This document shows positions 1-64,000 of a DNA stretch of 64,000 bases, piece by piece. How positions within the stretch are numbered: position 1 is the first letter of the stretch; each line of letters opens with the position of its first letter. Source of the stretch: Metabacillus sp. B2-18 (GTDB taxonomy: Bacteria > Bacillota > Bacilli > Bacillales > Bacillaceae). The notes below the pieces were generated by a model. It made no database searches. It saw only the letters and a program-made list of their open reading frames with translations, and was not told the DNA's origin. Where the stretch lies: the NCBI RefSeq assembly GCF_021117275.1, contig NZ_CP088245.1, forward strand, positions 2,827,501 through 2,891,500, given 5' to 3'. Position numbers and translations under genes: made by a program.

Positions 1-758
1 GAAGGGAAGAATTTATCTGCTGCTTCTTCTGTTGTATCTGCAATGAACCCATGAGAATGTGAGGCAACGGTTAACTTAGAAATGTCGTGGCCAGCATGAG
101 CAACAGCCTTTTTATATAATTGTACGAGTGGCTCAAATTGTACAGGCATTCCCCCTATAATGGCCAATACGAGCGGTAACCCAAGAACACCTGCTCGAAT
201 AACTGATTCAGAATTTCCCCCACTTCCAATCCATACTGGTAAAGGATCTTGCACTGGTCGTGGGTAAACACCTCGGTTATGTATAGCTGGGCGATGTCCA
301 CCTTTCCATGATACCTTTTCAGATTCACGAATTTTTAATAATAATGCAAGATTCTCTTCGAACAATTCATCATAATCTTTTAAATCAAAACCGAATAAAG
401 GGAACGATTCAATAAATGAACCTCTTCCAGCCATAATTTCTGCTCGTCCATTTGAAATGGCATCAAGTGTCGCAAAGTCTTGAAAAACCCGAACTGGATC
501 AGCTGATGATAACACCGTAACCGCACTTGTTAGACGAATGTTTCTTGTTTGCGAGGCAGCAGCTGATAGAATGACTGCTGGACTGGAAGATGCAAAATCT
601 TCACGATGATGTTCACCTACACCAAATACATCTAGTCCAACTGAATCTGCGAGGACAATTTCCTCTACTACTTCTCGTATTCTCTCAGCATGACTTATCA
701 CCTTGCCTGTTTTCAAATCTGGTGTTGTTTCCACAAAGGTACTTACTCCTATTTCCAT
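1..758 (-). CDS. LLM-class flavin-dependent oxidoreductase (C-terminus cut by window edge)
   Basis: Luciferase-like monooxygenase fold predicted to use reduced FMN; substrate unknown. The reading frame starts at ATG 758 ([11 protein letters not shown]) behind a GGAGGAACAAC-type ribosome binding site and runs open to the window edge, about 252 residues. Family signatures visible are [15 protein letters not shown] near residue 45, the [23 protein letters not shown] segment (strand/helix after the barrel entrance) and [12 protein letters not shown] near residue 180, which resembles the phosphate-binding part of the flavin site. A second family member lies downstream (987-1988), but the two share little beyond family motifs. 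Family assignment is firm; the reaction cannot be inferred. Confidence 0.9.
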
Positions 759-910
759 TGTTGTTCCTCCTACTTTTATGGATAATTAGAATTATAGCAA
801 AAAGAATGATATTTCTCCTTTTATAAGTACTTTTACTTAAAAGTAAATAGTAAATTAACCTTCCCTCTTTTACCATAGCATGTATAAACTTAAATATCTT
901 GTCAACAACA

Positions 911-950
911 TAAGAAATAGGAATGGCCAAGGACCATCCCTATTTCTTAT
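911..950 (-). terminator. Hairpin between the two flavin oxidoreductase genes
   Basis: AAGAAATAGG pairs with CCTATTTCTT and an inner ATGG pairs with CCAT. It lies just past the stop codon of the 987-1988 gene on the minus strand. The following tract is only moderately T-rich, so it may be a weak terminator. Confidence 0.45.
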
Positions 951-986
951 CATTCTAGTTTATTGTTTTGCAGTTTTGCACATTTC

Positions 987-1988
987 TTACTTACCATCTA
1001 CCACTTCTTTTAAAATCTCATACGAACGTTTTTGTTTGTCTTGATCATAGATATAGGAAACAGCCATGATTTCATCAACATTATATTTTTCTTGGAAGTT
1101 TGTTAGTTGTTGACGAATTGAATCCTTACTACCAAGCAATGTAACACTGGACATAGATGTAGCCATTTCTCTTTCATGAGGCTGCCATAAGTCTTCCATA
1201 CTTTCTACTGGTGGTTGTAATGGATTCTGCGTTCCGCGGACAACATTTAAGAAAAATTGCTGCATGGAAGTTTGTTCTCGTCTTGCCTCTTCGTCACTTT
1301 CATCTGCAATCACATTTAGACATACCGTCATATAAGGTTTATCTAAATATTCAGATGGCTGGAATCTTGCTCGATATATGGAAATGGCTTCCTCCATGTA
1401 ACGTGGAGCAAAATGTGAAGCAAATACATATGGTAAGCCTAGTTTAGCTGCTAAGTATGCTGAATCAGTTGAAGAACCAAGAATATAAATAGGAATGTTT
1501 GTCCCAACGCCTGGATGTGCCTTCACATAGTCTTGTCGCTCCATCGGACCAAAATAAGTAAGTAATGAGTTAACATCTTCCGGAAATGTATAAACGGAAT
1601 CATTTTGTGATCGTCTTAGTGCACTTGCTGTCATCATATCTGTGCCTGGTGCACGACCTAAACCTAAATCGAGACGATTTGGATAAATGGTAGCCATTGT
1701 TCCAAATTGTTCAGCAACAACTAGTGGAGAATGGTTCGGTAGCATAATTCCTCCAGATCCTACACGAATTCTTTCCGTGTTTTCTAGAGTATGTTTAATT
1801 AAAATGGATGTAGCAGAACTTACTAGTGTTGATGTATTATGGTGCTCTGCAATCCAATATCGTGAGTAACCCATTTTTTCTGTTGCCTGCGCTAAATCAA
1901 CCATCGAATCAATTGCATCTTTCGCTTCCTGTCCTTTGCGAATAGGCACCAAATTCAAAACAGAAACAGGTATTTGTATATTTGACAT
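987..1988 (-). CDS. LLM-class flavin-dependent oxidoreductase, MsnO8-like
   Basis: 333-residue luciferase-like monooxygenase. Motifs: [11 protein letters not shown] at the N-terminus, RYWIAEHHN near residue 45, the [19 protein letters not shown] segment near 98 and [10 protein letters not shown] near 125, typical of the bacterial luciferase-like group that includes B. subtilis YceB and YhbW. The length is normal for a full family member. The ATG at 1988 follows AAAGGACAATTACT. Probably a single-gene transcript, since hairpins or gaps flank it. FMNH2-dependent oxidation is inferred from the family; the substrate is unknown. Confidence 0.9.
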
Positions 1989-2062
1989 AGTAATTGTCCT
2001 TTCTTCATCAAGTTCTTTACTATCGTACCAATTTAAATCGAAGAAAAAAAATTTTATGCTTA

Positions 2063-2824
2063 CTACTTTTCAATTTGAAATTCGAAGTCTATTTCCTTGA
2101 CCTGACCCCCAATATATGTCCTTTCAACAAATTTAACTTCCTCATTCTTCATGAAAAGTACTGTCGAAGATCTTGTACCATAATCCGGTGTTCTTATAAA
2201 TAATGGAGATAGCTTTCTTTCCCATTCGATAGATACACCAGTACTTGGTAATTCTGAATCTGCAACTGGATCTGCATATTGTAGGCTTGAAAACAAACAC
2301 TCTGTCAATTTTTCACCTGCTTGATTTAAGCAGTTTTGTAAACCTTCCTTCCCTTTACGAACTTTCGGCCATGGTGTATCAAGTAAAGAATTACTTAATC
2401 CATACAAACCCGGTTGAAGTAATTTTATTTCATTTTCTACGTTTGAATAATAGTAAAGTGCATCTTGATTTCCAACAAGTAAATTAAATCCTGGATAATG
2501 TTCACGATTTTCTTGAATGTTATCCAAGTAGTCCTTGGGATTTTCATTGAATTGCAGAAATTTGCTCACTAGTTCCCCCCGAGATCGTACCTGTTTATTT
2601 TCTTTTGCCGGTTCTCTGTAATTCGTAAGTGCTGCAAAACGACCGTTTTTTGTAACTCCCATCCATGTTCCCATTTTTTCTAAGTCTCTTCCTGCTAATA
2701 TATTTGGGACATCTTTCCAAAACCCAGCTTGAGCTGTAGATCGTTTATAGTATTCATCTCGATTTGCAGAAAGTATTAGACGATAAACAGGATCTATTTT
2801 GTACGCAAAATTAATTAAGCACAT
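2063..2824 (-). CDS. NRDE (TANGO2-like) family protein
   Basis: 253 residues beginning MCLINFAYK, the invariant start of this family, in which Cys2 becomes the presumed N-terminal nucleophile. The NRDE signature itself is visible as SANRDEYY near residue 20, followed by ILAGRD and [20 protein letters not shown]. An upstream in-frame GTG (2833) is rejected because it lies inside the ribosome binding site AAGGAAGTG, which is 8 nt from the ATG at 2824 and places the Cys at position 2. The family is conserved from bacteria to humans; roles in heme or lipid handling have been proposed and the function is unsettled. Confidence 0.92.
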
Positions 2825-2918
2825 TTCTATCACTTCCTTACAACCAATTGTGGTCTTATTGTTTATATTTTACAAAAAAACAAACATTACTTCCTCTAAA
2901 GTAACTTTTTCAAACACA

Positions 2919-2947
2919 AAAAGGCTGCTGTTTAACAGCAACCTTTA
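2919..2947 (-). terminator. Intrinsic terminator of serA
   Basis: On the minus strand, AAAGGTTGCTGT pairs with ACAGCAGCCTTT (one G-U pair) around a 3-nt loop and is followed by a T run. It lies 17 nt past the serA stop codon. Confidence 0.85.
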
Positions 2948-2963
2948 ATAAGAATAGCTTTTA

Positions 2964-4163
2964 TTAGATTAAACGAGTTGTGACAATACCTTCAATTTGA
3001 GTGATTTTCTCTTCAAGTTGAGGGATAATGTCACCATTTACTTCGTTGTCAATATCAATCATTGTGTACGCATACTCACCACGGCTTCTGTTTACCATGT
3101 CTGCAATGTTCAGGTTATAGCTTGAAATAGCTTGAGTTATTTGGCCAACCATATTTGGCACGTTTTTGTGGAAAGTTGCTACACGACGTTTTCCTGTATA
3201 TGGAAGAGACGCATTCGGGAAGTTAACTGAATTACGAATGTTTCCTGTTTCTAAGAATTCCTTCACTTGACGTGCTGCCATAATCGCACAATTTTCCTCA
3301 GATTCTTTTGTAGATGCCCCTAGATGTGGAATTGGTACAACGTTTGTCATTTTTAATATGTTTTGATTAGGGAAGTCTGTTACATATTTACCTACTTTTC
3401 CACTTTCTAATGCGATCTTCATATCATCTTCATTCACTAACTCACCACGTGAGAAGTTCATAATATGAACACCTTGTTTCATGATGCTGAATGTTTCTTG
3501 ATTAAACATACCTCTTGTGTCGTTAGTTAGTGGAACGTGTACTGTAATATAGTCAGAGTTAGCATAAAGTTGCTCAAGGCTCATTGCACGTTGAACTTTA
3601 CGAGATAAATTCCAAGCAGTATCTACAGAAATGAATGGGTCAAATCCGATAACATCCATATCTAGTCCAAGAGCGTCATTAGCTACAAGCGCACCAATCG
3701 CACCTAAACCGATAACTCCTAGTGTTTTACCTTTAATCTCTTTCCCAACAAATTGTTTTTTGCCTGCCTCAACTAGCTTAGGAATTTGATCTCCTTCACC
3801 GTCTAATGTTTTCGTCCATTCAACACCTGCAAAAAGATTGCGTGAAGAAGCCATTAACGTTGTTAAAACCATTTCTTTTACTGCATTTGCATTTGCTCCA
3901 GGAGTATTGAATACAACAATACCTTGCTCTGTGCATTTTTCAACTGGAATATTGTTTACGCCCGCACCTGCACGTGCAATAGCTTTTAAGTTTTTTTCAA
4001 ATTCCATTGAATGCATGTTAAAGCTGCGAAGAACAATTGCATCAGGATTTTCACTATTATTGTCGATAGTGTAATTACCTTTGTTAAATACATTTAAACC
4101 AACTTCTGCAATGTTATTTAACGTTTTAATTGTCTTTACTTTTTCTAATGTTGTTGTACTCAT
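2964..4163 (-). CDS. serA: D-3-phosphoglycerate dehydrogenase (serine biosynthesis)
   Basis: 399 residues. It oxidises 3-phosphoglycerate to 3-phosphohydroxypyruvate with NAD, the first step of serine synthesis. The substrate domain spans residues 1-95, the Rossmann domain carries VIGLGAIGALV (about 150-160), Arg239 sits in FSRGELV, the catalytic His280 in PIPHLGAST, and a C-terminal ACT domain covers about 328-399. This is the short form without the intervening domain. The segment where the family often has the catalytic Glu reads DFPNQN, so that residue is not evident. The start ATG 4163 has GGAG 8 nt upstream; an upstream ATG (4199) lacks this. Expression is probably set by the ZTP riboswitch and terminator 110 nt upstream. 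Confidence 0.95.
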   Translation of the reverse strand: MSTTTLEKVKTIKTLNNIAEVGLNVFNKGNYTIDNNSENPDAIVLRSFNMHSMEFEKNLKAIARAGAGVNNIPVEKCTEQGIVVFNTPGANANAVKEMVLTTLMASSRNLFAGVEWTKTLDGEGDQIPKLVEAGKKQFVGKEIKGKTLGVIGLGAIGALVANDALGLDMDVIGFDPFISVDTAWNLSRKVQRAMSLEQLYANSDYITVHVPLTNDTRGMFNQETFSIMKQGVHIMNFSRGELVNEDDMKIALESGKVGKYVTDFPNQNILKMTNVVPIPHLGASTKESEENCAIMAARQVKEFLETGNIRNSVNFPNASLPYTGKRRVATFHKNVPNMVGQITQAISSYNLNIADMVNRSRGEYAYTMIDIDNEVNGDIIPQLEEKITQIEGIVTTRLI

Positions 4164-4274
4164 CTTTCGATCTCCTCTTTTCATCAGGTAAGTTTTCAAA
4201 TTTTATGAATATTTTCATTTTAATAGAATAATGGAATTATAACATAGTTTACTCGAATTATCCTCTCCTATTAA

Positions 4275-4309
4275 ACAGAAAAAGGCAAGGGAAGATTTCC
4301 CTTACCTTT
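4275..4309 (-). terminator. Riboswitch-linked intrinsic terminator in the serA leader
   Basis: On the minus strand AAAGGTAAGGGAA pairs with TTCCCTTGCCTTT around a 3-nt loop, followed by TTCTG. It begins directly after the conserved 3' end of the ZTP aptamer, the standard position of an expression platform, so ligand binding would be expected to prevent its formation. Confidence 0.88.
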
Positions 4310-4381
4310 GCCCAGGCGAACGGCTTCGACACTATGTGCTCCCTCACGGTTATCCGCGTTTCGCCAGTTACACATAGCCTT
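4309..4381 (-). promoter_or_regulatory. ZTP (pfl) riboswitch aptamer upstream of serA
   Basis: On the minus strand the conserved pfl-motif pieces are in order: P1 CTATGTG (4377-4371) pairing with CACATAG (4338-4332), the core GTAACTGGCG directly after P1, a small hairpin CGCGG-ATAA-CCGTG, then GGGAGC before the P1 closing strand, and the 3' element CGCCTGGGCA (4318-4309) whose CGCC can pair with the GGCG of the core to make the pseudoknot. The aptamer class binds ZTP/ZMP (AICAR nucleotides), which build up when 10-formyltetrahydrofolate is short. The family assignment rests on recognising the consensus; a covariance-model search would settle it. Confidence 0.87.
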
Positions 4382-4394
4382 TTGAATTAAATAC

Positions 4395-4422
4395 ATTTTA
4401 ACACAGTTGGCGTGAACTTCAA
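4395..4422 (-). promoter_or_regulatory. Sigma-A promoter for the riboswitch-serA transcript
   Basis: On the minus strand a -35 TTGAAG (4422-4417) and a -10 TAAAAT (4400-4395) are separated by 16 nt. The predicted start falls about 7 nt later, 8-10 nt before aptamer P1, which is the expected arrangement. Confidence 0.65.
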
Positions 4423-4632
4423 CAGTTATTTCAAGAATTTTCTTGTTTAAACTTTTGAGTACTATTTTCTGTTATTTCATACTAAATAATTAAACGTTTC
4501 CATAATAATGCCGTTATTTTCTACCCTTGTACAATTTTATAGATTAAATCATTTCCTGGGTAAGCGCATATACTGACTTATTTCTCCAAATATTTTAACA
4601 TGCTACAGCAAATAATCTTCTAGTAAAAATGA

Positions 4633-5520
4633 TCAAGATTTTGAGTCAGTAAAAATGTACTTTGCCGTTAGTTCCATCAATTTCTCAATCTGATGTTTAT
4701 CTTTGCTGAACGTTGATGAAGTTACTAGTCTATTTTTTTCGTCAAAGTATTTTCCGGTAACTGATTGTAACTCAGGAGATGTTGCTAAATATAAGTAAGT
4801 TTGGGCCATTTCATCTGGAGAGATGGAAAACTTACTTTTTACTGAATACATAAGTTTCATCAGTTGAGATAAATTTGGATACCGTTCAATATCTATTTTC
4901 ACATTGGTAACTCTTATACAATTCACTGTAATTTTTGTGTTCTTCAACTTATCGGAAAGCCAATATGTGTACATCACTTGAGCAAGTTTTGATTGATAAT
5001 ACGCTGTTTCAACTCGGAATTTCTCATTGGTAAATTCAGGATTAGAATAATTGATTTTTAAAAACGGGTGTAAAACTAATCCTTGTGAAGCAATTGTAAT
5101 AATTCGACCTTGTTCACTTTGTTTTAGTTTATCTAGTAATAATTCTGTCAACAAAACAGGTCCAATGTGGTTTGTTGCCCAAACAGTTTCGATGTTTTCA
5201 TCTGAATATTGAGGTGCTTTTCTACTAATATCAAAGTCAGCTGCATTATGAATAAGAACATCGATTTGGCTGTGATTAGATATTAATTCATTAACTGCAG
5301 ATCTAATACAACATTGAGAACTCATATCTAGTAGTAATAATTCCACAGAATCGCTATTACTTTTCTCCTTGATTTCTTCTAATGCAACCAAACCCCTTTT
5401 TTCATCTCTGCAACCGATAATAATTTTCAACCCATGTTTTGCTAGTTGAATGGCTGCAGCTTTTCCAATCCCCGAATTCCCACCAGTTATTAAGCATGTT
5501 TTGCTTGGCCATACGTTCAC
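4633..5520 (-). CDS. Short-chain dehydrogenase/reductase, retinol-dehydrogenase-like
   Basis: 295-residue NAD(P)-dependent oxidoreductase. The cofactor loop TGGNSGIGKA sits at residues 12-21, the IIGCRDEKRG stretch suggests NADP preference (Arg after strand 2), LIHNAAD (about 88-94) is the NNAG-equivalent, and the catalytic YYQSK pair is near residues 173-177. The best-known relatives are the WW-oxidoreductase/retinol dehydrogenase type. The gene is transcribed alone, with about 250 nt upstream of serA's leader on one side. The substrate is unknown. Confidence 0.88.
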   Translation of the reverse strand: MNVWPSKTCLITGGNSGIGKAAAIQLAKHGLKIIIGCRDEKRGLVALEEIKEKSNSDSVELLLLDMSSQCCIRSAVNELISNHSQIDVLIHNAADFDISRKAPQYSDENIETVWATNHIGPVLLTELLLDKLKQSEQGRIITIASQGLVLHPFLKINYSNPEFTNEKFRVETAYYQSKLAQVMYTYWLSDKLKNTKITVNCIRVTNVKIDIERYPNLSQLMKLMYSVKSKFSISPDEMAQTYLYLATSPELQSVTGKYFDEKNRLVTSSTFSKDKHQIEKLMELTAKYIFTDSKS

Positions 5521-5642
5521 TCCTTTTACTTGGCAAAACGTCTTTCATAAAACTACATCTTAATTATCATAAAATAACAAAATTGAATTTTAGTTAACAT
5601 AACAATATTATTATCATCTAATTGTGGATCGTGATTATTTTA

Positions 5643-6470
5643 CTATTTCACCATCCAATGAACTGGTGTTTTTAAACCAAGTGGTAACCTCGTATCACGA
5701 TTTCCATTAGCGGAATTTACTTGAGCTTGCGTTAGAAAAATACATCCCATTAAATTTGCTCCACTTAAGTTAGCATCGCGTAAATCTGCACCAAGAAGGT
5801 CAGTTACTCTCATATCAGCTTCTCTTAAATCAGCTGCAATTAGCAGTGCTCCTCTTAAATTTGCTCCTTTTAGGTTTGCTTTTCTTAACTTTGCACCTAT
5901 AAAATCGCTTCTTTTTTCATGTCTTTTTTGAGCTTTGTTTGCTTGTGAACGAACTAGCTCACTTACCTTTTGTAGTAACTCACTCACACCAGCTCTATGA
6001 ACATGGAGATTCAACTCAAGTATAGACTTAGGATTTTGAGCAGTGAGAGCCTCTGTTTTCTCAAGCATATTACTTAGGTCTTTATATATAGGTTTAGCTT
6101 CTGCTCGCTGCAATGCTTCTGTTAAGTAACAAAGCATTTCATGCAGTTGCTGCATAATTGGAAAAACATTGTACATTTCGTTCGCTATTGCTGGGTGTTC
6201 TCGCCAATCTTTCCCTTTATATGTTATTTGGGAAACCTTCTGTCCTGCCCCAAAGCATTCATAAACTGTACACCCGCGATATCCTGTATTTCTTAAGTTT
6301 TTATGAATTTTACAGCGATAATCTTCTTGAAGATTTTCACATGGAGATCCACTAGCTTTATCTTTTGCAAAGTCTGCTGATTTCGCATAAGGTAAGGCCA
6401 CACAACAAAGCCCAAAACACTTTACACAATCAGCACTATATTTTTCACTATTTAGTAGATTCGTAGACAA
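5643..6470 (-). CDS. Cys-cluster plus pentapeptide-repeat protein
   Basis: 275 residues with two distinct parts. The N-terminus has a Cys-rich cluster (CVKCFGLCC near 15-23, further Cys at about 43, 52, 66 and 71) resembling YkgJ-type zinc/iron-sulfur-binding modules. Residues about 190-250 form some eleven pentapeptide repeats of the A(D/N)Lxx type ([20 protein letters not shown], ending ANLMG), expected to fold as a right-handed beta helix. The middle is helical. It starts at TTG 6470 with AAAGGAAGTG 8 nt upstream; no ATG is suitable. Function is unknown; it is found as a stand-alone gene. Confidence 0.85.
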
Positions 6471-6589
6471 GAATTACACTTCCTTTAAAAAACCTCGTTA
6501 TATCTAAAATTACCTTGCAATAATACCATATAATAACAATCGGAGGTATAGATTATCACTATCTTGTATCACTTTTCCTCCTTAACTTA

Positions 6590-6623
6590 AAAAAGAAAGC
6601 TATCAAATTGAGAGCTTTCTTTA
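6590..6623 (-). terminator. Intrinsic terminator after the small membrane protein gene
   Basis: AAAGAAAGCT pairs with AGCTTTCTTT around an 11-nt loop. On the minus strand it is followed by six T, and it overlaps the stop codon of the upstream small ORF. Confidence 0.8.
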
Positions 6624-6809
6624 CATATAATTCAAGCTTAAGCCAATATAAATACATGCAGTTACGGCAATAAATCCTGAGAAAAATAAACCCTTATGTA
6701 GCCTGGACCAGTTTTTCATCCAGCCCCATCTTTTTTGTTCAACATCAAGCCAAAAGAAATCAAAAACAATGGCTGCGATTAATATAAGATAAACAGTAAA
6801 TGCCCCCAT
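6621..6809 (-). CDS. Small two-helix membrane protein, unknown function
   Basis: 62 residues starting MGAFTVYLILIAAIVFDFFW. Two hydrophobic segments (residues about 3-17 and 40-60) flank a basic, Trp-rich stretch (QKRWGWMKNWSRLHK). The start at ATG 6809 is chosen because AGGAGGGG lies 11 nt upstream; an in-frame ATG at 6833 has only a weak AAGG. It is the last gene of a probable transcript with the MFS gene and the acetyltransferase remnant. I do not recognise the family. Confidence 0.65.
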   Translation of the reverse strand: MGAFTVYLILIAAIVFDFFWLDVEQKRWGWMKNWSRLHKGLFFSGFIAVTACIYIGLSLNYM

Positions 6810-6840
6810 CTGGATTGGAACCCCTCCTAGCATTTAGACC

Positions 6841-7026
6841 TTAACCTATTAACTGTTTAAAACCAGCTTCATCTATATATGCTTCACCGGGTTCTCTGTC
6901 TAGATTTTCCGTTTCACCATCAATCCTAACTCTCAGTTCTGATAAGACTAATGCATCGTTTTCTTCTGCAGATCTAATCATATACTGCAATTGATTTTGT
7001 TCAAATTCTTGTTGCTGTATCTTCAT
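6841..7026 (-). pseudogene. Truncated GNAT N-acetyltransferase (N-terminal 61 residues only)
   Basis: The frame has a strong ribosome binding site (GGAGG, 8 nt from the ATG) inside the end of the MFS gene and encodes a typical GNAT beginning, YMIRSAEENDALVLSELR, and GETENLDREPGEAYIDEAG. It stops after FKQLIG. A family member would need another 100 or more residues, including the acetyl-CoA loop (R/QxxGxG/A), and these are absent from the following bases, which instead encode the small membrane protein. The remnant is therefore called broken, probably by a 3' deletion. A functional 61-residue peptide cannot be excluded. Confidence 0.7.
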
Positions 7027-8230
7027 TTTTATTTCCTCCGATTGCTGTTAACTCATAATATTTAAACTTGACCATAGATACGATTCCAAGAATTGGTCCA
7101 ATCGCTAATAGTGTGAAAACCCACTCCCACCCCATAATTTTTTGTGAAACTGGAATAAGATTAATTGAAAATATGGTAATTAGAAATCCAATACACATTT
7201 GAAAAGTTAATGCTGTTCCTACATAACTACTATCTGATACCTCTGAAACAGCTGCTGAAAATTGTGCTGAATCTGATATAACAGTCATCCCCCAAATAAA
7301 TGATACTGCAAGAGTCAGCCAAATAACCTGACCATATGTAAAACCTATCAAAATAGAACAAATTGCACTTATCATCATCGAGATCATTGTAAGATTAGCT
7401 CTTCCAATTTTATCAGAAATAATGCCCCCTAACACACATCCAATCCCTCCTGCAATTCCAATAGATAGAAATGAGGAAAATGCGATAATCCAAGGTGAAA
7501 CTCCAGGTGAATTGTTGTAAAAACTAGCAGCTAAGAATGTAGGCAGCCACGTCCACATCGCATACAATTCCCACATATGCCCGAAATACCCATAGTTCGC
7601 TAACATTACTGGTTTATTTTTTACAACTTGATGAATTAATGTAATGGAAAAAGGAGTTTTTGTCGGAGTTATCGTTGGATCTTTTACAATAAAGTAGATG
7701 ATAATTGCTGAAAGAATGGATAGTACAGAGCTCGTGATGAGTACGAACTGCCATTGAAATGATGAAAAAAACATTAACACAAAATGTGGTAAAGAAGAAC
7801 CTAGTGTTAATGCAGCTATTAATATACCTATAGCAAGTCCACGCTTTCTAGGGAACCATTGAGATAGTATTTTAACAGCTATAGGATATACACCAGCGAG
7901 GCATACACCTGTTAAAACTCTTAAGAGAATTCCGAGTAAAGCCTGGTCAACAAAGATGAGAATTCCATTAAAAAATGAACCACTTAGTGCAGAGATAGCA
8001 AAAACTTTACGAGAATGAAAGCGATCTGCCATACCAAAATAAGCACTACAAAATGCTCCTACTACAAAGCCAAGAGGTACTGAAGCTGATAGCCATGCTT
8101 CTAATTGCGAGGTAATATCCCAAAAGCGAATAAGCTCTGGTGCTATAACTGATGCACTAAACCATAAGCTCAAGGCGAATAAGACAGAAAGTCCAACCCA
8201 AAACAATGTCCTCCATTCTTGTGATATCAT
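7001..8230 (-). CDS. MFS transporter (12 TM)
   Basis: 409 residues with about twelve hydrophobic segments. The region between helices 2 and 3 reads YFGMADRFHSRKVF, close to the MFS signature GxLaDrxGRkxxl, and GGIISDKIGRANLTM after helix 8 is the second copy of the signature. WFPRKRGLAIGI resembles the cyanate/nitrate/oxalate-type branch, but the substrate cannot be told. ATG 8230 follows GGGAGGTCCCT. A perfect cre site 21 nt upstream (8251-8264) suggests repression by CcpA on good carbon sources, hence a role in carbon-compound uptake. Confidence 0.88.
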   Translation of the reverse strand: MISQEWRTLFWVGLSVLFALSLWFSASVIAPELIRFWDITSQLEAWLSASVPLGFVVGAFCSAYFGMADRFHSRKVFAISALSGSFFNGILIFVDQALLGILLRVLTGVCLAGVYPIAVKILSQWFPRKRGLAIGILIAALTLGSSLPHFVLMFFSSFQWQFVLITSSVLSILSAIIIYFIVKDPTITPTKTPFSITLIHQVVKNKPVMLANYGYFGHMWELYAMWTWLPTFLAASFYNNSPGVSPWIIAFSSFLSIGIAGGIGCVLGGIISDKIGRANLTMISMMISAICSILIGFTYGQVIWLTLAVSFIWGMTVISDSAQFSAAVSEVSDSSYVGTALTFQMCIGFLITIFSINLIPVSQKIMGWEWVFTLLAIGPILGIVSMVKFKYYELTAIGGNKNEDTATRI

Positions 8231-8250
8231 AGGGACCTCCCTTTCGTTGT

Positions 8251-8264
8251 TGAAAACGATTTCA
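8251..8264 (-). promoter_or_regulatory. CcpA cre site upstream of the MFS gene
   Basis: TGAAAACGATTTCA matches the cre consensus TGWAANCGNTNWCA at every position and is palindromic around the central CG. It lies 21 nt before the MFS start codon. Confidence 0.7.
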
Positions 8265-8515
8265 AAAAGTGTGAGTGTGTTGACTTTTAGGTGCTATCTC
8301 TAGAATGGATTAAAGAGTATCTTTTATATAGTACTTGTAACTCGATTGAAAGACATGTTTTTTTCCTAATTTTAGCATATGTTGGTGAAGCAGATGTTAT
8401 TTTTCTTATTTTATTTAGGAAAAAATCCATTGTTGAGTTAATTAAAGCGAATTTATTTAGCCGAAATAAGGTAGTGGTGTTTTTGGAGACACATTCTGTT
8501 TTAATGGCCGGTTTA

Positions 8516-9149
8516 CTGTCCCGATTATCCTTTTATCGAGACACACCATGATTGCCTCAACTGTTTTCTGTCCCCATTCCTCATGTATCAAGACACATCT
8601 TGCTTGCTTCTCATGTTTTCTGTCCCAATTCCTCATGTATCGAGACACATCTTACCTGTTTTTCACAGTTTCTGTCCCGATTCCTCATGTATCGAGACAC
8701 ATCTTGCTTGCTTCTCATGTTTTCTGTCCCGATTCCCGATGTATCGAGACACATCTTGCTTGTTTCTCACAGTTTCTGTCCCGATTCCCGTTGTATCGAG
8801 ACACATCTTGCTTGTTTCTCACAGTTTCTGTCCCGATTCCCGTTGTATCGAGACACATCTTGCTTGCTTCTCATGTTTTCTGTCCCGATTCCTCATGTAT
8901 CGAGACACATCTTGCTTGCTTCTCACAGTTTCTGTCCCGATTCCTCATGTATCGAGACACATCTTGCTTGTTTCTCACAGTTTCTGTCCCAATTCCTCAT
9001 GTATCGAGACACATCTTGCTTGTTTCTCACAGTTTCTGTCCCGATTCCTCATGTATCGAGACACATCATTCTTGCTTCAACCAGTTCCTGTCCCGATTCC
9101 CCTTTTATCGAGACTCGTCTTGCACTTCACCCTAATTCCTGTCCCGATG
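8516..9149. repeat. Tandem array of about 12 units of 52 nt, each with a 27-nt hairpin
   Basis: Units start at 8516, 8568, 8620, 8672, 8724, 8776, 8828, 8880, 8932, 8984, 9036 and 9088 (the last is 51 nt), with a partial unit at 9139 and a decayed one before 8516. Each unit has TGTCCCGAT, a 9-nt loop and ATCGAGACA, then a 25-nt pyrimidine-rich spacer related to CATCTTGCTTGTTTCTCAC. Because 52 is not a multiple of 3, all three plus frames stay open, giving spurious ORFs of 189-223 codons. The array lies between the HD-GYP gene terminator and the MFS promoter. Origin and function are unknown. The remaining 8265-8515 shows no gene. Confidence 0.95.
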
Positions 9150-9172
9150 TGAAAACACCGCTCTTCACAAAA

Positions 9173-9205
9173 ATAACCCAGCACCAATTCAAGTGCATGG
9201 GTCAT
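9173..9205 (-). terminator. Intrinsic terminator of the HD-GYP gene
   Basis: On the minus strand ATGACCCATGCAC pairs with GTGCTGGGTTAT around an 8-nt loop (a few non-Watson-Crick pairs), followed by TTTTTG. It lies 12 nt after the stop codon. Confidence 0.8.
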
Positions 9206-9217
9206 CTACTCTATAAA

Positions 9218-10324
9218 TTATAACAACGCATCAGCTTCTACGATTTCTAGCGTAAGGTTTCCTGAAGATGATAAGTCAATTTCATATGGTGCTACTTCCT
9301 GGTCTTCTTCGTCACGAATGATCCGTATTTCCGGACGTCCTACTGAATGGAAATTGTATTTAGTGACAATTCCTGTTCTTCCGTCATTTAATTTAACAGT
9401 TAGTCCTTGTGGATAGATCGCAATGCAGTTTTTAAATAACTTCAATTGATCTGTATCAAACTGCGTGCCACTTCCCGAATACAAAAGCTCCATTCCCTGG
9501 TGAGGAAGCATAGCTGGGCGATAGACTCTGTGACTTGTTACCGCGTCGAACACATCAGCCACACTTAAAATTTTTGCATAGGGATGAATTTCGTTTCCTT
9601 TCAGTCCCCTTGGATAACCCGCTCCATCAAGTCTTTCATGATGTTGAAGAGCACAATGCGCAACAACAAATGGTACTTCATGTACTTTTCTTAGAATATC
9701 AAAACCTAGTTGTGAATGTGATTTCATTTGTTCAAACTCTTCTTTTGTTAATCGACCAGGTTTGTTTAGCACTTCAGGTTTTACAAAGATTTTTCCAAGA
9801 TCATGTAGTAATGCTCCTAGACCAATTTCTTCGATTTCTTTTGTTTGAAGACCGTTTTTAATTGCAAGCTGACACGAATAAATTGTTACGTTCAAGCTAT
9901 GGGTATACACATGACTTTCATGTATTTTTGTGGTAGCAAGCAGATTTAGCACTGTTGGGTTTTCAGTTAAGATCGTCAAAATATCCTTGAATATTCGTTG
10001 AAAATTTCTAACAGTTTTTTCTGTTTCCATCATACCCTTAACAGTGGGTTTTGTAATATTTATATCTGCAATTGTATTTAATCCATCAGTAATGACATTC
10101 GTTGCTTCATTTAATAGTTCAACTGGTATAGATTCTATAATATCGATACCTTCTGATGCTGTATCTTCTATGTAAACTGTATTAATATTAAGATTTTTAA
10201 GTCTGTTAATAAAGCTATCAGTAAGTTCCGTTCCCTTTGTTAGTAGAATTTTGCCGTTTTCACTATAAATAGATTTCCCTAGCTTTATTCCTGATGAGCA
10301 TCGCTCTAATCTAACTAAACGCAT
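9218..10324 (-). CDS. HD-GYP domain protein, probable cyclic-di-GMP phosphodiesterase
   Basis: 368 residues. The HD-GYP domain covers about 115-300 and has the full metal and signature residues: HDLGK at 174-178 and HHERLDGAGYP at 228-238. The N-terminal 100 residues form a DUF3391-like region (KLGKSIYSENGKILLTKGTELTD), and the C-terminus (about 300-368) is a beta-rich tail. The class hydrolyses cyclic-di-GMP to pGpG or GMP. ATG 10324 has ACAGGAG 9 nt upstream; an in-frame GTG at 10345 lies 5' of that site and is rejected. Monocistronic, terminated at 9173-9205. Confidence 0.92.
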   Translation of the reverse strand: MRLVRLERCSSGIKLGKSIYSENGKILLTKGTELTDSFINRLKNLNINTVYIEDTASEGIDIIESIPVELLNEATNVITDGLNTIADINITKPTVKGMMETEKTVRNFQRIFKDILTILTENPTVLNLLATTKIHESHVYTHSLNVTIYSCQLAIKNGLQTKEIEEIGLGALLHDLGKIFVKPEVLNKPGRLTKEEFEQMKSHSQLGFDILRKVHEVPFVVAHCALQHHERLDGAGYPRGLKGNEIHPYAKILSVADVFDAVTSHRVYRPAMLPHQGMELLYSGSGTQFDTDQLKLFKNCIAIYPQGLTVKLNDGRTGIVTKYNFHSVGRPEIRIIRDEEDQEVAPYEIDLSSSGNLTLEIVEADALL

Positions 10325-10571
10325 TCTTTCTTGCTCCTGTCTCACATGTATTCCTTGAAAAAGTTAGGATTAATGCGTCTTCACTATGTGTAAGGTCAAC
10401 CAGCACATTAATTCTTTTCTAGATGTCTTTTTCTTGTCATACTAAATGTCTCTTACTGTCGATTATAGTCAATTTTTCTTTATATTTCAATGAAAGTTCG
10501 TGATCATCTTACTTAGGAAATAAAATAAAAAAGTTCACAAATTCTAATTACTATATCAAAATAGCAATATG

Positions 10572-11426
10572 TTATTCCTGCTTTAAAGTCAATAGTTTAT
10601 TTTCCAACTTACGATAATAGCCACTACTCACAAATCCCTTAGCACCTCGTAGTATTTCATTTGAATAATGTTCAGGTGGTGCAGCTTCTTCCTTCTTATT
10701 CACAACAAGAAATGTAAGGACATTTTTATGTAATACACCATTTATCTCTACATTAATAAATGCAGGGCGGTAAATGTTAGCCATAACACCTTCTCGTTCA
10801 TACAAATAATGTAAGGCTTCTTGATTAATTTCATATACTTTTCCTTCAACAATATCATCTGCTTCAATCATATCCGCGCGGCTTCCATCTTGAAAATGAA
10901 CGGTATAGGCTAAAGAAAAATTTGTGGCATGACCACAGCCGACGATGTTTTTAAACAAGTGATCTACTTTTCCCAGCTTGAATCTTTCATTATCCATACA
11001 TGAACCATAAGCAAAATATAGTAATTTAGATGTATTTGTATGTAAGTGACGTTTCCAGTCACCACAATTAATTATAGGCAGATTTTCTACTTTCTTATGT
11101 AAGTAACTATATACAATGGCTTGTTCTGAGTGATGATCAGTAAAAATGGTTTGGGTTATTCGTTCGTATTCGTTATCGACACCTTCTGCTTCGAAGCCCT
11201 CTAACCAATCTAGCTTTTTTAATATCATTTCATTTATTTCATATAACTCCCCGTATATTACTTTTACTTTATCTGTAATCATCGCTGGATAACCTAAACC
11301 TGTATCGAAAAGAATCCCATGTGTCCAGCATTGCTTTGCAAGACACACTGCTCCATTTAGAAAATGATGATTGGATTCATGTTCACGGAGTGTACCATAC
11401 ACAAAAACCTTATATGTATTTTTCAT
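10572..11426 (-). CDS. ykqA: Gamma-glutamylcyclotransferase-like protein with two domains (YkqA-like)
   Basis: 284 residues with two gamma-glutamylcyclotransferase folds in tandem: residues about 5-120 begin KVFVYGTLREHESNHHFL (the YGTL nucleotide-like loop), and about 135-275 begin LLYFAYGSCMDNERF (the YGS loop). B. subtilis YkqA has the same double arrangement and similar length. Family members release 5-oxoproline from gamma-glutamyl amines or peptides; the substrate here is unknown. The start ATG 11426 follows AGAGGAGG by 10 nt, while an upstream in-frame ATG (11453) has no such site. Confidence 0.85.
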   Translation of the reverse strand: MKNTYKVFVYGTLREHESNHHFLNGAVCLAKQCWTHGILFDTGLGYPAMITDKVKVIYGELYEINEMILKKLDWLEGFEAEGVDNEYERITQTIFTDHHSEQAIVYSYLHKKVENLPIINCGDWKRHLHTNTSKLLYFAYGSCMDNERFKLGKVDHLFKNIVGCGHATNFSLAYTVHFQDGSRADMIEADDIVEGKVYEINQEALHYLYEREGVMANIYRPAFINVEINGVLHKNVLTFLVVNKKEEAAPPEHYSNEILRGAKGFVSSGYYRKLENKLLTLKQE

Positions 11427-11526
11427 AAGAAAATGTCCTCCTCTGCATATCATCGTTACTTACAATGGTATCATGAAAAATTGATCTAAGGAGGACCTTT
11501 CTTATGTTCATAAGATTAACCTGTTA

Positions 11527-11694
11527 TTATAATCCTCCACAAGTTGACTGTTTCGTTTCCTCTGACTTAGTTGGATCAGATGAAGTTACAGATTCTAATC
11601 CATAACCTGTAGAGCTTATTTCTAAGTGCTCCTCTTTTCTTTTACCGTCTAGACTTAAGTTTTTACCAAAATGATCTTTTTCCAAAGTTTTCAT
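11527..11694 (-). CDS. Small hydrophilic protein, unknown
   Basis: About 55 residues, charged and Ser/Thr-rich, ending QSTCGGL; no membrane segment. ATG 11694 overlaps the purine-rich AAAGGAATG, which gives it no spacing; a TTG at 11685 would sit 9 nt from AAAGGA and is the better-spaced start (52 residues). It follows the manganese catalase gene, separated by a 13-bp hairpin (11708-11738) without a clear U tract, so co-transcription with the catalase is possible. I do not recognise it. Confidence 0.5.
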   Translation of the reverse strand: MKTLEKDHFGKNLSLDGKRKEEHLEISSTGYGLESVTSSDPTKSEETKQSTCGGL

Positions 11695-11749
11695 TCCTTT
11701 CAAACTCCAAAGCACCTACCAACATGGTAGATGCTTTGGGTTCATTATG

Positions 11750-12667
11750 TTAGAAGTTTTGGTTTTGTGGTTGCTGTGATTTTGAAAAGAAATTGTTATT
11801 TGCTGACTGAGTTGGTTCTAATTTTCCCATTCCTTGCTGAATACGCATGTCTTTAGGATTTGTTCCATGCATATAAGCAGGTCCTGGTTGTAATTGTGGC
11901 TTTTGTCCCATTGGCTCTGGGTGTTGGATATATTCGAAATTCGCTTGTCCATCTAATGTTGGTCCATGTGCCCAGTTACCAGTGCTGCTGTCTTCTCCTT
12001 CAGAGAAGTTCATAAATGAGTATGATACCTCTTGTTTCTCATACTCTTGGTTAAAGTTACTTGGTACAATTGCACCTTGTGTTTGTTCAATTTCTTCAAT
12101 GGCTGCCATCCACTGGTTTTGGTGCATCGTATCACGTGCAATTAAAAACGACAGCATATCTCTTACCCCAGGGTCTGTTGTCATTTCATATAAACGACAA
12201 ACCTGAAGTCTACCTTGTGATTCTGCATTTAAATTTGCACGAAAGTCTGCTAATAAGTTACCACTTGCAATTGTGTAACGAGCTGTCCAAGGGAAGCCTA
12301 CACTGTCATTTGGTTGTGCCCCAAGCCCATTTACGATAGCGTGTTGAGGATTCATTCCACCCAGGACAGCTTCAACTGCAGGATCTTTTGCCCCCTGTTC
12401 CTGATCTTGTACTGGTGCACCGTCAAGTAGCTGGGCTATCATTGTTGCGATCATTTCTACATGGGCAATTTCTTCTGTTGCAATATCCAAAATCATATCA
12501 CGATATTTTCCTTCAGCACGACAGTTCCAGCCTTGGAAAAGGTACTGCATCATAACTGACATTTCCCCATATTGTCCACCAAGGATTTCTTGTAATTTTT
12601 TTGCATATACTGGGTCTGGTTGACTTGGCTTTGCGTTATATTGTAATTCCTTTACATGATAAAACAT
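11750..12667 (-). CDS. Manganese catalase
   Basis: 305 residues with a ferritin-like four-helix core. Metal-ligand positions are visible as the glutamates and histidines in GGQYGEMSVMMQYLFQGW (about 30-47), ATEEIAHVEMIATM (about 64-77) and the later ARDTMHQNQWMAAIEE (about 174-189). The C-terminal tail is Gln/Asn/Pro-rich. It converts hydrogen peroxide to water and oxygen with a dimanganese centre; B. subtilis relatives are YdbD, YjqC and the spore protein CotJC, and the length fits YdbD best. ATG 12667 follows GAGGGAGAG. No PerR or sigma-B consensus was found in the 230-nt divergent region. Confidence 0.93.
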   Translation of the reverse strand: MFYHVKELQYNAKPSQPDPVYAKKLQEILGGQYGEMSVMMQYLFQGWNCRAEGKYRDMILDIATEEIAHVEMIATMIAQLLDGAPVQDQEQGAKDPAVEAVLGGMNPQHAIVNGLGAQPNDSVGFPWTARYTIASGNLLADFRANLNAESQGRLQVCRLYEMTTDPGVRDMLSFLIARDTMHQNQWMAAIEEIEQTQGAIVPSNFNQEYEKQEVSYSFMNFSEGEDSSTGNWAHGPTLDGQANFEYIQHPEPMGQKPQLQPGPAYMHGTNPKDMRIQQGMGKLEPTQSANNNFFSKSQQPQNQNF

Positions 12668-12899
12668 GAAATCTCTCCCTCAAAGAAAGTATTGTTAAAA
12701 CAACTTACACTACTAGTGTGGGGATAGTAAGAAAAGATATAACGACCAATTGTAACCAATACTTCATTAACTTAATCAATTGTAATCTTCTCTATGTAAA
12801 GATTGTTAATTTTTATCGAAATAAGAGGATTTTGTATTTAACTAGCCGAATACAAACATTGCTTAGGTTTGAAATTTAAGATGAAAGCAAGGTCGTAAT

Positions 12900-14129
12900 A
12901 TGTTAAATGAATTTTTATTGAATTTACTTTTTATTTTGGTCGGAATCTTCCTTCAGCATCTTTGGTCAGAAAAAACAGGTCATCACCAAAATAAAGTTGT
13001 CATTGGTATTGCTTCTGCCATAACAATTACCCTTTGTATTCCTTTCCCCCTAGAAAGCTCATTTGTTGAGGATTTAAAGCTTATTCCTTATATAATTGGA
13101 GGGCTTTATGGCGGAATTGTTACTTCGACCATTTTATTTATTGTCATTGTTGTCGTATTTACCTTCTTTTATGGGGTAACTGACACATACATTTCCTTTT
13201 TAATTATGTATGGGGTATTAGGGTTAGTGTGCGGTTTCATGTCTCCCACTTTCTTAATTTCAAACATTTCAAAGAAACTTGAGACAATGGTTTATGTTAC
13301 GATCGTTTTTACCATTTTCTTATTTGTGTTCACAAATAGAGAAGAAATAATCACAATTCATACAATTATGATGTTATTCTCACCAACAGTCGCCATATTT
13401 GTTGTTGGTTATATATTTGAAAGCATTCGAGAAACAATCTCTCTAAGGCAAAAAATTATTAAAACTGAAAAATCAGAAGTAGTTAGTCAACTTGCTGCTA
13501 GTGTTTCTCATGAAGTACGTAATCCCTTGACTGTTACAAGAGGATTTTTACAACTCGTGTTAGAAAGTGACACCATTGAAAAAGAGAAAAGAGATGAATA
13601 TATTAAGCTCGCGATTGATGAGCTTGATACTGCTTCAAACATTATTAATGATTATTTAACATTTGCAAAACCTGCTCCTGCATATTGGGAGTTGCTTGAT
13701 ATAGGCATTCATCTTAAACATATTGAAGACATTATCTCCTCTTATGCGAATATGAACTCTGTCGTAATTGAATCAGATCTTGTAACATGTGTTATACAGG
13801 GTAACAAGCAACAATTTCAACAATGTTTTTTAAACATCACGAAAAACTGTATAGAAGCTATGCCAGAGGGTGGGACTTTAAATATCTATACGTCGATTTT
13901 AAATAAACACGTTTTAATTGAAATATCTGATACAGGAATTGGCATGTCACAGGAGCAAATCAATCGGATTGGGGAGCCCTATTTTTCTACAAAGGAAAAA
14001 GGAACAGGACTTGGAATGATGGTGGTGTTTAGTATTATAAAGGGGATGAAAGGAAGCATTTCAATTGAAAGCAGGCAAGGAGTTGGAACAAAGTTTACAA
14101 TAAAATTTCCGATTGCTGTTCCTAGATAG
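12900..14129 (+). CDS. Membrane sensor histidine kinase, KinB-like
   Basis: 409 residues. Residues 1-180 hold six hydrophobic helices of the 5TM-LYT type seen in sporulation kinase KinB. The phosphoacceptor motif ASVSHEVRNPLT (about 200-211) is followed by the ATPase: N box NITKNCIEAM (about 318-327), DTGIGMS (about 352-358) and GTGLGMMV (about 378-385). No response regulator is adjacent, so it is an orphan kinase like the Spo0A phosphorelay kinases; a role at entry into sporulation is an inference. Start ATG 12900 follows an AAGGTCG-like site. Confidence 0.88.
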   Translation: MLNEFLLNLLFILVGIFLQHLWSEKTGHHQNKVVIGIASAITITLCIPFPLESSFVEDLKLIPYIIGGLYGGIVTSTILFIVIVVVFTFFYGVTDTYISFLIMYGVLGLVCGFMSPTFLISNISKKLETMVYVTIVFTIFLFVFTNREEIITIHTIMMLFSPTVAIFVVGYIFESIRETISLRQKIIKTEKSEVVSQLAASVSHEVRNPLTVTRGFLQLVLESDTIEKEKRDEYIKLAIDELDTASNIINDYLTFAKPAPAYWELLDIGIHLKHIEDIISSYANMNSVVIESDLVTCVIQGNKQQFQQCFLNITKNCIEAMPEGGTLNIYTSILNKHVLIEISDTGIGMSQEQINRIGEPYFSTKEKGTGLGMMVVFSIIKGMKGSISIESRQGVGTKFTIKFPIAVPR

Positions 14130-14130
14130 A

Positions 14131-14175
14131 CAGTGGCGTAGTCATGTTAATTTTAGATACTACGCCTAACCTGTC
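14131..14175 (+). terminator. Hairpin after the KinB-like gene
   Basis: GGCGTAGT pairs with ACTACGCC around a 20-nt loop, extendable by CAG/CTG, followed by TCTTTTAT. It lies between convergent genes; strength is uncertain. Confidence 0.5.
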
Positions 14176-14197
14176 TTTTATCTGCATACGTTAATAC

Positions 14198-14395
14198 TCA
14201 CATATGTAAACGACTCTTAGCCTCATTTATAGCTTTTTCTATAAATGCATCTTTTCCTTTTAAGTCATTTAAACTCATATTACCTGAGCGTAAACTTCCA
14301 CTAATTTCATGGATATCTTCTGTAATAGATAAAGGAATTTGATCTTCTTCAATCATTTTACTTAATTCATCTGCAAGTAATTTTTCCTGATTCAT
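14198..14395 (-). CDS. Small acidic protein, unknown
   Basis: 65 residues, acidic and mostly helical, no membrane segment or Cys. ATG 14395 follows AGGAGTGG with good spacing. It is separated by 12 nt from the upstream single-TM gene and is probably co-transcribed with it. The family is not recognised. Confidence 0.65.
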   Translation of the reverse strand: MNQEKLLADELSKMIEEDQIPLSITEDIHEISGSLRSGNMSLNDLKGKDAFIEKAINEAKSRLHM

Positions 14396-14407
14396 TTTGC
14401 ACCACTC

Positions 14408-14629
14408 CTATTTTAAAGTCATTCGCCATTTTCTTTCTGCTTCTCTTTGGTTGCGGTTATAAATATAATCAATTTTATCGATTACTTGGGCCCCTTTTGT
14501 CATAACCACAATGGTATAAACAACACTAAATAAAAAGCCAATAATTGAAAACCAATAGATTGTATTAATTTGTTTTTCATTTCTGCGACTAGCTCGCAAA
14601 GCTTGTCCCCTCTTTCTATGAAATTTCAT
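14408..14629 (-). CDS. Small single-pass membrane protein, unknown
   Basis: 73 residues: a strongly basic N-terminus (KFHRKRGQALRASRRNEKQ), one hydrophobic helix at about 23-45 (TIYWFSIIGFLFSVVYTIVV) and a basic/acidic C-terminal helix. By the positive-inside rule the N-terminus should be cytoplasmic. It sits 12 nt upstream of the small acidic protein gene and 40 nt downstream of the radical SAM gene, so the three may form one transcript. No family recognised. Confidence 0.65.
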   Translation of the reverse strand: MKFHRKRGQALRASRRNEKQINTIYWFSIIGFLFSVVYTIVVMTKGAQVIDKIDYIYNRNQREAERKWRMTLK

Positions 14630-14669
14630 CTTGTCATAGTTTATCTAACAAGAGGGTTTCTATTCGTCA

Positions 14670-15491
14670 TTAATTAGGCATGAAACCTTCTTGGCTAATT
14701 AATATTTGATCTGAAGAAAGTGATTGTTTTAACTTTTCTACTGCAACTTGATAGGTGTTTTTTCCATACCATGTATCTAATTCTTCTGTTTTGTACAATT
14801 CCCTTACATTCAATCTCTCACTTCTTTTGCCTTGGCTTCCATCACCTGAGTAATCATCAACAACAATTCGACTTACTAAGTTTGAGAGAATTTTTGGAAA
14901 TTCATTTGAAAATGGCAGTACAGGTGCAACTGCTACTTGAATAGGTAAATTAGCCTCTTTAAGCTGAGAAATAGCTTTTAATCTTGCTTGTATTGGTGGT
15001 GCTTGCGGAGTGAATCGTTTGCGAACATCATCATCGTCTGTTTCCACTGTTATACTAATCCTTAGCTTCTCCTTCAGCTTGTGAAACAAATCTATATCTC
15101 TAGTTACTAAAGGACTTCTTGTTTGAACAAATAAAAAATCTGGTGGAGTTTCAGCCATTGCCTCAAGTAAAGCCCTCGTAATTTGTTCTTTATATTCAAC
15201 AGGCTGATAGGGATCAGTACTTGAAGCCATGAATATTGTTACAGGTTTGTCTCTTTTTCTTAAGTTTTTGATTTCACGAGAGAGTTTATCATGAGATTCT
15301 TGTTTTACATCAACCCATGTTCCCCATTCTTGTTTTCTAAACAACCCAACAGGACTTTGTCTTACATAACAATATGAGCATGCAAAGGCACAACCAGAAT
15401 AAGGGTTTAATGAATGTGTATAGCCATATAAAAATCCACTTGTAGATGTTAATATTTTTTTAGGTATTTTATAATTTATGGAAGGTTTCAT
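14670..15491 (-). CDS. SPL-like radical SAM protein
   Basis: 273 residues. The cluster motif CAFACSYCYV (about 33-42) is the CxxxCxxC of radical SAM enzymes and binds a 4Fe-4S cluster; it is preceded by SLNPYSGC, typical of the spore photoproduct lyase-related Rv2578c group. FMASSTDPYQPVE (about 89-101) and TRSPLVTRDID are conserved in the group. The family resembles spore photoproduct lyase but lacks its full length (about 340), so direct DNA repair is not assured. ATG 15491 follows a GTGAAAC region with a weak ribosome binding site. Confidence 0.88.
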   Translation of the reverse strand: MKPSINYKIPKKILTSTSGFLYGYTHSLNPYSGCAFACSYCYVRQSPVGLFRKQEWGTWVDVKQESHDKLSREIKNLRKRDKPVTIFMASSTDPYQPVEYKEQITRALLEAMAETPPDFLFVQTRSPLVTRDIDLFHKLKEKLRISITVETDDDDVRKRFTPQAPPIQARLKAISQLKEANLPIQVAVAPVLPFSNEFPKILSNLVSRIVVDDYSGDGSQGKRSERLNVRELYKTEELDTWYGKNTYQVAVEKLKQSLSSDQILISQEGFMPN

Positions 15492-15567
15492 TGTTTCACC
15501 ACGATTTTACTATTGAAATTATGAAAATTTTATAACTTTTGCCTTTAAACTTACGTTTAGGAATAAC

Positions 15568-15595
15568 AAAAAAGAAGCCAGGGGCCCCTTCTTTT
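15568..15595 (-). terminator. Intrinsic terminator downstream of the DUF3231 gene
   Basis: On the minus strand AAAAGAAGGGGC pairs with the complementary GCTTCTTTT region across a GGCCCC core, followed by TTTTTTG. It lies about 60 nt past the DUF3231 stop codon. Confidence 0.7.
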
Positions 15596-15653
15596 GCTAT
15601 CTTATCTTCTCAAACCATTTTTGATTAGGGAAATAAGAACACCTCACACCTGA

Positions 15654-16652
15654 CTATTTCATCAATTCATTCCGATCAACTGCATGTGGTGGACGCTCCA
15701 TCCACTTATGTTTAATGAGCATGCTTGCCCCATTTTCAGCAAATAAACCAACTTCTCCTAGTAACTTTGAATATTCTGCAGCAATATCTCGTCTCGGACT
15801 CGCAGCTATAGCTGTTCCATAATTCCCCATCCCCGCAGCAGACATCATAGATACTTGAAACATCATCAATTTATCTGAAAAAGGAGGTTCTTTTGTCACT
15901 AGCACATAAGCATCCCATGGAGTTGGAGCAGGAAGATCATCATGTTTTAAATATTTACTCATAATTTCTGTATGTTTTTTTGCTAATTTTTTTCCTTCTC
16001 TCATATAGCTTCGAACATCTTCAGTTCGAGCAACCTGTCCAAATGCTGTAACTAAAGTTCCTCCAAGGAAGTTTGTTTGTAAATTTGCATAAAAATTTGT
16101 AATCTCCATCGCTGTTAAAGGTCTTTGCTCACCAATCCAACCTGCTAAAAAGCGTTGCTTTTCAACCATGTCTACTTCCTTTAAGTAAGGTATGTAAGGT
16201 GTTCTCACTTGCAGCCCTTTAGACAACATAATGTTTGTTGTATCATTGAATAATTCCATTGTCGAGGAGATGCATGACATAAAGTGTTCTCTTATATCAT
16301 TTCGAAAAGTATGTGGAAGTAAGGCACTATAAGTAACAAGAGCTCCCTTTGCCATTTGTTTTGTATAAAAAAGGAAAAATTCATCTGTAAACAATTTTGG
16401 TGCTTTTATATCAACATCTTTTTCAGTAAATCCTTCAGGAATAGCATGTTTCTCTTCTGTAAAAATCTTTGTCACGACTGAAACATGTTGTTGAGCCAAA
16501 TCTAAAGCATGCTCTAAAACAGATTTAATTTCCTTGTCTTCAACATGTGCTAAAAAATATTTATACACACAGATAAACATGCTATCTGATACATAATTAG
16601 TCCAAAGCCCACCAATCTCAGAAGCTGTTAAACGAACATGATGTGACTCCAT
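15654..16652 (-). CDS. DUF3231 family protein (ferritin-like duplicated fold)
   Basis: 332 residues made of two similar halves (about 1-165 and 175-332), each beginning with an LTAxEIxxxWxNYxSDSM-like or LTAMEITNFYANLQT stretch, which is the DUF3231 duplication found almost only in Bacillaceae. The helical pattern resembles ferritin-like bundles. Function is unknown; several family members are expressed during sporulation. ATG 16652 follows GGAGGTTATTAGA. Its position next to the run of spore-associated genes is consistent with such a role but does not prove it. Confidence 0.88.
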   Translation of the reverse strand: MESHHVRLTASEIGGLWTNYVSDSMFICVYKYFLAHVEDKEIKSVLEHALDLAQQHVSVVTKIFTEEKHAIPEGFTEKDVDIKAPKLFTDEFFLFYTKQMAKGALVTYSALLPHTFRNDIREHFMSCISSTMELFNDTTNIMLSKGLQVRTPYIPYLKEVDMVEKQRFLAGWIGEQRPLTAMEITNFYANLQTNFLGGTLVTAFGQVARTEDVRSYMREGKKLAKKHTEIMSKYLKHDDLPAPTPWDAYVLVTKEPPFSDKLMMFQVSMMSAAGMGNYGTAIAASPRRDIAAEYSKLLGEVGLFAENGASMLIKHKWMERPPHAVDRNELMK

Positions 16653-16736
16653 TCTAATAACCTCCGTTTTTAATAACTATTTGTATTTTAACCAGCAATG
16701 TAAAAAGTATTTACTTTACGGAAAAACTGAATATGT

Positions 16737-16769
16737 AAAAAGGTAAGCCGTAAAAAATGGCTCACCTTT
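16737..16769 (-). terminator. Intrinsic terminator of the DUF4025 gene
   Basis: On the minus strand AAAGGTGAGCC pairs with GGCTTACCTTT (one G-U pair) around a 9-nt loop and is followed by TTT. Confidence 0.8.
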
Positions 16770-16773
16770 GTTC

Positions 16774-16995
16774 TTATCGTGATTCTTTTTCGTAACCTTC
16801 TTTTTTCACTTCAACATCTTTACCATTTACATCATCAATAACAGGGTGTATCTCACCTTCCATATATGCATCAGATGCTTGTTCATGTGTTGTCGCTATT
16901 CCAGCAGATAAAGTATCAGTTGCTTGATAGTCTTTCACATCATAAATCTTTCCTGCAAGATCTTTAGTGTTTTCGTTTGCTTTATTAACCGCCAT
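16774..16995 (-). CDS. DUF4025 (YozQ-like) small protein
   Basis: 73 residues, hydrophilic and acidic, with the DUF4025 stretch KIYDVKDYQATDTLSAGIA and TTHEQASDAYMEG. B. subtilis YozQ is the recognised relative; expression in sporulating cells has been reported for such genes, but the function is unknown. ATG 16995 follows AAGGAGTGTATAGGA. It is 27 nt downstream of a second small hydrophilic gene (17023-17187) in the same direction. Confidence 0.75.
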   Translation of the reverse strand: MAVNKANENTKDLAGKIYDVKDYQATDTLSAGIATTHEQASDAYMEGEIHPVIDDVNGKDVEVKKEGYEKESR

Positions 16996-17022
16996 TCCTA
17001 TACACTCCTTTATTATAAATCT

Positions 17023-17187
17023 TTATGAACGATTTTCTTTTTTTGATATATCATGATTTGGATTTGTTTGATTTCCTGTTGATGCCTCGTACCCTACATT
17101 ATAGGTAACGTCTTGTTGTTCTTGTAATGCTTGAGGCATTTTGTATTGATCTGCATCTTGTTGAAACTGTTTATTATTTTCTTTCAT
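17023..17187 (-). CDS. Small hydrophilic Gln/Asn-rich protein, unknown
   Basis: 54 residues beginning MKENNKQFQQDADQYKMPQ and ending SKKENRS. AAAGGAG lies 6 nt before ATG 17187, a strong ribosome binding site. The composition (Gln, Asn, Asp; no hydrophobic helix) resembles small acid-rich spore-associated proteins. It is probably in one operon with the DUF4025 gene. No family is recognised with confidence. Confidence 0.65.
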   Translation of the reverse strand: MKENNKQFQQDADQYKMPQALQEQQDVTYNVGYEASTGNQTNPNHDISKKENRS

Positions 17188-17335
17188 GATGATCTCCTTT
17201 TCATCTTAACTCTATTAACATACACTTTAAGGACCTTCTGAATTCATTATGTCCAATGAAATAAAATCAATGTACAAAATTAAATTACCTAGTGTTCAGA
17301 TTCATATCAATGTTAAAATTGATGGCTTAAACAAC

Positions 17336-17362
17336 AAAAAAAGAGCAGAAATGCTCTTTTTT
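17336..17362 (-). terminator. Intrinsic terminator of the CotF-like gene
   Basis: AAAAAAGAGCA pairs with TGCTCTTTTTT around the loop TTTC on the minus strand, followed by T residues. It lies 22 nt past the stop codon. Confidence 0.85.
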
Positions 17363-17383
17363 CGTATATGTAAAGAAAACTTA

Positions 17384-17683
17384 CTATGATTGAAACTGAT
17401 CATCAGGATGTAAATTATTTTGCATATATTCCTGAACATTCTTAATTTGATCTACAGTAGCAAGTTCTGTTTTATACCACCCTTTTTCATCCATTAACTG
17501 ATATAATTTATAATGATTTTTTGAAGCATTATCAAAGCACTGAGTATAGATGTCCCGAAGTTCCTTATGAGTGGTTTCCAACATCGTGCTGCCTAAGCTT
17601 CGACATCTTCCTTTTTCTAGCTCCAAACAAAGTTGTACCATTTCACGATCTGTTAATCCTCGTCCTTCTATATTGTTAGGCAT
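17384..17683 (-). CDS. CotF-type spore coat protein
   Basis: 99 residues matching the coat F domain: LTDREMVQLCLELEKGRCRSL, TTHKELRDIYTQCFDNASKNHYKLYQLMDEKGWYK, a helical, ferritin-like pattern also found in B. subtilis CotF, YraF and YraG. The expected location is the spore coat or mother cell. It follows the 67-residue YraE-like gene by 13 nt, an arrangement similar to the yraG-yraF-yraE group, so the pair is likely one sporulation-time operon. ATG 17683 follows AAAGGAG. No clear sigma-E or sigma-K promoter was pinned. Confidence 0.83.
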   Translation of the reverse strand: MPNNIEGRGLTDREMVQLCLELEKGRCRSLGSTMLETTHKELRDIYTQCFDNASKNHYKLYQLMDEKGWYKTELATVDQIKNVQEYMQNNLHPDDQFQS

Positions 17684-17696
17684 TGTAAAATCTCCT

Positions 17697-17900
17697 TTAT
17701 TGCATCATTTTTGATTGATTAAAGTATTGTGATAAGTCTGCAACTTTTAGCTGATGCTGCTCTGCCATTTGCTCTAATGACTTTTTTAAGCTCTCATCTT
17801 CACAAAGAGAAGCACACCAGTTCATTGTTTTTGCTGTAATTTCTTCCGCTCTAATTTCATCTTCAATAAAAGATAATTCCTTCATTGTTAGCTGTTTCAT
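17697..17900 (-). CDS. Small YraE-like spore-associated protein
   Basis: 67 residues, all-helical: LSFIEDEIRAEEITAKTMNWCASLCEDESLKK, then EQMAEQHQLKVADLSQYF. The pattern is a half-bundle as in YraE, which accompanies CotF-like proteins in B. subtilis. ATG 17900 follows GTAGGAGTGA. It is the first gene of the pair with the CotF-like gene. The coat function is inferred from the neighbour and length. Confidence 0.7.
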   Translation of the reverse strand: MKQLTMKELSFIEDEIRAEEITAKTMNWCASLCEDESLKKSLEQMAEQHQLKVADLSQYFNQSKMMQ

Positions 17901-18056
17901 TTTTAAGTCACTCCTACTTTAAAATCCTTCTCTTACGTTAGTATTTATCTTTATTTTATTATTATCCATAATGATGTGAATTTGGATGCAATTTCTAACA
18001 TAAGGGATATCAATAAAGAAGATATTAAGAGTGCAAAGATTGGAGGAAGAAAAAAC

Positions 18057-18497
18057 GTGAACCATTTAAAAGCTCTGGCGATAAAATTTATTGTTTCTTT
18101 TCTTTTACTTTTTGTTGTACTTGGTCTGCTATTTCAATATTCTTTTTCAGTTATATTAGGGCTTACTCTAATTTTAGGCTTAGTTTCTTATATACTTGGA
18201 GATTTAATGCTTTTACCAAGAACTTCAAACTTTACTGCAACAATTTCTGATTTTGCCATTGCAATGTTACTTACATGGTTTTACCTAGCGACGATCACAA
18301 CCTATGCCACGAATGTATTTATCGCATCACTTATCACAGCAATTGGTGTTGCGTTATTTGAGAGCGTCTTCCATCGATATATGAGAAAAAACGTTTTACA
18401 CGAAAAAGAAAGCCATGTGAATATAGGAAATTTACGTTACACTACTGAAGTATCGGAAGAAATTTCTCCAGATTATCATAAAATAAAGGAAGATTAA
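18057..18497 (+). CDS. yndM: YndM-like DUF2512 membrane protein
   Basis: 146 residues. Four hydrophobic segments (about 7-30, 33-52, 62-85, 88-106) are followed by a hydrophilic tail. The N-terminal NHLKALAIKFIV and the GDLMLLPRTSN stretch are typical of DUF2512/YndM. GTG 18057 is chosen because GGAGG lies 10 nt upstream and the protein then begins at the family's usual position; an ATG at 17976 would add 27 hydrophilic residues. Function is unknown; sporulation-linked expression is reported for yndM. Confidence 0.8.
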   Translation: MNHLKALAIKFIVSFLLLFVVLGLLFQYSFSVILGLTLILGLVSYILGDLMLLPRTSNFTATISDFAIAMLLTWFYLATITTYATNVFIASLITAIGVALFESVFHRYMRKNVLHEKESHVNIGNLRYTTEVSEEISPDYHKIKED

Positions 18498-18522
18498 ACC
18501 TAATCAAAATGATTAGGTTTTT
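18496..18522 (+). terminator. Intrinsic terminator of the yndM-like gene
   Basis: AAACCTAATC pairs with GATTAGGTTT around a 5-nt loop, followed by TT. It directly overlaps the stop codon. Confidence 0.85.
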
Positions 18523-18612
18523 ACTTATTTTACAGGCAACACAAATTTCAGTTCTGCATATAATAAAATGAAGGATGATTTAAGGGGATTTATTAAAAAT
18601 CTGGTACCTACT

Positions 18613-18831
18613 TTAATTATTACCAAGTAAATTTTGATCTAAAACTTCAGGATCAACACCATTTGTTATGCTCTGACCATTCATAACTAATTGATAGTCC
18701 CCAACTCCCCCACCACCTGATCCTGTTATGGCTTTGTCGATGCTTTTGGGAGAAATGCTATATGAATCACCAAAATTAATCACTCCACCACTAACACTAT
18801 CAATTTTTAAATTTTTAATAAAACACGGCAT
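18613..18831 (-). CDS. GerPA/GerPF-family spore germination protein
   Basis: 72 residues with the family layout: an N-terminal strand pair (IKNLKIDSVSGGVINFGDSY), SPKSIDKAITGSGGGGVGDY and an ending VDPEVLDQNLLGNN, which matches GerPA and GerPF (xFDPDxxDQxxxGN). It stands alone rather than in a gerPABCDEF operon, as do B. subtilis YpzD-like relatives. Gerp proteins are needed for germinants to pass the spore coat; whether this copy does so is inferred. ATG 18831 follows GGGGGGCTAGCTAA. Confidence 0.85.
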   Translation of the reverse strand: MPCFIKNLKIDSVSGGVINFGDSYSISPKSIDKAITGSGGGGVGDYQLVMNGQSITNGVDPEVLDQNLLGNN

Positions 18832-19007
18832 TTAGCTAGCCCCCCTTTCGTTAGAGCTTTTACGCTATTGTATGGAATTTATGTATATTGTTGTGGACAC
18901 GTCCCTACTCAATGAAAAGATAGACAAAGTTTTTCATACATGAAATGGGTACTTTATACAAAGCATAAGATGAAGCAAATTTCTTCGTAATAATGGAGGG
19001 TATATCA

Positions 19008-19229
19008 TTGAGAAATGTACGTTACTTAATACAAGATGAATTTCAAGCAAACCAAGTTGCAGATGATCTCAAAGTACAACTTAACATAAACAGGATGGAA
19101 ACGATTTCAATCACAAGTGTAGAAAGTCGCAATGAGGTAATTGTCCAAATTCCTGAAGCAAATGAATCAGTAGAAGAGGTTTTATCAGGCTTTATGAGGG
19201 GTTATCAAAAAGGAATGATTCTTGAATAA
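19008..19229 (+). CDS. Small conserved-looking protein, unknown
   Basis: 73 residues starting at TTG 19008, 7 nt after GGAGGG; the ATG at 18993 lies too close to any site. The sequence alternates short strands and helices (RYLIQDEFQANQVADDL, ISITSVESRNEVIVQIPEA) and has no membrane segment or Cys. It is monocistronic and stops ahead of a bidirectional terminator. Family not recognised. Confidence 0.6.
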   Translation: MRNVRYLIQDEFQANQVADDLKVQLNINRMETISITSVESRNEVIVQIPEANESVEEVLSGFMRGYQKGMILE

Positions 19230-19298
19230 GAGAAAACTTGGCTTATTGACAAGCCCCTTTGAAGAAAACCTAATTTTCCTTATACTTAGCAAAATAAT

Positions 19299-19325
19299 AA
19301 AAAAGGTTGCCAGGGCAACCTTTTT
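19299..19325. terminator. Bidirectional intrinsic terminator
   Basis: AAAAAGGTTGCC pairs perfectly with GGCAACCTTTTT around AG/A. With A and T runs on both sides it serves the plus-strand gene at 19008 and the minus-strand YjcZ-like gene at 19333. Confidence 0.9.
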
Positions 19326-19332
19326 CTACTTC

Positions 19333-19461
19333 TTAGCACCAAGCTGCTCCTACAATGATAAGAAGAATAAATAAAACAACAATCAACACAAAAGGATTTA
19401 CTCCTGCTGAAGCAACTGGAGCATATCCATATCCACATCCGTAATTACAACCATAGCCCAT
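19333..19461 (-). CDS. YjcZ-family tiny sporulation membrane protein
   Basis: 42 residues: a Gly/Tyr/Cys-rich head (MGYGCNYGCGYGY), a linker APVASAGVNP and one hydrophobic helix (FVLIVVLFILLIIVGAAWC). This layout is the YjcZ/YmzC-type tiny sporulation protein family of Bacillus. ATG 19461 follows AAGGAGGAAATAAC, a very strong ribosome binding site. It is expected in the spore or forespore membrane. Confidence 0.85.
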   Translation of the reverse strand: MGYGCNYGCGYGYAPVASAGVNPFVLIVVLFILLIIVGAAWC

Positions 19462-19582
19462 GTTATTTCCTCCTTTTCATATGCTAAAACATATCTTTTG
19501 TGATAATGTTTTATTTATAAATATGTTAGGAGGCTTACTTTTGTAATAGATATATACCTATATAAGGGATATTTGTTTAACT

Positions 19583-19894
19583 TTAGAATTCCGGTAAAGA
19601 ATCTAAGTTATTACTTTTATCACCATCCGGCTCACTACGAAGAATGTCACGCCCATATTTATGAAATACATCAACATGTGCTAACCTACCATCTCTTGCC
19701 TCAGAAAGTACTTGCATATAGTCTAACTGTCTACCAGATTCTGTTTGAAATGCGATTAAATCTCCATCATCGTTTTTTCTTACAGCAATGATTTTCTCTT
19801 GATTCGTCTTCATATCAGTTGATATTTCAGCATTAATTTCATCTTGATCTGCTTTATTTTTGTATTGATTAAACACTTCTTCAAAACGATCCAT
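19583..19894 (-). CDS. DUF3892 family protein
   Basis: 103 residues. After a charged N-terminal helix (about 1-35) comes the DUF3892 pattern: KIIAVRKNDDGDLIAFQTESG, LDYMQVLSEARDG and DILRSEPDGDKSNNLDSLP. Function of the family is unknown. ATG 19894 is chosen because GAGGTG lies 8 nt upstream; the GTG one codon earlier is too close. It lies 54 nt downstream of nothing else on this strand but near the molybdopterin oxidoreductase end, with a separate start. Confidence 0.8.
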   Translation of the reverse strand: MDRFEEVFNQYKNKADQDEINAEISTDMKTNQEKIIAVRKNDDGDLIAFQTESGRQLDYMQVLSEARDGRLAHVDVFHKYGRDILRSEPDGDKSNNLDSLPEF

Positions 19895-19948
19895 CACATA
19901 ATCACCTCATGTTTCTTATTTCCAGTTGAAGTGATTTTATTCTTTCTT

Positions 19949-21985
19949 CTACATCTTTTCTACTTTCACACGACCTGAAAAGAACACAGCCCCTCCCCCC
20001 ATATCAGCAATACGATCTGGAGTTAACGCATTTACTAAATGATTTTTACCATTCAAATCAGACCATAACCCCTGGCTTACAACAACACCCGGTAAAACTT
20101 GTTCACCAACTGAAGCAGTTAATTCACACTCACCTCGCTGATTCCAAATTCGGACAGTATCACCATCATTTATACCAAGTCTTGTTGCATCAAGAGAATT
20201 GATGAAAAGCTTTGGTGTTTTCTCAAGCTTCATATGCTTATCTTGATGAGAAAATGTAGAGTTTAAGAAATTATGATTTGGTCCTGGTACGAATAAAAAT
20301 GGAAAATCACTTTCCTGTAAAATCGGGATATAAGTAGGTAAAGGTGGATAACCTTCTTCCTTCATTTGCTGAGAAAATAATTCGATTTTTCCTGAAGGTG
20401 TTTTTAAGTTATCTAACAATTGACTATTTCTATTTGCTTTTAAATACCTTTTTTTCTTTAGCTTTTCATAGGTTACATGCTTTAAAGAGGGATTGTTTGT
20501 TTGAATTAACGATTGCTTAATTAATTCCTCATCATTGTCCTTAAATTCCGGTTCATCAAATTCCATCGCTTTCGCAAGCATTCGAAAAACATCTGTATTC
20601 GATTTACTTTCACCAAAAGGATGGATGACTGGTTCATGTAGATGTATGTAATGATGCCAATAGGACGTATAAAAATCAATGTTCTCAAAGGCAGAAGTTG
20701 CTGGTAAAACAATATCAGCATACATTGCAGTTTCTGTTATAAACAACTCATGAACTACCGTAAACAAATCTTCTCTTTCTAAGCCCTTCCGTACCTTATT
20801 CGCATCTGGTGCAACCACCGCTGGATTAGTGCCGTATACAAACAAAGATTGAATAGGAGTATTCAATTCTAAAAGTTCTTTTCCTAATGAATTCATATTA
20901 ATCGTTCTCGTATTTTGCTTTAATAAATCAGGTCGTTGTAATGCATCTGTGTTAAAAGCTAGAAATGCTGAATTTCCTTTAAGTGCACCTCCACCTTTTA
21001 CATTCCATTGACCTGTTAAAGCAGGTAAGCACGAAATCGTACGAACAATCATTCCACCATTATCATGATGCTGCAGGCCATTTCCAATTCGGATCATCGA
21101 CGGAGAGGTTTTCCCATACATTTGGGCTAATGAATAAATATCTTCTTCAGGAACTCCTGTAATACTTGAAACAAGTTGTGGTTCATATTGTTGGACATGT
21201 TCCTCTAGTTCATTAGAACCAATCGTATATTGTTCTAAAAAAGGACGATCCACTAAATTTTCTTTATAAAGAATATGCATAATTCCTAGTGCAAGTGCTC
21301 CATCAGTTCCTGGTAATATAGGAATAAACCAATCTGCCATTTTCCCCGTTTGATTTTTATGTACATCAATCACAACGATTTTAGCACCATTTTTTCTTGC
21401 TTTTTGGGCAATCATCATTTGGTGCATGTTCGTACTAACTGCATTGATTCCCCACATAATAAATAACTTAGTAGCTGTCATGTCTTCAGGATCAGTTCCA
21501 TAGCTGCCACCCATTGTATAACGATATCCATTTGAACCAGCTACTGAACATATCGTTCTGTCAAGCTGACTTGCACCAAGATGATTGAAAAAACGTCGAT
21601 CCATTCCTTCTGAATTGATTCTTCCCATATTCCCGTAAAAACTGTATGGTAGAATGGATTCAGCTCCTGTGTCAGAAATGATTTCTTTCCACTTAGTCGC
21701 AATCGTATCAATAGCTTCCTTCCAAGTTATTGGTTCGAATTGACCTTCTCCTTTTCTCCCTACCCGTTTAAGAGGAGATTGAAGTCTTTTCACATCATAA
21801 ATTCTCTCTCCCATATGGCGAACTTTATTACAAATAGCTCCTTTTGTTACCGGATGTTCAGGATCTCCTTCAATTTTCGTGATTTTACCGTTTTTCTTAT
21901 GAAGAAGCAATCCGCACTGATCAGGGCAATCAAGTGAACAAACAGAAGGCACGATCCCATTTTCTATGTTTTTATAAGACTCCAT
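19949..21985 (-). CDS. yoaE: Molybdopterin-dependent oxidoreductase, YoaE-like
   Basis: 678 residues. The N-terminus has the 4Fe-4S motif CSLDCPDQCGLLL with a later Cys in ICNKVR (family pattern CxxxCxxxC plus C about residue 50). Molybdopterin-binding segments include MWGINAVSTNMH, the region around RTICSVAGSNGYRYT (possible Mo ligand Cys near 145) and the C-terminal molydopterin dinucleotide-binding domain (about 555-678, FLNSTFSHQDK, DGDTVRIWNQRGE). B. subtilis YoaE has the same size and layout. There is no Tat signal, so it is cytoplasmic; the electron partner and substrate are unknown. Monocistronic; ATG 21985 follows GAAAGGATAGAAG. Confidence 0.9.
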   Translation of the reverse strand: MESYKNIENGIVPSVCSLDCPDQCGLLLHKKNGKITKIEGDPEHPVTKGAICNKVRHMGERIYDVKRLQSPLKRVGRKGEGQFEPITWKEAIDTIATKWKEIISDTGAESILPYSFYGNMGRINSEGMDRRFFNHLGASQLDRTICSVAGSNGYRYTMGGSYGTDPEDMTATKLFIMWGINAVSTNMHQMMIAQKARKNGAKIVVIDVHKNQTGKMADWFIPILPGTDGALALGIMHILYKENLVDRPFLEQYTIGSNELEEHVQQYEPQLVSSITGVPEEDIYSLAQMYGKTSPSMIRIGNGLQHHDNGGMIVRTISCLPALTGQWNVKGGGALKGNSAFLAFNTDALQRPDLLKQNTRTINMNSLGKELLELNTPIQSLFVYGTNPAVVAPDANKVRKGLEREDLFTVVHELFITETAMYADIVLPATSAFENIDFYTSYWHHYIHLHEPVIHPFGESKSNTDVFRMLAKAMEFDEPEFKDNDEELIKQSLIQTNNPSLKHVTYEKLKKKRYLKANRNSQLLDNLKTPSGKIELFSQQMKEEGYPPLPTYIPILQESDFPFLFVPGPNHNFLNSTFSHQDKHMKLEKTPKLFINSLDATRLGINDGDTVRIWNQRGECELTASVGEQVLPGVVVSQGLWSDLNGKNHLVNALTPDRIADMGGGAVFFSGRVKVEKM

Positions 21986-22056
21986 ATCTTCTATCCTTTC
22001 AGTTTTAAAAATTGTTATTTTGAGTATAACAGAATTATCTGAAAGTATTAGATAGA

Positions 22057-22626
22057 TTAAACATCATTTGTAAAAGTGGAAGCACCCCAATGCTTAGAGG
22101 TTATCTTTGTTTTTGGTTTCCAGCCTTTGTTTTGAAGCTCTTTGGCAATTAATCGATTAAAAAAGCCATGTCCTACTAAAACAACATTTTTATGTTCAGA
22201 TGTAAGTTTCATAATTTTATTTGCTGCTAATTCAGCTCGTTTCTTAGCATCCTTATATGATTCACAGTTAGTAGAAAAACCACTAAACCACAAAATCCTT
22301 AATAAAACTGCCCATGTGTCTGAAGATAATTTTATTCTTGGAAAAGGTTTGGATGTTAAAGGTAATTCTATTTCACGAAACAGACTACTTGAAATGATTT
22401 TTACATTTGTTCGTAACAAGTGTGCTGAATGTATAGATCTTTTTAAATCACTTGTGATAACAAGACTTGCTTCGTTCATTTTCTTTACTGCTTCTTTTGG
22501 ATAAAAAGATTCTTCAACTACACCAACTGAATTATATTGAGAGACCCAATCAGTAAATTCGTAGCATGTAATACTTCTCTCTACATCTAATTGAGAACGT
22601 CCATGCCTGATTAATGTTATCTCCAT
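22057..22626 (-). CDS. Histidine phosphatase family protein
   Basis: 189 residues. The catalytic RHG motif is at LIRHGRSQ (residues 5-12), a second Arg-His region occurs at TSDLKRSIHSAHLL, and the closing catalytic His at VLVGHGFFNRLIA (about 152-164). It acts on a phosphomonoester, but the substrate is unknown. Its ATG (22626) overlaps the fabZ stop codon by 1 nt (TAATG), so the two are translationally coupled; the functional link is not clear. Confidence 0.88.
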   Translation of the reverse strand: MEITLIRHGRSQLDVERSITCYEFTDWVSQYNSVGVVEESFYPKEAVKKMNEASLVITSDLKRSIHSAHLLRTNVKIISSSLFREIELPLTSKPFPRIKLSSDTWAVLLRILWFSGFSTNCESYKDAKKRAELAANKIMKLTSEHKNVVLVGHGFFNRLIAKELQNKGWKPKTKITSKHWGASTFTNDV

Positions 22627-23051
22627 TACTTACCAAATGCAAAAATTAATTCTGTTTCACATGCGACTTTCCCATCCACTGATGCAAGCCCTCTTCCTTT
22701 TCCAATCGAACCTTTTACACGCGTAATTTCCACTTCTAGCTTCAATTGATCTCCTGGTTTTACTTGATGTTTGAAGCGGCAGTTATCAATTCCTGCTAAT
22801 AGCCCCAACCGTCCTTCGTTTCCTTCTTTCGTTAACATGGCAACCGCACTCATTTGCGCTAATGCTTCTACTATTAATACACCCGGCATTACTGGATATT
22901 CAGGGAAATGCCCCATGAAAAACGGTTCATTTCCTGTAACATTTTTCATTCCAACGGCACTCTTACCTTCTTCAATCTTTATCACTTTATCTATCAATAA
23001 AAAAGGATAACGATGTTGTATGATCTCTTTTATTTTAGTATTATCTACCAT
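22626..23051 (-). CDS. fabZ: (3R)-hydroxyacyl-ACP dehydratase
   Basis: 141 residues with the FabZ signatures HRYPFLLID, the catalytic [20 protein letters not shown] (His about 46, Glu about 60) and [12 protein letters not shown]. It removes water from 3-hydroxyacyl-ACP in the fatty-acid elongation cycle. ATG 23051 follows AAGGAGG by 6 nt; an upstream in-frame start at 23090 would add a non-family extension. It is separate from fabF (54.8 kb) and forms a two-gene unit with the histidine phosphatase. Confidence 0.95.
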
Positions 23052-23125
23052 TTTATTCCTCCTTGGATTTTCTTGTAAACATTTTAACACTTGTTATTAG
23101 AACTTGGTACTAATACTTTATAAAA

Positions 23126-23158
23126 AAAACTCAGTGTTTACTTTATACACTGAGTTTT
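23126..23158 (-). terminator. Intrinsic terminator of the acetyltransferase gene
   Basis: AAAACTCAGTGT pairs perfectly with ACACTGAGTTTT around a 9-nt loop, followed by a long T run on the minus strand. Confidence 0.88.
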
Positions 23159-23572
23159 CTATATTATAAGTGACATTCCAGGAGCATCTAGTTCTCTTTC
23201 TTCAAATCCTAATTTTTCGTAAAACTGCTGCTTTCCTTTTGCAGAAAAAAGCTGAACAGATTGTATACCAGAGTCTTTACATTTTTGTAAAAGTGCTTCA
23301 ATTATTTTTTTACCTAAACCTTGTTTTTGATAAGAAGGATCAACCATAACATCACAAATTAATGCTTGATAAACACCATCAGAGATCATTCTTCCAAATG
23401 CAATTAGTTGGTCTTGGTCATAAATGGATATGTGATACCAGCTATTTTCAGCTGCTTGATATAATTGTTCCCTTGTATACGTACCTTTTTTACTTTTTAT
23501 TAATCCACTCGCTTCATGCAAAGAAACGAATTGTTCAAAGGAAGGAAGTTGATCGGAAAATTGATGGCTCAT
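23159..23572 (-). CDS. GNAT family N-acetyltransferase
   Basis: 137 residues. The acetyl-CoA loop is VDPSYQKQGLGKKII (about 82-96; QxxGxG), followed by the FSAKGKQQFYEKLGFEE stretch usual at the C-terminus. The substrate is unknown. ATG 23572 is chosen because GAAGGTG lies 6 nt upstream; the GTG three codons before is part of that site. Monocistronic, with a perfect terminator behind. Confidence 0.9.
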   Translation of the reverse strand: MSHQFSDQLPSFEQFVSLHEASGLIKSKKGTYTREQLYQAAENSWYHISIYDQDQLIAFGRMISDGVYQALICDVMVDPSYQKQGLGKKIIEALLQKCKDSGIQSVQLFSAKGKQQFYEKLGFEERELDAPGMSLII

Positions 23573-23674
23573 TCTATTCACCTTCTATATTCATTGTATC
23601 GTTATGTAACTATACATATATTTATACAATAACTTGAATAAAAATTCAACTAAAAACAAAAAAATTTTATTTAC

Positions 23675-23700
23675 AAAAAAAGACGAGTTTCCCCGTCTAT
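23675..23700 (-). terminator. Intrinsic terminator of the Asp/Arg-rich small gene
   Basis: AGACGGG pairs with CTCGTCT around GAAA (one mismatch) and is followed by TTTTTTT on the minus strand, 11 nt past the stop. Confidence 0.75.
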
Positions 23701-23710
23701 TTGATGTTTT

Positions 23711-23923
23711 TTATTTATCGTCTTCTTTGTAATCATCTCGGTCTTCTTCAACATCTACAACTGGTCTTCTTCCCCAGAACATTCCCCAAGGATCTCTTCT
23801 TCTTTCATAACGATCATCATCTCTGTAGTCATCATGTTTGTCACGATCTTCTACCACTTTTACTTCCTTCGCGTGGATAACTAATGTATCAACCTTAATC
23901 ACTTGTTCTTTTCTTTTAGACAT
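23711..23923 (-). CDS. Small strand-repeat/Asp-Arg-rich protein, paralogue of 58372-58590
   Basis: 70 residues. The N-terminus is a strand-repeat segment, VIKVDTLVIHAKEVKVVED, followed by a low-complexity Asp/Arg tail (RDKHDDYRDDDRYERRRD) and PWGMFWGRRPVVDVEED. The gene at 58372-58590 has the same head (VINADRVIINADEVIIVEA) and a similar tail, so the two are paralogues. ATG 23923 has AAAGGAG 8 nt upstream; the earlier GTG is inside that site. No known family; a spore-surface or coat-linked role would be speculation. Confidence 0.7.
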   Translation of the reverse strand: MSKRKEQVIKVDTLVIHAKEVKVVEDRDKHDDYRDDDRYERRRDPWGMFWGRRPVVDVEEDRDDYKEDDK

Positions 23924-24028
23924 TTTCCCCACTCCTTTACCCCTATAGTCGTTATATTTTATTCAATAAAGGAGTAAGCGTTATAGGCATTTATTTCATT
24001 TTCCTTACATAGTTGAATATAGTAGTCA

Positions 24029-24559
24029 TTAACTTATCATTCCTACAACATGAACGTTTTTCTTATTATTGATTGCTTTTATAATACCGTTGCAAATTTC
24101 TTCATGTGTCAACCATCGTTTTTCATCGCCTTGCTCCATATACCCCAATTTCACTTGACTATAAGAACAGTGATTAGGAATCGTCAGTTCTGTTTTTATT
24201 TTATCTAAGTTCGAGCGACTGCCAAGTACATGGACAAATCTAGATGATTCAGATGTACTCGGTATTCCGTTTATAATTGATTGAATGGCATGCTCAGCAT
24301 ATGAATGAATCCAAGCTACAATTAAATGAATGGTCTTGTTTTCTTGGATGATTTCATCTATTTTCTTATTCAAGCTTTGCTCATTTGAATAGTCAATAAA
24401 TACAGGTATAAGATTTTTGTTGTTATTTGATTTTTTTAATAAATTGTTCATTTTCTCAGTACTTCTTCCAACTACATATACAAGATAGCCAGTTTCAGCT
24501 AACAAAATTGAAACGTCTGTTAACATTCCAGAACCACCTATTACCAAAGCACACTTCAA
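24029..24559 (-). CDS. Short Rossmann-fold (SDR-like) protein
   Basis: 176 residues. It begins with a nucleotide-binding strand-loop (CALVIGGSGMLTDVSILLAE, with GGSGM in place of the usual TGGxxGIG) and GRSTEKMNNLL after strand 2; the SDR active-site YxxxK appears only loosely as CSYSQVKLG. It starts at TTG 24559, six nt after GGAGGG. It follows the TIM-barrel epimerase gene by 27 nt, so the two are probably one operon. The reaction is unknown. Confidence 0.75.
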   Translation of the reverse strand: MKCALVIGGSGMLTDVSILLAETGYLVYVVGRSTEKMNNLLKKSNNNKNLIPVFIDYSNEQSLNKKIDEIIQENKTIHLIVAWIHSYAEHAIQSIINGIPSTSESSRFVHVLGSRSNLDKIKTELTIPNHCSYSQVKLGYMEQGDEKRWLTHEEICNGIIKAINNKKNVHVVGMIS

Positions 24560-24586
24560 GCTAATCCCTCCGGCACTAAAAAACAT

Positions 24587-25417
24587 TTAGTCACAATATT
24601 TTTCAGCTATCATCCTGACTTCATTTATTCCATCCCATAAGTTACCCGGACCATCATATACTAACGTAATCGGACCATTGTAATCACTGTTTGCTACTAT
24701 TTGTAATGACTTTTCAAATTCTCCTTTATCTATTAAACCATTATGATCATAATACGCTTTTGCATGTATAGACCCTGCAAAAGGAACTAAAGCTTGAATT
24801 GAGTCAAATTTAACTCCTTGTTCAAAGTTTCCAAAATCAACCGTTAATCCTAATTTCTTATCGAATGAGCTAATGAGTTTTTCACAATTTTCTTTAGTTG
24901 ATGTAAGCGATTTAAAATTTTCCGTTACAACACGAACACCTTTTGGCTCAGCATATTCAATTAATTGTTGAAAACTATCCATTGACCGTTCTAATGCTGC
25001 CGTATCACTCGGGTTTGCTTCTCCACCAATTACCCGAATACTTTTTGCTTCTACCTTCTCAGCGATATCAATCCATTTTTTTATAAATTTTATGTCTGAT
25101 TTTCTTCGTTCATCATCTGGAGAACTAATATCACCATAATCCAATAATAAGCAATGAAAGGTTATTCCTGATTTTTTAAAAGCATTTCTCATTTCTACGA
25201 GGTATCCATTTTCGGTATTTTGAAAGTGAAAGTGGCAAACTTCTAGTGATTTAAAGCCCTGTTTTTCCAATATAGATGGTAATCCCACTAATTTAGTATT
25301 TTCCGGTTGTTGCTCTATACGTGTTTTTTGTGTTTTCTCCACATCATCCCAGTATGTCCAGCGCAATGGACCAAGCTCTCGATGAAGACTCCATGTTGTT
25401 AGAGATAAATGAGACAT
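24587..25417 (-). CDS. Sugar phosphate isomerase/epimerase (xylose isomerase-like TIM barrel)
   Basis: 276 residues, from MSHLSLTTWSLHRELGPLRW. The AP-endonuclease-2/xylose isomerase TIM-barrel pattern is visible: VCHFHFQ, IRVIGGEANPS, VVTENFKS, LTVDFGNF and SIHAKAY, whose Glu, Asp and His residues are the usual metal ligands. ATG 25417 follows GTAGGAGG by 7 nt. The open frame extends upstream to 25507, but that stretch contains the gntK terminator and is not coding. A role in myo-inositol or sugar-acid metabolism is possible given the gluconate operon next door; not proven. Confidence 0.85.
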   Translation of the reverse strand: MSHLSLTTWSLHRELGPLRWTYWDDVEKTQKTRIEQQPENTKLVGLPSILEKQGFKSLEVCHFHFQNTENGYLVEMRNAFKKSGITFHCLLLDYGDISSPDDERRKSDIKFIKKWIDIAEKVEAKSIRVIGGEANPSDTAALERSMDSFQQLIEYAEPKGVRVVTENFKSLTSTKENCEKLISSFDKKLGLTVDFGNFEQGVKFDSIQALVPFAGSIHAKAYYDHNGLIDKGEFEKSLQIVANSDYNGPITLVYDGPGNLWDGINEVRMIAEKYCD

Positions 25418-25489
25418 AAAAAAACCTCCTACTTGTTTTTTATTGATATTCCACACAGCTTTCATTTTTTCCTCTATTAAATATACTAA

Positions 25490-25525
25490 AAGGCGTGTAA
25501 AGGTCATTCATTGTTTACACGCCTT
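25490..25525 (-). terminator. Intrinsic terminator of the gluconate operon
   Basis: AAGGCGTGTAAA pairs perfectly with TTTACACGCCTT around a 12-nt loop, ending TTTTAGT on the minus strand, 10 nt past the gntK stop. Confidence 0.88.
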
Positions 25526-25534
25526 GCAGTTTTA

Positions 25535-27067
25535 TTAAAATTTATTTTGATACTCACTAATTGCGTTATATTCCTTTTCAAGTAATCTCGGCAAGCGAAT
25601 GAAGATTGGCATGAGTTCACGATAAGCAGCAGTTGCTTCTTTATTCGGCTGATGTGAATGAAGTGATCCCACCATCTTTTCCACTTCACTTAAGGACTCA
25701 ATTTCTCCAAGACCATATTTTCCTAACACAATTGCACCTAAACATGAGCTCTCAAAACTTTCTGGAATTGTAACTTCCTGGTCAAAAACATCGGCTAGCA
25801 TTTGTCGCCAAAACACCGACCGAGCAAACCCTCCTGTTGCTTGTACACGAGTCGGAGTTCCGATTAATTCCTCAAGAGCAAGCAGAACACTGTATAAATT
25901 CATCATAATACCTTCTAGGACTGCTCGAATCATATGTTCTTTTTTATGATGCAAGCCTAAACCAAAGAATGAACCACGTGCATTTGCATTCCAAAGAGGA
26001 GCTCGCTCTCCTGCCATATATGGATGGAAAATTAATCCGTTTGATCCAGGAGCAACTGTAGCCGCAATTTCAGTTAACACATCATAAGGATCCTTCCCTA
26101 GCCTTTTAGCTGTTTCAACCTCTGCATTTGCTAATTCATCTCTCACCCATCGAAAAATCATGCCACCATTATTCACAGGTCCACCAATTACCCAGTGCTT
26201 ATCTGTTAGCGCATAGCAGAAGATCCTTCCTTTTGGATCTGTTACAGGGCGATCTGTTACAGCACGAATAGCCCCACTTGTTCCAATTGTTACTGCTACA
26301 ACACCAGGCTCAATGGCATTCACTCCAAGGTTGGAAAGCACCCCATCACTTGCTCCCACAATAAATGGTGTATCATTAGGTATACCAATGAATTTTGCAA
26401 ATTCCGGATTTAAGCCTTTCATACTTCCTGTTGTACTTATTGGCTTTGATAACTGTTCTCTTTTTACACCAACAATCTCAAGTGCTTCATCATCCCAATC
26501 CAGCTTTTCAAGGTTAAACATCCCGGTTGCAGAAGCAATTGAATAATCTATCACATATTCACCAAATAAACGATAAAAAACATACTCTTTAATTGAAATG
26601 AATTTGTTACCTTGATTAAAATACTCTTTATGTTCAGTATTTAACCAAAACAGTTTAACTAAGGGTGACATTGGGTGAATCGGTGTACCTGTACGTAAGT
26701 ATATTTCATGTCCATTATGTTCTTGTTTTAATTTATCAGCATATTCTGCACTGCGGTTATCAGCCCATGTAATTGACTTTGTTATCGGTTGTCCTTCTCC
26801 ATCAACAACAATTAAACTATGCATGGCAGAACTAAAGGATACAAAGCGAACTTGCTCACCTGAAACATTTGCTTCTACCAAACTGTTTTTCATAACGGTA
26901 AGAACTGCTTGAAAAATCTCTTCTGGATCTTGTTCAGCTGTTGCTGGTGTTGGTGTGTGAAGTGGATACTCAACACCAAATCGACTAACAGCCTTTCCTT
27001 CTTCATTAAAAAGTACAGCTTTTGTACTTGTTGTTCCAATATCAACGCCCATCATAAATTTACCCAT
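25535..27067 (-). CDS. gntK: Gluconate kinase (FGGY family)
   Basis: 510 residues, the usual FGGY length. The N-terminal ATPase half has the phosphate loop GVDIGTTSTKAVLF (7-20) and the sugar-binding ITWADNRS (about 124-131), and the C-terminal half has GGPVNNGGMIFRW, GERAPLWNANARGSFFGL and the FGGY signature near QATGGFARSVFWRQMLADV. It phosphorylates gluconate to 6-phosphogluconate. Third gene of gnd-gntP-gntK. ATG 27067 follows TAGGAGGATATTGTT. Confidence 0.93.
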   Translation of the reverse strand: MGKFMMGVDIGTTSTKAVLFNEEGKAVSRFGVEYPLHTPTPATAEQDPEEIFQAVLTVMKNSLVEANVSGEQVRFVSFSSAMHSLIVVDGEGQPITKSITWADNRSAEYADKLKQEHNGHEIYLRTGTPIHPMSPLVKLFWLNTEHKEYFNQGNKFISIKEYVFYRLFGEYVIDYSIASATGMFNLEKLDWDDEALEIVGVKREQLSKPISTTGSMKGLNPEFAKFIGIPNDTPFIVGASDGVLSNLGVNAIEPGVVAVTIGTSGAIRAVTDRPVTDPKGRIFCYALTDKHWVIGGPVNNGGMIFRWVRDELANAEVETAKRLGKDPYDVLTEIAATVAPGSNGLIFHPYMAGERAPLWNANARGSFFGLGLHHKKEHMIRAVLEGIMMNLYSVLLALEELIGTPTRVQATGGFARSVFWRQMLADVFDQEVTIPESFESSCLGAIVLGKYGLGEIESLSEVEKMVGSLHSHQPNKEATAAYRELMPIFIRLPRLLEKEYNAISEYQNKF

Positions 27068-27127
27068 AACAATATCCTCCTAAATGAGAGAAAAGGGAAA
27101 ACCTGTATGGTTATCTCTTATCCTTTA

Positions 27128-28471
27128 TTATCCAATAAATACTCCTAAAATTAACGCTACTGTTACACCAACTAAACCAATTAACGTTTCCATAACAGTC
27201 CAAGATTTTAAAGTATCTTTTACACTTAATCCGAAATAACGTCCTACTAACCAGAACCCTGAATCGTTTACATGTGATAGTACAGTTGCACCCGATGCAA
27301 TTGCGATAACAAGTAATCCAAGTACAGGTCCTTGTAATCCTAAGATTTCGATAAGTGGAGCCATTAATCCTGCTGCTGTAACCATTGAAACGGTTGCAGA
27401 ACCTTGTGCAACACGAACAGCTGCTGCAATTAAAAACGCTAACAAAATTGGTGGTAAAGCAGACCCTGCCATCATATCACCAAGCACTTGACCTACACCT
27501 GAATCAATTAAGATTTGCTTAAATACCCCACCAGCACCTGTTACTAAGATGATGATACCCGCTGGTTCTAATGCCTTTGTCGCAATATCTTGTACTTCTT
27601 GACGAGAATATCCACGTTTTGTTCCTAAGAAGACAAAAGTTAGGATCGTTGCAATTGTTAATGCTACGAAAGGATGTCCCAGGAATGTAAGAATCGAACG
27701 TACAATATTTCCTTCTTCTAATAATACTCCTGAAACCGTATTCAGTAAAATCAAAACTAGTGGAATCATAATTAATGAAGCAATTAATTTAAAGCTAGGT
27801 AACTCTTTGTCATACTCAATTTCTTCTAAGTTCATATAATCTGGAACAACAACATGTAATTTTTTCGAAATATATTTTGCGAAAAGTGGTCCAGCAATGA
27901 TCATCGCAGGAATACCTGCAATCGTACCGAATAAGATAACCCAGCCAAGATCAGCACCGATTAAATCAGCAACAGCAATAGGACCTGGTGTTGGAGGAAT
28001 AAAGCTATGTGTTACAGCTAATCCTGCTAACAATGGTATACCATAGTATAATAAAGATTTTCCTGTTTTCTTTGCTAAACCATAAACGATTGGTACTAAG
28101 ATGATAAAACCAACATCAAAAAATACTGGGATCGCTACAAGGAAACCTGTAACACCTAACGCCCATTGTGATTTATCTTCACCAAATTTTTTAACAAGCG
28201 TTTGTGCTAAACGCTCTGCACCACCTGAAACTTCAAGCATTTGACCAAACATTGCACCTAAACCAACAACGACTGCAACGAATCCAAGGGTTCCACCCAT
28301 ACCGTTTTGCATCGAGGTCACAACTTCATTTAGTGGCATTCCTGCTAAAATACCAACGATTAAACTGACTAATAATAACGCAACGAATGCGTGTAATTTG
28401 GTACGAATAACTAAAAATAACAAAAGAAAAATTCCGGCTAATGCCACTAAAATTAACATTTGATCTGACAT
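27128..28471 (-). CDS. gntP: Gluconate permease (GntP family)
   Basis: 447 residues, about 12-14 hydrophobic segments. GntP-family stretches include FVAVVVGLGAMFGQMLEVSGGAERLA, GLAVTHSFIPPTPGPIAVADLIGADLGWVILFG (split here only by description) and SHVNDSGFWLVGRYFGLSVKDTLKSW-like motifs near the C-terminus. It is a proton-driven gluconate importer in the inner membrane. ATG 28471 follows GGAAGGTAG. It lies between gnd and gntK; an imperfect hairpin (28505-28545) in the gnd-gntP gap could tune mRNA processing. Confidence 0.92.
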   Translation of the reverse strand: MSDQMLILVALAGIFLLLFLVIRTKLHAFVALLLVSLIVGILAGMPLNEVVTSMQNGMGGTLGFVAVVVGLGAMFGQMLEVSGGAERLAQTLVKKFGEDKSQWALGVTGFLVAIPVFFDVGFIILVPIVYGLAKKTGKSLLYYGIPLLAGLAVTHSFIPPTPGPIAVADLIGADLGWVILFGTIAGIPAMIIAGPLFAKYISKKLHVVVPDYMNLEEIEYDKELPSFKLIASLIMIPLVLILLNTVSGVLLEEGNIVRSILTFLGHPFVALTIATILTFVFLGTKRGYSRQEVQDIATKALEPAGIIILVTGAGGVFKQILIDSGVGQVLGDMMAGSALPPILLAFLIAAAVRVAQGSATVSMVTAAGLMAPLIEILGLQGPVLGLLVIAIASGATVLSHVNDSGFWLVGRYFGLSVKDTLKSWTVMETLIGLVGVTVALILGVFIG

Positions 28472-28565
28472 CTAGAACACTACCTTCCTTACTTGATTTG
28501 GGGTAAGAAGAAAGCGCTGTTTTTAAAACGCTATCTTCTTAGTCTTCCTAATTTTTGAAAAAAAT

Positions 28566-29462
28566 TTATTTTTTCTCTACAGCATGTCCGCCAAATTCGT
28601 TACGAAGTGCTGCGACAACTTTACCTGTAAACGTATCATCTTCAAGCGAACGATATCTCATCATCAATGCCATCGTAATAACAGGTGCAGCAGTTTGAAG
28701 ATCAAGTGCTGTTTCAACCGTCCACTTTCCTTCACCAGATGAATGCATGATTCCTTTGATTCCATCAAGCTTTTCATCTTTAGAGAATGCATTTTCCGTT
28801 AACTCCATTAACCAAGAACGGATAACAGATCCATTGTTCCAAACTCTTGCGACTTTTTCGTAATCATAGTCAAATGGACTTTTATCAAGAAGATCAAATC
28901 CTTCCGCAATCGCTTGCATCATCCCGTATTCAATTCCGTTATGAACCATTTTTAGAAAATGACCACTACCTGCTTTTCCAGAATAAAGGTAACCGTTCTC
29001 AACCGTTATGTCTTTGAAAACCGGTTCAATTTCTTTGAAAACCTCTTCATTTCCACCTATCATTGTGCAAGCTCCATTACGAGCACCATCTACGCCACCA
29101 CTTGTTCCACAATCAAAGAAATAAATTCCGTTCGTTTCACACTCTTCATTTCTTCTTAATGAATCTTTGTAGTGGGCATTACCACCATCTATAATTCGAT
29201 CTCCCTCTTCTAAATATGGAAGCAATTGTTCAAAAACAGATTGTGTTGCCTCTCCAGCTGGGACCATCATCCAAACAGTTCTTGGTTTTGATAGTTTACT
29301 AACCAACTCTTGAATTGAATTGGCTGTTTGTACTCCCATTGAGGAAATTTTTTTCATGGATTCTTCATTAACATCAAAGGCTACAACATCATACTCTTTA
29401 TCTACTAAATTAAGAGATAACTGATATCCCATCTTTCCTAAGCCTATCATTCCTATTTGCAT
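28566..29462 (-). CDS. gnd: Short-form 6-phosphogluconate dehydrogenase (decarboxylating)
   Basis: 298 residues, the short YqeC/GndA-like type that lacks the long C-terminal domain of gntZ-type enzymes (about 470). GMIGLGKMGYQLSLNLV (3-19) is the NAD(P) fingerprint; FDCGTSGGVDGARNGACTMIGG (about 110-131) and KAGSGHFLKMVHNGIEYGMMQ (about 163-183, with the catalytic Lys) follow. It turns 6-phosphogluconate into ribulose-5-phosphate. First gene of the gluconate operon; ATG 29462 follows TTAGGAGAAATACAC. The promoter overlaps a cre site. Confidence 0.93.
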   Translation of the reverse strand: MQIGMIGLGKMGYQLSLNLVDKEYDVVAFDVNEESMKKISSMGVQTANSIQELVSKLSKPRTVWMMVPAGEATQSVFEQLLPYLEEGDRIIDGGNAHYKDSLRRNEECETNGIYFFDCGTSGGVDGARNGACTMIGGNEEVFKEIEPVFKDITVENGYLYSGKAGSGHFLKMVHNGIEYGMMQAIAEGFDLLDKSPFDYDYEKVARVWNNGSVIRSWLMELTENAFSKDEKLDGIKGIMHSSGEGKWTVETALDLQTAAPVITMALMMRYRSLEDDTFTGKVVAALRNEFGGHAVEKK

Positions 29463-29509
29463 GTGTATTTCTCCTAACTGTTTACGGAATAAATTTTCTT
29501 GATATCTTT

Positions 29510-29537
29510 ATTATATGAAAAAAAATTCTTTTTGCAA
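29510..29537 (-). promoter_or_regulatory. Promoter of the gnd-gntP-gntK operon
   Basis: On the minus strand a -35 TTGCAA (29537-29532) and a -10 TATAAT (29515-29510) are separated by 16 nt. The -35 lies inside the cre site. A-rich and T-rich inverted stretches around it (GAAAAAAAATTC; AGAAAAATATTTTTTCT) may be the RpiR-type regulator's operator. Confidence 0.7.
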
Positions 29538-29546
29538 GCGATTCCA
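29532..29546. promoter_or_regulatory. CcpA cre site over the gnd promoter
   Basis: TTGCAAGCGATTCCA matches the broad cre consensus WTGNAANCGNWNNCW at every position. It overlaps the gnd -35 box, so CcpA binding should block the gluconate operon when preferred sugars are present. Confidence 0.7.
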
Positions 29547-29577
29547 GAAAAATATTTTTTCTTTTTGTGAAATTTAG

Positions 29578-29583
29578 TATAAT
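29578..29583 (+). promoter_or_regulatory. -10 box of the RpiR-type regulator gene
   Basis: TATAAT about 30 nt before the start codon, with only a T-rich tract 17 nt upstream as a -35. The promoter is back to back with that of gnd. Confidence 0.5.
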
Positions 29584-29612
29584 AAAAGAAAGCCCTATCA
29601 GGAGGGAAGATT

Positions 29613-30467
29613 ATGAAAAAAGCTCAGGAGCCTTGTTTAGTCACGATTCGCAAGCTCTATCCAAAGTTCAGTGTTACAGAAAGAAAGATTGCCGATTATA
29701 TTTTAAAAAACCCAAATAAAATTATTCATTCTTCCATTAATCAATTAGCAGAAGATTTAGAGGTTGCCGATTCAACTGTATTCCGTTTTTGTAAACGACT
29801 TGGATATAAAGGGTATCAAGCAATGAAAATTGCCCTTGCATCCGAAGTTGTCTCGCCTATTCAGGATATTCATGAAAAAGTTACGGAGGGTGACACGGTT
29901 GATACAGTGGCTTCAAAAGTTTTTCGATCAAATATAAAGACGATTGAAGATTCATTATCTGTGTTAAATGAGGAACATTTACAAGCAGCTGTTGATTGCA
30001 TGATTAATGCAAATTCAATTGAATTTTTTGGGAGCGGCGGATCAAGCATTATCGCCCTTGATGCCTATCACAAACTGGTGCGAACAGGCTTAAAGGTTCA
30101 CTCTGTTATTGATACACACTTCCAGCTAATGGCAGCATCGCAAATGACGGAAAAAGACTGCGCCGTTTTTATTTCTCATTCAGGTTCTTCGAAAGATATT
30201 CTTCATATCTTGAATGTTGTAAAATCCACGGGAGCGAAAATGATCGCAATTACCAATTATGCGAAGTCTCCGTTAAGTGCAGCCGTTGATATTCCTCTCT
30301 ATACAGTGTCTGAGGAAACCGAATATCGATCAGAAGCTTTATCATCACGAATCGCACAACTAACGCTAATTGATGTTCTTTATGTGAATATTTTATTAAA
30401 ACGTGGCAATGAAGGAAAAGAAGCATTAAAGAAAATGCGTGAGGCTATTCTTGTGAAGAGAATTTAG
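29613..30467 (+). CDS. MurR/RpiR family transcriptional regulator (gluconate operon)
   Basis: 284 residues. The N-terminal HTH_6 domain (about 10-85; KIADYILKNPNKIIHSSINQLAEDLEVADSTVFRFCKRLGYKGYQ in part) is followed by a SIS sugar-phosphate isomerase domain (about 120-275; FFGSGGSSIIALDAYHK, VFISHSGSSKDI). It is divergent from the gluconate operon and likely represses it, with 6-phosphogluconate or a related sugar acid as the signal. This is a different regulator class from the GntR protein that controls the B. subtilis gnt operon. ATG 29613 follows CAGGAGGGAAG. Confidence 0.9.
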   Translation: MKKAQEPCLVTIRKLYPKFSVTERKIADYILKNPNKIIHSSINQLAEDLEVADSTVFRFCKRLGYKGYQAMKIALASEVVSPIQDIHEKVTEGDTVDTVASKVFRSNIKTIEDSLSVLNEEHLQAAVDCMINANSIEFFGSGGSSIIALDAYHKLVRTGLKVHSVIDTHFQLMAASQMTEKDCAVFISHSGSSKDILHILNVVKSTGAKMIAITNYAKSPLSAAVDIPLYTVSEETEYRSEALSSRIAQLTLIDVLYVNILLKRGNEGKEALKKMREAILVKRI

Positions 30468-30488
30468 CTTTGATAGTATGTAAAAATA

Positions 30489-30528
30489 AAAAACAGAGAA
30501 AGACGCACCGACGTCTTCTCTGTTTTTT
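30489..30528. terminator. Bidirectional terminator between rpiR-type gene and pepF
   Basis: AAAAAACAGAGAA and TTCTCTGTTTTTT flank an inner GACG/CGTC pairing, giving A and T runs on both sides of convergent genes. Confidence 0.85.
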
Positions 30529-30529
30529 A

Positions 30530-32317
30530 TTATAAATCTGAAAATTCATTTACAAGTGCCTTAAATTTCTTTAATGAGTTTTCAATCGGGTACGGAGCAG
30601 TTAAATCTACACCGGTATTCTTTAACAATTCCAATGGATAATCCGCACTTCCACTTTTTAAAAATTCCAAGTAAGAATGTAATGTTTTTTCATCACCTTC
30701 TAAAATTTTTGTAGCAAGATGAATCGCAGACGCAAAGCCTGTTGCGTACTTATACACATAAAACGGGCGGTAGAAATGTGGAATTCTTGACCAGCCGTAT
30801 TTTACCTCTTCATCAAACACAACATCATCTCCGTAATATTCACGGAACAAACCCTCATATGTTTTATTAAAAACTTCTACATTAAGTGGCATTCCCTTCT
30901 CTGCCATTTCATGTGTTTTCATTTCAAATTCTGCAAACATAACTTGTGTAAAAAATGTTCCTTTAAATTGATCAATAAAATGATTAACCAAATGCTTTCG
31001 TACGTCTGCATTTTCTTCTTTATCTAAAAGGTAGTTAATTAAAAGCACTTCGTTAACAGTAGAAGCAACTTCTGCAACAAATATACTGTAGCGCGCTGTG
31101 ATTTGTGGTTGATGTAACGAGCTTAACTTGCTGTGAACACCATGACCGCATTCATGAACCAAAGTAAACAAACTGTCCAAATTGTCTTGATGGTTTAAAA
31201 GAATATACGGATGAACGCCATAAACTCCAAGGTTATATGCACCTGATCGCTTACCTGGTGTTTCCCTCACATCAAGATATAGGTTTTCCTTAAATTCCCT
31301 TAGTGTTTTAATGTAATCTTCCCCTAATGGTGAAAGAGCTTCACACATGATTTCATATGCCTTTTCATATGAAATTTCTTGCTTTACACCACTTACTAAT
31401 GGAACACTTAAATCATATTGTCTAAGTTCATCAAGTTGTAATTTTTGCTTACGTAGCCTAGAGTATTGATGCAAAGAAGAGATATTTTGCTTCGTTGTTT
31501 CTATTAGATTTTCATATACTTCTCTAGGAACATTATCACCAAATAACGCTTTCTCTAAGGCAGAAGGGTAGTTTCGTAACTTTGCCATTGTGACATTGTT
31601 TTTTATAGCTGATGACAGAGTTGAAGCGATCGAATTTTTGAGTTGCAGATATGGTTTATAATATGCTTTGTATGCTTCTTTACGTTTTTCTCGATTTTCA
31701 TCCTCGATTATTTTTGCATACATGCCTCTTGTTAATTCAACTTTTTCACCATCATCGCTTGTTACTTCTCCAAACTTGATATCAGCATTGTTCATCATGC
31801 CAAATGTGTGACTTGGTGAAGATAGAGCTTCACCAAGCTTTGAAATCACTTCTTCTTGCTCTTTACTTAATACATGCTTTTTGTAACGGAATGATTCCCA
31901 TAAGTCTTTCTCGAAATACTCAAGCTTTTGTTCTGATGTTATGTATTCTTTTAATGTTTCTTCCTTTAAGCTCAAAAGAAATGGCATAAAAAAAGAAGTT
32001 GATGAGCCAGCTTTTATACTTAGTTGTTTAGCACGTTCTAAAAGCGATTGTGAACTTGTTTCTCGTGTATCTTCATCCACATTTAACATTGCATACGCAT
32101 AAAGCTTGTTAAAGGTAAAAGACATTTCTTCCTTTTTCTTTAAAAATGAGTAAAGTGATGGGCCGTCATGAATATTTCCGTCAAAACTCTTTAATTCTTC
32201 TACTTTTTCATTAATTGTATTATAGTCTTTCTCCCAATCTTTCAGGTCTGAATAAAGGTCATCTAAATTCCATTTTTCCTCAATCGGAACATCTTTTCTG
32301 GAAGTGTATGTTGTCAT
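30530..32317 (-). CDS. pepF: Oligoendopeptidase F (M3 metallopeptidase)
   Basis: 595 residues, the usual length. The zinc motif HECGHGVHS is near residue 385 and the downstream metal Glu in the EVASTVNEV stretch about 25 residues later. The N-terminal PepF domain and the conserved GWSRIPHFYRPFYVYKYATG near the C-terminus identify the B-type oligopeptidase. It cuts short peptides in the cytoplasm. ATG 32317 follows AAAGGGGAGATTTC. Monocistronic. Confidence 0.95.
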   Translation of the reverse strand: MTTYTSRKDVPIEEKWNLDDLYSDLKDWEKDYNTINEKVEELKSFDGNIHDGPSLYSFLKKKEEMSFTFNKLYAYAMLNVDEDTRETSSQSLLERAKQLSIKAGSSTSFFMPFLLSLKEETLKEYITSEQKLEYFEKDLWESFRYKKHVLSKEQEEVISKLGEALSSPSHTFGMMNNADIKFGEVTSDDGEKVELTRGMYAKIIEDENREKRKEAYKAYYKPYLQLKNSIASTLSSAIKNNVTMAKLRNYPSALEKALFGDNVPREVYENLIETTKQNISSLHQYSRLRKQKLQLDELRQYDLSVPLVSGVKQEISYEKAYEIMCEALSPLGEDYIKTLREFKENLYLDVRETPGKRSGAYNLGVYGVHPYILLNHQDNLDSLFTLVHECGHGVHSKLSSLHQPQITARYSIFVAEVASTVNEVLLINYLLDKEENADVRKHLVNHFIDQFKGTFFTQVMFAEFEMKTHEMAEKGMPLNVEVFNKTYEGLFREYYGDDVVFDEEVKYGWSRIPHFYRPFYVYKYATGFASAIHLATKILEGDEKTLHSYLEFLKSGSADYPLELLKNTGVDLTAPYPIENSLKKFKALVNEFSDL

Positions 32318-32387
32318 GAAATCTCCCCTTTCTGAAAGGTGCCTTTACTACTATATTCTACGTCTGTTGTTTTTACCCTTTTCATTA

Positions 32388-32849
32388 TTAATTTTGCTCA
32401 GTACGCTGCTTTCCTTCGTCAGTTACAGCAAATTTACGCGACATCTTTTTTATCTTTTCAACTTTACGGAACCGTAAAGCTGACCAATCCTCATCTATGG
32501 CTATTTGCCGAACCGGTTCATATCCCTCGGCAGCTAATAAGCCACCAACTGTTTCACGGCTGCAGTCAGAACCCTTATATGTTTTTGATGATTTTTTAGG
32601 GTAACAAATCCAAAATAAACCATCTTCCTTAATAGCTTGTACTGCTACTTGAGCAAGAGACTTCAATTGATCATTTGCTGTACCGAAAATCTGTACAAAA
32701 TCATACTCATCGCTTTTAGCTTCGTTATGAACGTCTCCTGTAAAGGATGAAATAACTTCATTGTAGGAATTAGGATGATTCATTATCAGAACTGGTTGTC
32801 CACTATCTTTAAATTGTAGTTTCTTCAGTATTGGATTACTTTCTACCAT
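32388..32849 (-). CDS. DUF3052-like conserved protein
   Basis: 153 residues with the pattern of DUF3052-type proteins: GQPVLIMNHPNSYNEVI at the start, DFVQIFGTANDQL, QAIKEDGLFWICYPKKSSK and GYEPVRQIAIDEDWSALRFR. These read like the Rossmann-like edge of a methyltransferase fold without a clear SAM motif. Function unknown. ATG 32849 has only a weak site (GGAGTGACACC). Confidence 0.78.
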   Translation of the reverse strand: MVESNPILKKLQFKDSGQPVLIMNHPNSYNEVISSFTGDVHNEAKSDEYDFVQIFGTANDQLKSLAQVAVQAIKEDGLFWICYPKKSSKTYKGSDCSRETVGGLLAAEGYEPVRQIAIDEDWSALRFRKVEKIKKMSRKFAVTDEGKQRTEQN

Positions 32850-33018
32850 GTGGTGTCACTCCATTCTAAATTTACATCATCCTATATATATCACTTTCCT
32901 CAAATGAAACGCAATGCGAAAATAAACTGACTATTAACAAAATTTATAGAAGTTCCATTTCACCAACTGTTACGTTAAAAAACTGTATAGTTTACATAAT
33001 AATATTATCTACTTAATT

Positions 33019-33050
33019 AAAAAACAGGACATCAAACATTGTCCTGTTTT
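33019..33050 (-). terminator. Terminator of the leucine-degradation operon
   Basis: AAAACAGGACA pairs perfectly with TGTCCTGTTTT around an 8-nt loop, followed by TTTT on the minus strand, 4 nt past the last stop codon. Confidence 0.9.
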
Positions 33051-33054
33051 CCTC

Positions 33055-33837
33055 TTATTCTCCTATATAATGCGGTTTTCGCTTTTCTTTAAATGCCTTT
33101 AACCCTTCTAATCGATCCTTTGTTGGGATGGTCATTTCATATGCTGCTCTCTCAATACTTAGCCCTGTTGTTAGGTTAACATGATACCCTTCATTAATCG
33201 CTTTTTTCGCTTGCGTAATAGCAATTGGAGCGTTCTGAGCAATTTCCCTGGCAATCTCAATTGCCTTACTTCCTACATTCTCAGGCTCTTCAACATATTC
33301 TACTAAGCCTATTTGGAGCGCTTCTTCTGCGTCTATTTTTCTAGCAGTGAAAATTAATTCCTTTACTTTTCCTTTTCCTATTAACTGAGGCAATCTTTGC
33401 GTTCCCCCTGCACCAGGAATGATTCCAAGTGATGTTTCCGTTAATCCAAGTTTAGCAGTTCGGGAAGCAACTCGAATATCACATGCTAAAGCAAGCTCCA
33501 ACCCTCCACCAAATGCAGCTCCATTAATTGCCGCAATCACGGGCTGAGGCAAAGTTTCTAGTTCATTTATTGTCTCTCTAATCAAAGATACTGTTTTTTT
33601 TACTGTAATAGCATCCATTTCTGAACGTTCCTTTAAATCAGCTCCTGCACAGAACACTTTTCCCCCAGATCCTGTTATCACAATACATCTAATGCTTTGT
33701 TCATATTTAGCAAGCTCAAAAGCTTCTTGAAGTTCTTTTAACATAGTAATAGACAATGCATTTGCTGCTTTAGGCCGATTTAATTCAATCTTTAAAATAC
33801 CTTCATTTACATCTGTTATGATTGCTATGTTATTCAT
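33055..33837 (-). CDS. yngF: Enoyl-CoA hydratase, YngF-like (methylglutaconyl-CoA hydratase)
   Basis: 260 residues of the crotonase fold. The oxyanion-hole and catalytic parts are visible: CAGADLKERSEM (about 62-73), GAAFGGGLELALACDIRVA (about 106-124, Glu114) and GLTETSLGIIPGAGGTQRL with the second catalytic Glu. In the leucine pathway this hydrates 3-methylglutaconyl-CoA to HMG-CoA, between the carboxylase and the lyase encoded upstream. Last gene of the operon; starts 14 nt after the carboxylase subunit gene. Confidence 0.85.
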   Translation of the reverse strand: MNNIAIITDVNEGILKIELNRPKAANALSITMLKELQEAFELAKYEQSIRCIVITGSGGKVFCAGADLKERSEMDAITVKKTVSLIRETINELETLPQPVIAAINGAAFGGGLELALACDIRVASRTAKLGLTETSLGIIPGAGGTQRLPQLIGKGKVKELIFTARKIDAEEALQIGLVEYVEEPENVGSKAIEIAREIAQNAPIAITQAKKAINEGYHVNLTTGLSIERAAYEMTIPTKDRLEGLKAFKEKRKPHYIGE

Positions 33838-33851
33838 CGATATATCTTCTC

Positions 33852-35192
33852 CTATCGACCGAAGTATTTTGCCAGAAAATTAGTTGTTGAATCGCCAGAT
33901 TGAAATGCACTATGTTCAACAATCTCTCTAAGAATAGGAATATTTGTTTTAATACCCTCAACTTGGTAATCAGATAATGCAAGTTGAAGTTTTTTGATCG
34001 CATCCTCACGATCTTTTCCCTTAACTATTAATTTTGCAATCATCGGATCGTAGTAAGGAGTAACGATTGATTGCTCATGTACCCCAAGCTCATGCCTAAT
34101 TTTATCTCCTTCTGGTAAAGAAAGAGAAGTAATAGTCCCAGGTGAAGGATAAAAGGTTTTCGGATCTTCCGCATAGATTCGAACTTCAATGGAATGTCCA
34201 TTTAGAGGTATTTGTTCTTGAGAAATACGCAACAATTCTCCTGCTGCCAACCGCAGCTGTTCTTCGACTAGATCAATTCCGGTAATTTCTTCTGTTACAG
34301 GATGCTCGACCTGTAACCTTGTATTCATTTCAAGAAAATAGAAGCTTTTGTTTTCATCTACTAAAAACTCAATTGTTCCTGCATTTTGATAGCCTATTGC
34401 CTTTGCTGCTTGAACAGCTGTTTCCCCTATATTTTTTCTTAAGTCATAATCTACAAAAGCTGATGGAGCTTCTTCTACGATTTTTTGATGTCTTCTTTGT
34501 ATCGAACATTCCCTTTCCCATAGATACACAGTATTTCCTTTGCTATCTGCTAAAAGTTGTATTTCAATATGTCTCGGGTTTTCGATGTACTTTTCTAAAT
34601 ACATCTCTCCGTTGCCGAAAAATGCAATGGCTCTTTTTTGATTTCCTTCAAAAGCCTTTACCATTTCTTCATCATTTCTAACAATCTGCATTCCAATTCC
34701 ACCGCCACCAGAAGAGGCCTTTAACATGATTGGATAACCAATTTCTTTTGCAACCTTAACTGCTTGTTCTGAATTTGATAAAGAAGTTAAAATACCAGGA
34801 ACAACAGGTACTCCGGCTTGCTTCATTATTTTACGAGCTTCAATTTTACTTCCCATGCTAGCAATTACCTGTGGAGACGGTCCAACAAAAATAAGTCCCA
34901 CTTCTTCACATTTTCTAGCAAACTCTGGATTTTCTGATAATAGTCCGTAGCCGGGATGAACGGCTTCAGCACCTACCTCTTTTGCAATTTCAATAATAGT
35001 ATCGATCTTTAAATAACTGTCTGCCACACGTGGCCCACCTACCAGATATGCTTCATCAGCAAATCGTCTGTGTGGAGCGTCCTGATCTGCCTCAGAATAG
35101 ATAGCAACTGTTCTAATACCTAATGATTTGCATGTTCTCATAATTCGAACAGCAATTTCTCCTCGATTTGCAACAAGTATCTTTTTGAACAA
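33852..35192 (-). CDS. yngHA: Acyl-CoA carboxylase biotin carboxylase subunit (YngHA-like)
   Basis: 446 residues. ATP-grasp biotin carboxylase: KKILVANRGEIAVRIMRTC at the N-terminus, the glycine-rich ATP loop KASSGGGGIGM (about 160), LQVEHPVTEEITGIDLVEEQ (about 285) and the C-terminal biotin carboxylase domain. It lacks the biotinyl domain, which is a separate gene at 38886. Start TTG 35192 has GGAGGTG 8 nt upstream; the frame upstream (to 35276) overlaps the previous gene's end. With yngE-like subunit it would carboxylate 3-methylcrotonyl-CoA. Confidence 0.88.
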   Translation of the reverse strand: MFKKILVANRGEIAVRIMRTCKSLGIRTVAIYSEADQDAPHRRFADEAYLVGGPRVADSYLKIDTIIEIAKEVGAEAVHPGYGLLSENPEFARKCEEVGLIFVGPSPQVIASMGSKIEARKIMKQAGVPVVPGILTSLSNSEQAVKVAKEIGYPIMLKASSGGGGIGMQIVRNDEEMVKAFEGNQKRAIAFFGNGEMYLEKYIENPRHIEIQLLADSKGNTVYLWERECSIQRRHQKIVEEAPSAFVDYDLRKNIGETAVQAAKAIGYQNAGTIEFLVDENKSFYFLEMNTRLQVEHPVTEEITGIDLVEEQLRLAAGELLRISQEQIPLNGHSIEVRIYAEDPKTFYPSPGTITSLSLPEGDKIRHELGVHEQSIVTPYYDPMIAKLIVKGKDREDAIKKLQLALSDYQVEGIKTNIPILREIVEHSAFQSGDSTTNFLAKYFGR

Positions 35193-35217
35193 ATGAAGTA
35201 CACCTCCATTTTTATCA

Positions 35218-36357
35218 TTAGCATCCAATTTGCTTTGCGATAACCATTCGTTGAACCTCTGATGTCCCTTCACCAATTTCTAATAATTTTGCATCACGGA
35301 AAAACCGCTCTACTTGGTATTCCTTCATGTAGCCATAACCACCATGAATTTGAATCGCCTGATCACATACTTTCATACAAATTTCGGAAGAAAATAACTT
35401 TGCCATGGCCGCTTCGGTTTTAAATCCTCTTCCTTTGTCTTTAAGCCATGCAGCTTTGTACACCATATTACGAGCAACCTCGATATTCATTGCCATATCA
35501 GCCAATTTAAATTGTATTGCCTGAAATTTTGATAAGTTTTTTCCAAACTGAGTACGATTTTTTGCATATTGAAGGGCTTTTTCATAGGCACCCTGTGCAA
35601 TACCAACTGCCATTGCACCAATTCCGATTCTTCCTCCATCAAGTGTAGCCAAAAATTGTTTATATCCGTTTCCTTCCACACCAAGAAGATTTTCCTTTGG
35701 AATCGTAACTTCTTCTAGTATTAATTCTGTTGTGTTTGATGCATGTAACCCCATTTTTTCGTAATTAGCTATTACCGTAAATCCTTCAGAATCTGTTGGG
35801 ACAAGAAAGGCACTAATACCATTTATCCCTTTTGTTCGATCTGTTACAGCTGTGATGGCCAAATTTTTTGCATAGCTTGCATTTGTAATAAAGCATTTTG
35901 AACCAGAAAGCTGCCACTCATTTTCCTTTAATAAGGCTGTTGTCTGAGTGCCTGCTGCATCAGAGCCTGCGTTTGGCTCCGTTAAGCCAAAGGCACCTAA
36001 GTACTCACCTTTACATAATGGTGTGAGATAGTCTTCTTTCTGCTGTTCTGTTCCAAACATAAATATTGGGGCAGCACCTAACGAAATATGCGCAGAATAC
36101 GTTATACCTGTTGAAGCACATACTCTACTCAACTCCTCAACAACAATGGCAAAGCTAATTGTGTCAGCATCACCACCACCATATTGCTCAGGAAACGGTA
36201 AACCCATCATCCCTAATTTTGCTAACTGTTGAAAAATCTTCTCCGGAAATTCCCCCGAACGATCTCTTTCATCTGCTTCCGGGGCTACTTGTTCTTCAGC
36301 AAACTCATGAATCATGTGACGAATCATCTCTTGCTCTTTCGATAAGTCAAAATTCAT
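35218..36357 (-). CDS. Acyl-CoA dehydrogenase (isovaleryl-CoA type, YngJ-like)
   Basis: 379 residues, standard for the family. FGLTEPNAGSDAAGTQT (about 125-141) and WQLSGSKCFITNA (about 150-162) are FAD-proximal; RTQFGKNLSKFQAIQFKLADM and QIHGGYGYMKEY near the C-terminus are the classic signatures, and the catalytic Glu lies in LLEIGEGTSEVQR (about 360). The operon context fits isovaleryl-CoA dehydrogenase, the first committed step of leucine breakdown. ATG 36357 follows GAGGGGATTGAAG; an ORF extension upstream to 36468 overlaps the carboxylase beta gene and is not used. Confidence 0.9.
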   Translation of the reverse strand: MNFDLSKEQEMIRHMIHEFAEEQVAPEADERDRSGEFPEKIFQQLAKLGMMGLPFPEQYGGGDADTISFAIVVEELSRVCASTGITYSAHISLGAAPIFMFGTEQQKEDYLTPLCKGEYLGAFGLTEPNAGSDAAGTQTTALLKENEWQLSGSKCFITNASYAKNLAITAVTDRTKGINGISAFLVPTDSEGFTVIANYEKMGLHASNTTELILEEVTIPKENLLGVEGNGYKQFLATLDGGRIGIGAMAVGIAQGAYEKALQYAKNRTQFGKNLSKFQAIQFKLADMAMNIEVARNMVYKAAWLKDKGRGFKTEAAMAKLFSSEICMKVCDQAIQIHGGYGYMKEYQVERFFRDAKLLEIGEGTSEVQRMVIAKQIGC

Positions 36358-36403
36358 TTTTTCTTCAATCCCCTCTATTCTTGTGTTTTGAGCGATCCGA
36401 TGC

Positions 36404-37933
36404 TTATACGGGATAAACAGGATGCTTACGTGTTGAGAAAGTAACATACTTTGAACGATAAAGATCAAATCGTGTAATTAACTCATTTCTTAGTGAGTTG
36501 GCAGGAATAACTCCATCAATAATCATTTCAGAAGCCAACCGGTAAATATCAATGTTTTCACGATATTCATCTCGCTTTTCCTGAATAAATTGTGACCTTT
36601 CTTCCTCAGGAAGCTCGGCAATTTTATTTGCATAAACAGCATTTACTGCCGCTTCAGGCCCCATAACAGCAATTGATGCAGTCGGAAGCGCTAGGCAACA
36701 ATCTGGATCAAAAGCAGGACCTGCCATTGCATACAAACCTGCACCATATGCTTTACGAACGATAATCGATATTTTTGGAACTGTTGCCTCTGCCATAGCT
36801 GAAATCATTTTCGCTCCATGACGGATAATTCCGGCTCGTTCAACCTTTGTTCCAATCATAAAGCCAGGAATATCAGCTAAGAAAAGTAATGGAATATGAA
36901 AGGCATCACATAATGTAATAAATTTAGCCGCTTTATCAGCTGAATCATGAAATAAAACTCCGCCCTTTACACGCGGCTGATTGGCGATTATCCCAACCGG
37001 GTGACCATTCAATCGACAAAAGCCTGTAATAAGTTCTGGAGCAAACTTTTTCTTTATTTCAAAAAATGAATCAGCATCAATGATTCGTTCAATAAGATCG
37101 TACATATTAAAAGGTGCATTTTGGTTAGTAGGTATGATTTCTTCTAATGTTTTTTCAAAGGATTTTGGAGGTATCAAATCTAATTGTGGTGGTTTTTCTG
37201 TATAATTTGCTGGAAAAAATGAGAGATAATTGCGGGCTAATTCGATGGCTTCTTCTTCAGATTTTGCTAGTATATCTCCACAGCCTGATGTTGTGCAATG
37301 CATTTTTGCTCCACCCATTTCCTCGAGGGAGACTTTTTCACCAATCACCATTTCTGCCATTCGTGGAGAGCCTAAGTACATGGAGGCATTTCCGTCCACC
37401 ATAATTACAACATCACAAAAAGCTGGTATATAAGCTCCACCTGCTGCAGATGGTCCAAACAGAAGGCAAACTTGAGGAATTTTTCCGGACAGCTTTACTT
37501 GGTTATAAAAAATTCTTCCTGCTCCCCTTCGTCCAGGGAACATTTCCACTTGATCTGTAATCCTTGCTCCAGCTGAATCAACAAGATAAATCATCGGTAC
37601 TTTTAATTTTTCAGCCGTTTCTTGAATTCTAATCATTTTCTCTACTGTTCTTGCTCCCCAAGAACCAGCTTTAATTGTGGAGTCATTTGCCAATACACAA
37701 ACAGTCTGACCGTTTACTTTTCCCATTCCTGTTACAACACCATCTGCTGGTAATGTTTCATCTAAACAATTAGCAAACAGTCCGTCTTCTGTATCTAAAC
37801 CTTGATCAAATAATAATGCTAGTCTGTCCCTAACAAACAATTTACCTTTTTCTTTATTTTTTTCATGATATTTATCTGGTCCACCCTTTTTTATTTTTTC
37901 AAGTCTTTCTTGTAAGGATTTTTCAAGTGTCAC
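36404..37933 (-). CDS. yngE: Acyl-CoA carboxylase carboxyltransferase subunit (YngE-like)
   Basis: 509 residues. Carboxyltransferase domains with RDRLALLFDQG (about 45), the oxyanion region SAGARITDQVEMFPGRRGAGRIF (about 120), GPSAAGGAYIPAFCDVVIMVDG (about 160) and KAYGAGLYAMAGPAFDP (about 405). Together with the biotin carboxylase and 70-residue carrier it forms a split methylcrotonyl-CoA-type enzyme; propionyl-CoA carboxylase cannot be excluded by sequence alone. GTG 37933 has GGAGGG 7 nt upstream. It is followed by the dehydrogenase gene after 46 nt. Confidence 0.88.
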   Translation of the reverse strand: MTLEKSLQERLEKIKKGGPDKYHEKNKEKGKLFVRDRLALLFDQGLDTEDGLFANCLDETLPADGVVTGMGKVNGQTVCVLANDSTIKAGSWGARTVEKMIRIQETAEKLKVPMIYLVDSAGARITDQVEMFPGRRGAGRIFYNQVKLSGKIPQVCLLFGPSAAGGAYIPAFCDVVIMVDGNASMYLGSPRMAEMVIGEKVSLEEMGGAKMHCTTSGCGDILAKSEEEAIELARNYLSFFPANYTEKPPQLDLIPPKSFEKTLEEIIPTNQNAPFNMYDLIERIIDADSFFEIKKKFAPELITGFCRLNGHPVGIIANQPRVKGGVLFHDSADKAAKFITLCDAFHIPLLFLADIPGFMIGTKVERAGIIRHGAKMISAMAEATVPKISIIVRKAYGAGLYAMAGPAFDPDCCLALPTASIAVMGPEAAVNAVYANKIAELPEEERSQFIQEKRDEYRENIDIYRLASEMIIDGVIPANSLRNELITRFDLYRSKYVTFSTRKHPVYPV

Positions 37934-37964
37934 AGTTGCTCCCTCCATTTTCAGATTCATAGAG

Positions 37965-38870
37965 TTATGATTGCATTGCTTGATATACTTGTAGGCTATG
38001 ACTGGCTAATGACCGTCCGATTTTTTCTTGAATAAATAAAGCAGCATTGTGGATTTTATCCTTAGATATACCTGTTTCTATTTCCATTCCTTCTAACATA
38101 TATAGTAAATCATCTGTTGCTACATTTCCCGATGCACCCGGTGCATAGGGACACCCTCCAAGGCCTCCTATAGAACTGTCAAATCGAGTAATCCCTAAAT
38201 TCAAGGAAGCGGTTACATTCGCGAGCGCAGTTCCTCTTGTATCATGAAAATGCATCGCTAGTTTATCCGAATGAAACCTTTTTAACATCTCGGTGGTAAT
38301 CTCTTGTACTTGTTTGGGAGTAGTAACACCAATTGTATCACCTAAAGATACTTCATAAACTCCCATTTCAAATAACTCTTCACAAATGCGCATTGTTTTT
38401 TGTACAGAAACATGACCCTCATATGGACATCCAAAAACAGTTGATATATAGCCTCTAACTGATTTTCCGGAAGATAGAGACTCTTGTACAACATCAGTAA
38501 GAATAGTTAAAGTCTCATTTATTGATTTGTTAATGTTTTTTCGATTATGTGTTTCACTTGCAGAAAGAAAGATAGATACTTCATCTATGTTTGCATCAAG
38601 TGCCTTTTCAAGACCCTTTTGATTTGGAACAAGTGCAGCATAAGTTACACCTTCAACTCGTTCGATTCCTTTTGCAACAGAGTACGCATCAGCTAAAGCT
38701 GGAATCCACTTTGGGTGAACAAATGATGTAATTTCAATATAAGATAATCCTGTATGTGAAAGTTGATTAATCCATTGTATTTTATCTTCAGTTGAAATAA
38801 ATTTCTTCTCATTTTGTAAGCCATCACGAGGGCCAACTTCCTTAATTGAAACTGATAGTGGCCACTTCAC
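37965..38870 (-). CDS. yngG: Hydroxymethylglutaryl-CoA lyase (YngG-like)
   Basis: 301 residues. The HMG-CoA lyase TIM barrel shows KEVGPRDGLQNEKKF (metal and substrate loop), FVHPKWIPALADA, SLGDTIGVTTP, and GLGGCPYAPGASGNVATDDL (the catalytic Cys loop). It splits HMG-CoA into acetyl-CoA and acetoacetate. GTG 38870 has AAAGGAGG 7 nt upstream; a TTG one codon earlier is too close. Second gene of the operon. Confidence 0.9.
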   Translation of the reverse strand: MKWPLSVSIKEVGPRDGLQNEKKFISTEDKIQWINQLSHTGLSYIEITSFVHPKWIPALADAYSVAKGIERVEGVTYAALVPNQKGLEKALDANIDEVSIFLSASETHNRKNINKSINETLTILTDVVQESLSSGKSVRGYISTVFGCPYEGHVSVQKTMRICEELFEMGVYEVSLGDTIGVTTPKQVQEITTEMLKRFHSDKLAMHFHDTRGTALANVTASLNLGITRFDSSIGGLGGCPYAPGASGNVATDDLLYMLEGMEIETGISKDKIHNAALFIQEKIGRSLASHSLQVYQAMQS

Positions 38871-38885
38871 CAAATTTCCTCCTTT

Positions 38886-39098
38886 CTATTCATATTCAAC
38901 CAATACATCACCCTCGTTGACAAAATCACCTTCGTTTACATTAATTCTTTTTATCAGTCCACTTTCTTCAGCGCTTATCGGAATTTCCATTTTCATGGAT
39001 TCTAAAATCACCACATCTTGACCTTCTGCAACGTCTTCCCCAACCTTGACTAGTATTTTCCAAACGCTTCCGGCCATATTTGCTTGTATGTGACTCAA
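38886..39098 (-). CDS. yngHB: Small biotinyl carrier protein (YngHB-like)
   Basis: 70 residues: essentially one biotinyl domain with the lysine motif LESMKMEIP (biotinylated Lys about residue 35), NMAGSVWKILVKVGEDVAEG before it and NEGDFVNEGDVLVEYE after. The start TTG 39098 has GGGAGGG 7 nt upstream, whereas the frame's earlier ATG would add 23 unrelated residues. First gene of the operon. A palindrome TTGAATTTCAA lies about 85 nt upstream (39182-39192) and could be an operator; no FadR box or cre was seen. Confidence 0.85.
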   Translation of the reverse strand: MSHIQANMAGSVWKILVKVGEDVAEGQDVVILESMKMEIPISAEESGLIKRINVNEGDFVNEGDVLVEYE

Positions 39099-39226
39099 AA
39101 GTAATCCCTCCCACCTACTTAATGGCATATTAATGCCTATTACTATCCTATTCGCATAAAAATTCACTTATAATCGGATATTTGAATTTCAATTATTTAG
39201 AAAAATCAGTTTTTGTCTACAGTGAT

Positions 39227-39256
39227 GAAAAAAGCCAACACATCATGTATTGGCTT
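39227..39256 (-). terminator. Intrinsic terminator of yueI
   Basis: AAGCCAATACA pairs with TGTGTTGGCTT (one G-U pair) around TGA, followed by TTTTTT on the minus strand; it begins at the stop codon. Confidence 0.88.
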
Positions 39257-39689
39257 AAAATAATTTCTTAAAAAACTGAACAAGGTGATTTTCATCAGTA
39301 TCTTGTTCAGGGGTTTGTGAATTCTCTTTTTTTGTTATGTATATATTCTCCTTATCAATAGCATAATCAAAGGCTAAAACAAGTCCTAAATCAGTATCAT
39401 GCTCTTTATCTGTTGATATAAGATACTTATTCCCAACATTATTTGCAAGCTTAATATAGTCAGACAAATACGTATAATTCATCTTTCCATTGAGAAATAA
39501 TGTTGCTTCTTTATTTTGTTTCATTAACTCTTCCACTTCAGAATAGGTGCCTTTTTCTCTAACTTGAGATTGTGTTAAGGCAACAACGACTCTTTCTCTT
39601 AAGGTGCCAAGAAATTTCCTTCGTTCATCTGGATTGATTTCACGAGGACCAGTGATTCCTTGTTGAATGTATTCGTCTATACGATCCAA
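39255..39689 (-). CDS. yueI: YueI family protein (DUF1694)
   Basis: 144 residues. Conserved family stretches are DRIDEYIQQGITG, INPDERRKFLGTLRERVVVALTQSQV, YSEVEELMKQNKEATLFLNGKMNY and TDLGLVLAFD; B. subtilis YueI has about 132 residues. The TTG at 39689 is 7 nt from GGAGG and puts the start at the family's N-terminus; upstream codons to 39773 look like extended, non-family sequence. Function unknown. Confidence 0.85.
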   Translation of the reverse strand: MDRIDEYIQQGITGPREINPDERRKFLGTLRERVVVALTQSQVREKGTYSEVEELMKQNKEATLFLNGKMNYTYLSDYIKLANNVGNKYLISTDKEHDTDLGLVLAFDYAIDKENIYITKKENSQTPEQDTDENHLVQFFKKLF

Positions 39690-39831
39690 ACGTTTCCCTC
39701 CCTCTATAAATGTTGATTTATCAACGGTTTGACCCGTTGGCGGAGTGTCAAAAAAATATTTATCGACACGCATCCTAATAAATTTTTCATATTTTGTGAA
39801 ACTATTCCAATGTATGGGTACGCTACGCGGT

Positions 39832-39859
39832 CACTACTGGATAATGATGGTAAGTAGTG
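39832..39859. repeat. Inverted repeat in the non-coding end of the IS110 element
   Basis: CACTACT and AGTAGTG flank a 14-nt loop. It lies close to the estimated right end and is a candidate stem of a guide RNA; no other support. Confidence 0.4.
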
Positions 39860-40076
39860 CTCTGGAATTATGCGATGCACAATGGATCTCTGCGTAGCTT
39901 ATGATGACGTACCCTCCCATGTCTCTGGGCATCTATGTGCCTACATTCCTTCGTTCGGTCTAGTCATAAGGCAGAGGCTAGCGAAGCTCCTTTAGGGACT
40001 CGAGGTCGGATGGGAAAAATAGTGCCAGCTTCTCCGTGTCATCCTGTTGTCTAGGTCTATTAGGGGATGTAGAACT

Positions 40077-41354
40077 TTACATAGCCTCTGCGAGACTAGG
40101 AATATCCTTCATCATTCGCTGTGCGTCAAAAGCTTTGTGCTTTGTACTTATTCCATGTAAGACTTTTATTAGTTTTCCGCATAGAACCACAATAGATTGC
40201 TTCTTCCGTAACGGGTTAACCTTACGGTTAGTGTAATATTCATGCAGCTTTCGAAAGGCTTCATTATGGCGAACCATTGGCATCATCACTCGGAAAAGGA
40301 GGGCACGAAGCTTTCTTCTTCCCCGTTTGGAGATATGTTTTTGCCCTTTGTGCTGGCCGGAAGAGTTTTCACGTAAAGTTAATCCCGCAAGTTTAATGAT
40401 TTGGCGTGGATCTTCATAGTGTGAAAAGCTACCGATTTCGGCCAACAAATCAACGATTGTGGTATCGCCGAGTCCTTGAACCGTTGAGAGCCATTCGTAC
40501 TCTACAGACGTTTGTACAAGCGTAACTAATTGCTGTGTAATGCTTTCAATTTCTTGTTCCAACTGGTTGTAACGGCGAACGAGCGTGGCAATTTCAATAC
40601 GGGCCATCTCACGTCCTTCTGTTACTCCGATGGAGTTAGAACTGACTTCAATAAGTTGTATTGCTTTTGGTCGTTGGGGAGATTTTAGCCCCTCAACCTG
40701 TCGGTAAAGCGATAAGACTTCATCTGGCTGCTTTTGAAATAGATCACTTGGAAATGGAGTACATTCAAGTACTGCCAGAGCCATTTTCCCGAATGACGGA
40801 AACACCTGAGTGAATTCTGGAAAATATCGATCTAACCAGCGAATCATCATATTTTTGACAGCACCAAATTCCTCTGTCAACTTACCTCTAAATGTTGACC
40901 CAACACGAAGTTCCGCCTCAATGTCTTTCAAAATACGTGGATAACTAAAGCGTCCATCTTTTATGAGACGAGCGATCACCAGTGCATCCTTGCGGTCATG
41001 TTTGGTTGGTAAATTGTCGTCCAACTCTTTTGAACGCTTGACGTGCAAAGGATTAGCCATTGCGAGGGGAATGCCTCGTTCATCAAGGAAATAGGCTAAA
41101 TTAAGCCAGTAATGGCCAGTAGGTTCAATCCCTACGATGACTTCTGTTTTTTCGTGTTCTTTCATCGCAGTTAGAATACGATGATAAAAATGCTGGAAAC
41201 CATCATTAGACTGTAATACAGAAAATGATTTTTGGAGCACTCTCCCACGATCATCTACAAAGCAGGCGAAATGTTTTCGCTTCGCAATGTCGATTCCGAC
41301 AACGAGTGTTTTTTCAGTGACTTGATTTATTTTATGGTTTTGTTTAAAATCCAT
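40077..41354 (-). CDS. IS110-family transposase (IS1111-like), intact
   Basis: 425 residues. The N-terminal DEDD RuvC-like domain is visible: GIDIAKRKHFACFV (first Asp), VIVGIEPTGHYW (Glu), and NLPTKHDRKDALVIARL (Asp pair). The C-terminal transposase domain has VQGLGDTTIVDLLAEIGSFSHYEDPRQII and KHISKRGRRKLRALLFR, with a Ser likely to be the second nucleophile near GENSSGQHKG. ATG 41354 follows AAGGAGG by 8 nt. Full length and no frameshift, so potentially active. Confidence 0.93.
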   Translation of the reverse strand: MDFKQNHKINQVTEKTLVVGIDIAKRKHFACFVDDRGRVLQKSFSVLQSNDGFQHFYHRILTAMKEHEKTEVIVGIEPTGHYWLNLAYFLDERGIPLAMANPLHVKRSKELDDNLPTKHDRKDALVIARLIKDGRFSYPRILKDIEAELRVGSTFRGKLTEEFGAVKNMMIRWLDRYFPEFTQVFPSFGKMALAVLECTPFPSDLFQKQPDEVLSLYRQVEGLKSPQRPKAIQLIEVSSNSIGVTEGREMARIEIATLVRRYNQLEQEIESITQQLVTLVQTSVEYEWLSTVQGLGDTTIVDLLAEIGSFSHYEDPRQIIKLAGLTLRENSSGQHKGQKHISKRGRRKLRALLFRVMMPMVRHNEAFRKLHEYYTNRKVNPLRKKQSIVVLCGKLIKVLHGISTKHKAFDAQRMMKDIPSLAEAM

Positions 41355-41670
41355 TATGGAGTCCTCCTTGGTTAACAAATTAGGGGTCAATTTCTGCAGA
41401 TTTTGACACCCCGTATCATACCAAGAGGGCTCTTTTTTGTTCAAGTCCCCGAAAATCCTTCTAACAGGAATGCTCCTTTTTTTCTTTTTATTTAGTGTAT
41501 CCTATTTTTCTATATAAAAAAAAGATGTGGTTTGGATGATCGATTATTTAGTTTACCATAATATTTTTACGTTAAACTCGTTTGCTGTGTGAAAGACGTT
41601 TTATTTGCTACTCAAGATTTTTATAAATTTGGGTGATGAGAGACATTGCACAGGTGTATTACTTTACTTT

Positions 41671-41790
41671 TGTCGTTCATACCGGCTATGAACGACACTA
41701 CCCCAGAGCTCCCCTTTTCTTTTGTCGTTCATATCGCTTATGAACGACACCATCCTCGCTCTTCCAGTACTTTTGTCGCTCATCAATCAA
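41671..41790. repeat. Second hairpin array with 52-nt period
   Basis: Two full hairpins, TGTCGTTCATA-5 nt-TATGAACGACA (41671-41697 and 41723-41749), spaced exactly 52 nt apart, then a decayed third (TGTCGCTCAT, 41774). Stems are perfect 11-bp; each is followed by a 25-nt pyrimidine-rich spacer. The hairpin length (27 nt) and the period equal those of the array at 8516-9149 although the stem sequences differ. It directly follows the ArsA gene's stop codon. The gap 41445-41670 otherwise shows nothing beyond the IS end. Confidence 0.9.
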
Positions 41791-41800
41791 TCATTCCACT

Positions 41801-42742
41801 TTATGTTGTTTTTAAATGGTTGTTCAAGTATGTTGCAAAGCTTTTTAAAAGTTCCAAAGAATTAATATCTGTTTCAAACAAAGGGATATAATGCTTATCC
41901 TGCTGGGCAAACTCTTTTTCAATCCAAGTAAGATAATCTTGTTCATTTTTCTTTCTTTTTTGCCAAAAATCTCCCTCAACGTCTTGTGATAGAATTTTAT
42001 TGATAAAAAGAGTGCTAACATGTAAATCATGATCAGCTAGCGTTTTGACGGCTTTAGACGTTTCTATGATTGATAATCGTTCTGGGTTTAAAATAAAGAT
42101 AAAGCCTGTCTTATTCTTGTTTAGAAGAATTTTTCTCACATTCATAAAACGTGTTTTACGCTGTTGAAGAACTTGAAAAACAGGATCTTCGACTGGCTCA
42201 CCATCATTCAAGAGCTGTGTATAGGTATCATTTCGCTTTTTTCTCCGCTCAAGCATTCCATCAATCCACACGCTCATAAGCTCAGGAAGTGTTAATAATC
42301 TTAACGTATGCCCGGTTGGAGCTGTATCAAAGATTATTCGATCATATGCTTTTCCCTCATCAAGGATAATGGAAACAATACGGTCAAATAATGATGCCTC
42401 CTCAGCACCTGGCGCCGAACTTGCAGCATCAATCTGCCGGTATACCTCTTGTTGCATATGTGACTTTACAACACCACGTATGTTTTCCTTAACCTTTTTA
42501 ATATAGTTGCTTGTTTCAATAGATGGGTCAATTTCAAGCGCATCCAAACCCGGATACACTTGAATTGGATCATTTTTAAGAGTTTTGTGAAAAATATCAC
42601 CAACATTATGTGCTGGATCAGTTGACACTAATAAGGTTTTTTCCCCAAGATTTGCAAGCATTAAGGCGATTGCTGCCGCACTTGTTGATTTTCCAACACC
42701 GCCTTTGCCACCAACAAACAAGATTTTTTCTTCCTTAATCAT
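41801..42742 (-). CDS. ArsA-type P-loop ATPase
   Basis: 313 residues. Deviant Walker A KGGVGKSTSAAAIAL (about 11-25) and the switch regions VSTDPAHNVGDIF (about 40-52) and FDTAPTGHTLRLL (about 135-147) are those of the ArsA/GET3 family. It lacks the Cys residues and second half of arsenite pumps, so it is a single-domain type; arsenite transport is unlikely and no arsB or arsR is nearby. It follows the Cys-Cys small protein gene, with whose end its ribosome site overlaps. ATG 42742 follows GGGGGAAG. Confidence 0.88.
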   Translation of the reverse strand: MIKEEKILFVGGKGGVGKSTSAAAIALMLANLGEKTLLVSTDPAHNVGDIFHKTLKNDPIQVYPGLDALEIDPSIETSNYIKKVKENIRGVVKSHMQQEVYRQIDAASSAPGAEEASLFDRIVSIILDEGKAYDRIIFDTAPTGHTLRLLTLPELMSVWIDGMLERRKKRNDTYTQLLNDGEPVEDPVFQVLQQRKTRFMNVRKILLNKNKTGFIFILNPERLSIIETSKAVKTLADHDLHVSTLFINKILSQDVEGDFWQKRKKNEQDYLTWIEKEFAQQDKHYIPLFETDINSLELLKSFATYLNNHLKTT

Positions 42743-42752
42743 TAGCTTCCCC

Positions 42753-43016
42753 CTAGCAACATCGTATTCCATCTAATGGAGACTTCTCCATTCCCATTCG
42801 CAAGTGCCAATCATGAAATTTTTCAATTATATAAGGATAAAGCTCAAGCGTGTAGTAAAACGCTGGATTTGGAAGACCTAATGTTTCCGATAAACAAAGA
42901 AATAAAAACAAATCATCTTCATCTCTAAGTTCTCTTGCTATTTCCGTTCGATGTTGAACAGAGAGAATATCGTCATATAGCTGAAGTATTTTCTTAATGG
43001 AGGAAAGTCCTATCAC
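42753..43016 (-). CDS. Small protein ending in Cys-Cys, ArsA partner (cory-CC-star-like)
   Basis: 87 residues, helical and acidic at the start, then ETLGLPNPAFYYTLELYPYIIEKFHDWHLRMGMEKSPL and the C-terminal GIRCC directly before the stop. Genes of this type, encoding a short protein whose last two residues are Cys, are annotated by NCBI as cory-CC-star and occur next to ArsA-like ATPases (recalled from memory, not checked). GTG 43016 follows AGGTGA by 6 nt. The ORF end and ArsA start are 10 nt apart, so they are one operon. Confidence 0.75.
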   Translation of the reverse strand: MIGLSSIKKILQLYDDILSVQHRTEIARELRDEDDLFLFLCLSETLGLPNPAFYYTLELYPYIIEKFHDWHLRMGMEKSPLDGIRCC

Positions 43017-43109
43017 ATGTACTCACCTGCTTTTTTCTAATCTAATATTTTCATCTAATAATCTATAACCAACTAGGGAACCCTCAGAAAAGGTTCCCCT
43101 ATCAACATA

Positions 43110-44845
43110 CTAGTCCTGAATTATTTTATGATCTTTTTTCGTTAATTCTTTTAAAGCTGTTAGCACAATCCAAATCGCAAACACGAGGATAATACTACCG
43201 AAGATAAATAATAAAAGATTCATGTCAGTCGATCCTAAGCCTGACCATTCAAACACAACCTGCTGAATCATTGCCCATATTGTCATAAACAGAATAAACA
43301 CCATTGGAATAAAGGACACAAGATAGTTTCGACCAAGTCGTTTTAACCAGATGGAAATAAGCAGCAAGCTGATTCCTGCTAAAAGCTGGTTGGATGTTCC
43401 AAATAAAGGCCAAAGTAGATAGCCACCTGATCCAAATCCGTTTGGTCCCTTTGGTAATAAAACTAAAGCAGCACTTGCAACTACAGCAATTGATGTTGCC
43501 ACATGTGGTTTTGTTAAAGTATCCAATTTATACTCTGTTCCAAGTTCAGCGATAATGTACCTCATTAATCGAACAGAAGAATCAAGTGTTGTCGCTGCAA
43601 AGCTAACAACAATAACAGAAATAATGGTAGCCGCAATATCAGCCGGTATGCCGATTCCAGTAGCCAACTGTGCTCCGCCTGCAATAAAATTACCAAGTCC
43701 TCCACCATTTGCAGCTGCAAATGAACTGTAAGCTTCTTTAAATTCTCCTGCACTTGAAAATACGGTTACGCAGGCAATAATTGAAATTAAAGCTAAAAAC
43801 CCTTCTCCAACCGCTCCTAAGTAACCAACAAATCGTGCATCTGTTTCTTTATTCAATTGTTTAGATGAAGTTCCAGAGAAACAAGACCGTGAAAACCTGA
43901 AATCGCTCCACATGCTATCGTTATAAATAAAAGTGGAAACCAAGACTTATCTGCAGCATCCGGATTTGTGATCGGTGCTGTAATTTCAGGATTTAAGAAT
44001 AATAACCCTGCGTACATAATCACTAAACCAACAACTAATTGATGAGAATTAATATAATCCCTTGGCTGTAGCAGTTTCCACACCGGAAGAGTTGAAGCGA
44101 AATAGCAATAAATCATTAATATAATAATCCAAATAAAGAAAGCCATTGATACACCATTTAACCCGAAAGCAACACTAGCTTCAGCCCCGCCGAAATATTT
44201 TACTAAATCAATTTGTAAGGCAGGTATTTTACTTGTTAAAACTGCTGAACCATACATAACGGCTAAAGCAATAATTGATGGTAAAAGCATACTGCCTTTC
44301 TTTTTGTAAACAGCGTAGCCAATCCAGATCGCTAGCGGAATTTCGATAAAGACCGGAATGACACTTGCCGGAAACTTAATAAAGAGATTTGAAATAACCC
44401 AAGCAAAAACGGCATTTACCATAAGTACTAAGATGAGAATAATAAAGAGGAATAATAACTTTGCTTTTTTCCCAATTAACTTGTTTGCTAGTGTTCCAAC
44501 TGACTGCCCTTTGTTACGGACAGATAATACTAGTGTTCCAAAATCATGAACACCTGCAGCAAAAACAGTTCCTAATAGCACCCAAAGCAGTGCAGGAAGC
44601 CAGCCCCAATAAACTGCGATCGCAGGACCTACAATTGGTGCTGCCCCAGCAACAGAAGTAAAATGATGGCCCCATAAAACAGATTTCTTCGTTGGAACAA
44701 AATCAACTCCATCCTGAAATTCATGTGCAGGTGTAACATAGTTAGGATCAAGGCGGTAAATTTTTTCTGCAACAAACTTAGAATAATAACGATAACCTAA
44801 CCAGAATACAACTGTCCCAATTACAGCTAACCAAACAGCATGCAT
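43110..44845 (-). pseudogene. cstA: Carbon starvation protein CstA, frameshifted
   Basis: Two overlapping frames together cover a full CstA (about 575 residues, 16-18 TM). The first runs from ATG 44845 (MHAVWLAVIG, AGGGG 6 nt upstream) to FHGLVSL, then loses frame; the second resumes at SGTSSKQLNKETDARFVGYLGAVGEG and ends at 43110. The break lies near 43875-43883, where GTTTCTCTGGAACT lacks one base relative to the expected VSSGTS codons. CstA is a peptide/pyruvate-type importer induced in starvation; a cre site (44896-44910) lies upstream. A sequencing error is also possible. Confidence 0.85.
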
Positions 44846-44895
44846 TTCTTTCCCCTCCCACTTTGATAATGAATAAATTACTTCAAAGAAAGTAT

Positions 44896-44910
44896 ATGTA
44901 AGCGTTACCA
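44896..44910. promoter_or_regulatory. CcpA cre site upstream of cstA
   Basis: ATGTAAGCGTTACCA matches WTGNAANCGNWNNCW at every position and lies about 50 nt before the cstA start codon. CcpA control of cstA is known in B. subtilis. Confidence 0.65.
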
Positions 44911-44951
44911 ATTAAGTCTCAGTTTCTGAAATTTATTTTTATATAGAAAAC

Positions 44952-44984
44952 AAAAGGCAAACTATTAAAAAAATAGTTTGCCCT
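44952..44984 (-). terminator. Intrinsic terminator of the M20 peptidase gene
   Basis: GGCAAACTATT pairs perfectly with AATAGTTTGCC around an A-rich loop, followed by TTTTGTTTT on the minus strand. Confidence 0.85.
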
Positions 44985-44990
44985 ATCTTA

Positions 44991-46130
44991 TTACTTAACT
45001 TTTGATAATCGTTCGATAATGGTTGCCAAAAGAAGAGTTCTTTCTACTAAGCTCGGTATTTCCAAATATTCTTTATCACTATGAGCATTTCCACCAACAG
45101 GGCCTAAACCATCTATCGTTGCAACTCCAAGTGAGGAGGTAAAGGATGCGTCAGAGCCACCGCCTGTTGCCGTATCTTCTATTTCAATGCCAATTTCATC
45201 TCCAACATCTTGTATAATTCGAAGCAATGCTCTTGTTTTTTTATTTTTCTCCATTGGAGGTCGATTCATTTCACCTTCTAAAACAATTTTCGTTCCAGAC
45301 ACTTCAGTAGTTGAACAAATTTCCTCGAGTCGTTCTTCAATGATTTCAACCTGCTCGATTTCTTTCATTCGCACATCAATTTGAGCTTCCGCATGGTCAG
45401 AAACTGTGTTAGCACTTGAGCCGCCTTCAATTAAACCTACATTAACGCTAATGCCATTTTCATGATCAGAAAGTTCATGTAGTTGAATAATTTTATGTGC
45501 CAGCTCTTCAATTGCACTTCGACCTTTTTCAGGCTCAATCCCCGAATGTGCCGCTTTTCCTTCAACAATAAGCGTGTAATTACCTTTCCCTCTGCGCGCT
45601 GTTACCAATGAGCCATCCTTTCGTGCAGGTTCCATGACGAGAGCATATCTCATACCTTTTGCTTCACTTTCAATGAGAGATCGTGATGTTGGTGAACCAA
45701 TTTCTTCATCACTATTAAGGATAATTTTAATGTTTTTATAGCCTTTATGTCCTTCGTTTAGTAATGCTTTTATAGCATATAAAACAGCGGCTTGACTAGA
45801 TTTCATATCAATAACACCCGGTCCATATGCTCGATTGCCTTCAATTTTAAAAGGTCTTTCTATTGCCGTTCCTTTCGGAAAAACTGTATCCATATGAGCT
45901 ATAATAACGATGTTTGGATTTTTTGCTTCTTTATGCTGAATAACCAAATGATTTCCGTAATTTTCTTGTGGAATGACCTTTACATGAAAACCTAGTGCCG
46001 TGTAGTTATCCTGTAGTATGCGACCAATTTGATCGACACCTTCTTTATCATATGAGCTGCTATCTATATTTACTAATTTTTCAATAAAAGTCAGCATTTC
46101 TTTTTTTTGCTGATATATAAATGATTCCAT
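44991..46130 (-). CDS. M20 family metallopeptidase (carboxypeptidase G2-like)
   Basis: 379 residues. Zinc ligands are visible in IIAHMDTVFP (His and Asp, about 75-84), the bridging PGVIDMKSSQAA (about 105-116), SDEEIGSPTSRS (Glu Glu pair, about 140) and the C-terminal His stretch near GGNAHSDKEYLEIPSL. It is likely a cytoplasmic or secreted-less aminoacyl hydrolase; no signal peptide is seen. The order M20 peptidase next to an AEC transporter gene may hint at an amino-acid conjugate substrate. ATG 46130 follows GAAGGAAAC. Confidence 0.9.
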   Translation of the reverse strand: MESFIYQQKKEMLTFIEKLVNIDSSSYDKEGVDQIGRILQDNYTALGFHVKVIPQENYGNHLVIQHKEAKNPNIVIIAHMDTVFPKGTAIERPFKIEGNRAYGPGVIDMKSSQAAVLYAIKALLNEGHKGYKNIKIILNSDEEIGSPTSRSLIESEAKGMRYALVMEPARKDGSLVTARRGKGNYTLIVEGKAAHSGIEPEKGRSAIEELAHKIIQLHELSDHENGISVNVGLIEGGSSANTVSDHAEAQIDVRMKEIEQVEIIEERLEEICSTTEVSGTKIVLEGEMNRPPMEKNKKTRALLRIIQDVGDEIGIEIEDTATGGGSDASFTSSLGVATIDGLGPVGGNAHSDKEYLEIPSLVERTLLLATIIERLSKVK

Positions 46131-46216
46131 GGAGCCGTTTCCTTCTTTCCTCTACCTGTTAATATCCAGTTATAAAGATTTTACCAGAATAAAGGCAGAA
46201 AGGTAAGTAGTGTTTC

Positions 46217-47134
46217 CTAGGATGATATGAGAAGATTTGCTAAGACCCAAAGTATAATAAAGCTCAAGATGATCGTTATATTAGATAATGTTCCTACAAA
46301 TTTTTGATCATACTCAAATTCGACAGAATAAGGTAACACTGAAACAGATGTTGGTAACAAGAACCCCATTAATAACGTATATTTAAACATGTCATCAAAT
46401 GGTAGCAGAAAAAAACAAGAAACCCCTATTAATAAACCAATCCCATATCTTACCCCTAGAAATTGCACCATTAGTTTTATATAGCTTTTATCAAATGTAA
46501 AATTCAGATAGATTCCTAGCAATAATAAAGATAATGGCATATTTGCTGCAGAAATAATCTCAGCAACATTTAATATGGTTGAAGGAATTTGTAACCCAAT
46601 TAAATTAACAATCACTACGATAATATAAGTCATAAGAGGGATCGATTTTGATAACTTAATAATCACTGTTTTGGGATCCAGCTTCACATCTTCTTTTGAA
46701 TAAAAACTCCCAATTAAATAGCTTAAGCCAAAAACAATAAATGCATTTCCAACATCAAACATCCCAAAATAGGTAAGTCCTTCTTTCCCAAAAATAACTT
46801 CTACTAATGGATAAGCAAAAAGACCAATATTAAAGCCTGGTACCATCATCCCAAGCATACCCTTTATGTTTCTTTGTTTTTTCCTAAATAAAAAAAGGGC
46901 AAAAAATCCGATGAAGATCCCATATAGAAAGCCCATTAAGATAAGTAAAAACAACGATGTTTCTATTTTAATATCATGAAAGGTCACGATGATTAAAGTT
47001 GGCAGAGTGATATTAAAAATAATTCTTGATAATCCCTCACCGTCTTTTTCCTTAATGATACCCCCTCTTTTTAAAAGATAACCTAATGCAATAATGATGA
47101 CGCAATACAAAAACTGCAAATTAAAACTACCCAA
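46217..47134 (-). CDS. AEC-family transporter (auxin efflux carrier type)
   Basis: 305 residues, ten hydrophobic segments, with the family's central features FNITLPTLIIVTFHD, GFNIGLFAYPLVEVIFG and MPLSLLLLGIYLNF. AEC proteins export organic acids or amino-acid derivatives; the substrate is unknown. ATG 47134 has a weak site (AAGGAGTTATGTC). It may form one transcript with the M20 peptidase gene downstream, but the gap of 87 nt leaves this open. Confidence 0.88.
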   Translation of the reverse strand: MGSFNLQFLYCVIIIALGYLLKRGGIIKEKDGEGLSRIIFNITLPTLIIVTFHDIKIETSLFLLILMGFLYGIFIGFFALFLFRKKQRNIKGMLGMMVPGFNIGLFAYPLVEVIFGKEGLTYFGMFDVGNAFIVFGLSYLIGSFYSKEDVKLDPKTVIIKLSKSIPLMTYIIVVIVNLIGLQIPSTILNVAEIISAANMPLSLLLLGIYLNFTFDKSYIKLMVQFLGVRYGIGLLIGVSCFFLLPFDDMFKYTLLMGFLLPTSVSVLPYSVEFEYDQKFVGTLSNITIILSFIILWVLANLLISS

Positions 47135-47314
47135 AATGACATAACTCCTTACTTGTATTAAATTCCTTTAGTTGACTACTGTATACAATATTGCTCATTT
47201 TACCGGACATCTAGCACATTATCAATCTAATCAACTCAATCCTACCATTCTATTTCATTATTCATAATTTTATGATAAATTAAATAAGACTACTTTGAGA
47301 GGATGTTGCAGGAA

Positions 47315-47629
47315 ATGACAAAATTTGAAAACATTACGATAGAAAAGAAGGCAAATGTTTATTTTGAGGGCAAGGTGACTAGTCGTACCATCTTATTTGA
47401 AGACGGAACGAAAAAAACTCTTGGTGTCATGCAGCCTGGTGAGTATGAATTTTCTACAAGCTTCAAAGAAGAGATGGATATCACAGCAGGTCATTTAGAG
47501 TATAAATTACAAGGTGAAGATTGGAAAACAATTGACGGCCAAGGTGTTTTTTATGTACCGGCAAATGAAACATTTCAAGTAAAAGCAATCTCTGTTGTTG
47601 ATTATTGTTGTTCATACATAAGTGAATAA
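47315..47629 (+). CDS. ppnP: Pyrimidine/purine nucleoside phosphorylase (PpnP, DUF1255)
   Basis: 104 residues of the cupin-like PpnP family: MTKFENITIEKKANVYFEGK, FEDGTKKTLGVMQPGEYEF, LEYKLQGEDWKTIDGQGVFYVPAN and AISVVDYCCSYI. It reversibly phosphorolyses nucleosides. ATG 47315 matches the family N-terminus; the earlier in-frame ATG (47303) is inside GAGAGGATG. Monocistronic, followed by a perfect terminator. Confidence 0.92.
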   Translation: MTKFENITIEKKANVYFEGKVTSRTILFEDGTKKTLGVMQPGEYEFSTSFKEEMDITAGHLEYKLQGEDWKTIDGQGVFYVPANETFQVKAISVVDYCCSYISE

Positions 47630-47633
47630 ACAT

Positions 47634-47663
47634 TAAAAGTCGTCCCTAACAGGACGACTTTTA
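47634..47663. terminator. Bidirectional intrinsic terminator
   Basis: AAAAGTCGTCC pairs perfectly with GGACGACTTTT around a 6-nt loop between two convergent genes. Confidence 0.9.
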
Positions 47664-47696
47664 TCTTACTTTAGTTTATCTCTTGCTTCCACTTTA

Positions 47697-48266
47697 TTAT
47701 GTTTTTTCAACTTCTACTAGCAAATGAAAAATAAATTGATAAAGAGATCCAATTACTTCGCCAACAGTATTCGTTTCTTCAAAACCCTCTACCGCATCAA
47801 GTGTAATATTTAAGTCCCATAATCCGTCTTGTTGATTAAACATTAAATTATATTTCTTTTCTCCTTCTAGTAACTCACGATCTAGAAAGGATTTAATTGT
47901 TTTTTCTTGATTCTTTTTGAGCTTTAATCCAAGCATAGCCTCATATGTTCCAAAAACATCATCAACCTCTAATGAAACTGCATCAATTGCTATGATATGA
48001 AACCATTTTGATTCAACATAAAGGAATTCAGCTTTCTGTTTTTTAAAATATGATATAGATTCAGATAAGAAGGAATCTGATTCGGTTGCAATCAATTCAT
48101 CTGTTTCTTTATTACTCCGCTCAATATAAGCACCTAAAAACCTATTTTCTATTTTCTCATTACCACCATTTTCTTCAAAAGAAATATTATTTTCTTTCAT
48201 ATACTCTTTTTCTACTAGATATAATGGCATCTCTTTATCTAACTGCTGAACCTGATTCTTTAACAA
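47697..48266 (-). CDS. Conserved Bacillus protein of unknown function
   Basis: 189 residues, acidic, soluble, with a strand-helix pattern: FLGAYIERSNKETDELI, FLYVESKWFHIIAIDAVSLEVDDVFGTYEAMLGLKL, YNLMFNQQDGLWDLNITLDAVEGF. Relatives are sometimes labelled branched-chain aminotransferase, a label I do not accept because no PLP site is present. No ribosome binding site conflict; ATG 48266 follows AAGAATGGAGGACATATATTG. Confidence 0.8.
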   Translation of the reverse strand: MLKNQVQQLDKEMPLYLVEKEYMKENNISFEENGGNEKIENRFLGAYIERSNKETDELIATESDSFLSESISYFKKQKAEFLYVESKWFHIIAIDAVSLEVDDVFGTYEAMLGLKLKKNQEKTIKSFLDRELLEGEKKYNLMFNQQDGLWDLNITLDAVEGFEETNTVGEVIGSLYQFIFHLLVEVEKT

Positions 48267-48324
48267 TATATGTCCTCCATTCTTTCCAATACTCTATTTA
48301 CATAGTATAACCTTTTCTTTCGAT

Positions 48325-49080
48325 TTATAAATCCATTTCAATAAGAACCGGGCAGTGGTCACTACCCAAAATATCACAATGGATTTGAGAATCTATTAAA
48401 CGATTTGTTAATGTTTTTGACACAATAAAGTAATCAATACGCCAACCAATATTTCGTTCACGTACCTTACTCATATAAGACCACCAAGAATAAACATCTT
48501 TTCGTTCCGGGTACAAGTAACGGAAACTATCAACAAATCCTTCATTCAGTAATAAAGACATTTTTTCACGCTCTTCATCTGTAAAGCCTGAATTACCTTT
48601 ATTTGATTTTGGATTTTTTAAATCTATTTCCTGGTGTGCTACGTTTAAATCTCCACATAAAATAACAGGCTTGTTTTTCTCCAAGGTTGTGATATATGCA
48701 CGAATTTCTTCTTCCCATTGAAGTCTTTCATCAAGCCTTGCTAAATCTCTTTTTGAATTAGGTGTGTACATTGTAATGAGAAAGTAATGTTCAAATTCTA
48801 ACGTTATGATTCGACCTTCTGGTTCTTCGTTCATATCACCAATACCGTAAGAAACAGACAATGGCTTTTGTTTAGTAAAGATGGCAGTACCTGAATATCC
48901 TTTTCTTTCTGCGAAGTTCCAGTATTGGTGATATCCCTCAAGCTCTAAAGAAAGCTGTCCTTCTTGCATTTTTGTTTCCTGAATACAAAATATATCTGCG
49001 TTAACTTCTTTAAAATAGTCTAAAAATCCCTTTTTCACACATGCTCTTATTCCGTTTACATTCCATGATACTAATTTCAT
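48325..49080 (-). CDS. exoA: Exodeoxyribonuclease III
   Basis: 251 residues. The AP-endonuclease family motifs are complete: SWNVNGIRA (5-13), FCIQETKMQ (about 31-39), GDLNVAHQEIDL (about 144-155) and the closing RIDYFIVS (about 216) with DHCPV (Asp, His). It cleaves abasic sites and removes 3' blocks in base excision repair. ATG 49080 follows AGGGAGAAAAATAG. Monocistronic. Confidence 0.96.
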   Translation of the reverse strand: MKLVSWNVNGIRACVKKGFLDYFKEVNADIFCIQETKMQEGQLSLELEGYHQYWNFAERKGYSGTAIFTKQKPLSVSYGIGDMNEEPEGRIITLEFEHYFLITMYTPNSKRDLARLDERLQWEEEIRAYITTLEKNKPVILCGDLNVAHQEIDLKNPKSNKGNSGFTDEEREKMSLLLNEGFVDSFRYLYPERKDVYSWWSYMSKVRERNIGWRIDYFIVSKTLTNRLIDSQIHCDILGSDHCPVLIEMDL

Positions 49081-49176
49081 CTATTTTTCTCCCTGATTTC
49101 ATAAATTGACTGTTGAACTTATATAGTAAACGATTTTCCTAAAATACTAAACACATATGTTCTCTAGGTAATAAAA

Positions 49177-49211
49177 TAAGCGGTAAAAGCTTTTTGCTTT
49201 TAACCGCTTAA
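49177..49211 (-). terminator. Intrinsic terminator of the cysteine dioxygenase gene
   Basis: TAAGCGGTTAAAAGC pairs with GCTTTTACCGCTTA around a short loop (one bulge), 4 nt past the stop codon. The T tract is weak. Confidence 0.7.
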
Positions 49212-49214
49212 TAA

Positions 49215-49772
49215 CTAATTTTTCTCCAATTGAATTTCTTTCACTTTTTGTCTTTGCTCCTCAGGCCACCATGCTCCACAATCGTCAGATACAATACATG
49301 CTGCACATTTATTTAAATCATACACCTTCATTCCAGTAATTGGTGGTGAATATAAATGAAGAGTAACCAACTTCGACTTATCTAAAACAGACATTTTATG
49401 CACACCCTTTTCGGGGGCAAAAAACATTTTTCCATTTTCCTGAAATTCAGTAAAGAGTTCTATAGGCAATTTTGTTCCATCTACTTTATATACCGTATTT
49501 TTTGCCGTTCCATTTATCACTTGAATCCATCCAAAGGAGCTGCCATGATCGTGTGGCGCACATTCTAATTGAGACCAGTTCATCACTAACAATTCAACTC
49601 TTTCGTTCTTAAAAAGCAACTTTCGGTAGTACGGTTTATCATCTTCTGTCTTTAATATAGGCTCTAATTCTTCAGGCTGAATAGCAAGTTCTTCCATCGC
49701 CAGTTTTAAAGCATCACTAGATGTATTTTCTAAATTTCCAAGAATCTCATGAATTCGGTCTTTATAATCCAT
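49215..49772 (-). CDS. Cysteine dioxygenase family protein (YubC-like)
   Basis: 185 residues of the cupin fold. The iron ligands are APHDHGSSFGW (two His, about 89-99) and the later LVTLHLYSPP (third His, about 145), the 3-His site of cysteine dioxygenases. It oxidises cysteine to cysteine sulfinate with oxygen. C-terminal extra Cys (DLNKCAACIVSDDCGAWW) is unusual and may bind metal. ATG 49772 follows AGGAGGTACATTTGT. Confidence 0.9.
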   Translation of the reverse strand: MDYKDRIHEILGNLENTSSDALKLAMEELAIQPEELEPILKTEDDKPYYRKLLFKNERVELLVMNWSQLECAPHDHGSSFGWIQVINGTAKNTVYKVDGTKLPIELFTEFQENGKMFFAPEKGVHKMSVLDKSKLVTLHLYSPPITGMKVYDLNKCAACIVSDDCGAWWPEEQRQKVKEIQLEKN

Positions 49773-49910
49773 ACAAATGTACCTCCTGATGTTGCTTTTC
49801 TAGTTGTCTTTTATGCAGCAGGCTGTTCATATGTATTGGTATGTTCTTGCTGTTTAGCAAGTAAAAAAATATTTTTTTAGTAATGATGAAGCCTTTGTAA
49901 AAGACTTAAC

Positions 49911-50837
49911 CTATTTGTACTTTCTTGAAAAAAAGAAACCATACAACCTTTCAAATTGACCGTTAACAAAAATCACTCCTATTATAATTATGATTCCTCC
50001 TACTACACTTATGAGAATAATTTTTTCGTTTAGTAAAAGAACAGCTGCGATTAATGTTGCAACTGGTTCTAAATATAGAAAAACAGATACCTGTGATGCT
50101 TCTAGAACATGTAATGCTTTTGCCCAGTACCAATAAGCAACTCCTGATACAAATACACCTAAAAAAAGTAAATGAGCCCACTCTCCAGCCTGTAAATGAG
50201 ATACGGCCTCCCACCCTTTATTACGAATCAAAAAAGGAATTGTTAAAACAAATCCTAGTAAGCTCATATAAAATGTAATAACTAGCGGTGACAACGGAAT
50301 GTTTAATTTTTTTAATAAAACGGAATAGACTGCCCAGTTAAGTGTGCTTAGCAACATTAGTAAGTAACCTATGTTTAACGCTGGTTCAAACGTTTTTTCA
50401 CTACCACCTGTGGTAATCATTAACACACCAAAAAGTGCTAGTATCATTCCAATAGCTTTTAATACCGTCATTCTTTCATTTAGAAAAATCATCGACAAGA
50501 TTACTGTGAAAATCGGTGATAAAGATATCATCCAACCTGCTGAAGATGCATCGATCGTTAGCAATGCACTAGCTTGGATAACCTGATGAATAAAAACACC
50601 TAATATACCTAAAACAATTAAATGTGGGATATATGCAGGATTAATTTTAAGTTTTTCCTTTAATATAAGTAAAAGACAGAGAAGAAAGAGCGCACCAATT
50701 CCAAATCGAATAACAAGTAATGTAAAAGGATCTAGCTTGTCTAATACCGCTTTTGTCGAAACGAAAGATACTCCCCAAAATGTGATGGACATTGTGGCAT
50801 ATAGTGAAGCGGCTAATTTATGGTTTGATGACAACAT
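49911..50837 (-). CDS. EamA/DMT family transporter
   Basis: 308 residues, ten hydrophobic helices in two EamA repeats (about 10-140 and 155-290): FWGVSFVSTKAVLDKLDPFTLLVIRFGI in the first, LNWAVYSVLLKKLNIPLSPLV and EPVATLIAAVLLLNEKI in the second. An exporter of amino acids or metabolites, substrate unknown. ATG 50837 follows AGAGGTATTTATT. Monocistronic. Confidence 0.9.
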   Translation of the reverse strand: MLSSNHKLAASLYATMSITFWGVSFVSTKAVLDKLDPFTLLVIRFGIGALFLLCLLLILKEKLKINPAYIPHLIVLGILGVFIHQVIQASALLTIDASSAGWMISLSPIFTVILSMIFLNERMTVLKAIGMILALFGVLMITTGGSEKTFEPALNIGYLLMLLSTLNWAVYSVLLKKLNIPLSPLVITFYMSLLGFVLTIPFLIRNKGWEAVSHLQAGEWAHLLFLGVFVSGVAYWYWAKALHVLEASQVSVFLYLEPVATLIAAVLLLNEKIILISVVGGIIIIIGVIFVNGQFERLYGFFFSRKYK

Positions 50838-50935
50838 AATAAATACCTCTCTATTTTAGTCTCTCCTTATCATATGCTTGTCCTTTTGACGAATGTATAA
50901 AAAATTCGAAAGTTCACCCTCATCTCACGTATTAT

Positions 50936-50963
50936 TTGAATTATAGTCTGGTTATGGTACAAT
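50936..50963 (+). promoter_or_regulatory. Promoter of the metallo-hydrolase gene
   Basis: -35 TTGAAT (50936-50941), 16-nt spacer, -10 TACAAT (50958-50963). The -10 and start region are covered by the FadR-type operator. Confidence 0.7.
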
Positions 50964-50981
50964 GAATGAGTATTCATTCAT
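50962..50981 (+). promoter_or_regulatory. FadR (YsiA)-type operator
   Basis: ATGAATGAGTATTCATTCAT is a perfect palindrome with 8-bp arms around GTAT and agrees with the Bacillus FadR consensus ATGAATGAmTAnTCATTCAT except for G at the m position. Overlapping the -10 and start region, it should repress the downstream gene until long-chain acyl-CoA is present. Confidence 0.75.
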
Positions 50982-51022
50982 AAAGACTTTTTTAATAAAT
51001 TAGAAATACAAGAGGTGATATC

Positions 51023-51925
51023 GTGCAACAAATTGGTCCGATTCAAATTATCGAAGGTCCACATAAAAGTAAAGTTCCTTATTCCAGAAGTCTATATATT
51101 GAAGGTTCACATGAAAAGGTGTTAATTGATACAGGTGCTGATCCACACTCGCTCCAACAATTAAACAAACAATCCGGTGTTGACTTAGTTATTAATACAC
51201 ACTACCATCCCGATCATACTTGTCATAATTACTTATTTCCGAAAGCAGAAAAGTGGATAAATAAAATTGAATACCAGATGTCATTAACAGTTGAGGGAAT
51301 TGCAAAAGCAAATGGAGTTTATCAAGAATGGGGTTCTGCAGGCGTAAAGGAATGGGCAGAGAACATTCCGCAAACATGGATTCAAAGCCTTTCTGAAATT
51401 AACGGGTATTACGAATACGAGAAAGAATATCGTCTTGGAGGCGTTAACGTTATTTTTTTGCATACACCAGGTCATACAAAAGGCTTTACTTGCCCTTATT
51501 TTCCTGACTTTGGCGTTGTTTTTACAGGAGATTATGATATGACAACGTTTGGTCCATGGTATAACGGTACAGATGGTAACATTGATGAGTTTATTTCTTC
51601 AGCCCAACGCCTTCTCTCATTAGACGCTAACACGTTTATTACAGGTCATCAAAAAGGAACATTTCAGAAAGACGAATTTCACGAAGCAATGAAAAAATAC
51701 CTTTCAATCATCGATCAACGTGATAACGTGATTGAAAAATATGTGCAACAAGGTTTAGATTTTGAAGAATTAACAAGTATCGGTATTTTTTATCCCAAAA
51801 ACACTTTAGAGCATTCTATCCTTAAAACGTGGGAACGAAGTGGAATAAGAAAACATCTTCACCGTTTAGGCTATAAGGTTGAGAATGGAGCGATCAAACA
51901 TTTGGTCTATTCTAATAAAGAATGA
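51023..51925 (+). CDS. MBL-fold metallo-hydrolase in the FadR regulon
   Basis: 300 residues. Metallo-beta-lactamase fold: THYHPDHTCHN (about 57-67) is the HxHxDH zinc motif variant, HTPGHTKGFTCPYF (about 150-163) and FTGDYDM (about 175) and the final FITGHQKG add ligands. The C-terminal 80 residues form a helical cap of the YflN/lactonase-like type. The GTG start 51023 follows AAGAGGTGATATC. Being under a FadR box suggests a role in acyl or thioester handling during fatty-acid use; this is inference. Confidence 0.87.
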   Translation: MQQIGPIQIIEGPHKSKVPYSRSLYIEGSHEKVLIDTGADPHSLQQLNKQSGVDLVINTHYHPDHTCHNYLFPKAEKWINKIEYQMSLTVEGIAKANGVYQEWGSAGVKEWAENIPQTWIQSLSEINGYYEYEKEYRLGGVNVIFLHTPGHTKGFTCPYFPDFGVVFTGDYDMTTFGPWYNGTDGNIDEFISSAQRLLSLDANTFITGHQKGTFQKDEFHEAMKKYLSIIDQRDNVIEKYVQQGLDFEELTSIGIFYPKNTLEHSILKTWERSGIRKHLHRLGYKVENGAIKHLVYSNKE

Positions 51926-52027
51926 ACTTGAATCGATCTAAGGGAGTTCCTCACCACCGTTGTGCTGTGGCTCTCCTTTATATTAATAATGGATAGAAAG
52001 CTACAGTCAACTCCCTATCCATACTCT

Positions 52028-52297
52028 TTATTCATCTTCGTCCATCATATCCTCAAAAACAGCCGACACTTTTTCAAATTCATCATCACTTTCAATCGGG
52101 GACAAATCTCCTTCATCATCAATCTTTAAAAAGAAAATATCAATATCTTCTTCAGATTCCTCTTGAATATCATCAACAAATCCTACTGCTACATAATCAG
52201 TTCCTTCTAAAGTAATCGCCGCAAGAACCTCTACTTCATTATCCTGATCATTTTCGTCCGTAATTGTAAAAATTTCTCCTACTTCTACTTTATCCAT
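52028..52297 (-). CDS. DUF1292 family protein (YrzB-like)
   Basis: 89 residues, very acidic. The DUF1292 pattern is VGEIFTITDENDQDNEVEVLAAITLEGTDYVAVGFVDD (about 5-40) followed by an acidic tail ending EDE. B. subtilis YrzB is the recognised relative; function unknown. ATG 52297 follows AGGGAGCTATTATT. Monocistronic. Confidence 0.82.
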   Translation of the reverse strand: MDKVEVGEIFTITDENDQDNEVEVLAAITLEGTDYVAVGFVDDIQEESEEDIDIFFLKIDDEGDLSPIESDDEFEKVSAVFEDMMDEDE

Positions 52298-52448
52298 GAA
52301 TAATAGCTCCCTTCACACGTACATATAAATGATGATTACTTCTTTATCATGCCAAATTTATGTAATTTCATTCAATACATTTTATAAAAAAAATACAATT
52401 TCTTTCATTTTTAGGTTATAAATTTGATAAAAGGAAGGATGTTTATTT

Positions 52449-53135
52449 ATGTCCTATTTTTCTTATCCGCCTTTCTACCGTTCAACTCCCCCTTCACAAT
52501 TAAGCACACCTCAACAAAGAACAGTTACCGTAGAAGGTAGAGGAAAAGTCAACGCCGTACCAGATCAAGCAATTATTACGATTGGTTTTGTTACTGAAAA
52601 TGAGGATGTTAACAAAGCACAAGCACAAAATGCGAGGATAACAACTCAGGGTTTAGCTGCTCTGAAAGAAATAAATATCCAACAAGAAGATATTCAAACA
52701 GTTTCATATATCATTCAGCCTATTTACGAATTCACCGAAGGATCTTCTATCTTAAAGGGATATAAAGTACAACATACTTTTGAAATAACAGTTAAAGATT
52801 TAAATCAAGTTGGTAAAGTGTACGAAGCGGTAGTAGCAGCAGGGGCAAATATCGCAGATAATATCGAGTTTGTTGTTTCAAATAAAGATTTATACTACCA
52901 GCAAGCTTTACAACTTGCTATCAAAAATGCAACTGAAAAAGCGTCAAGCATTGGACAACAGCTGGGTGTTAGCATGAATACCGTTCCGATTAAAGTTACA
53001 GAGAATTCTACAGCCATTTCACCAAGGGACTATACACTTTCTTTCTCTGCTGAAGCTACTTTACAAGCAGCACCTCCTATACAAAGAAGTAAGCTTGAAA
53101 TTGAGGCAATCGTAACAGTCGTTTATCCATATTAA
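52449..53135 (+). CDS. SIMPL domain protein
   Basis: 228 residues. The SIMPL domain (VTVEGRGKVNAVPDQAIITIGFVTENEDVNKAQAQNA, YIIQPIYEF) covers about 25-228. There is no signal peptide, unlike many SIMPL proteins (the N-terminus MSYFSYPPFYRSTPPSQLST is Pro/Ser-rich), so it is probably cytoplasmic or a spore protein. The family is linked to periplasmic or envelope stress in other bacteria; here the role is unknown. ATG 52449 follows AAGGAAGGATGTTT. Confidence 0.85.
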   Translation: MSYFSYPPFYRSTPPSQLSTPQQRTVTVEGRGKVNAVPDQAIITIGFVTENEDVNKAQAQNARITTQGLAALKEINIQQEDIQTVSYIIQPIYEFTEGSSILKGYKVQHTFEITVKDLNQVGKVYEAVVAAGANIADNIEFVVSNKDLYYQQALQLAIKNATEKASSIGQQLGVSMNTVPIKVTENSTAISPRDYTLSFSAEATLQAAPPIQRSKLEIEAIVTVVYPY

Positions 53136-53165
53136 AAAGAGGACGAATTCTTCGCCCTCTTTTTA
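53135..53165. terminator. Bidirectional intrinsic terminator
   Basis: AAAAAGAGG pairs with CCTCTTTTT around an imperfect inner stem, between convergent genes. Confidence 0.8.
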
Positions 53166-53168
53166 CTA

Positions 53169-54266
53169 TTAGTTTTGTTTTAAAAACGACTCAATTTCTT
53201 TCGTTAATTCTTCTTTAATAGCATCAATTTTCTTAAAATCCATTGCTTCTATATAATAGGATTCTAACTGGTCTCTTAGTTGCTTTGCTTCAGCTAGATA
53301 GGATATTGCTTCTTTCATTTTATCTTTATATGCCTTTGTTGTTCTAGCAATGTCTTCTGCGTATTTTTCATCTGTTCCAGGTGTGATGCAGCGTTCATAC
53401 ATATCAATTATTTCATCAGAATTTCTTTCAGGAAAATATTCATGTGGTGCAGTACTGTCAAAAATAGCAATTCCCTTTTCACGTAAAATCACCATATCAA
53501 GGCTGTTAGGATCAAAACCGCAATGATACACTTCTACATCAAAACCTCTTTGCTCACCTGCAGCCACAATTTTCTTTAACATTGTTGACTTGCCTGAACC
53601 GGCTCTCCCTTTTATAAAATAACGTTTTTCGATATCTTCTGTTAAATTTTGAATAAAATCAACAGCTCCATCTGGAGTTGCTGCTCCTAGAAAACGATGC
53701 TGAACTCTAGGCTTTTTGTCTAATGTTTCCTCTTTATAAAACAAGGAAATGATTTCGTCTGTTAACTGGTTAGCCTTAGCAAAATCCATGTTAGAAACAT
53801 AAATGTCTTCAATATCATCATGCGCTCTTAATGAGGCAGCAAATGTTTCATATGCTTGATTAAATTTCTTTGAAATCTCCTCATTAAGAGTAAGTATTTC
53901 TTCTTTATGCTGCGATAATTTATTAGAATCCCAAGCAACACCCAGATTTACATACTCTTCAATAACACCTGGAGCTTTAGGCTCAATTACATGTGGTGCT
54001 GTTCCATCAACAATTCCTATTTTTTCATTTGGAAGAATGACTCCATCAATGGACTTGTTATCAGAAGCACAATGTAAATACTCTACATCGAATCCCTTTT
54101 CTTCCATCATTTGACCAACATGCTTCATAAGAGAAGATTTCCCCGTACCTGGGCCTCCCTTTAATATATATAAACGCTCTAGATCCTCTAATACTGAGTC
54201 ATATAAACTATAAAAACCTTTGGCAGTGTTTCCTCCTGCATAATAATGATGAACTTTTCCTGTCAT
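53169..54266 (-). CDS. Two-P-loop ATPase of the PRK06851 family
   Basis: 365 residues built from two similar halves. Each has its own Walker A: GGPGTGKSSLMKHVG (about 37-51) and GRAGSGKSTMLKKIV (about 225-239), followed in both by a DVEYLHCASDNKSIDGVI / DVEVYHCGFDPNSLDMVI stretch, so the gene arose by internal duplication. The family is restricted mainly to Bacillales; function unknown. ATG 54266 follows AAGGGGTGATTAG. It is divergent from the small gene at 54403. Confidence 0.88.
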   Translation of the reverse strand: MTGKVHHYYAGGNTAKGFYSLYDSVLEDLERLYILKGGPGTGKSSLMKHVGQMMEEKGFDVEYLHCASDNKSIDGVILPNEKIGIVDGTAPHVIEPKAPGVIEEYVNLGVAWDSNKLSQHKEEILTLNEEISKKFNQAYETFAASLRAHDDIEDIYVSNMDFAKANQLTDEIISLFYKEETLDKKPRVQHRFLGAATPDGAVDFIQNLTEDIEKRYFIKGRAGSGKSTMLKKIVAAGEQRGFDVEVYHCGFDPNSLDMVILREKGIAIFDSTAPHEYFPERNSDEIIDMYERCITPGTDEKYAEDIARTTKAYKDKMKEAISYLAEAKQLRDQLESYYIEAMDFKKIDAIKEELTKEIESFLKQN

Positions 54267-54402
54267 CTAATCACCCCTTAACACCTTTGCCTTTAACATA
54301 TGTAGATTATCTCACAAGGGTGAATGCCTAATTTTTAAAATCGCGTATTGCGCAAAACTTTTGTATAATGGTTCCTATATTTAATAAAGGAGATCGTTTC
54401 AA

Positions 54403-54702
54403 TTGAACTCAAAAGAACTTGAACAAAAAATCATACAAAACTATCAAAAAGATGAAGGAATGATGATTTTAATTTTTGCACAATGGTGTGTGAATCATGA
54501 TCTTAATCCAACTGAACTTTATTTAAGAGCCTATCCTGGGCAATCAGAAAATTATGCCCTTAAACAAACAATTGATTTAACCGTTTCTAAAGAAGAATCA
54601 GAACACATCCCAGATCAAACCCTCCTTAATGTTTTATCATTGTTTGGCAATGAAGACCTAGCTTTTGTTGTAACAGAAGAAATAAATAAAAGAAAAAAAT
54701 AA
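54403..54702 (+). CDS. Small conserved Bacillus protein, YxiS-like
   Basis: 99 residues, acidic and helical, no membrane segment: GMMILIFAQWCVNHDLNPTELYLRAYPGQSENYALKQ and LNVLSLFGNEDLAFVVTEEI. The start TTG 54403 has AAAGGAG about 11 nt upstream and no ATG is better. Length and pattern resemble B. subtilis YxiS; function unknown. Confidence 0.7.
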   Translation: MNSKELEQKIIQNYQKDEGMMILIFAQWCVNHDLNPTELYLRAYPGQSENYALKQTIDLTVSKEESEHIPDQTLLNVLSLFGNEDLAFVVTEEINKRKK

Positions 54703-54816
54703 GAGGGATGGAAATTAAAATGGTGGTCAAGGTAGTTTTGTGCTTTGGCTTTTTGTCTAAGTCCGCGAAAATTTTCAAATGATCATTTGATAAGTAAGTT
54801 GGTAGATTTTCATCTG

Positions 54817-54848
54817 GAAAAAAGCACGCCAATAATCGGCGTGCTTTC
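54817..54848 (-). terminator. Intrinsic terminator of fabF
   Basis: AAAGCACGCC pairs perfectly with GGCGTGCTTT around a 7-nt loop, followed by TTTTT on the minus strand. It lies next to the fabF stop codon. Confidence 0.9.
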
Positions 54849-54849
54849 C

Positions 54850-56091
54850 TTATTTATCATATCTTTTAAACACTAACGTGGCATTATGTCCACCAAAGCC
54901 AAATGAATTTGATAAAACAACAGAAACATCTGATTGCTTTGCTTCATTCGGTACATAATCTAAATCTAGTTCCTCATCGGATGTTTCATAGTTAATGGTT
55001 GGAGGAATGACACCATCTTTTATTGAAAGCAAAGAGAAAATGGCTTCCACCGCACCTGCTGCACCCAACAAGTGTCCTGTCATCGACTTTGTTGAGCTTA
55101 CAGCAAGTTTGTAAGCATGTTGACCAAATACTTCTTTTATTGCTTTTGTTTCATTTAAATCATTATAATAAGTACTTGTGCCGTGGGCATTAATGTAATC
55201 AACATTCTCTGCCTGCAAATTAGCATCTGATAATGCTAGTTTCATAGCACGTTGTCCGCCTTCTCCTTCTGGTGCAGGTGTTGTAATATGATATGCGTCC
55301 CCAGTCGCACCATAACCAACAAGTTCTCCGTAAATTTTAGCACCGCGAGCTAAGGCATGATCTAATTCTTCTAAAACAACAACACCCGACCCTTCAGCGA
55401 TAACAAATCCGTCACGATTTTTATCAAAAGGTCGACTAGCTGTGTTTGGGTCCTGATTTGTTGATAAAGCCGTCATATTAGTGAACCCTGCGACTGTCAT
55501 CTCGGTAATCGATGCTTCAGATCCACCAGCAATCATCATATCTGCTACACCATTTTGAATAACTCGAAAAGCATCTCCAATAGAGTTAGCACCCGAAGCA
55601 CATGCAGTTACTGAGCAATTGTTAATCCCTTTTGCTCCAATCTCAATTGAAACCCTGCCAGAAGCCATATCTGGAATGAACATAGGAATAATAAATGGAC
55701 TAACACGCTTTGGACCTTTATTTAAATAACGTTTATGTTGTTCCTCAAATTCATCAAGTCCACCGATTCCCGAACCTATCCATACTCCAACACGTTCAGG
55801 GTCAATTGTTTCTCCTATTTTAATTCCCGAATCATTCACTGCCATTTTACTTGCAGCTATTGCAAAATGAGTAAATCTTGCCATTCTTCTCGCTTCTTTA
55901 AAGTCAATATACTCATCTGTTGAAAAATTCTTTACTTCTCCAGCTACTTTCACTTGAAACTGTTCTGAATTAATACGTGTTAAAGGTGCAATGCCCGATA
56001 CTCCACTTTTAATATTTTCCCAGGTTGTTCGTGCATCATTACCTAGTGGTGTTACAGCTCCAATACCTGTAATCACAACTCGCTTCTTCAT
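54850..56091 (-). CDS. fabF: Beta-ketoacyl-ACP synthase II
   Basis: 413 residues, normal length. Catalytic Cys in [14 protein letters not shown] (about 163-176), first His in [11 protein letters not shown] (about 303-313), second in [12 protein letters not shown] (about 400-411), with [19 protein letters not shown] between. It elongates acyl-ACP by two carbons. It stands alone, whereas in B. subtilis fabHA precedes fabF. ATG 56091 follows AAAGGAGAGAGCCTAAC. A FapR-like half site lies about 140 nt upstream. Confidence 0.96.
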
Positions 56092-56224
56092 GTTAGGCTC
56101 TCTCCTTTATAACAAATATATGATATAAACTAATTCTATTTAATATGATAGATAAACAGATAACTTATGACTTGGTCTTAGTAGCACATACATATATCTT
56201 ATACCAGATCATGAAAAATGAAAA

Positions 56225-56239
56225 GTTACCGGTACTAAA
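56225..56239 (-). promoter_or_regulatory. Possible FapR operator (half site) upstream of fabF
   Basis: On the minus strand TTAGTACC is followed directly by GGTAACTT. The first half equals that of the Bacillus FapR box (TTAGTACCTGRTACTAA type), but the second half is degenerate and one base short. A weak call. Confidence 0.35.
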
Positions 56240-56258
56240 AGAAACTTTTTATAAATGT

Positions 56259-56284
56259 AAAAAGACCCCCATGTCTGGAGGTCA
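56259..56284 (-). terminator. Intrinsic terminator of the DUF6376 lipoprotein gene
   Basis: GACCTCC pairs with GGGGGTC around a 6-nt loop (one mismatch), followed by TTTTT on the minus strand, 7 nt past the stop. Confidence 0.75.
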
Positions 56285-56290
56285 TTTCTA

Positions 56291-56728
56291 TTATAATTCC
56301 AATTTTTCAACAGCATCAATAAATGATGTGATATCCTCTACAGTTTGAAATATTTCACTATTTTGTATTTCTTCCACCATTACTTCTCCATCTTGTTGAA
56401 CTTGTTCAAACTGATTTAGTAATTCTTCATTTTTTGAAACAAGATCCTGATGTAGGTCTTCAGCAACTGCTGGAGCATCTATGTTATTAAATTCTTCAAT
56501 ATTTTCGGTTAATGTGTTTACCTGATTTTCAAGTTCAGTTCTCATTTCTGGATCACTTGCAGCATTTTCAATTAGACCTGGTGCATTTTCAGCAAAATCA
56601 CTCATTGAGTTTAACAAGCTATTTGCTTCATTAACATAGTCCAGCGATTGATTTACTTCATCTACTACAGAGCACGCAGTGGTTAGCATAAAAGCCGCAA
56701 TAATTACAAGAAAAGAAAGCTTTTTCAT
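56291..56728 (-). CDS. DUF6376-type lipoprotein
   Basis: 145 residues. A lipoprotein signal peptide MKKLSFLVIIAAFMLTTACS has its lipobox LTTAC with Cys19 as the lipidated residue. The mature part is helical and acidic (EVNQSLDYVNEANSLLNSMSDFAEN), matching the DUF6376 type of Bacillus lipoproteins of unknown function. ATG 56728 follows ATAGGAGTGATAAA. A run of 7-nt repeats sits 25 nt upstream and may affect its promoter. Confidence 0.82.
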   Translation of the reverse strand: MKKLSFLVIIAAFMLTTACSVVDEVNQSLDYVNEANSLLNSMSDFAENAPGLIENAASDPEMRTELENQVNTLTENIEEFNNIDAPAVAEDLHQDLVSKNEELLNQFEQVQQDGEVMVEEIQNSEIFQTVEDITSFIDAVEKLEL

Positions 56729-56752
56729 TTTATCACTCCTATGAGTTTATAG

Positions 56753-56787
56753 GTTATAAGTTATAAGTTATAAGTTATAAGTTATAA
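56753..56787 (-). repeat. Heptanucleotide tandem repeat (five copies) upstream of the lipoprotein gene
   Basis: GTTATAA repeated five times in perfect register (on the minus strand TTATAAC, i.e. TATAAC -10-like hexamers every 7 nt). Such repeats change copy number by slippage and could alter promoter spacing. Confidence 0.85.
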
Positions 56788-56855
56788 GTTTTATACGGAT
56801 AAGTGGTGAAGAAAGTTTCAAAGACTTTGTTCTGACTAATAACGCTAAAAACAAT

Positions 56856-56889
56856 TAAAAGGCTAACATCATGGTTGTTAACCTTTTAT
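56856..56889 (-). terminator. Terminator downstream of the 39-codon ORF
   Basis: AAAAGGTTAAC pairs with GTTAGCCTTTT (one G-U pair), with an ACCATGATG loop, followed by T residues on the minus strand. Confidence 0.7.
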
Positions 56890-56892
56890 TGT

Positions 56893-57012
56893 TTAAGATT
56901 CATTTGTCACTAACCATTTGAGAAATTCTTGTTCGGGTTCTGTAAGAAATCGACCTAAGTCTCTTGAAAAATATAAATATAACTCTATGTATCTTTTTGC
57001 CATTTCGTCCAT
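56893..57012 (-). CDS. 39-residue ORF, unknown
   Basis: MDEMAKRYIELYLYFSRDLG and then RFLTEPEQEFLKWLVTNES: helical, acidic, no membrane segment. GGGGGAT lies 4 nt before ATG 57012 and an intrinsic terminator follows the stop codon directly, both of which favour a real gene. Resembles small anti-kinase peptides in length only; no family recognised. Confidence 0.5.
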   Translation of the reverse strand: MDEMAKRYIELYLYFSRDLGRFLTEPEQEFLKWLVTNES

Positions 57013-57107
57013 GAATATCCCCCTAGTATGTATAAGAACTTCTTTATTTTATCACGTTCATATGGTAAGTGGTAAAAAATCTTTTAAAACATCAAAATCA
57101 ACGAACA

Positions 57108-57326
57108 TTATTCTTCATCCACAATGTCATTTGAATCAATATCGTCATTTTCATTTTTCTCTTTGGTATCAAAGAACTCATTAATTTTTTCAACGATTGA
57201 CTCATCATTTTTTTCTAGATGATGAGTAGCATGTTCTGTATCAATAAAGTTCTGAAAGGTATAAGTTTGGATTAGTTTCTTTTTATTTTTGATGTGTTTA
57301 CCTACAATTAGTAACAAAAATAACAA
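57108..57326 (-). CDS. Small single-pass membrane protein, start uncertain
   Basis: 72 residues from TTG 57326: FLLLIVGKHIKNKKK then an acidic tail ending DIVDEE. The TTG has no ribosome binding site. Continuing the frame upstream gives ILYLILFLILL, which would complete a normal 20-residue membrane helix, and a GAGGGTGAGG site precedes it, but no ATG, GTG or TTG is available there; an ATT at 57356 would be a rare start. No family recognised. Confidence 0.5.
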   Translation of the reverse strand: MLFLLLIVGKHIKNKKKLIQTYTFQNFIDTEHATHHLEKNDESIVEKINEFFDTKEKNENDDIDSNDIVDEE

Positions 57327-57391
57327 TATTAGAAAGAGTATTAAGTATAAGATAATTACACCTCACCCTCTTACACTGTTTAGTTATCATT

Positions 57392-57432
57392 CCTAAAAGA
57401 AAAAGCTACTTGCGTAACTTTTTCTTTTTAGG
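57392..57432 (-). terminator. Intrinsic terminator of the DUF4397 gene
   Basis: CCTAAAAAGAAAAAG pairs with CTTTTTCTTTTAGG (one bulge) around a 12-nt loop, about 12 nt past the stop codon. Confidence 0.8.
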
Positions 57433-57443
57433 TTCTTTAGGTG

Positions 57444-58208
57444 CTAAGGCATCAAAAATAGAGATTCTAATGGAGGATTTCCACCTGCAAGACCAACCGC
57501 AACTGCTGTATAGGTCTTTCCAGCTTTAAGCTGTACTTGCGGAATCGTTAACACGACATTATTAGTTCCAGCAACTCTAACTTCTAAATTAACAGTTAAT
57601 GGAGATAATGTCAGGTAATCTGTAGCTTTTTCGTACGGAACATTGGGAAAGAGCACCTTACCACCTTGAACTGCAATATCAACATTTGGAGCACCTGGGG
57701 AGAGGTGAATAAACCGGACTTTTGCTTGGTTCGGGCTTACATACGGTTTATCTACAAAAACATTTAATTTAAGGTTTGCTACCCTTCCAGTTGCTGCAAC
57801 AGTGTAGTAAGTATTTCTTGTTAAAGAAAGTTGTTCTCTTAAAACAGGCTGAGTTGTTTCCCCAGTTGGGTACACTTCAATCGTGTAGCGACCATATGGT
57901 AATTGTAAGTAATCAGTTGTTTCTTGAAAAACAAGATTCGTAATGGCTTTATTTCCGTTTACATAAACATCAACACCCGGTGCGTCTGGAGAGGCATGAA
58001 AAACACGTATAAAGGAATTCTGCTGTCCAGCTCTGTCTGCCATTCCGTAAGTATGTCCGTGAAAATCTGCAGCTGCAAGTTGTTGTACACACATTAAGTG
58101 TTTTTGATAATACATGATGTGCAGCTGAGGATTTGAGTATTTATAGTAGTCCGCCAGCATTTGATATTTTGCCGCTTCAAGTACCAACATTGATTCATTT
58201 TGGTGCAT
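57444..58208 (-). CDS. DUF4397 domain protein
   Basis: 254 residues. Two DUF4397 beta-sandwich repeats (about 85-160 and 170-245) show FIRVFHASPDAPGVDVYVNG and VRFIHLSPGAPNVDIAVQG, the characteristic H-(A/L)-SPxAPxVD pattern. The first 80 residues are helical (AAKYQMLADYYKYSNPQ, MYYQKHLMCVQQLAAADFHGH). No signal peptide is present, unlike many DUF4397 proteins; spore-coat location is possible. ATG 58208 follows AGGAGTG by 6 nt; a longer frame to 58244 is not used. Confidence 0.85.
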   Translation of the reverse strand: MHQNESMLVLEAAKYQMLADYYKYSNPQLHIMYYQKHLMCVQQLAAADFHGHTYGMADRAGQQNSFIRVFHASPDAPGVDVYVNGNKAITNLVFQETTDYLQLPYGRYTIEVYPTGETTQPVLREQLSLTRNTYYTVAATGRVANLKLNVFVDKPYVSPNQAKVRFIHLSPGAPNVDIAVQGGKVLFPNVPYEKATDYLTLSPLTVNLEVRVAGTNNVVLTIPQVQLKAGKTYTAVAVGLAGGNPPLESLFLMP

Positions 58209-58322
58209 GCTATTCACTCCTAAAATAGTATTAACACCATACAATATGTAAAACGCCTATATAGTTTCCTATTTTTTGTCATTTTCACAATAATTTTTTT
58301 GCAGTTGTAAATAGTCACACAT

Positions 58323-58352
58323 AAAACAGAGTAGATTTCTCCACTCTGTTTT
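58323..58352 (-). terminator. Intrinsic terminator of the Arg/Asp-rich small gene
   Basis: AAACAGAGTGGA pairs with TCTACTCTGTTT (one G-U pair) around GAAA, followed by TTATG. Confidence 0.82.
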
Positions 58353-58371
58353 TATATTTCAATTCATTTTT

Positions 58372-58590
58372 CTACCAAGGAAAGCCCCTTCTTCTTCTTC
58401 TGCGATCTTCAGCACCTAGTACATCATCATCTCGGTCATATCTTCTATCTCTTCTATCTTCTACACCTGCAACATCATTATCAAAACGACGACGACGCCT
58501 TTTATCATCTGCTTCAACGATAATCACTTCATCTGCATTAATGATTACACGATCTGCATTAATCACTAGCCTTTTTCTATTTTCTGACAT
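58372..58590 (-). CDS. Small strand-repeat/Arg-Asp-rich protein, paralogue of 23711-23923
   Basis: 72 residues. The head VINADRVIINADEVIIVEAD repeats a V-I-x-A-D pattern three times, as in a beta-helix turn, then the tail is low-complexity (RRRRRFDNDVAGVEDRRDRRYDRDDDVL, given here in part) and ends RRRRGFPW. It shares both parts with the gene at 23711-23923 (VIKVDTLVIHAKEVKVVED). ATG 58590 follows GGAGGTGGGATAA. Function unknown. Confidence 0.72.
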   Translation of the reverse strand: MSENRKRLVINADRVIINADEVIIVEADDKRRRRRFDNDVAGVEDRRDRRYDRDDDVLGAEDRRRRRRGFPW

Positions 58591-58761
58591 TTATCCCACC
58601 TCCATTCTCTTTTACTACATGTTATGAAACGAACATAAAAACGAGTGGACGAGTATATTGGGACAACTCACTAATTTTTTAGTCTTCAAAAAAGGTTACA
58701 TAATCAATTCTAGGTCAGGAAAAAATAAACAGATACGGTGGGAATGTGGGATGAAAAGAAA

Positions 58762-58878
58762 ATGAAAAAGTTACTGGCAATTTTACTAGCAGCACTTCTT
58801 GCTACTTCTGTGGTGGCATGTGATGATGCTCCTGGTGAAGATGAAATCGGTGATGGTGAAATCAACGATGAGGAATAA
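58762..58878 (+). CDS. Tiny acidic lipoprotein
   Basis: 38 residues. MKKLLAILLAALLATSVVAC is a lipoprotein signal with the lipobox VVAC (Cys20); the mature part, CDDAPGEDEIGDGEINDEE, has twelve acidic residues in 19. ATG 58762 lies in the frame opened by ATG 58744 (site GGTGGG); the internal ATG gives a proper signal peptide. No family is recognised; a membrane-anchored acidic peptide could bind cations, but that is speculation. Confidence 0.6.
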   Translation: MKKLLAILLAALLATSVVACDDAPGEDEIGDGEINDEE

Positions 58879-58880
58879 GC

Positions 58881-58907
58881 AAAAGACACACGGTTTATCC
58901 GTGTGTC
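58881..58907 (-). terminator. Intrinsic terminator of the MFS gene
   Basis: GACACACGG pairs perfectly with CCGTGTGTC around ATAAA, followed by TTTTGC on the minus strand; the stem begins inside the last codons. Confidence 0.85.
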
Positions 58908-60265
58908 GTATTTGTTCTTGCTTTGATATAAAAATGAAACAACATAATAGCGAGTGTAACGAGAAAGGCCAATCCACCAAAAATATTACGATAAATGAGG
59001 TCTACAGCCAAGCCATCTTGAAGAGTAATCAAGATCCCCGTTAATGTTACACCAAAGGCTCCTCCGAAAAATTGAATCAGCTGGGTCATCCCCATCCCTA
59101 TCCCAATCTCTTCAGTTGGGAGAATCCTTGAAACTTCATTAGCTACACTTGATGTAAGGGCTGAGAAACCGGTGCTCATAAACATATAAGTTAGTAAGAT
59201 AAAATATGGTGACTTCGTTGACAACAATGTAAATAAAACCGTTGCAATAAATAAGAATAGTTGCCCAAAAAGAATAAGCGGACCATTGCCAAACCGATCA
59301 ATTAACCTCCCAATAAACTGTGCAGCCACAGCAGACAAAATAGCTCCAGGGAAAATCATCATCCCTACTTCCGCAGGATCTTTTCCAAAAACATCTGTTA
59401 ATATGATCGGCATAAGAAAGAGGGTAGAAAAATGGGTGACAAACGCGACAAATCCGATAAAAAGCAATTTAAGATATTGCTTCTCTTTTAGCAATTTTGG
59501 CTGGATAAACGGCATCTTTACTTTGTTAATATGCCTCCACATCAGCCAAAGAATAATCATGCTTGAAAATAAGATGATATAAGAAAAGGTTGAGAGAAAT
59601 AACAACACACCAGTTACACCTGCTGCTGTTAAGCATCCACCTAACGTATCAAATTTCACCTTCTTAATCTCTTCTTTCGGCAACAGTCTTTGTAAAAGTG
59701 GAATAAATAAAACAACTAATCCTGTTACTACAAACAAGTAATTCCATCCTAAATATTGAGTAATAGCTCCCCCAATAACAGGTCCCAGTCCAAATCCAAG
59801 TGAAGAGGCTGATGCAATGAGGGCCATGGCTTTTCCTCTTCTACTTATTGGAATATATCTTCCTGCTAGCACCATCGCAAGACCTGGTACAGCTCCTGCT
59901 CCCGCCGCTTGAAGAACCCTAGTAGTTAATAAAAGTGGAAATGAGTTGGCAAAAAAGCCGATAACTGAAGCAACTCCTAATATGGATAGTCCGATAAGAA
60001 GCAATCTCGAAATTGGAATATAATCAGAAAGACGACTAAATGTTAAAGTAGCAATGGCAAAAACAATTGAATATCCCGATACAATCCAAGATGCTGTTGA
60101 AGAGGTAAGAGATAAATCTGTTAACACACTTGGTAAAGCCACATTAAACATCGTTGTATTCATGACAACAAGCCAAACAATAAAACTCCAAATGAAGACA
60201 ATTTTGTTTTCCTGTATGGATTCTGCCCCTGTACTTTTAGGAGCAGCAATGGAAACCGAAGACAT
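58895..60265 (-). CDS. MFS transporter, 14-TM drug/proton antiporter type
   Basis: 456 residues, about fourteen hydrophobic segments. The N-terminal half has MNTTMFNVALPSVLTDL (motif D1-like) and FSRLSDYIPISRLLL (motif A-like), and GFGLGPVIGGAITQYLGWNYLF is antiporter motif C, as in Tet(L)- and QacA-like exporters. ATG 60265 follows AGGTGG by 6 nt. Substrate unknown; it is probably separate from the upstream acyl operon, which ends at 60440. Confidence 0.88.
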   Translation of the reverse strand: MSSVSIAAPKSTGAESIQENKIVFIWSFIVWLVVMNTTMFNVALPSVLTDLSLTSSTASWIVSGYSIVFAIATLTFSRLSDYIPISRLLLIGLSILGVASVIGFFANSFPLLLTTRVLQAAGAGAVPGLAMVLAGRYIPISRRGKAMALIASASSLGFGLGPVIGGAITQYLGWNYLFVVTGLVVLFIPLLQRLLPKEEIKKVKFDTLGGCLTAAGVTGVLLFLSTFSYIILFSSMIILWLMWRHINKVKMPFIQPKLLKEKQYLKLLFIGFVAFVTHFSTLFLMPIILTDVFGKDPAEVGMMIFPGAILSAVAAQFIGRLIDRFGNGPLILFGQLFLFIATVLFTLLSTKSPYFILLTYMFMSTGFSALTSSVANEVSRILPTEEIGIGMGMTQLIQFFGGAFGVTLTGILITLQDGLAVDLIYRNIFGGLAFLVTLAIMLFHFYIKARTNTTHG

Positions 60266-60439
60266 TTGATACCACCTGTTTCTTTCAATTTATTAAACAA
60301 TGATCTTATCATAATACGTTTTTTCTTCCTATAAAAGAAAAGTGCTTCGATTATCGAAAAATGTACTTTATGAAGAATTGTCCCAAATAAGCAAAAAAGG
60401 ATGAACATAGTATAGGTTCACCCTTACAAAACAGTTACA

Positions 60440-61387
60440 TTATGTCACCTGTTGTTTTTGATATTGATTTTTAAGGTATTCAGCTGCTTCATATATGGCT
60501 TTTCTTCCATCCTCTAACGGAAGGGTCATACACATAAAACCATGGATCATTCCTGGATAACAAGCATACGTTGTTTGAACTCCTGCTTGTGAAAGCTTCC
60601 TGGAATATGCTTCTCCTCCATCACATAACGGATCATACTCAGCCGTAACAATATATGCCGGTGGAAGCTTAGCAGTATCGTTTTCAGGGATGAGCATAGG
60701 CGCTGCTAATGGACTTTGAGTATCAGATATGCTCGAAAGATATTGTTCCCTAAACCAGTTCATCGTAGATTTTGTTAAGTAATATCCTTCTCCATATTTT
60801 TCATAAGATTCTGTTGGTTCAAAACCTGTTGAAGGATAAAATAATAGCTGATGACCAATATTCAAATCTTTCCTTTGAACTGCTAAATAACAAGTAACTG
60901 CAGCCAAATTTCCACCAGCACTGTCACCACCTACTGCAATGAACTTTTGATCAATACCTAGATCGTCAGCATGATCATACACCCATTTCGTTGCAAGATA
61001 CGCATCTTCCACAGGGACTGGAAACTTGTATTCAGGAGCCAAGCCGTATTCTACAGATATCACTTTACATTGAGCATGGTTAGCTAATAGTCGGCATAAT
61101 GAATCATGTGTTTCAATATTGCCAATTACCCAGCCACCTCCGTGAAAATAGACTAGAGCAGGTAGTGAAGTTTTTTCACTAGGGCTGTATATTCTGATCA
61201 ATATTTCATGTTCATATCCTGGTATCTCTCTGTCTTCAACATGATGAATTTCTTCTGTAATATTTAAGGAAGAACTAGACTCAACATAAAGAGCCCTTGC
61301 TTCTTGCAGATTTTGCTGCTCAACTGAAGGTACATTTCGTTTTTCAAAATGTTGTAAAAGTGCAATAACTTGCGGATGTAATGTCAT
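60440..61387 (-). CDS. Alpha/beta hydrolase of the hormone-sensitive lipase family
   Basis: 315 residues. YFHGGGWVIGN (about 78-88) is the oxyanion motif HGGG, the nucleophile is GGDSAGGNLA (Ser about 155), the Asp lies in EYDPLCDGGEAYS (about 250) and the His in GMIHGFMCM (about 280). It is likely an esterase for short acyl substrates. Its ATG overlaps the upstream MaoC stop (ATGA), so it is translationally coupled to the acyl-CoA operon. Confidence 0.92.
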   Translation of the reverse strand: MTLHPQVIALLQHFEKRNVPSVEQQNLQEARALYVESSSSLNITEEIHHVEDREIPGYEHEILIRIYSPSEKTSLPALVYFHGGGWVIGNIETHDSLCRLLANHAQCKVISVEYGLAPEYKFPVPVEDAYLATKWVYDHADDLGIDQKFIAVGGDSAGGNLAAVTCYLAVQRKDLNIGHQLLFYPSTGFEPTESYEKYGEGYYLTKSTMNWFREQYLSSISDTQSPLAAPMLIPENDTAKLPPAYIVTAEYDPLCDGGEAYSRKLSQAGVQTTYACYPGMIHGFMCMTLPLEDGRKAIYEAAEYLKNQYQKQQVT

Positions 61388-61806
61388 GATGATACCTCTT
61401 TATTTTTATATTTTGCAAATTTAACAATTCCTTTAATAACATCCACTCCATTTTGATTAACTGCGTTTACTTGGAATGTAGAGTATTTTTCATTCTCTTC
61501 TGTTAATCTTGCTTTTAATGAAATGATGTCACCAAGAAAAACCATTCCCCTAAAGCGAATCTGATACTCCTGAATAAAACCTTCTTCATGATATGGGGTA
61601 AATAACTTTGCCAAATTCCCCATCGTCCACATTCCATGAGCGATGATAGCTGGTAAGCCAGCTTTTTTAGCTTCATCATCAATTGTGTGAATTGGGTTGT
61701 AATCTCCTGAAGCACCAGCATACTTTATAAGGTCTAATCTTGAAACAGGAGGTAATGTAACAATTGGCAAAATATCACCTATCTGACATTTTAATAAACT
61801 GCTCAT
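61384..61806 (-). CDS. MaoC-like dehydratase subunit
   Basis: 140 residues with a hot-dog fold. The hydratase-2 motif YAGASGDYNPIHTIDDEA (about 28-45; Asp and His of the catalytic pair) followed by GLPAIIAHGMWTMG identifies the catalytic MaoC subunit. Pairs with the FAS1-like subunit downstream in transcription order (61803-62252), whose start overlaps by 4 nt, giving a heterodimeric dehydratase. Reaction: dehydration or hydration of 3-hydroxyacyl or enoyl-thioesters. Confidence 0.85.
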   Translation of the reverse strand: MSSLLKCQIGDILPIVTLPPVSRLDLIKYAGASGDYNPIHTIDDEAKKAGLPAIIAHGMWTMGNLAKLFTPYHEEGFIQEYQIRFRGMVFLGDIISLKARLTEENEKYSTFQVNAVNQNGVDVIKGIVKFAKYKNKEVSS

Positions 61807-62252
61807 ATACTCATCACCTTCCTTACAGCTTCATTAATAATGACAACCTGCTCAGCAGTGAAAATGAGCTCTTCGTTAAGATCTTCACCATACTGTTTTA
61901 ACACTAAGAATCCCATATTCCCGAGTTTTCCCTGCTTCTCATAGTAATCTTTTACTTCTTGATAGCAGATAATCTCTTCACCCACAAGCAACGGTCTTTT
62001 GTAATGATATTTTTGCTCACCATGAATTAATCCCTTAGCTGGTAAATCAAGCTCATCTATCACACCATAATCAAAAATCCTTGGAAATGTAGGTGGAGCA
62101 ATATTTTTCTTATATCTAGATGTTTTAGCAAACTCTTCATCTACAAAAATAGGGTGAAGATCACCAATCGATTCGGCGAACTTTTTTACGGCACCTCGTT
62201 CAACAACATTTTTGACACCTGGAGATCTTTTTCCAATTGCTTCATTAATCAT
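61803..62252 (-). CDS. FAS1-like dehydratase domain protein (MaoC-N type)
   Basis: 149 residues with hot-dog features FAESIGDLHPIFVDEEFAKTSRYKKNIAPPTFPRIF (in part) and GLIHGEQKYHYKRPLLVGEEI, but without the Asp/His pair of the catalytic subunit. This split is that of mycobacterial HadA/HadB-type dehydratases. ATG 62252 has a GGAGGC site. It overlaps the next MaoC gene by 4 nt, so the two are made in equal amounts. Confidence 0.83.
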   Translation of the reverse strand: MINEAIGKRSPGVKNVVERGAVKKFAESIGDLHPIFVDEEFAKTSRYKKNIAPPTFPRIFDYGVIDELDLPAKGLIHGEQKYHYKRPLLVGEEIICYQEVKDYYEKQGKLGNMGFLVLKQYGEDLNEELIFTAEQVVIINEAVRKVMSI

Positions 62253-62307
62253 ATTGTTGCCTCCTTTTTTGCATGATTTCCCACTTCATTTACGTCACAA
62301 ATAAAGT

Positions 62308-63072
62308 TTAATTTTTTGGACCACCTGCAACATAAATAACCTGACCGTTTATAAAGGATGACTTTTCGTCAGCAAAAAAAGCTACTGCATTTGCGATATC
62401 ACTTGGTTTCCCACTGCGACCAACAGGAATCTTTGAGACACTCGCCTGGATTAGATCTTCAAAAGAAATGCCAAGACGCCTAGCCGTTTCTTTAGTCATA
62501 TCTGTTTCAATAAAACCTGGTGCTACTGAATTAGCAGTAATCCCGTATTTTCCTAGTTCAATCGCTAATGTTTTTGTAAAGCCTTGTAAACCTGCTTTAG
62601 CCGTTGCATAATTGGCTTGACCTCTGTTACCTAAGGCGGATGTTGAAGAAATATTGATGATTCTTCCATATCGGTTTTCAACCATATATTTTTGTACAGC
62701 TCGAGCCGCATTGAACGAGCCTTTTAAATGAACATCCATAACGAGCTGCCAATCATCGTCGGTCATTTTAAAAAGTAGATTGTCACGAATTACACCCGCG
62801 TTGTTAACAAGGATATCAAGTGACCCAGAATTGTTATATGTTTCCTCCATTGCTGCCTCCAGTTGATCTGCTTCTACCACACTAGCAACCTTTGAAAACA
62901 CGTTATACCCTTTTTCACGTAATTCCTTAGTTGTTTCGTGGACTGCCTCTTCATTCACATCAATAAGAGCAACTTTAGCTCCCTCACTTGCAAAAAGTTC
63001 AACAATTCCTTTCCCAATCCCTCGACTTCCACCCGTTACAAAAGCTACTTTTCCATCAAATCTTCCTGACAT
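62308..63072 (-). CDS. 3-oxoacyl-thioester reductase, FabG-like
   Basis: 254 residues of the classical SDR type. TGGSRGIGKGIVELF (about 11-25), LVNNAGVIRDNLLFK (about 88-102), the catalytic SSTSALGNRGQANYATAK with Tyr about 154 and Lys about 158, and PGFIETDMTK are all canonical. It reduces 3-oxoacyl-CoA or -ACP with NAD(P)H. ATG 63072 follows GGAGG by 6 nt. It sits between the dehydrogenase and the dehydratase pair, so the operon encodes successive steps on one acyl chain. Confidence 0.9.
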   Translation of the reverse strand: MSGRFDGKVAFVTGGSRGIGKGIVELFASEGAKVALIDVNEEAVHETTKELREKGYNVFSKVASVVEADQLEAAMEETYNNSGSLDILVNNAGVIRDNLLFKMTDDDWQLVMDVHLKGSFNAARAVQKYMVENRYGRIINISSTSALGNRGQANYATAKAGLQGFTKTLAIELGKYGITANSVAPGFIETDMTKETARRLGISFEDLIQASVSKIPVGRSGKPSDIANAVAFFADEKSSFINGQVIYVAGGPKN

Positions 63073-63124
63073 AAACATCCTCCTTATTAGTTCGTCTGTA
63101 TTTCAATCTTATCATGTTACCCTT

Positions 63125-64000
63125 TTATATAAATTGTCCTACCTTCACATGGCCTTTTAATAGATTACGAGAAATGATTAAGCGTTGAATTTCATCTGTT
63201 CCATCATAAATTCTCCACAATCTTGCTTCACGATACCAACGTTCAATTGGCAGCTCTCTTGTATAACCCATTCCTCCATGAATCTGCAGTACCCGATCAA
63301 CTACTCGATTTCCCATGTTTGCTCCATAAAGCTTTGCCATAGATGCTAAATGGCGATTATCTTCACCTTGATCAAGTGTGAAAGCAGCGTTTAAGACGAG
63401 CCATTTCGCTGCATCAATTTCTACAGCAGAGTCAGCAATCTGCCATTGAATTGCTTGTCTTTCAGATATCGGTTTTCCAAATGTTTCACGCTCTTTTGAA
63501 TAATCTAAAGCCATTTGTAGGAGTCTTTCAGCGGCACCTACAGCTCTGGCTCCTACAATCCACCTTGCAAAACCAATCCATTCAAGGCCTAAGTTATATC
63601 CGCCATCCACTTCTCCTAGAATATTTTCTTCTGGAACTCGGACGTTTTCAAAAACAAGGCCGGCTGGTCCCCACTCACCCATCGTGTGAATGTATTCTGA
63701 TTTCCAGCCCATATCTCGGTCAACGATAAAGCATGTTACACCATCACGACCTGTGGCCTGATGCTTTTCTTTATCTGTGATCGCAATAACCATTACAAAA
63801 TCAGCTTCATTGCCACCAGTAATGAATGTTTTTTCCCCATTTAATATCCATTCATTTCCGTCCTTAACAGCTGTCATTTTAATATTTCTTGTATCTGAAC
63901 CAGCTCCAGGCTCTGTCATCGCGAAACAAGATTTTTTATCACCATTAATTGTTGGCAATAAATACTTATTTTTTTGCTCTTCATTGCCGTAATAAAGAAT
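63125..64000 (-). CDS. Acyl-CoA dehydrogenase (N-terminus cut by window edge)
   Basis: At least 292 residues of the family; the frame stays open to the window end, so the N-terminus lies outside. Visible signatures: FAMTEPGAGSDTRNIKMTAV (FAD site), WILNGEKTFITGG, RETFGKPISERQAIQWQIADSAVEI and QIHGGMGYTRELPIERWYREARLWRIYDGT near the C-terminus, with the presumed catalytic Glu in DGTDEIQR. The type resembles the acyl-CoA dehydrogenases of Gram-positive fatty-acid breakdown. First known gene of the acyl operon. Confidence 0.9.
   Translation of the reverse strand: MLYYGNEEQKNKYLLPTINGDKKSCFAMTEPGAGSDTRNIKMTAVKDGNEWILNGEKTFITGGNEADFVMVIAITDKEKHQATGRDGVTCFIVDRDMGWKSEYIHTMGEWGPAGLVFENVRVPEENILGEVDGGYNLGLEWIGFARWIVGARAVGAAERLLQMALDYSKERETFGKPISERQAIQWQIADSAVEIDAAKWLVLNAAFTLDQGEDNRHLASMAKLYGANMGNRVVDRVLQIHGGMGYTRELPIERWYREARLWRIYDGTDEIQRLIISRNLLKGHVKVGQFI

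Follow-up and report, generated by a model that had tools for sequence, protein, structure and literature searches.

What does the leader RNA in front of serA in Metabacillus sp. B2-18 sense, how would it control its gene, and how far is the arrangement kept among relatives? The DNA analysed, called the window below, is 64 kb long (64,000 nt). A first-pass annotation had read the leader as a ZTP aptamer with a promoter before it and a terminator directly after it, had suggested a covariance-model search and a scan of related Bacillaceae serA leaders as checks, and had regarded control of serA as an extension of the ZTP regulon to serine synthesis. From the analysis given here, the leader is predicted to be a ZMP/ZTP-sensing transcriptional ON switch, a reading to which we assign a probability of about 0.85.

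Organization of the serA leader and its gene

When the whole window was searched with Rfam covariance models, RF01750, the ZMP/ZTP riboswitch, was the sole family with a match above its gathering score. The match, at 4381-4303 of the minus strand (E 1.4e-6), scores 17.9 bits above the gathering cutoff and covers the full length of the model (positions 1-86 of 86). In the covariance-model alignment, the P1 and P2 stems and the ACTGGCG ... GGGAGC junction are present, and the P3 hairpin CGCCTGGGC and the pseudoknot GGCG/CGCC are found as well. The element is a complete, genuine aptamer of the ZMP/ZTP class, as the first-pass annotation had claimed; the interval given there does span promoter, aptamer and terminator, and the strand, which it had left out, is minus. 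The ligand of the ZTP riboswitch was reportedly identified by Kim et al. in 2015. An RF01750 search of the genome found no second ZTP aptamer elsewhere, and Rfam scans of the window and of the surroundings of the genome's serC gave neither a glycine riboswitch (RF00504) nor a T-box above cutoff. Along the minus strand, the order is promoter-like site, aptamer, terminator, an AT-rich leader of ~110 nt, Shine-Dalgarno sequence, a gene of 399 codons and a terminator-like hairpin, with the following features:

4422-4395, minus strand: sigma-70-like promoter, TTGAAG - 16 nt - (TG)TAAAAT, from consensus scan and leader alignment
4381-4303, minus strand: ZMP/ZTP riboswitch aptamer (RF01750, 56.9 bits against a cutoff of 39)
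4378-4370/4339-4331, minus strand: aptamer stem P1
4365-4362, minus strand: pseudoknot strand GGCG in the ACTGGCG core; partner strand CGCC at 4318-4315
4358-4354/4349-4345, minus strand: aptamer stem P2
4324-4322/4312-4310, minus strand: aptamer stem P3
4309-4281, minus strand: intrinsic terminator hairpin of 13 pairs with a loop of 3, starting 1 nt after P3; tail TTCTGTTTAA at 4280-4271
4213-4199, minus strand: possible CodY-like box AATATTCATAAAATT, weak, with 2 mismatches to the CodY consensus
4178-4172, minus strand: Shine-Dalgarno sequence AGAGGAG of serA, 8 nt 5' of the ATG, a position shared across the aligned leaders
4163-2964, minus strand: serA, 3-phosphoglycerate-dehydrogenase-type, 399 aa, ATG with Shine-Dalgarno sequence
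2946-2920, minus strand: terminator-like hairpin of 12 pairs after serA

The expected promoter was found as a promoter-like site. The consensus scan of 4100-4650 gave one such site, which is no more than shuffled sequence yields (mean 2.2), but in an alignment of 26 leaders, the window's among them, TTGAAG and TG..TA occupy a constant position in nearly every one. No second promoter between terminator and serA was detected in that scan. The terminator, too, lies where it had been placed: its hairpin abuts P3, has a predicted energy of -17.2 kcal/mol and is the one terminator-like stem in 4100-4650, where 0.1 would be expected in shuffles. The 12-pair hairpin behind serA suggests a single-gene transcript.

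Between terminator and gene, a DNA block that includes AATATTCATAAAATT is kept among Metabacillus serA leaders, and RNAalifold predicted no pairs in the distal part of nine Metabacillus-type leaders. This bears on an alternative in which the aptamer senses ZTP but mainly tunes expression, stronger control being exerted elsewhere, e.g. by a CodY-like site or another DNA element between terminator and serA. The box was scored against the CodY consensus. Among 60 leaders with a gap of 90 to 500 nt, a CodY-like match with 2 mismatches occurs in 12; when the window's leader is shuffled by mononucleotides, 0.65% of the shuffles reach that level. Against this, 35 of the 60 have no such match at up to 3 mismatches, matches at that threshold in the whole window are at chance (18 seen, 18.3 expected), and the short serA leaders of a second genus of the family lack the entire block. 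We therefore consider control mainly from elsewhere unlikely, if still deserving some weight.

In the region corresponding to window positions 4164-4272 in this and relatives' leaders, we also observed a purine-rich, Shine-Dalgarno-like motif just 3' of the terminator tract. It occurs in 43 of the 59 long serA leaders, where shuffles would give 2.0. This motif and the CodY-like box are leads at most. A conserved leader peptide was considered and rejected: a short ORF follows the motif in 18 of the 59 (a count made without control), and the window has none.

The name serA rests on several lines of evidence. Pfam assigns PF00389 and PF02826 to the product, both D-isomer 2-hydroxyacid dehydrogenase domains; among solved proteins, D-3-phosphoglycerate dehydrogenases come closest to it (E 5e-40, residues 53-300), and further structures, e.g. 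27ws and 8pin, align with residues 53-398. Four other matches to the product in the genome reach 26-30% identity over part of the length, and serC scores above cutoff 2.1 Mb away, with no Rfam match above cutoff in its surroundings. The best NCBIfam model is PGDH (TIGR01327), at 257.8 bits under its cutoff of 454; since this model has 525 positions and the protein 399 residues, the score lowers the certainty of the name and does not exclude the function. A 2-hydroxyacid dehydrogenase other than SerA, with the switch serving another pathway, would agree with the sub-cutoff score but is highly improbable given the solved relatives, the weak and partial other matches and the serC gene elsewhere. 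Judged by sequence, the gene at 4163-2964 is thus serA, as the first-pass annotation had named it, with predicted enzymology. The ORF list also gives a longer form with a TTG start.

Distribution and conservation of ZTP aptamers before serA

Whole-genome RNA scans of the family and of the order were run with the stricter Infernal filters, by which weak matches are lost. In the family, RF01750 matched in 26 of 80 genomes, and in each of these one match precedes serA. By genus, all 21 genomes of the one to which the window belongs gave a match, as did 4 of the 7 from the second genus and the only genome from a third; the 51 genomes of three more genera gave none. For 25 of the 26, the gene immediately 3' of the aptamer is a serA orthologue (79-100% identity); in the remaining genome the contig ends just past a serA-like start, and serA was judged from the start codon. 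The family scan yielded 31 ZTP sites in all, five of them not before a serA orthologue or serA-like start. Target calls, which leave out site G067:C16, gave a folD-like gene at one of them (L030, by eye) and a 3-hydroxyisobutyrate-dehydrogenase-like gene at another (L008). At L027 and L029, the aptamer stands before DJ-1-like genes (by eye).

The suggested scan of Bacillaceae serA leaders was carried out on named genomes, for which we used the best 80 of 147 loci, picked by SerA similarity and so favouring one clade; the nearest of them are mostly Metabacillus. Scanned with Rfam, 79 of these best 80 proved to carry the ZTP aptamer, and the one left (L048) starts at a contig edge, so that its leader is absent from the sequence. 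The aptamer is adjacent to serA in 78 of the 79 loci with a leader, its end lying 48-391 nt 5' of the gene. In Neobacillus sp. PS3-12 (L084), aptamer and serA are separated by an ORF (537-1613) whose product has RRXRR and HNH domains, a pair seen in IscB-type mobile elements. A glycine aptamer after the ZTP aptamer was seen in a single one of the 80 named loci, L078 (Cytobacillus citreus).

In an order-wide sample of 199 genomes, 73 carry a ZTP match, with 81 sites in all. SerA of this type (E 1e-120 or better) was found in 62 genomes, and for 30 of these 62 genes an aptamer lies 62-399 nt upstream on the same strand. All 30 ZTP-bearing genes are among the 35 that score best; the other five, all from family f41, belong to the same clade and lack the aptamer, and before the 27 lower-scoring genes none was found. 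The switch therefore follows one SerA clade. A scan of 16 (L170-L185) of the 32 serA leaders in the order sample that lack the ZTP aptamer gave no Rfam match above cutoff. Taken from these distributions, the ZTP-serA arrangement is old and widely conserved.

As target gene in the order sample we took the longest ORF starting within 700 nt; at L133 this rule gave a later gene, and a nearer DJ-1-like ORF was used instead. The most frequent target is folD (40 of 81 sites, called by blastp to one Pfam-checked member), and serA comes second with 30. The remaining sites include serC (3), amino-acid permeases (3), DJ-1-like genes (2), an IMP cyclohydrolase-like gene (1) and a methyltransferase (1), and a single site precedes a Na/alanine symporter gene at a distance of 355 nt. 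The serC genes closely preceded by an aptamer are L126 (G171), L130 (G137) and L132 (G199), all of family f14; L126 and L130 score over the TIGR01364 cutoff, and L132 was called by similarity. SerC is the next enzyme of serine synthesis, and a literature search for ZTP/pfl with serine genes found no report of ZTP before serC among the papers listed. The permease genes are at L125, L127 and L129, in three genomes. DJ-1/PfpI-like genes follow the aptamer in four genomes of the two scans, at L119 (Pfam) and at L133, L027 and L029 (by eye). The IMP cyclohydrolase-like gene (PF07826) follows the aptamer at L118; such an enzyme acts just after AICAR formylation.

For the RNA structure, pairs were counted in 75 leaders (74 distinct rows), comprising the window, 72 of the 79 ZTP-bearing named loci, and L002 and L004 from the family scan; of the named loci, L039, L040, L042, L049, L081, L086 and L093 were left out. 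The structure of aptamer, pseudoknot and terminator is paired in 98.9% of cells, compared with 97.1% in shuffles and 40-50% in slid structures. Eight pairs are changed on both sides (shuffled mean 3.3; none of 500 shuffles as high), four in P1, one in P2 and three in the terminator, counts that may be inflated by relatedness among rows. As the pseudoknot GGCG/CGCC is invariant in all 74 distinct rows and P3 nearly so (a one-sided change of a single pair in one row), covariation is silent for these two elements. The terminator arm follows the GGGC of P3 without a gap in the 79 ZTP-bearing named leaders (by eye), and its first base is paired in 73 of 74 rows.

Proposed switching mechanism

For the predicted ON switch, we propose the following course. 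Transcription would start a few bases past 4395, and the aptamer would be made. Without ZMP/ZTP, the 13-bp hairpin would form and polymerase would halt in the TTTTTCTGTTT tract ahead of serA. Upon shortage of 10-formyl-folate, ZMP/ZTP would rise, the P3/pseudoknot fold would be bound and the terminator would not be completed. Reading of serA would then raise the output of serine, which GlyA uses to make one-carbon units. Aptamer, terminator, conservation and gene come from this analysis; ligand and ON direction are taken from other ZTP switches. In the latter, control is transcriptional and ON, the ligand-stabilised aptamer and pseudoknot preventing the terminator (PMC7337938, PMC7484762).

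How the aptamer blocks the terminator in the serA leader we infer, as we do the physiology. RNAfold of aptamer plus terminator placed P3 and the terminator in one structure (-24.2 kcal/mol), so the two secondary structures are not mutually exclusive in the window's leader. The conserved TTTNTG tail could pair with the TGGG of P3; this extension of the terminator (TTTCTG with TGGG) is paired in 95.6% of cells, three of its four pairs being G-U or U-G, with no double change and one pair broken in 12 of 74 rows. Switching may be done by such a weak invasion of P3 or by steric crowding at the RNA exit. A pairing of the aptamer's GAGGGA with the terminator arm, considered by eye, was set aside, as the local hairpin of 13 bp is expected to prevail.

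The switches of Thermosinus carboxydivorans and Fusobacterium ulcerans resemble the window in that a pseudoknot aptamer is followed by a terminator and in being ON switches, as proposed here; nucleotides there switch between aptamer and terminator (PMC7337938, PMC7484762). The T. carboxydivorans terminator uses nucleotides of P3 (PMC7337938), whereas in the window the 5' terminator arm begins after P3 and just the G-U-rich extra pairs could reach it. In many of the 40 folD leaders, the predicted hairpin also starts at most 2 bases from GGGC (by eye), so that this abutment is not special to serA.

The compatibility of P3 and terminator in the predicted fold would also suit an OFF switch, in which the ligand favours the terminator and serA is shut at high ZTP; for a ZTP tandem upstream of moeA, OFF behaviour has been predicted (PMC9481103). 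Such a switch would, however, need an antiterminator without ligand, and RNAfold of aptamer plus terminator gives the terminator. ON is also favoured by the logic of the pathway and by what has been predicted in print for ZTP before the serine gene (PMC9481103), and we judge an OFF switch very improbable.

Relation to known systems and significance

A 2022 survey of Bacillus and Oceanobacillus, among others, described five tandems of a ZTP and a glycine riboswitch upstream of the gene with which the route from 3-phosphoglycerate to serine begins, and proposed ON logic for their ZTP component (PMC9481103). These tandems share with the window the aptamer class, the kind of target gene and the proposed ZTP logic; they differ by an extra downstream glycine riboswitch, giving an A AND NOT B gate, where the window has no such riboswitch above cutoff. 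The extension of the ZTP regulon to serine synthesis, put forward as new in the first-pass annotation, is therefore not new, having been published in tandem form. Beyond PMC9481103, our literature search found no report of ZTP before serA or serine genes among the papers listed. New here is how common the single-aptamer ZTP-serA form is.

In Paenibacillus polymyxa, a serine T-box precedes serA (PMC8002221). It is, like the window's element, a leader RNA with a terminator and serA as target, but it senses uncharged tRNA-Ser, whereas the window's aptamer belongs to the ZTP class (PMC8002221).

The link reported for five tandem leaders turns out to be widely conserved, with 30 of 81 sites in the order sample, and it follows one SerA clade. 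If the ligand response holds, the ZTP alarmone would regularly act on serine synthesis in Bacillaceae, which matters for antifolate responses and for strains used in serine production. We put forward, tentatively and with some doubt, a wider interpretation: the ZTP riboswitch regulon of this Metabacillus might consist of serA alone, folate shortage calling for more serine rather than for folate or purine enzymes; with serC and folD as targets in related lineages, serine supply might be one of the principal arms of the alarmone response across the order; and an amino-acid (CodY) input through the distal leader might form a second kind of gate that replaces the glycine riboswitch.

Apart from the leader, the window holds at 8511-9123 a tandem array with a 52-bp unit in 11.8 copies (86% matches). 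The long overlapping plus-strand ORFs at this place are probably products of the repeat.
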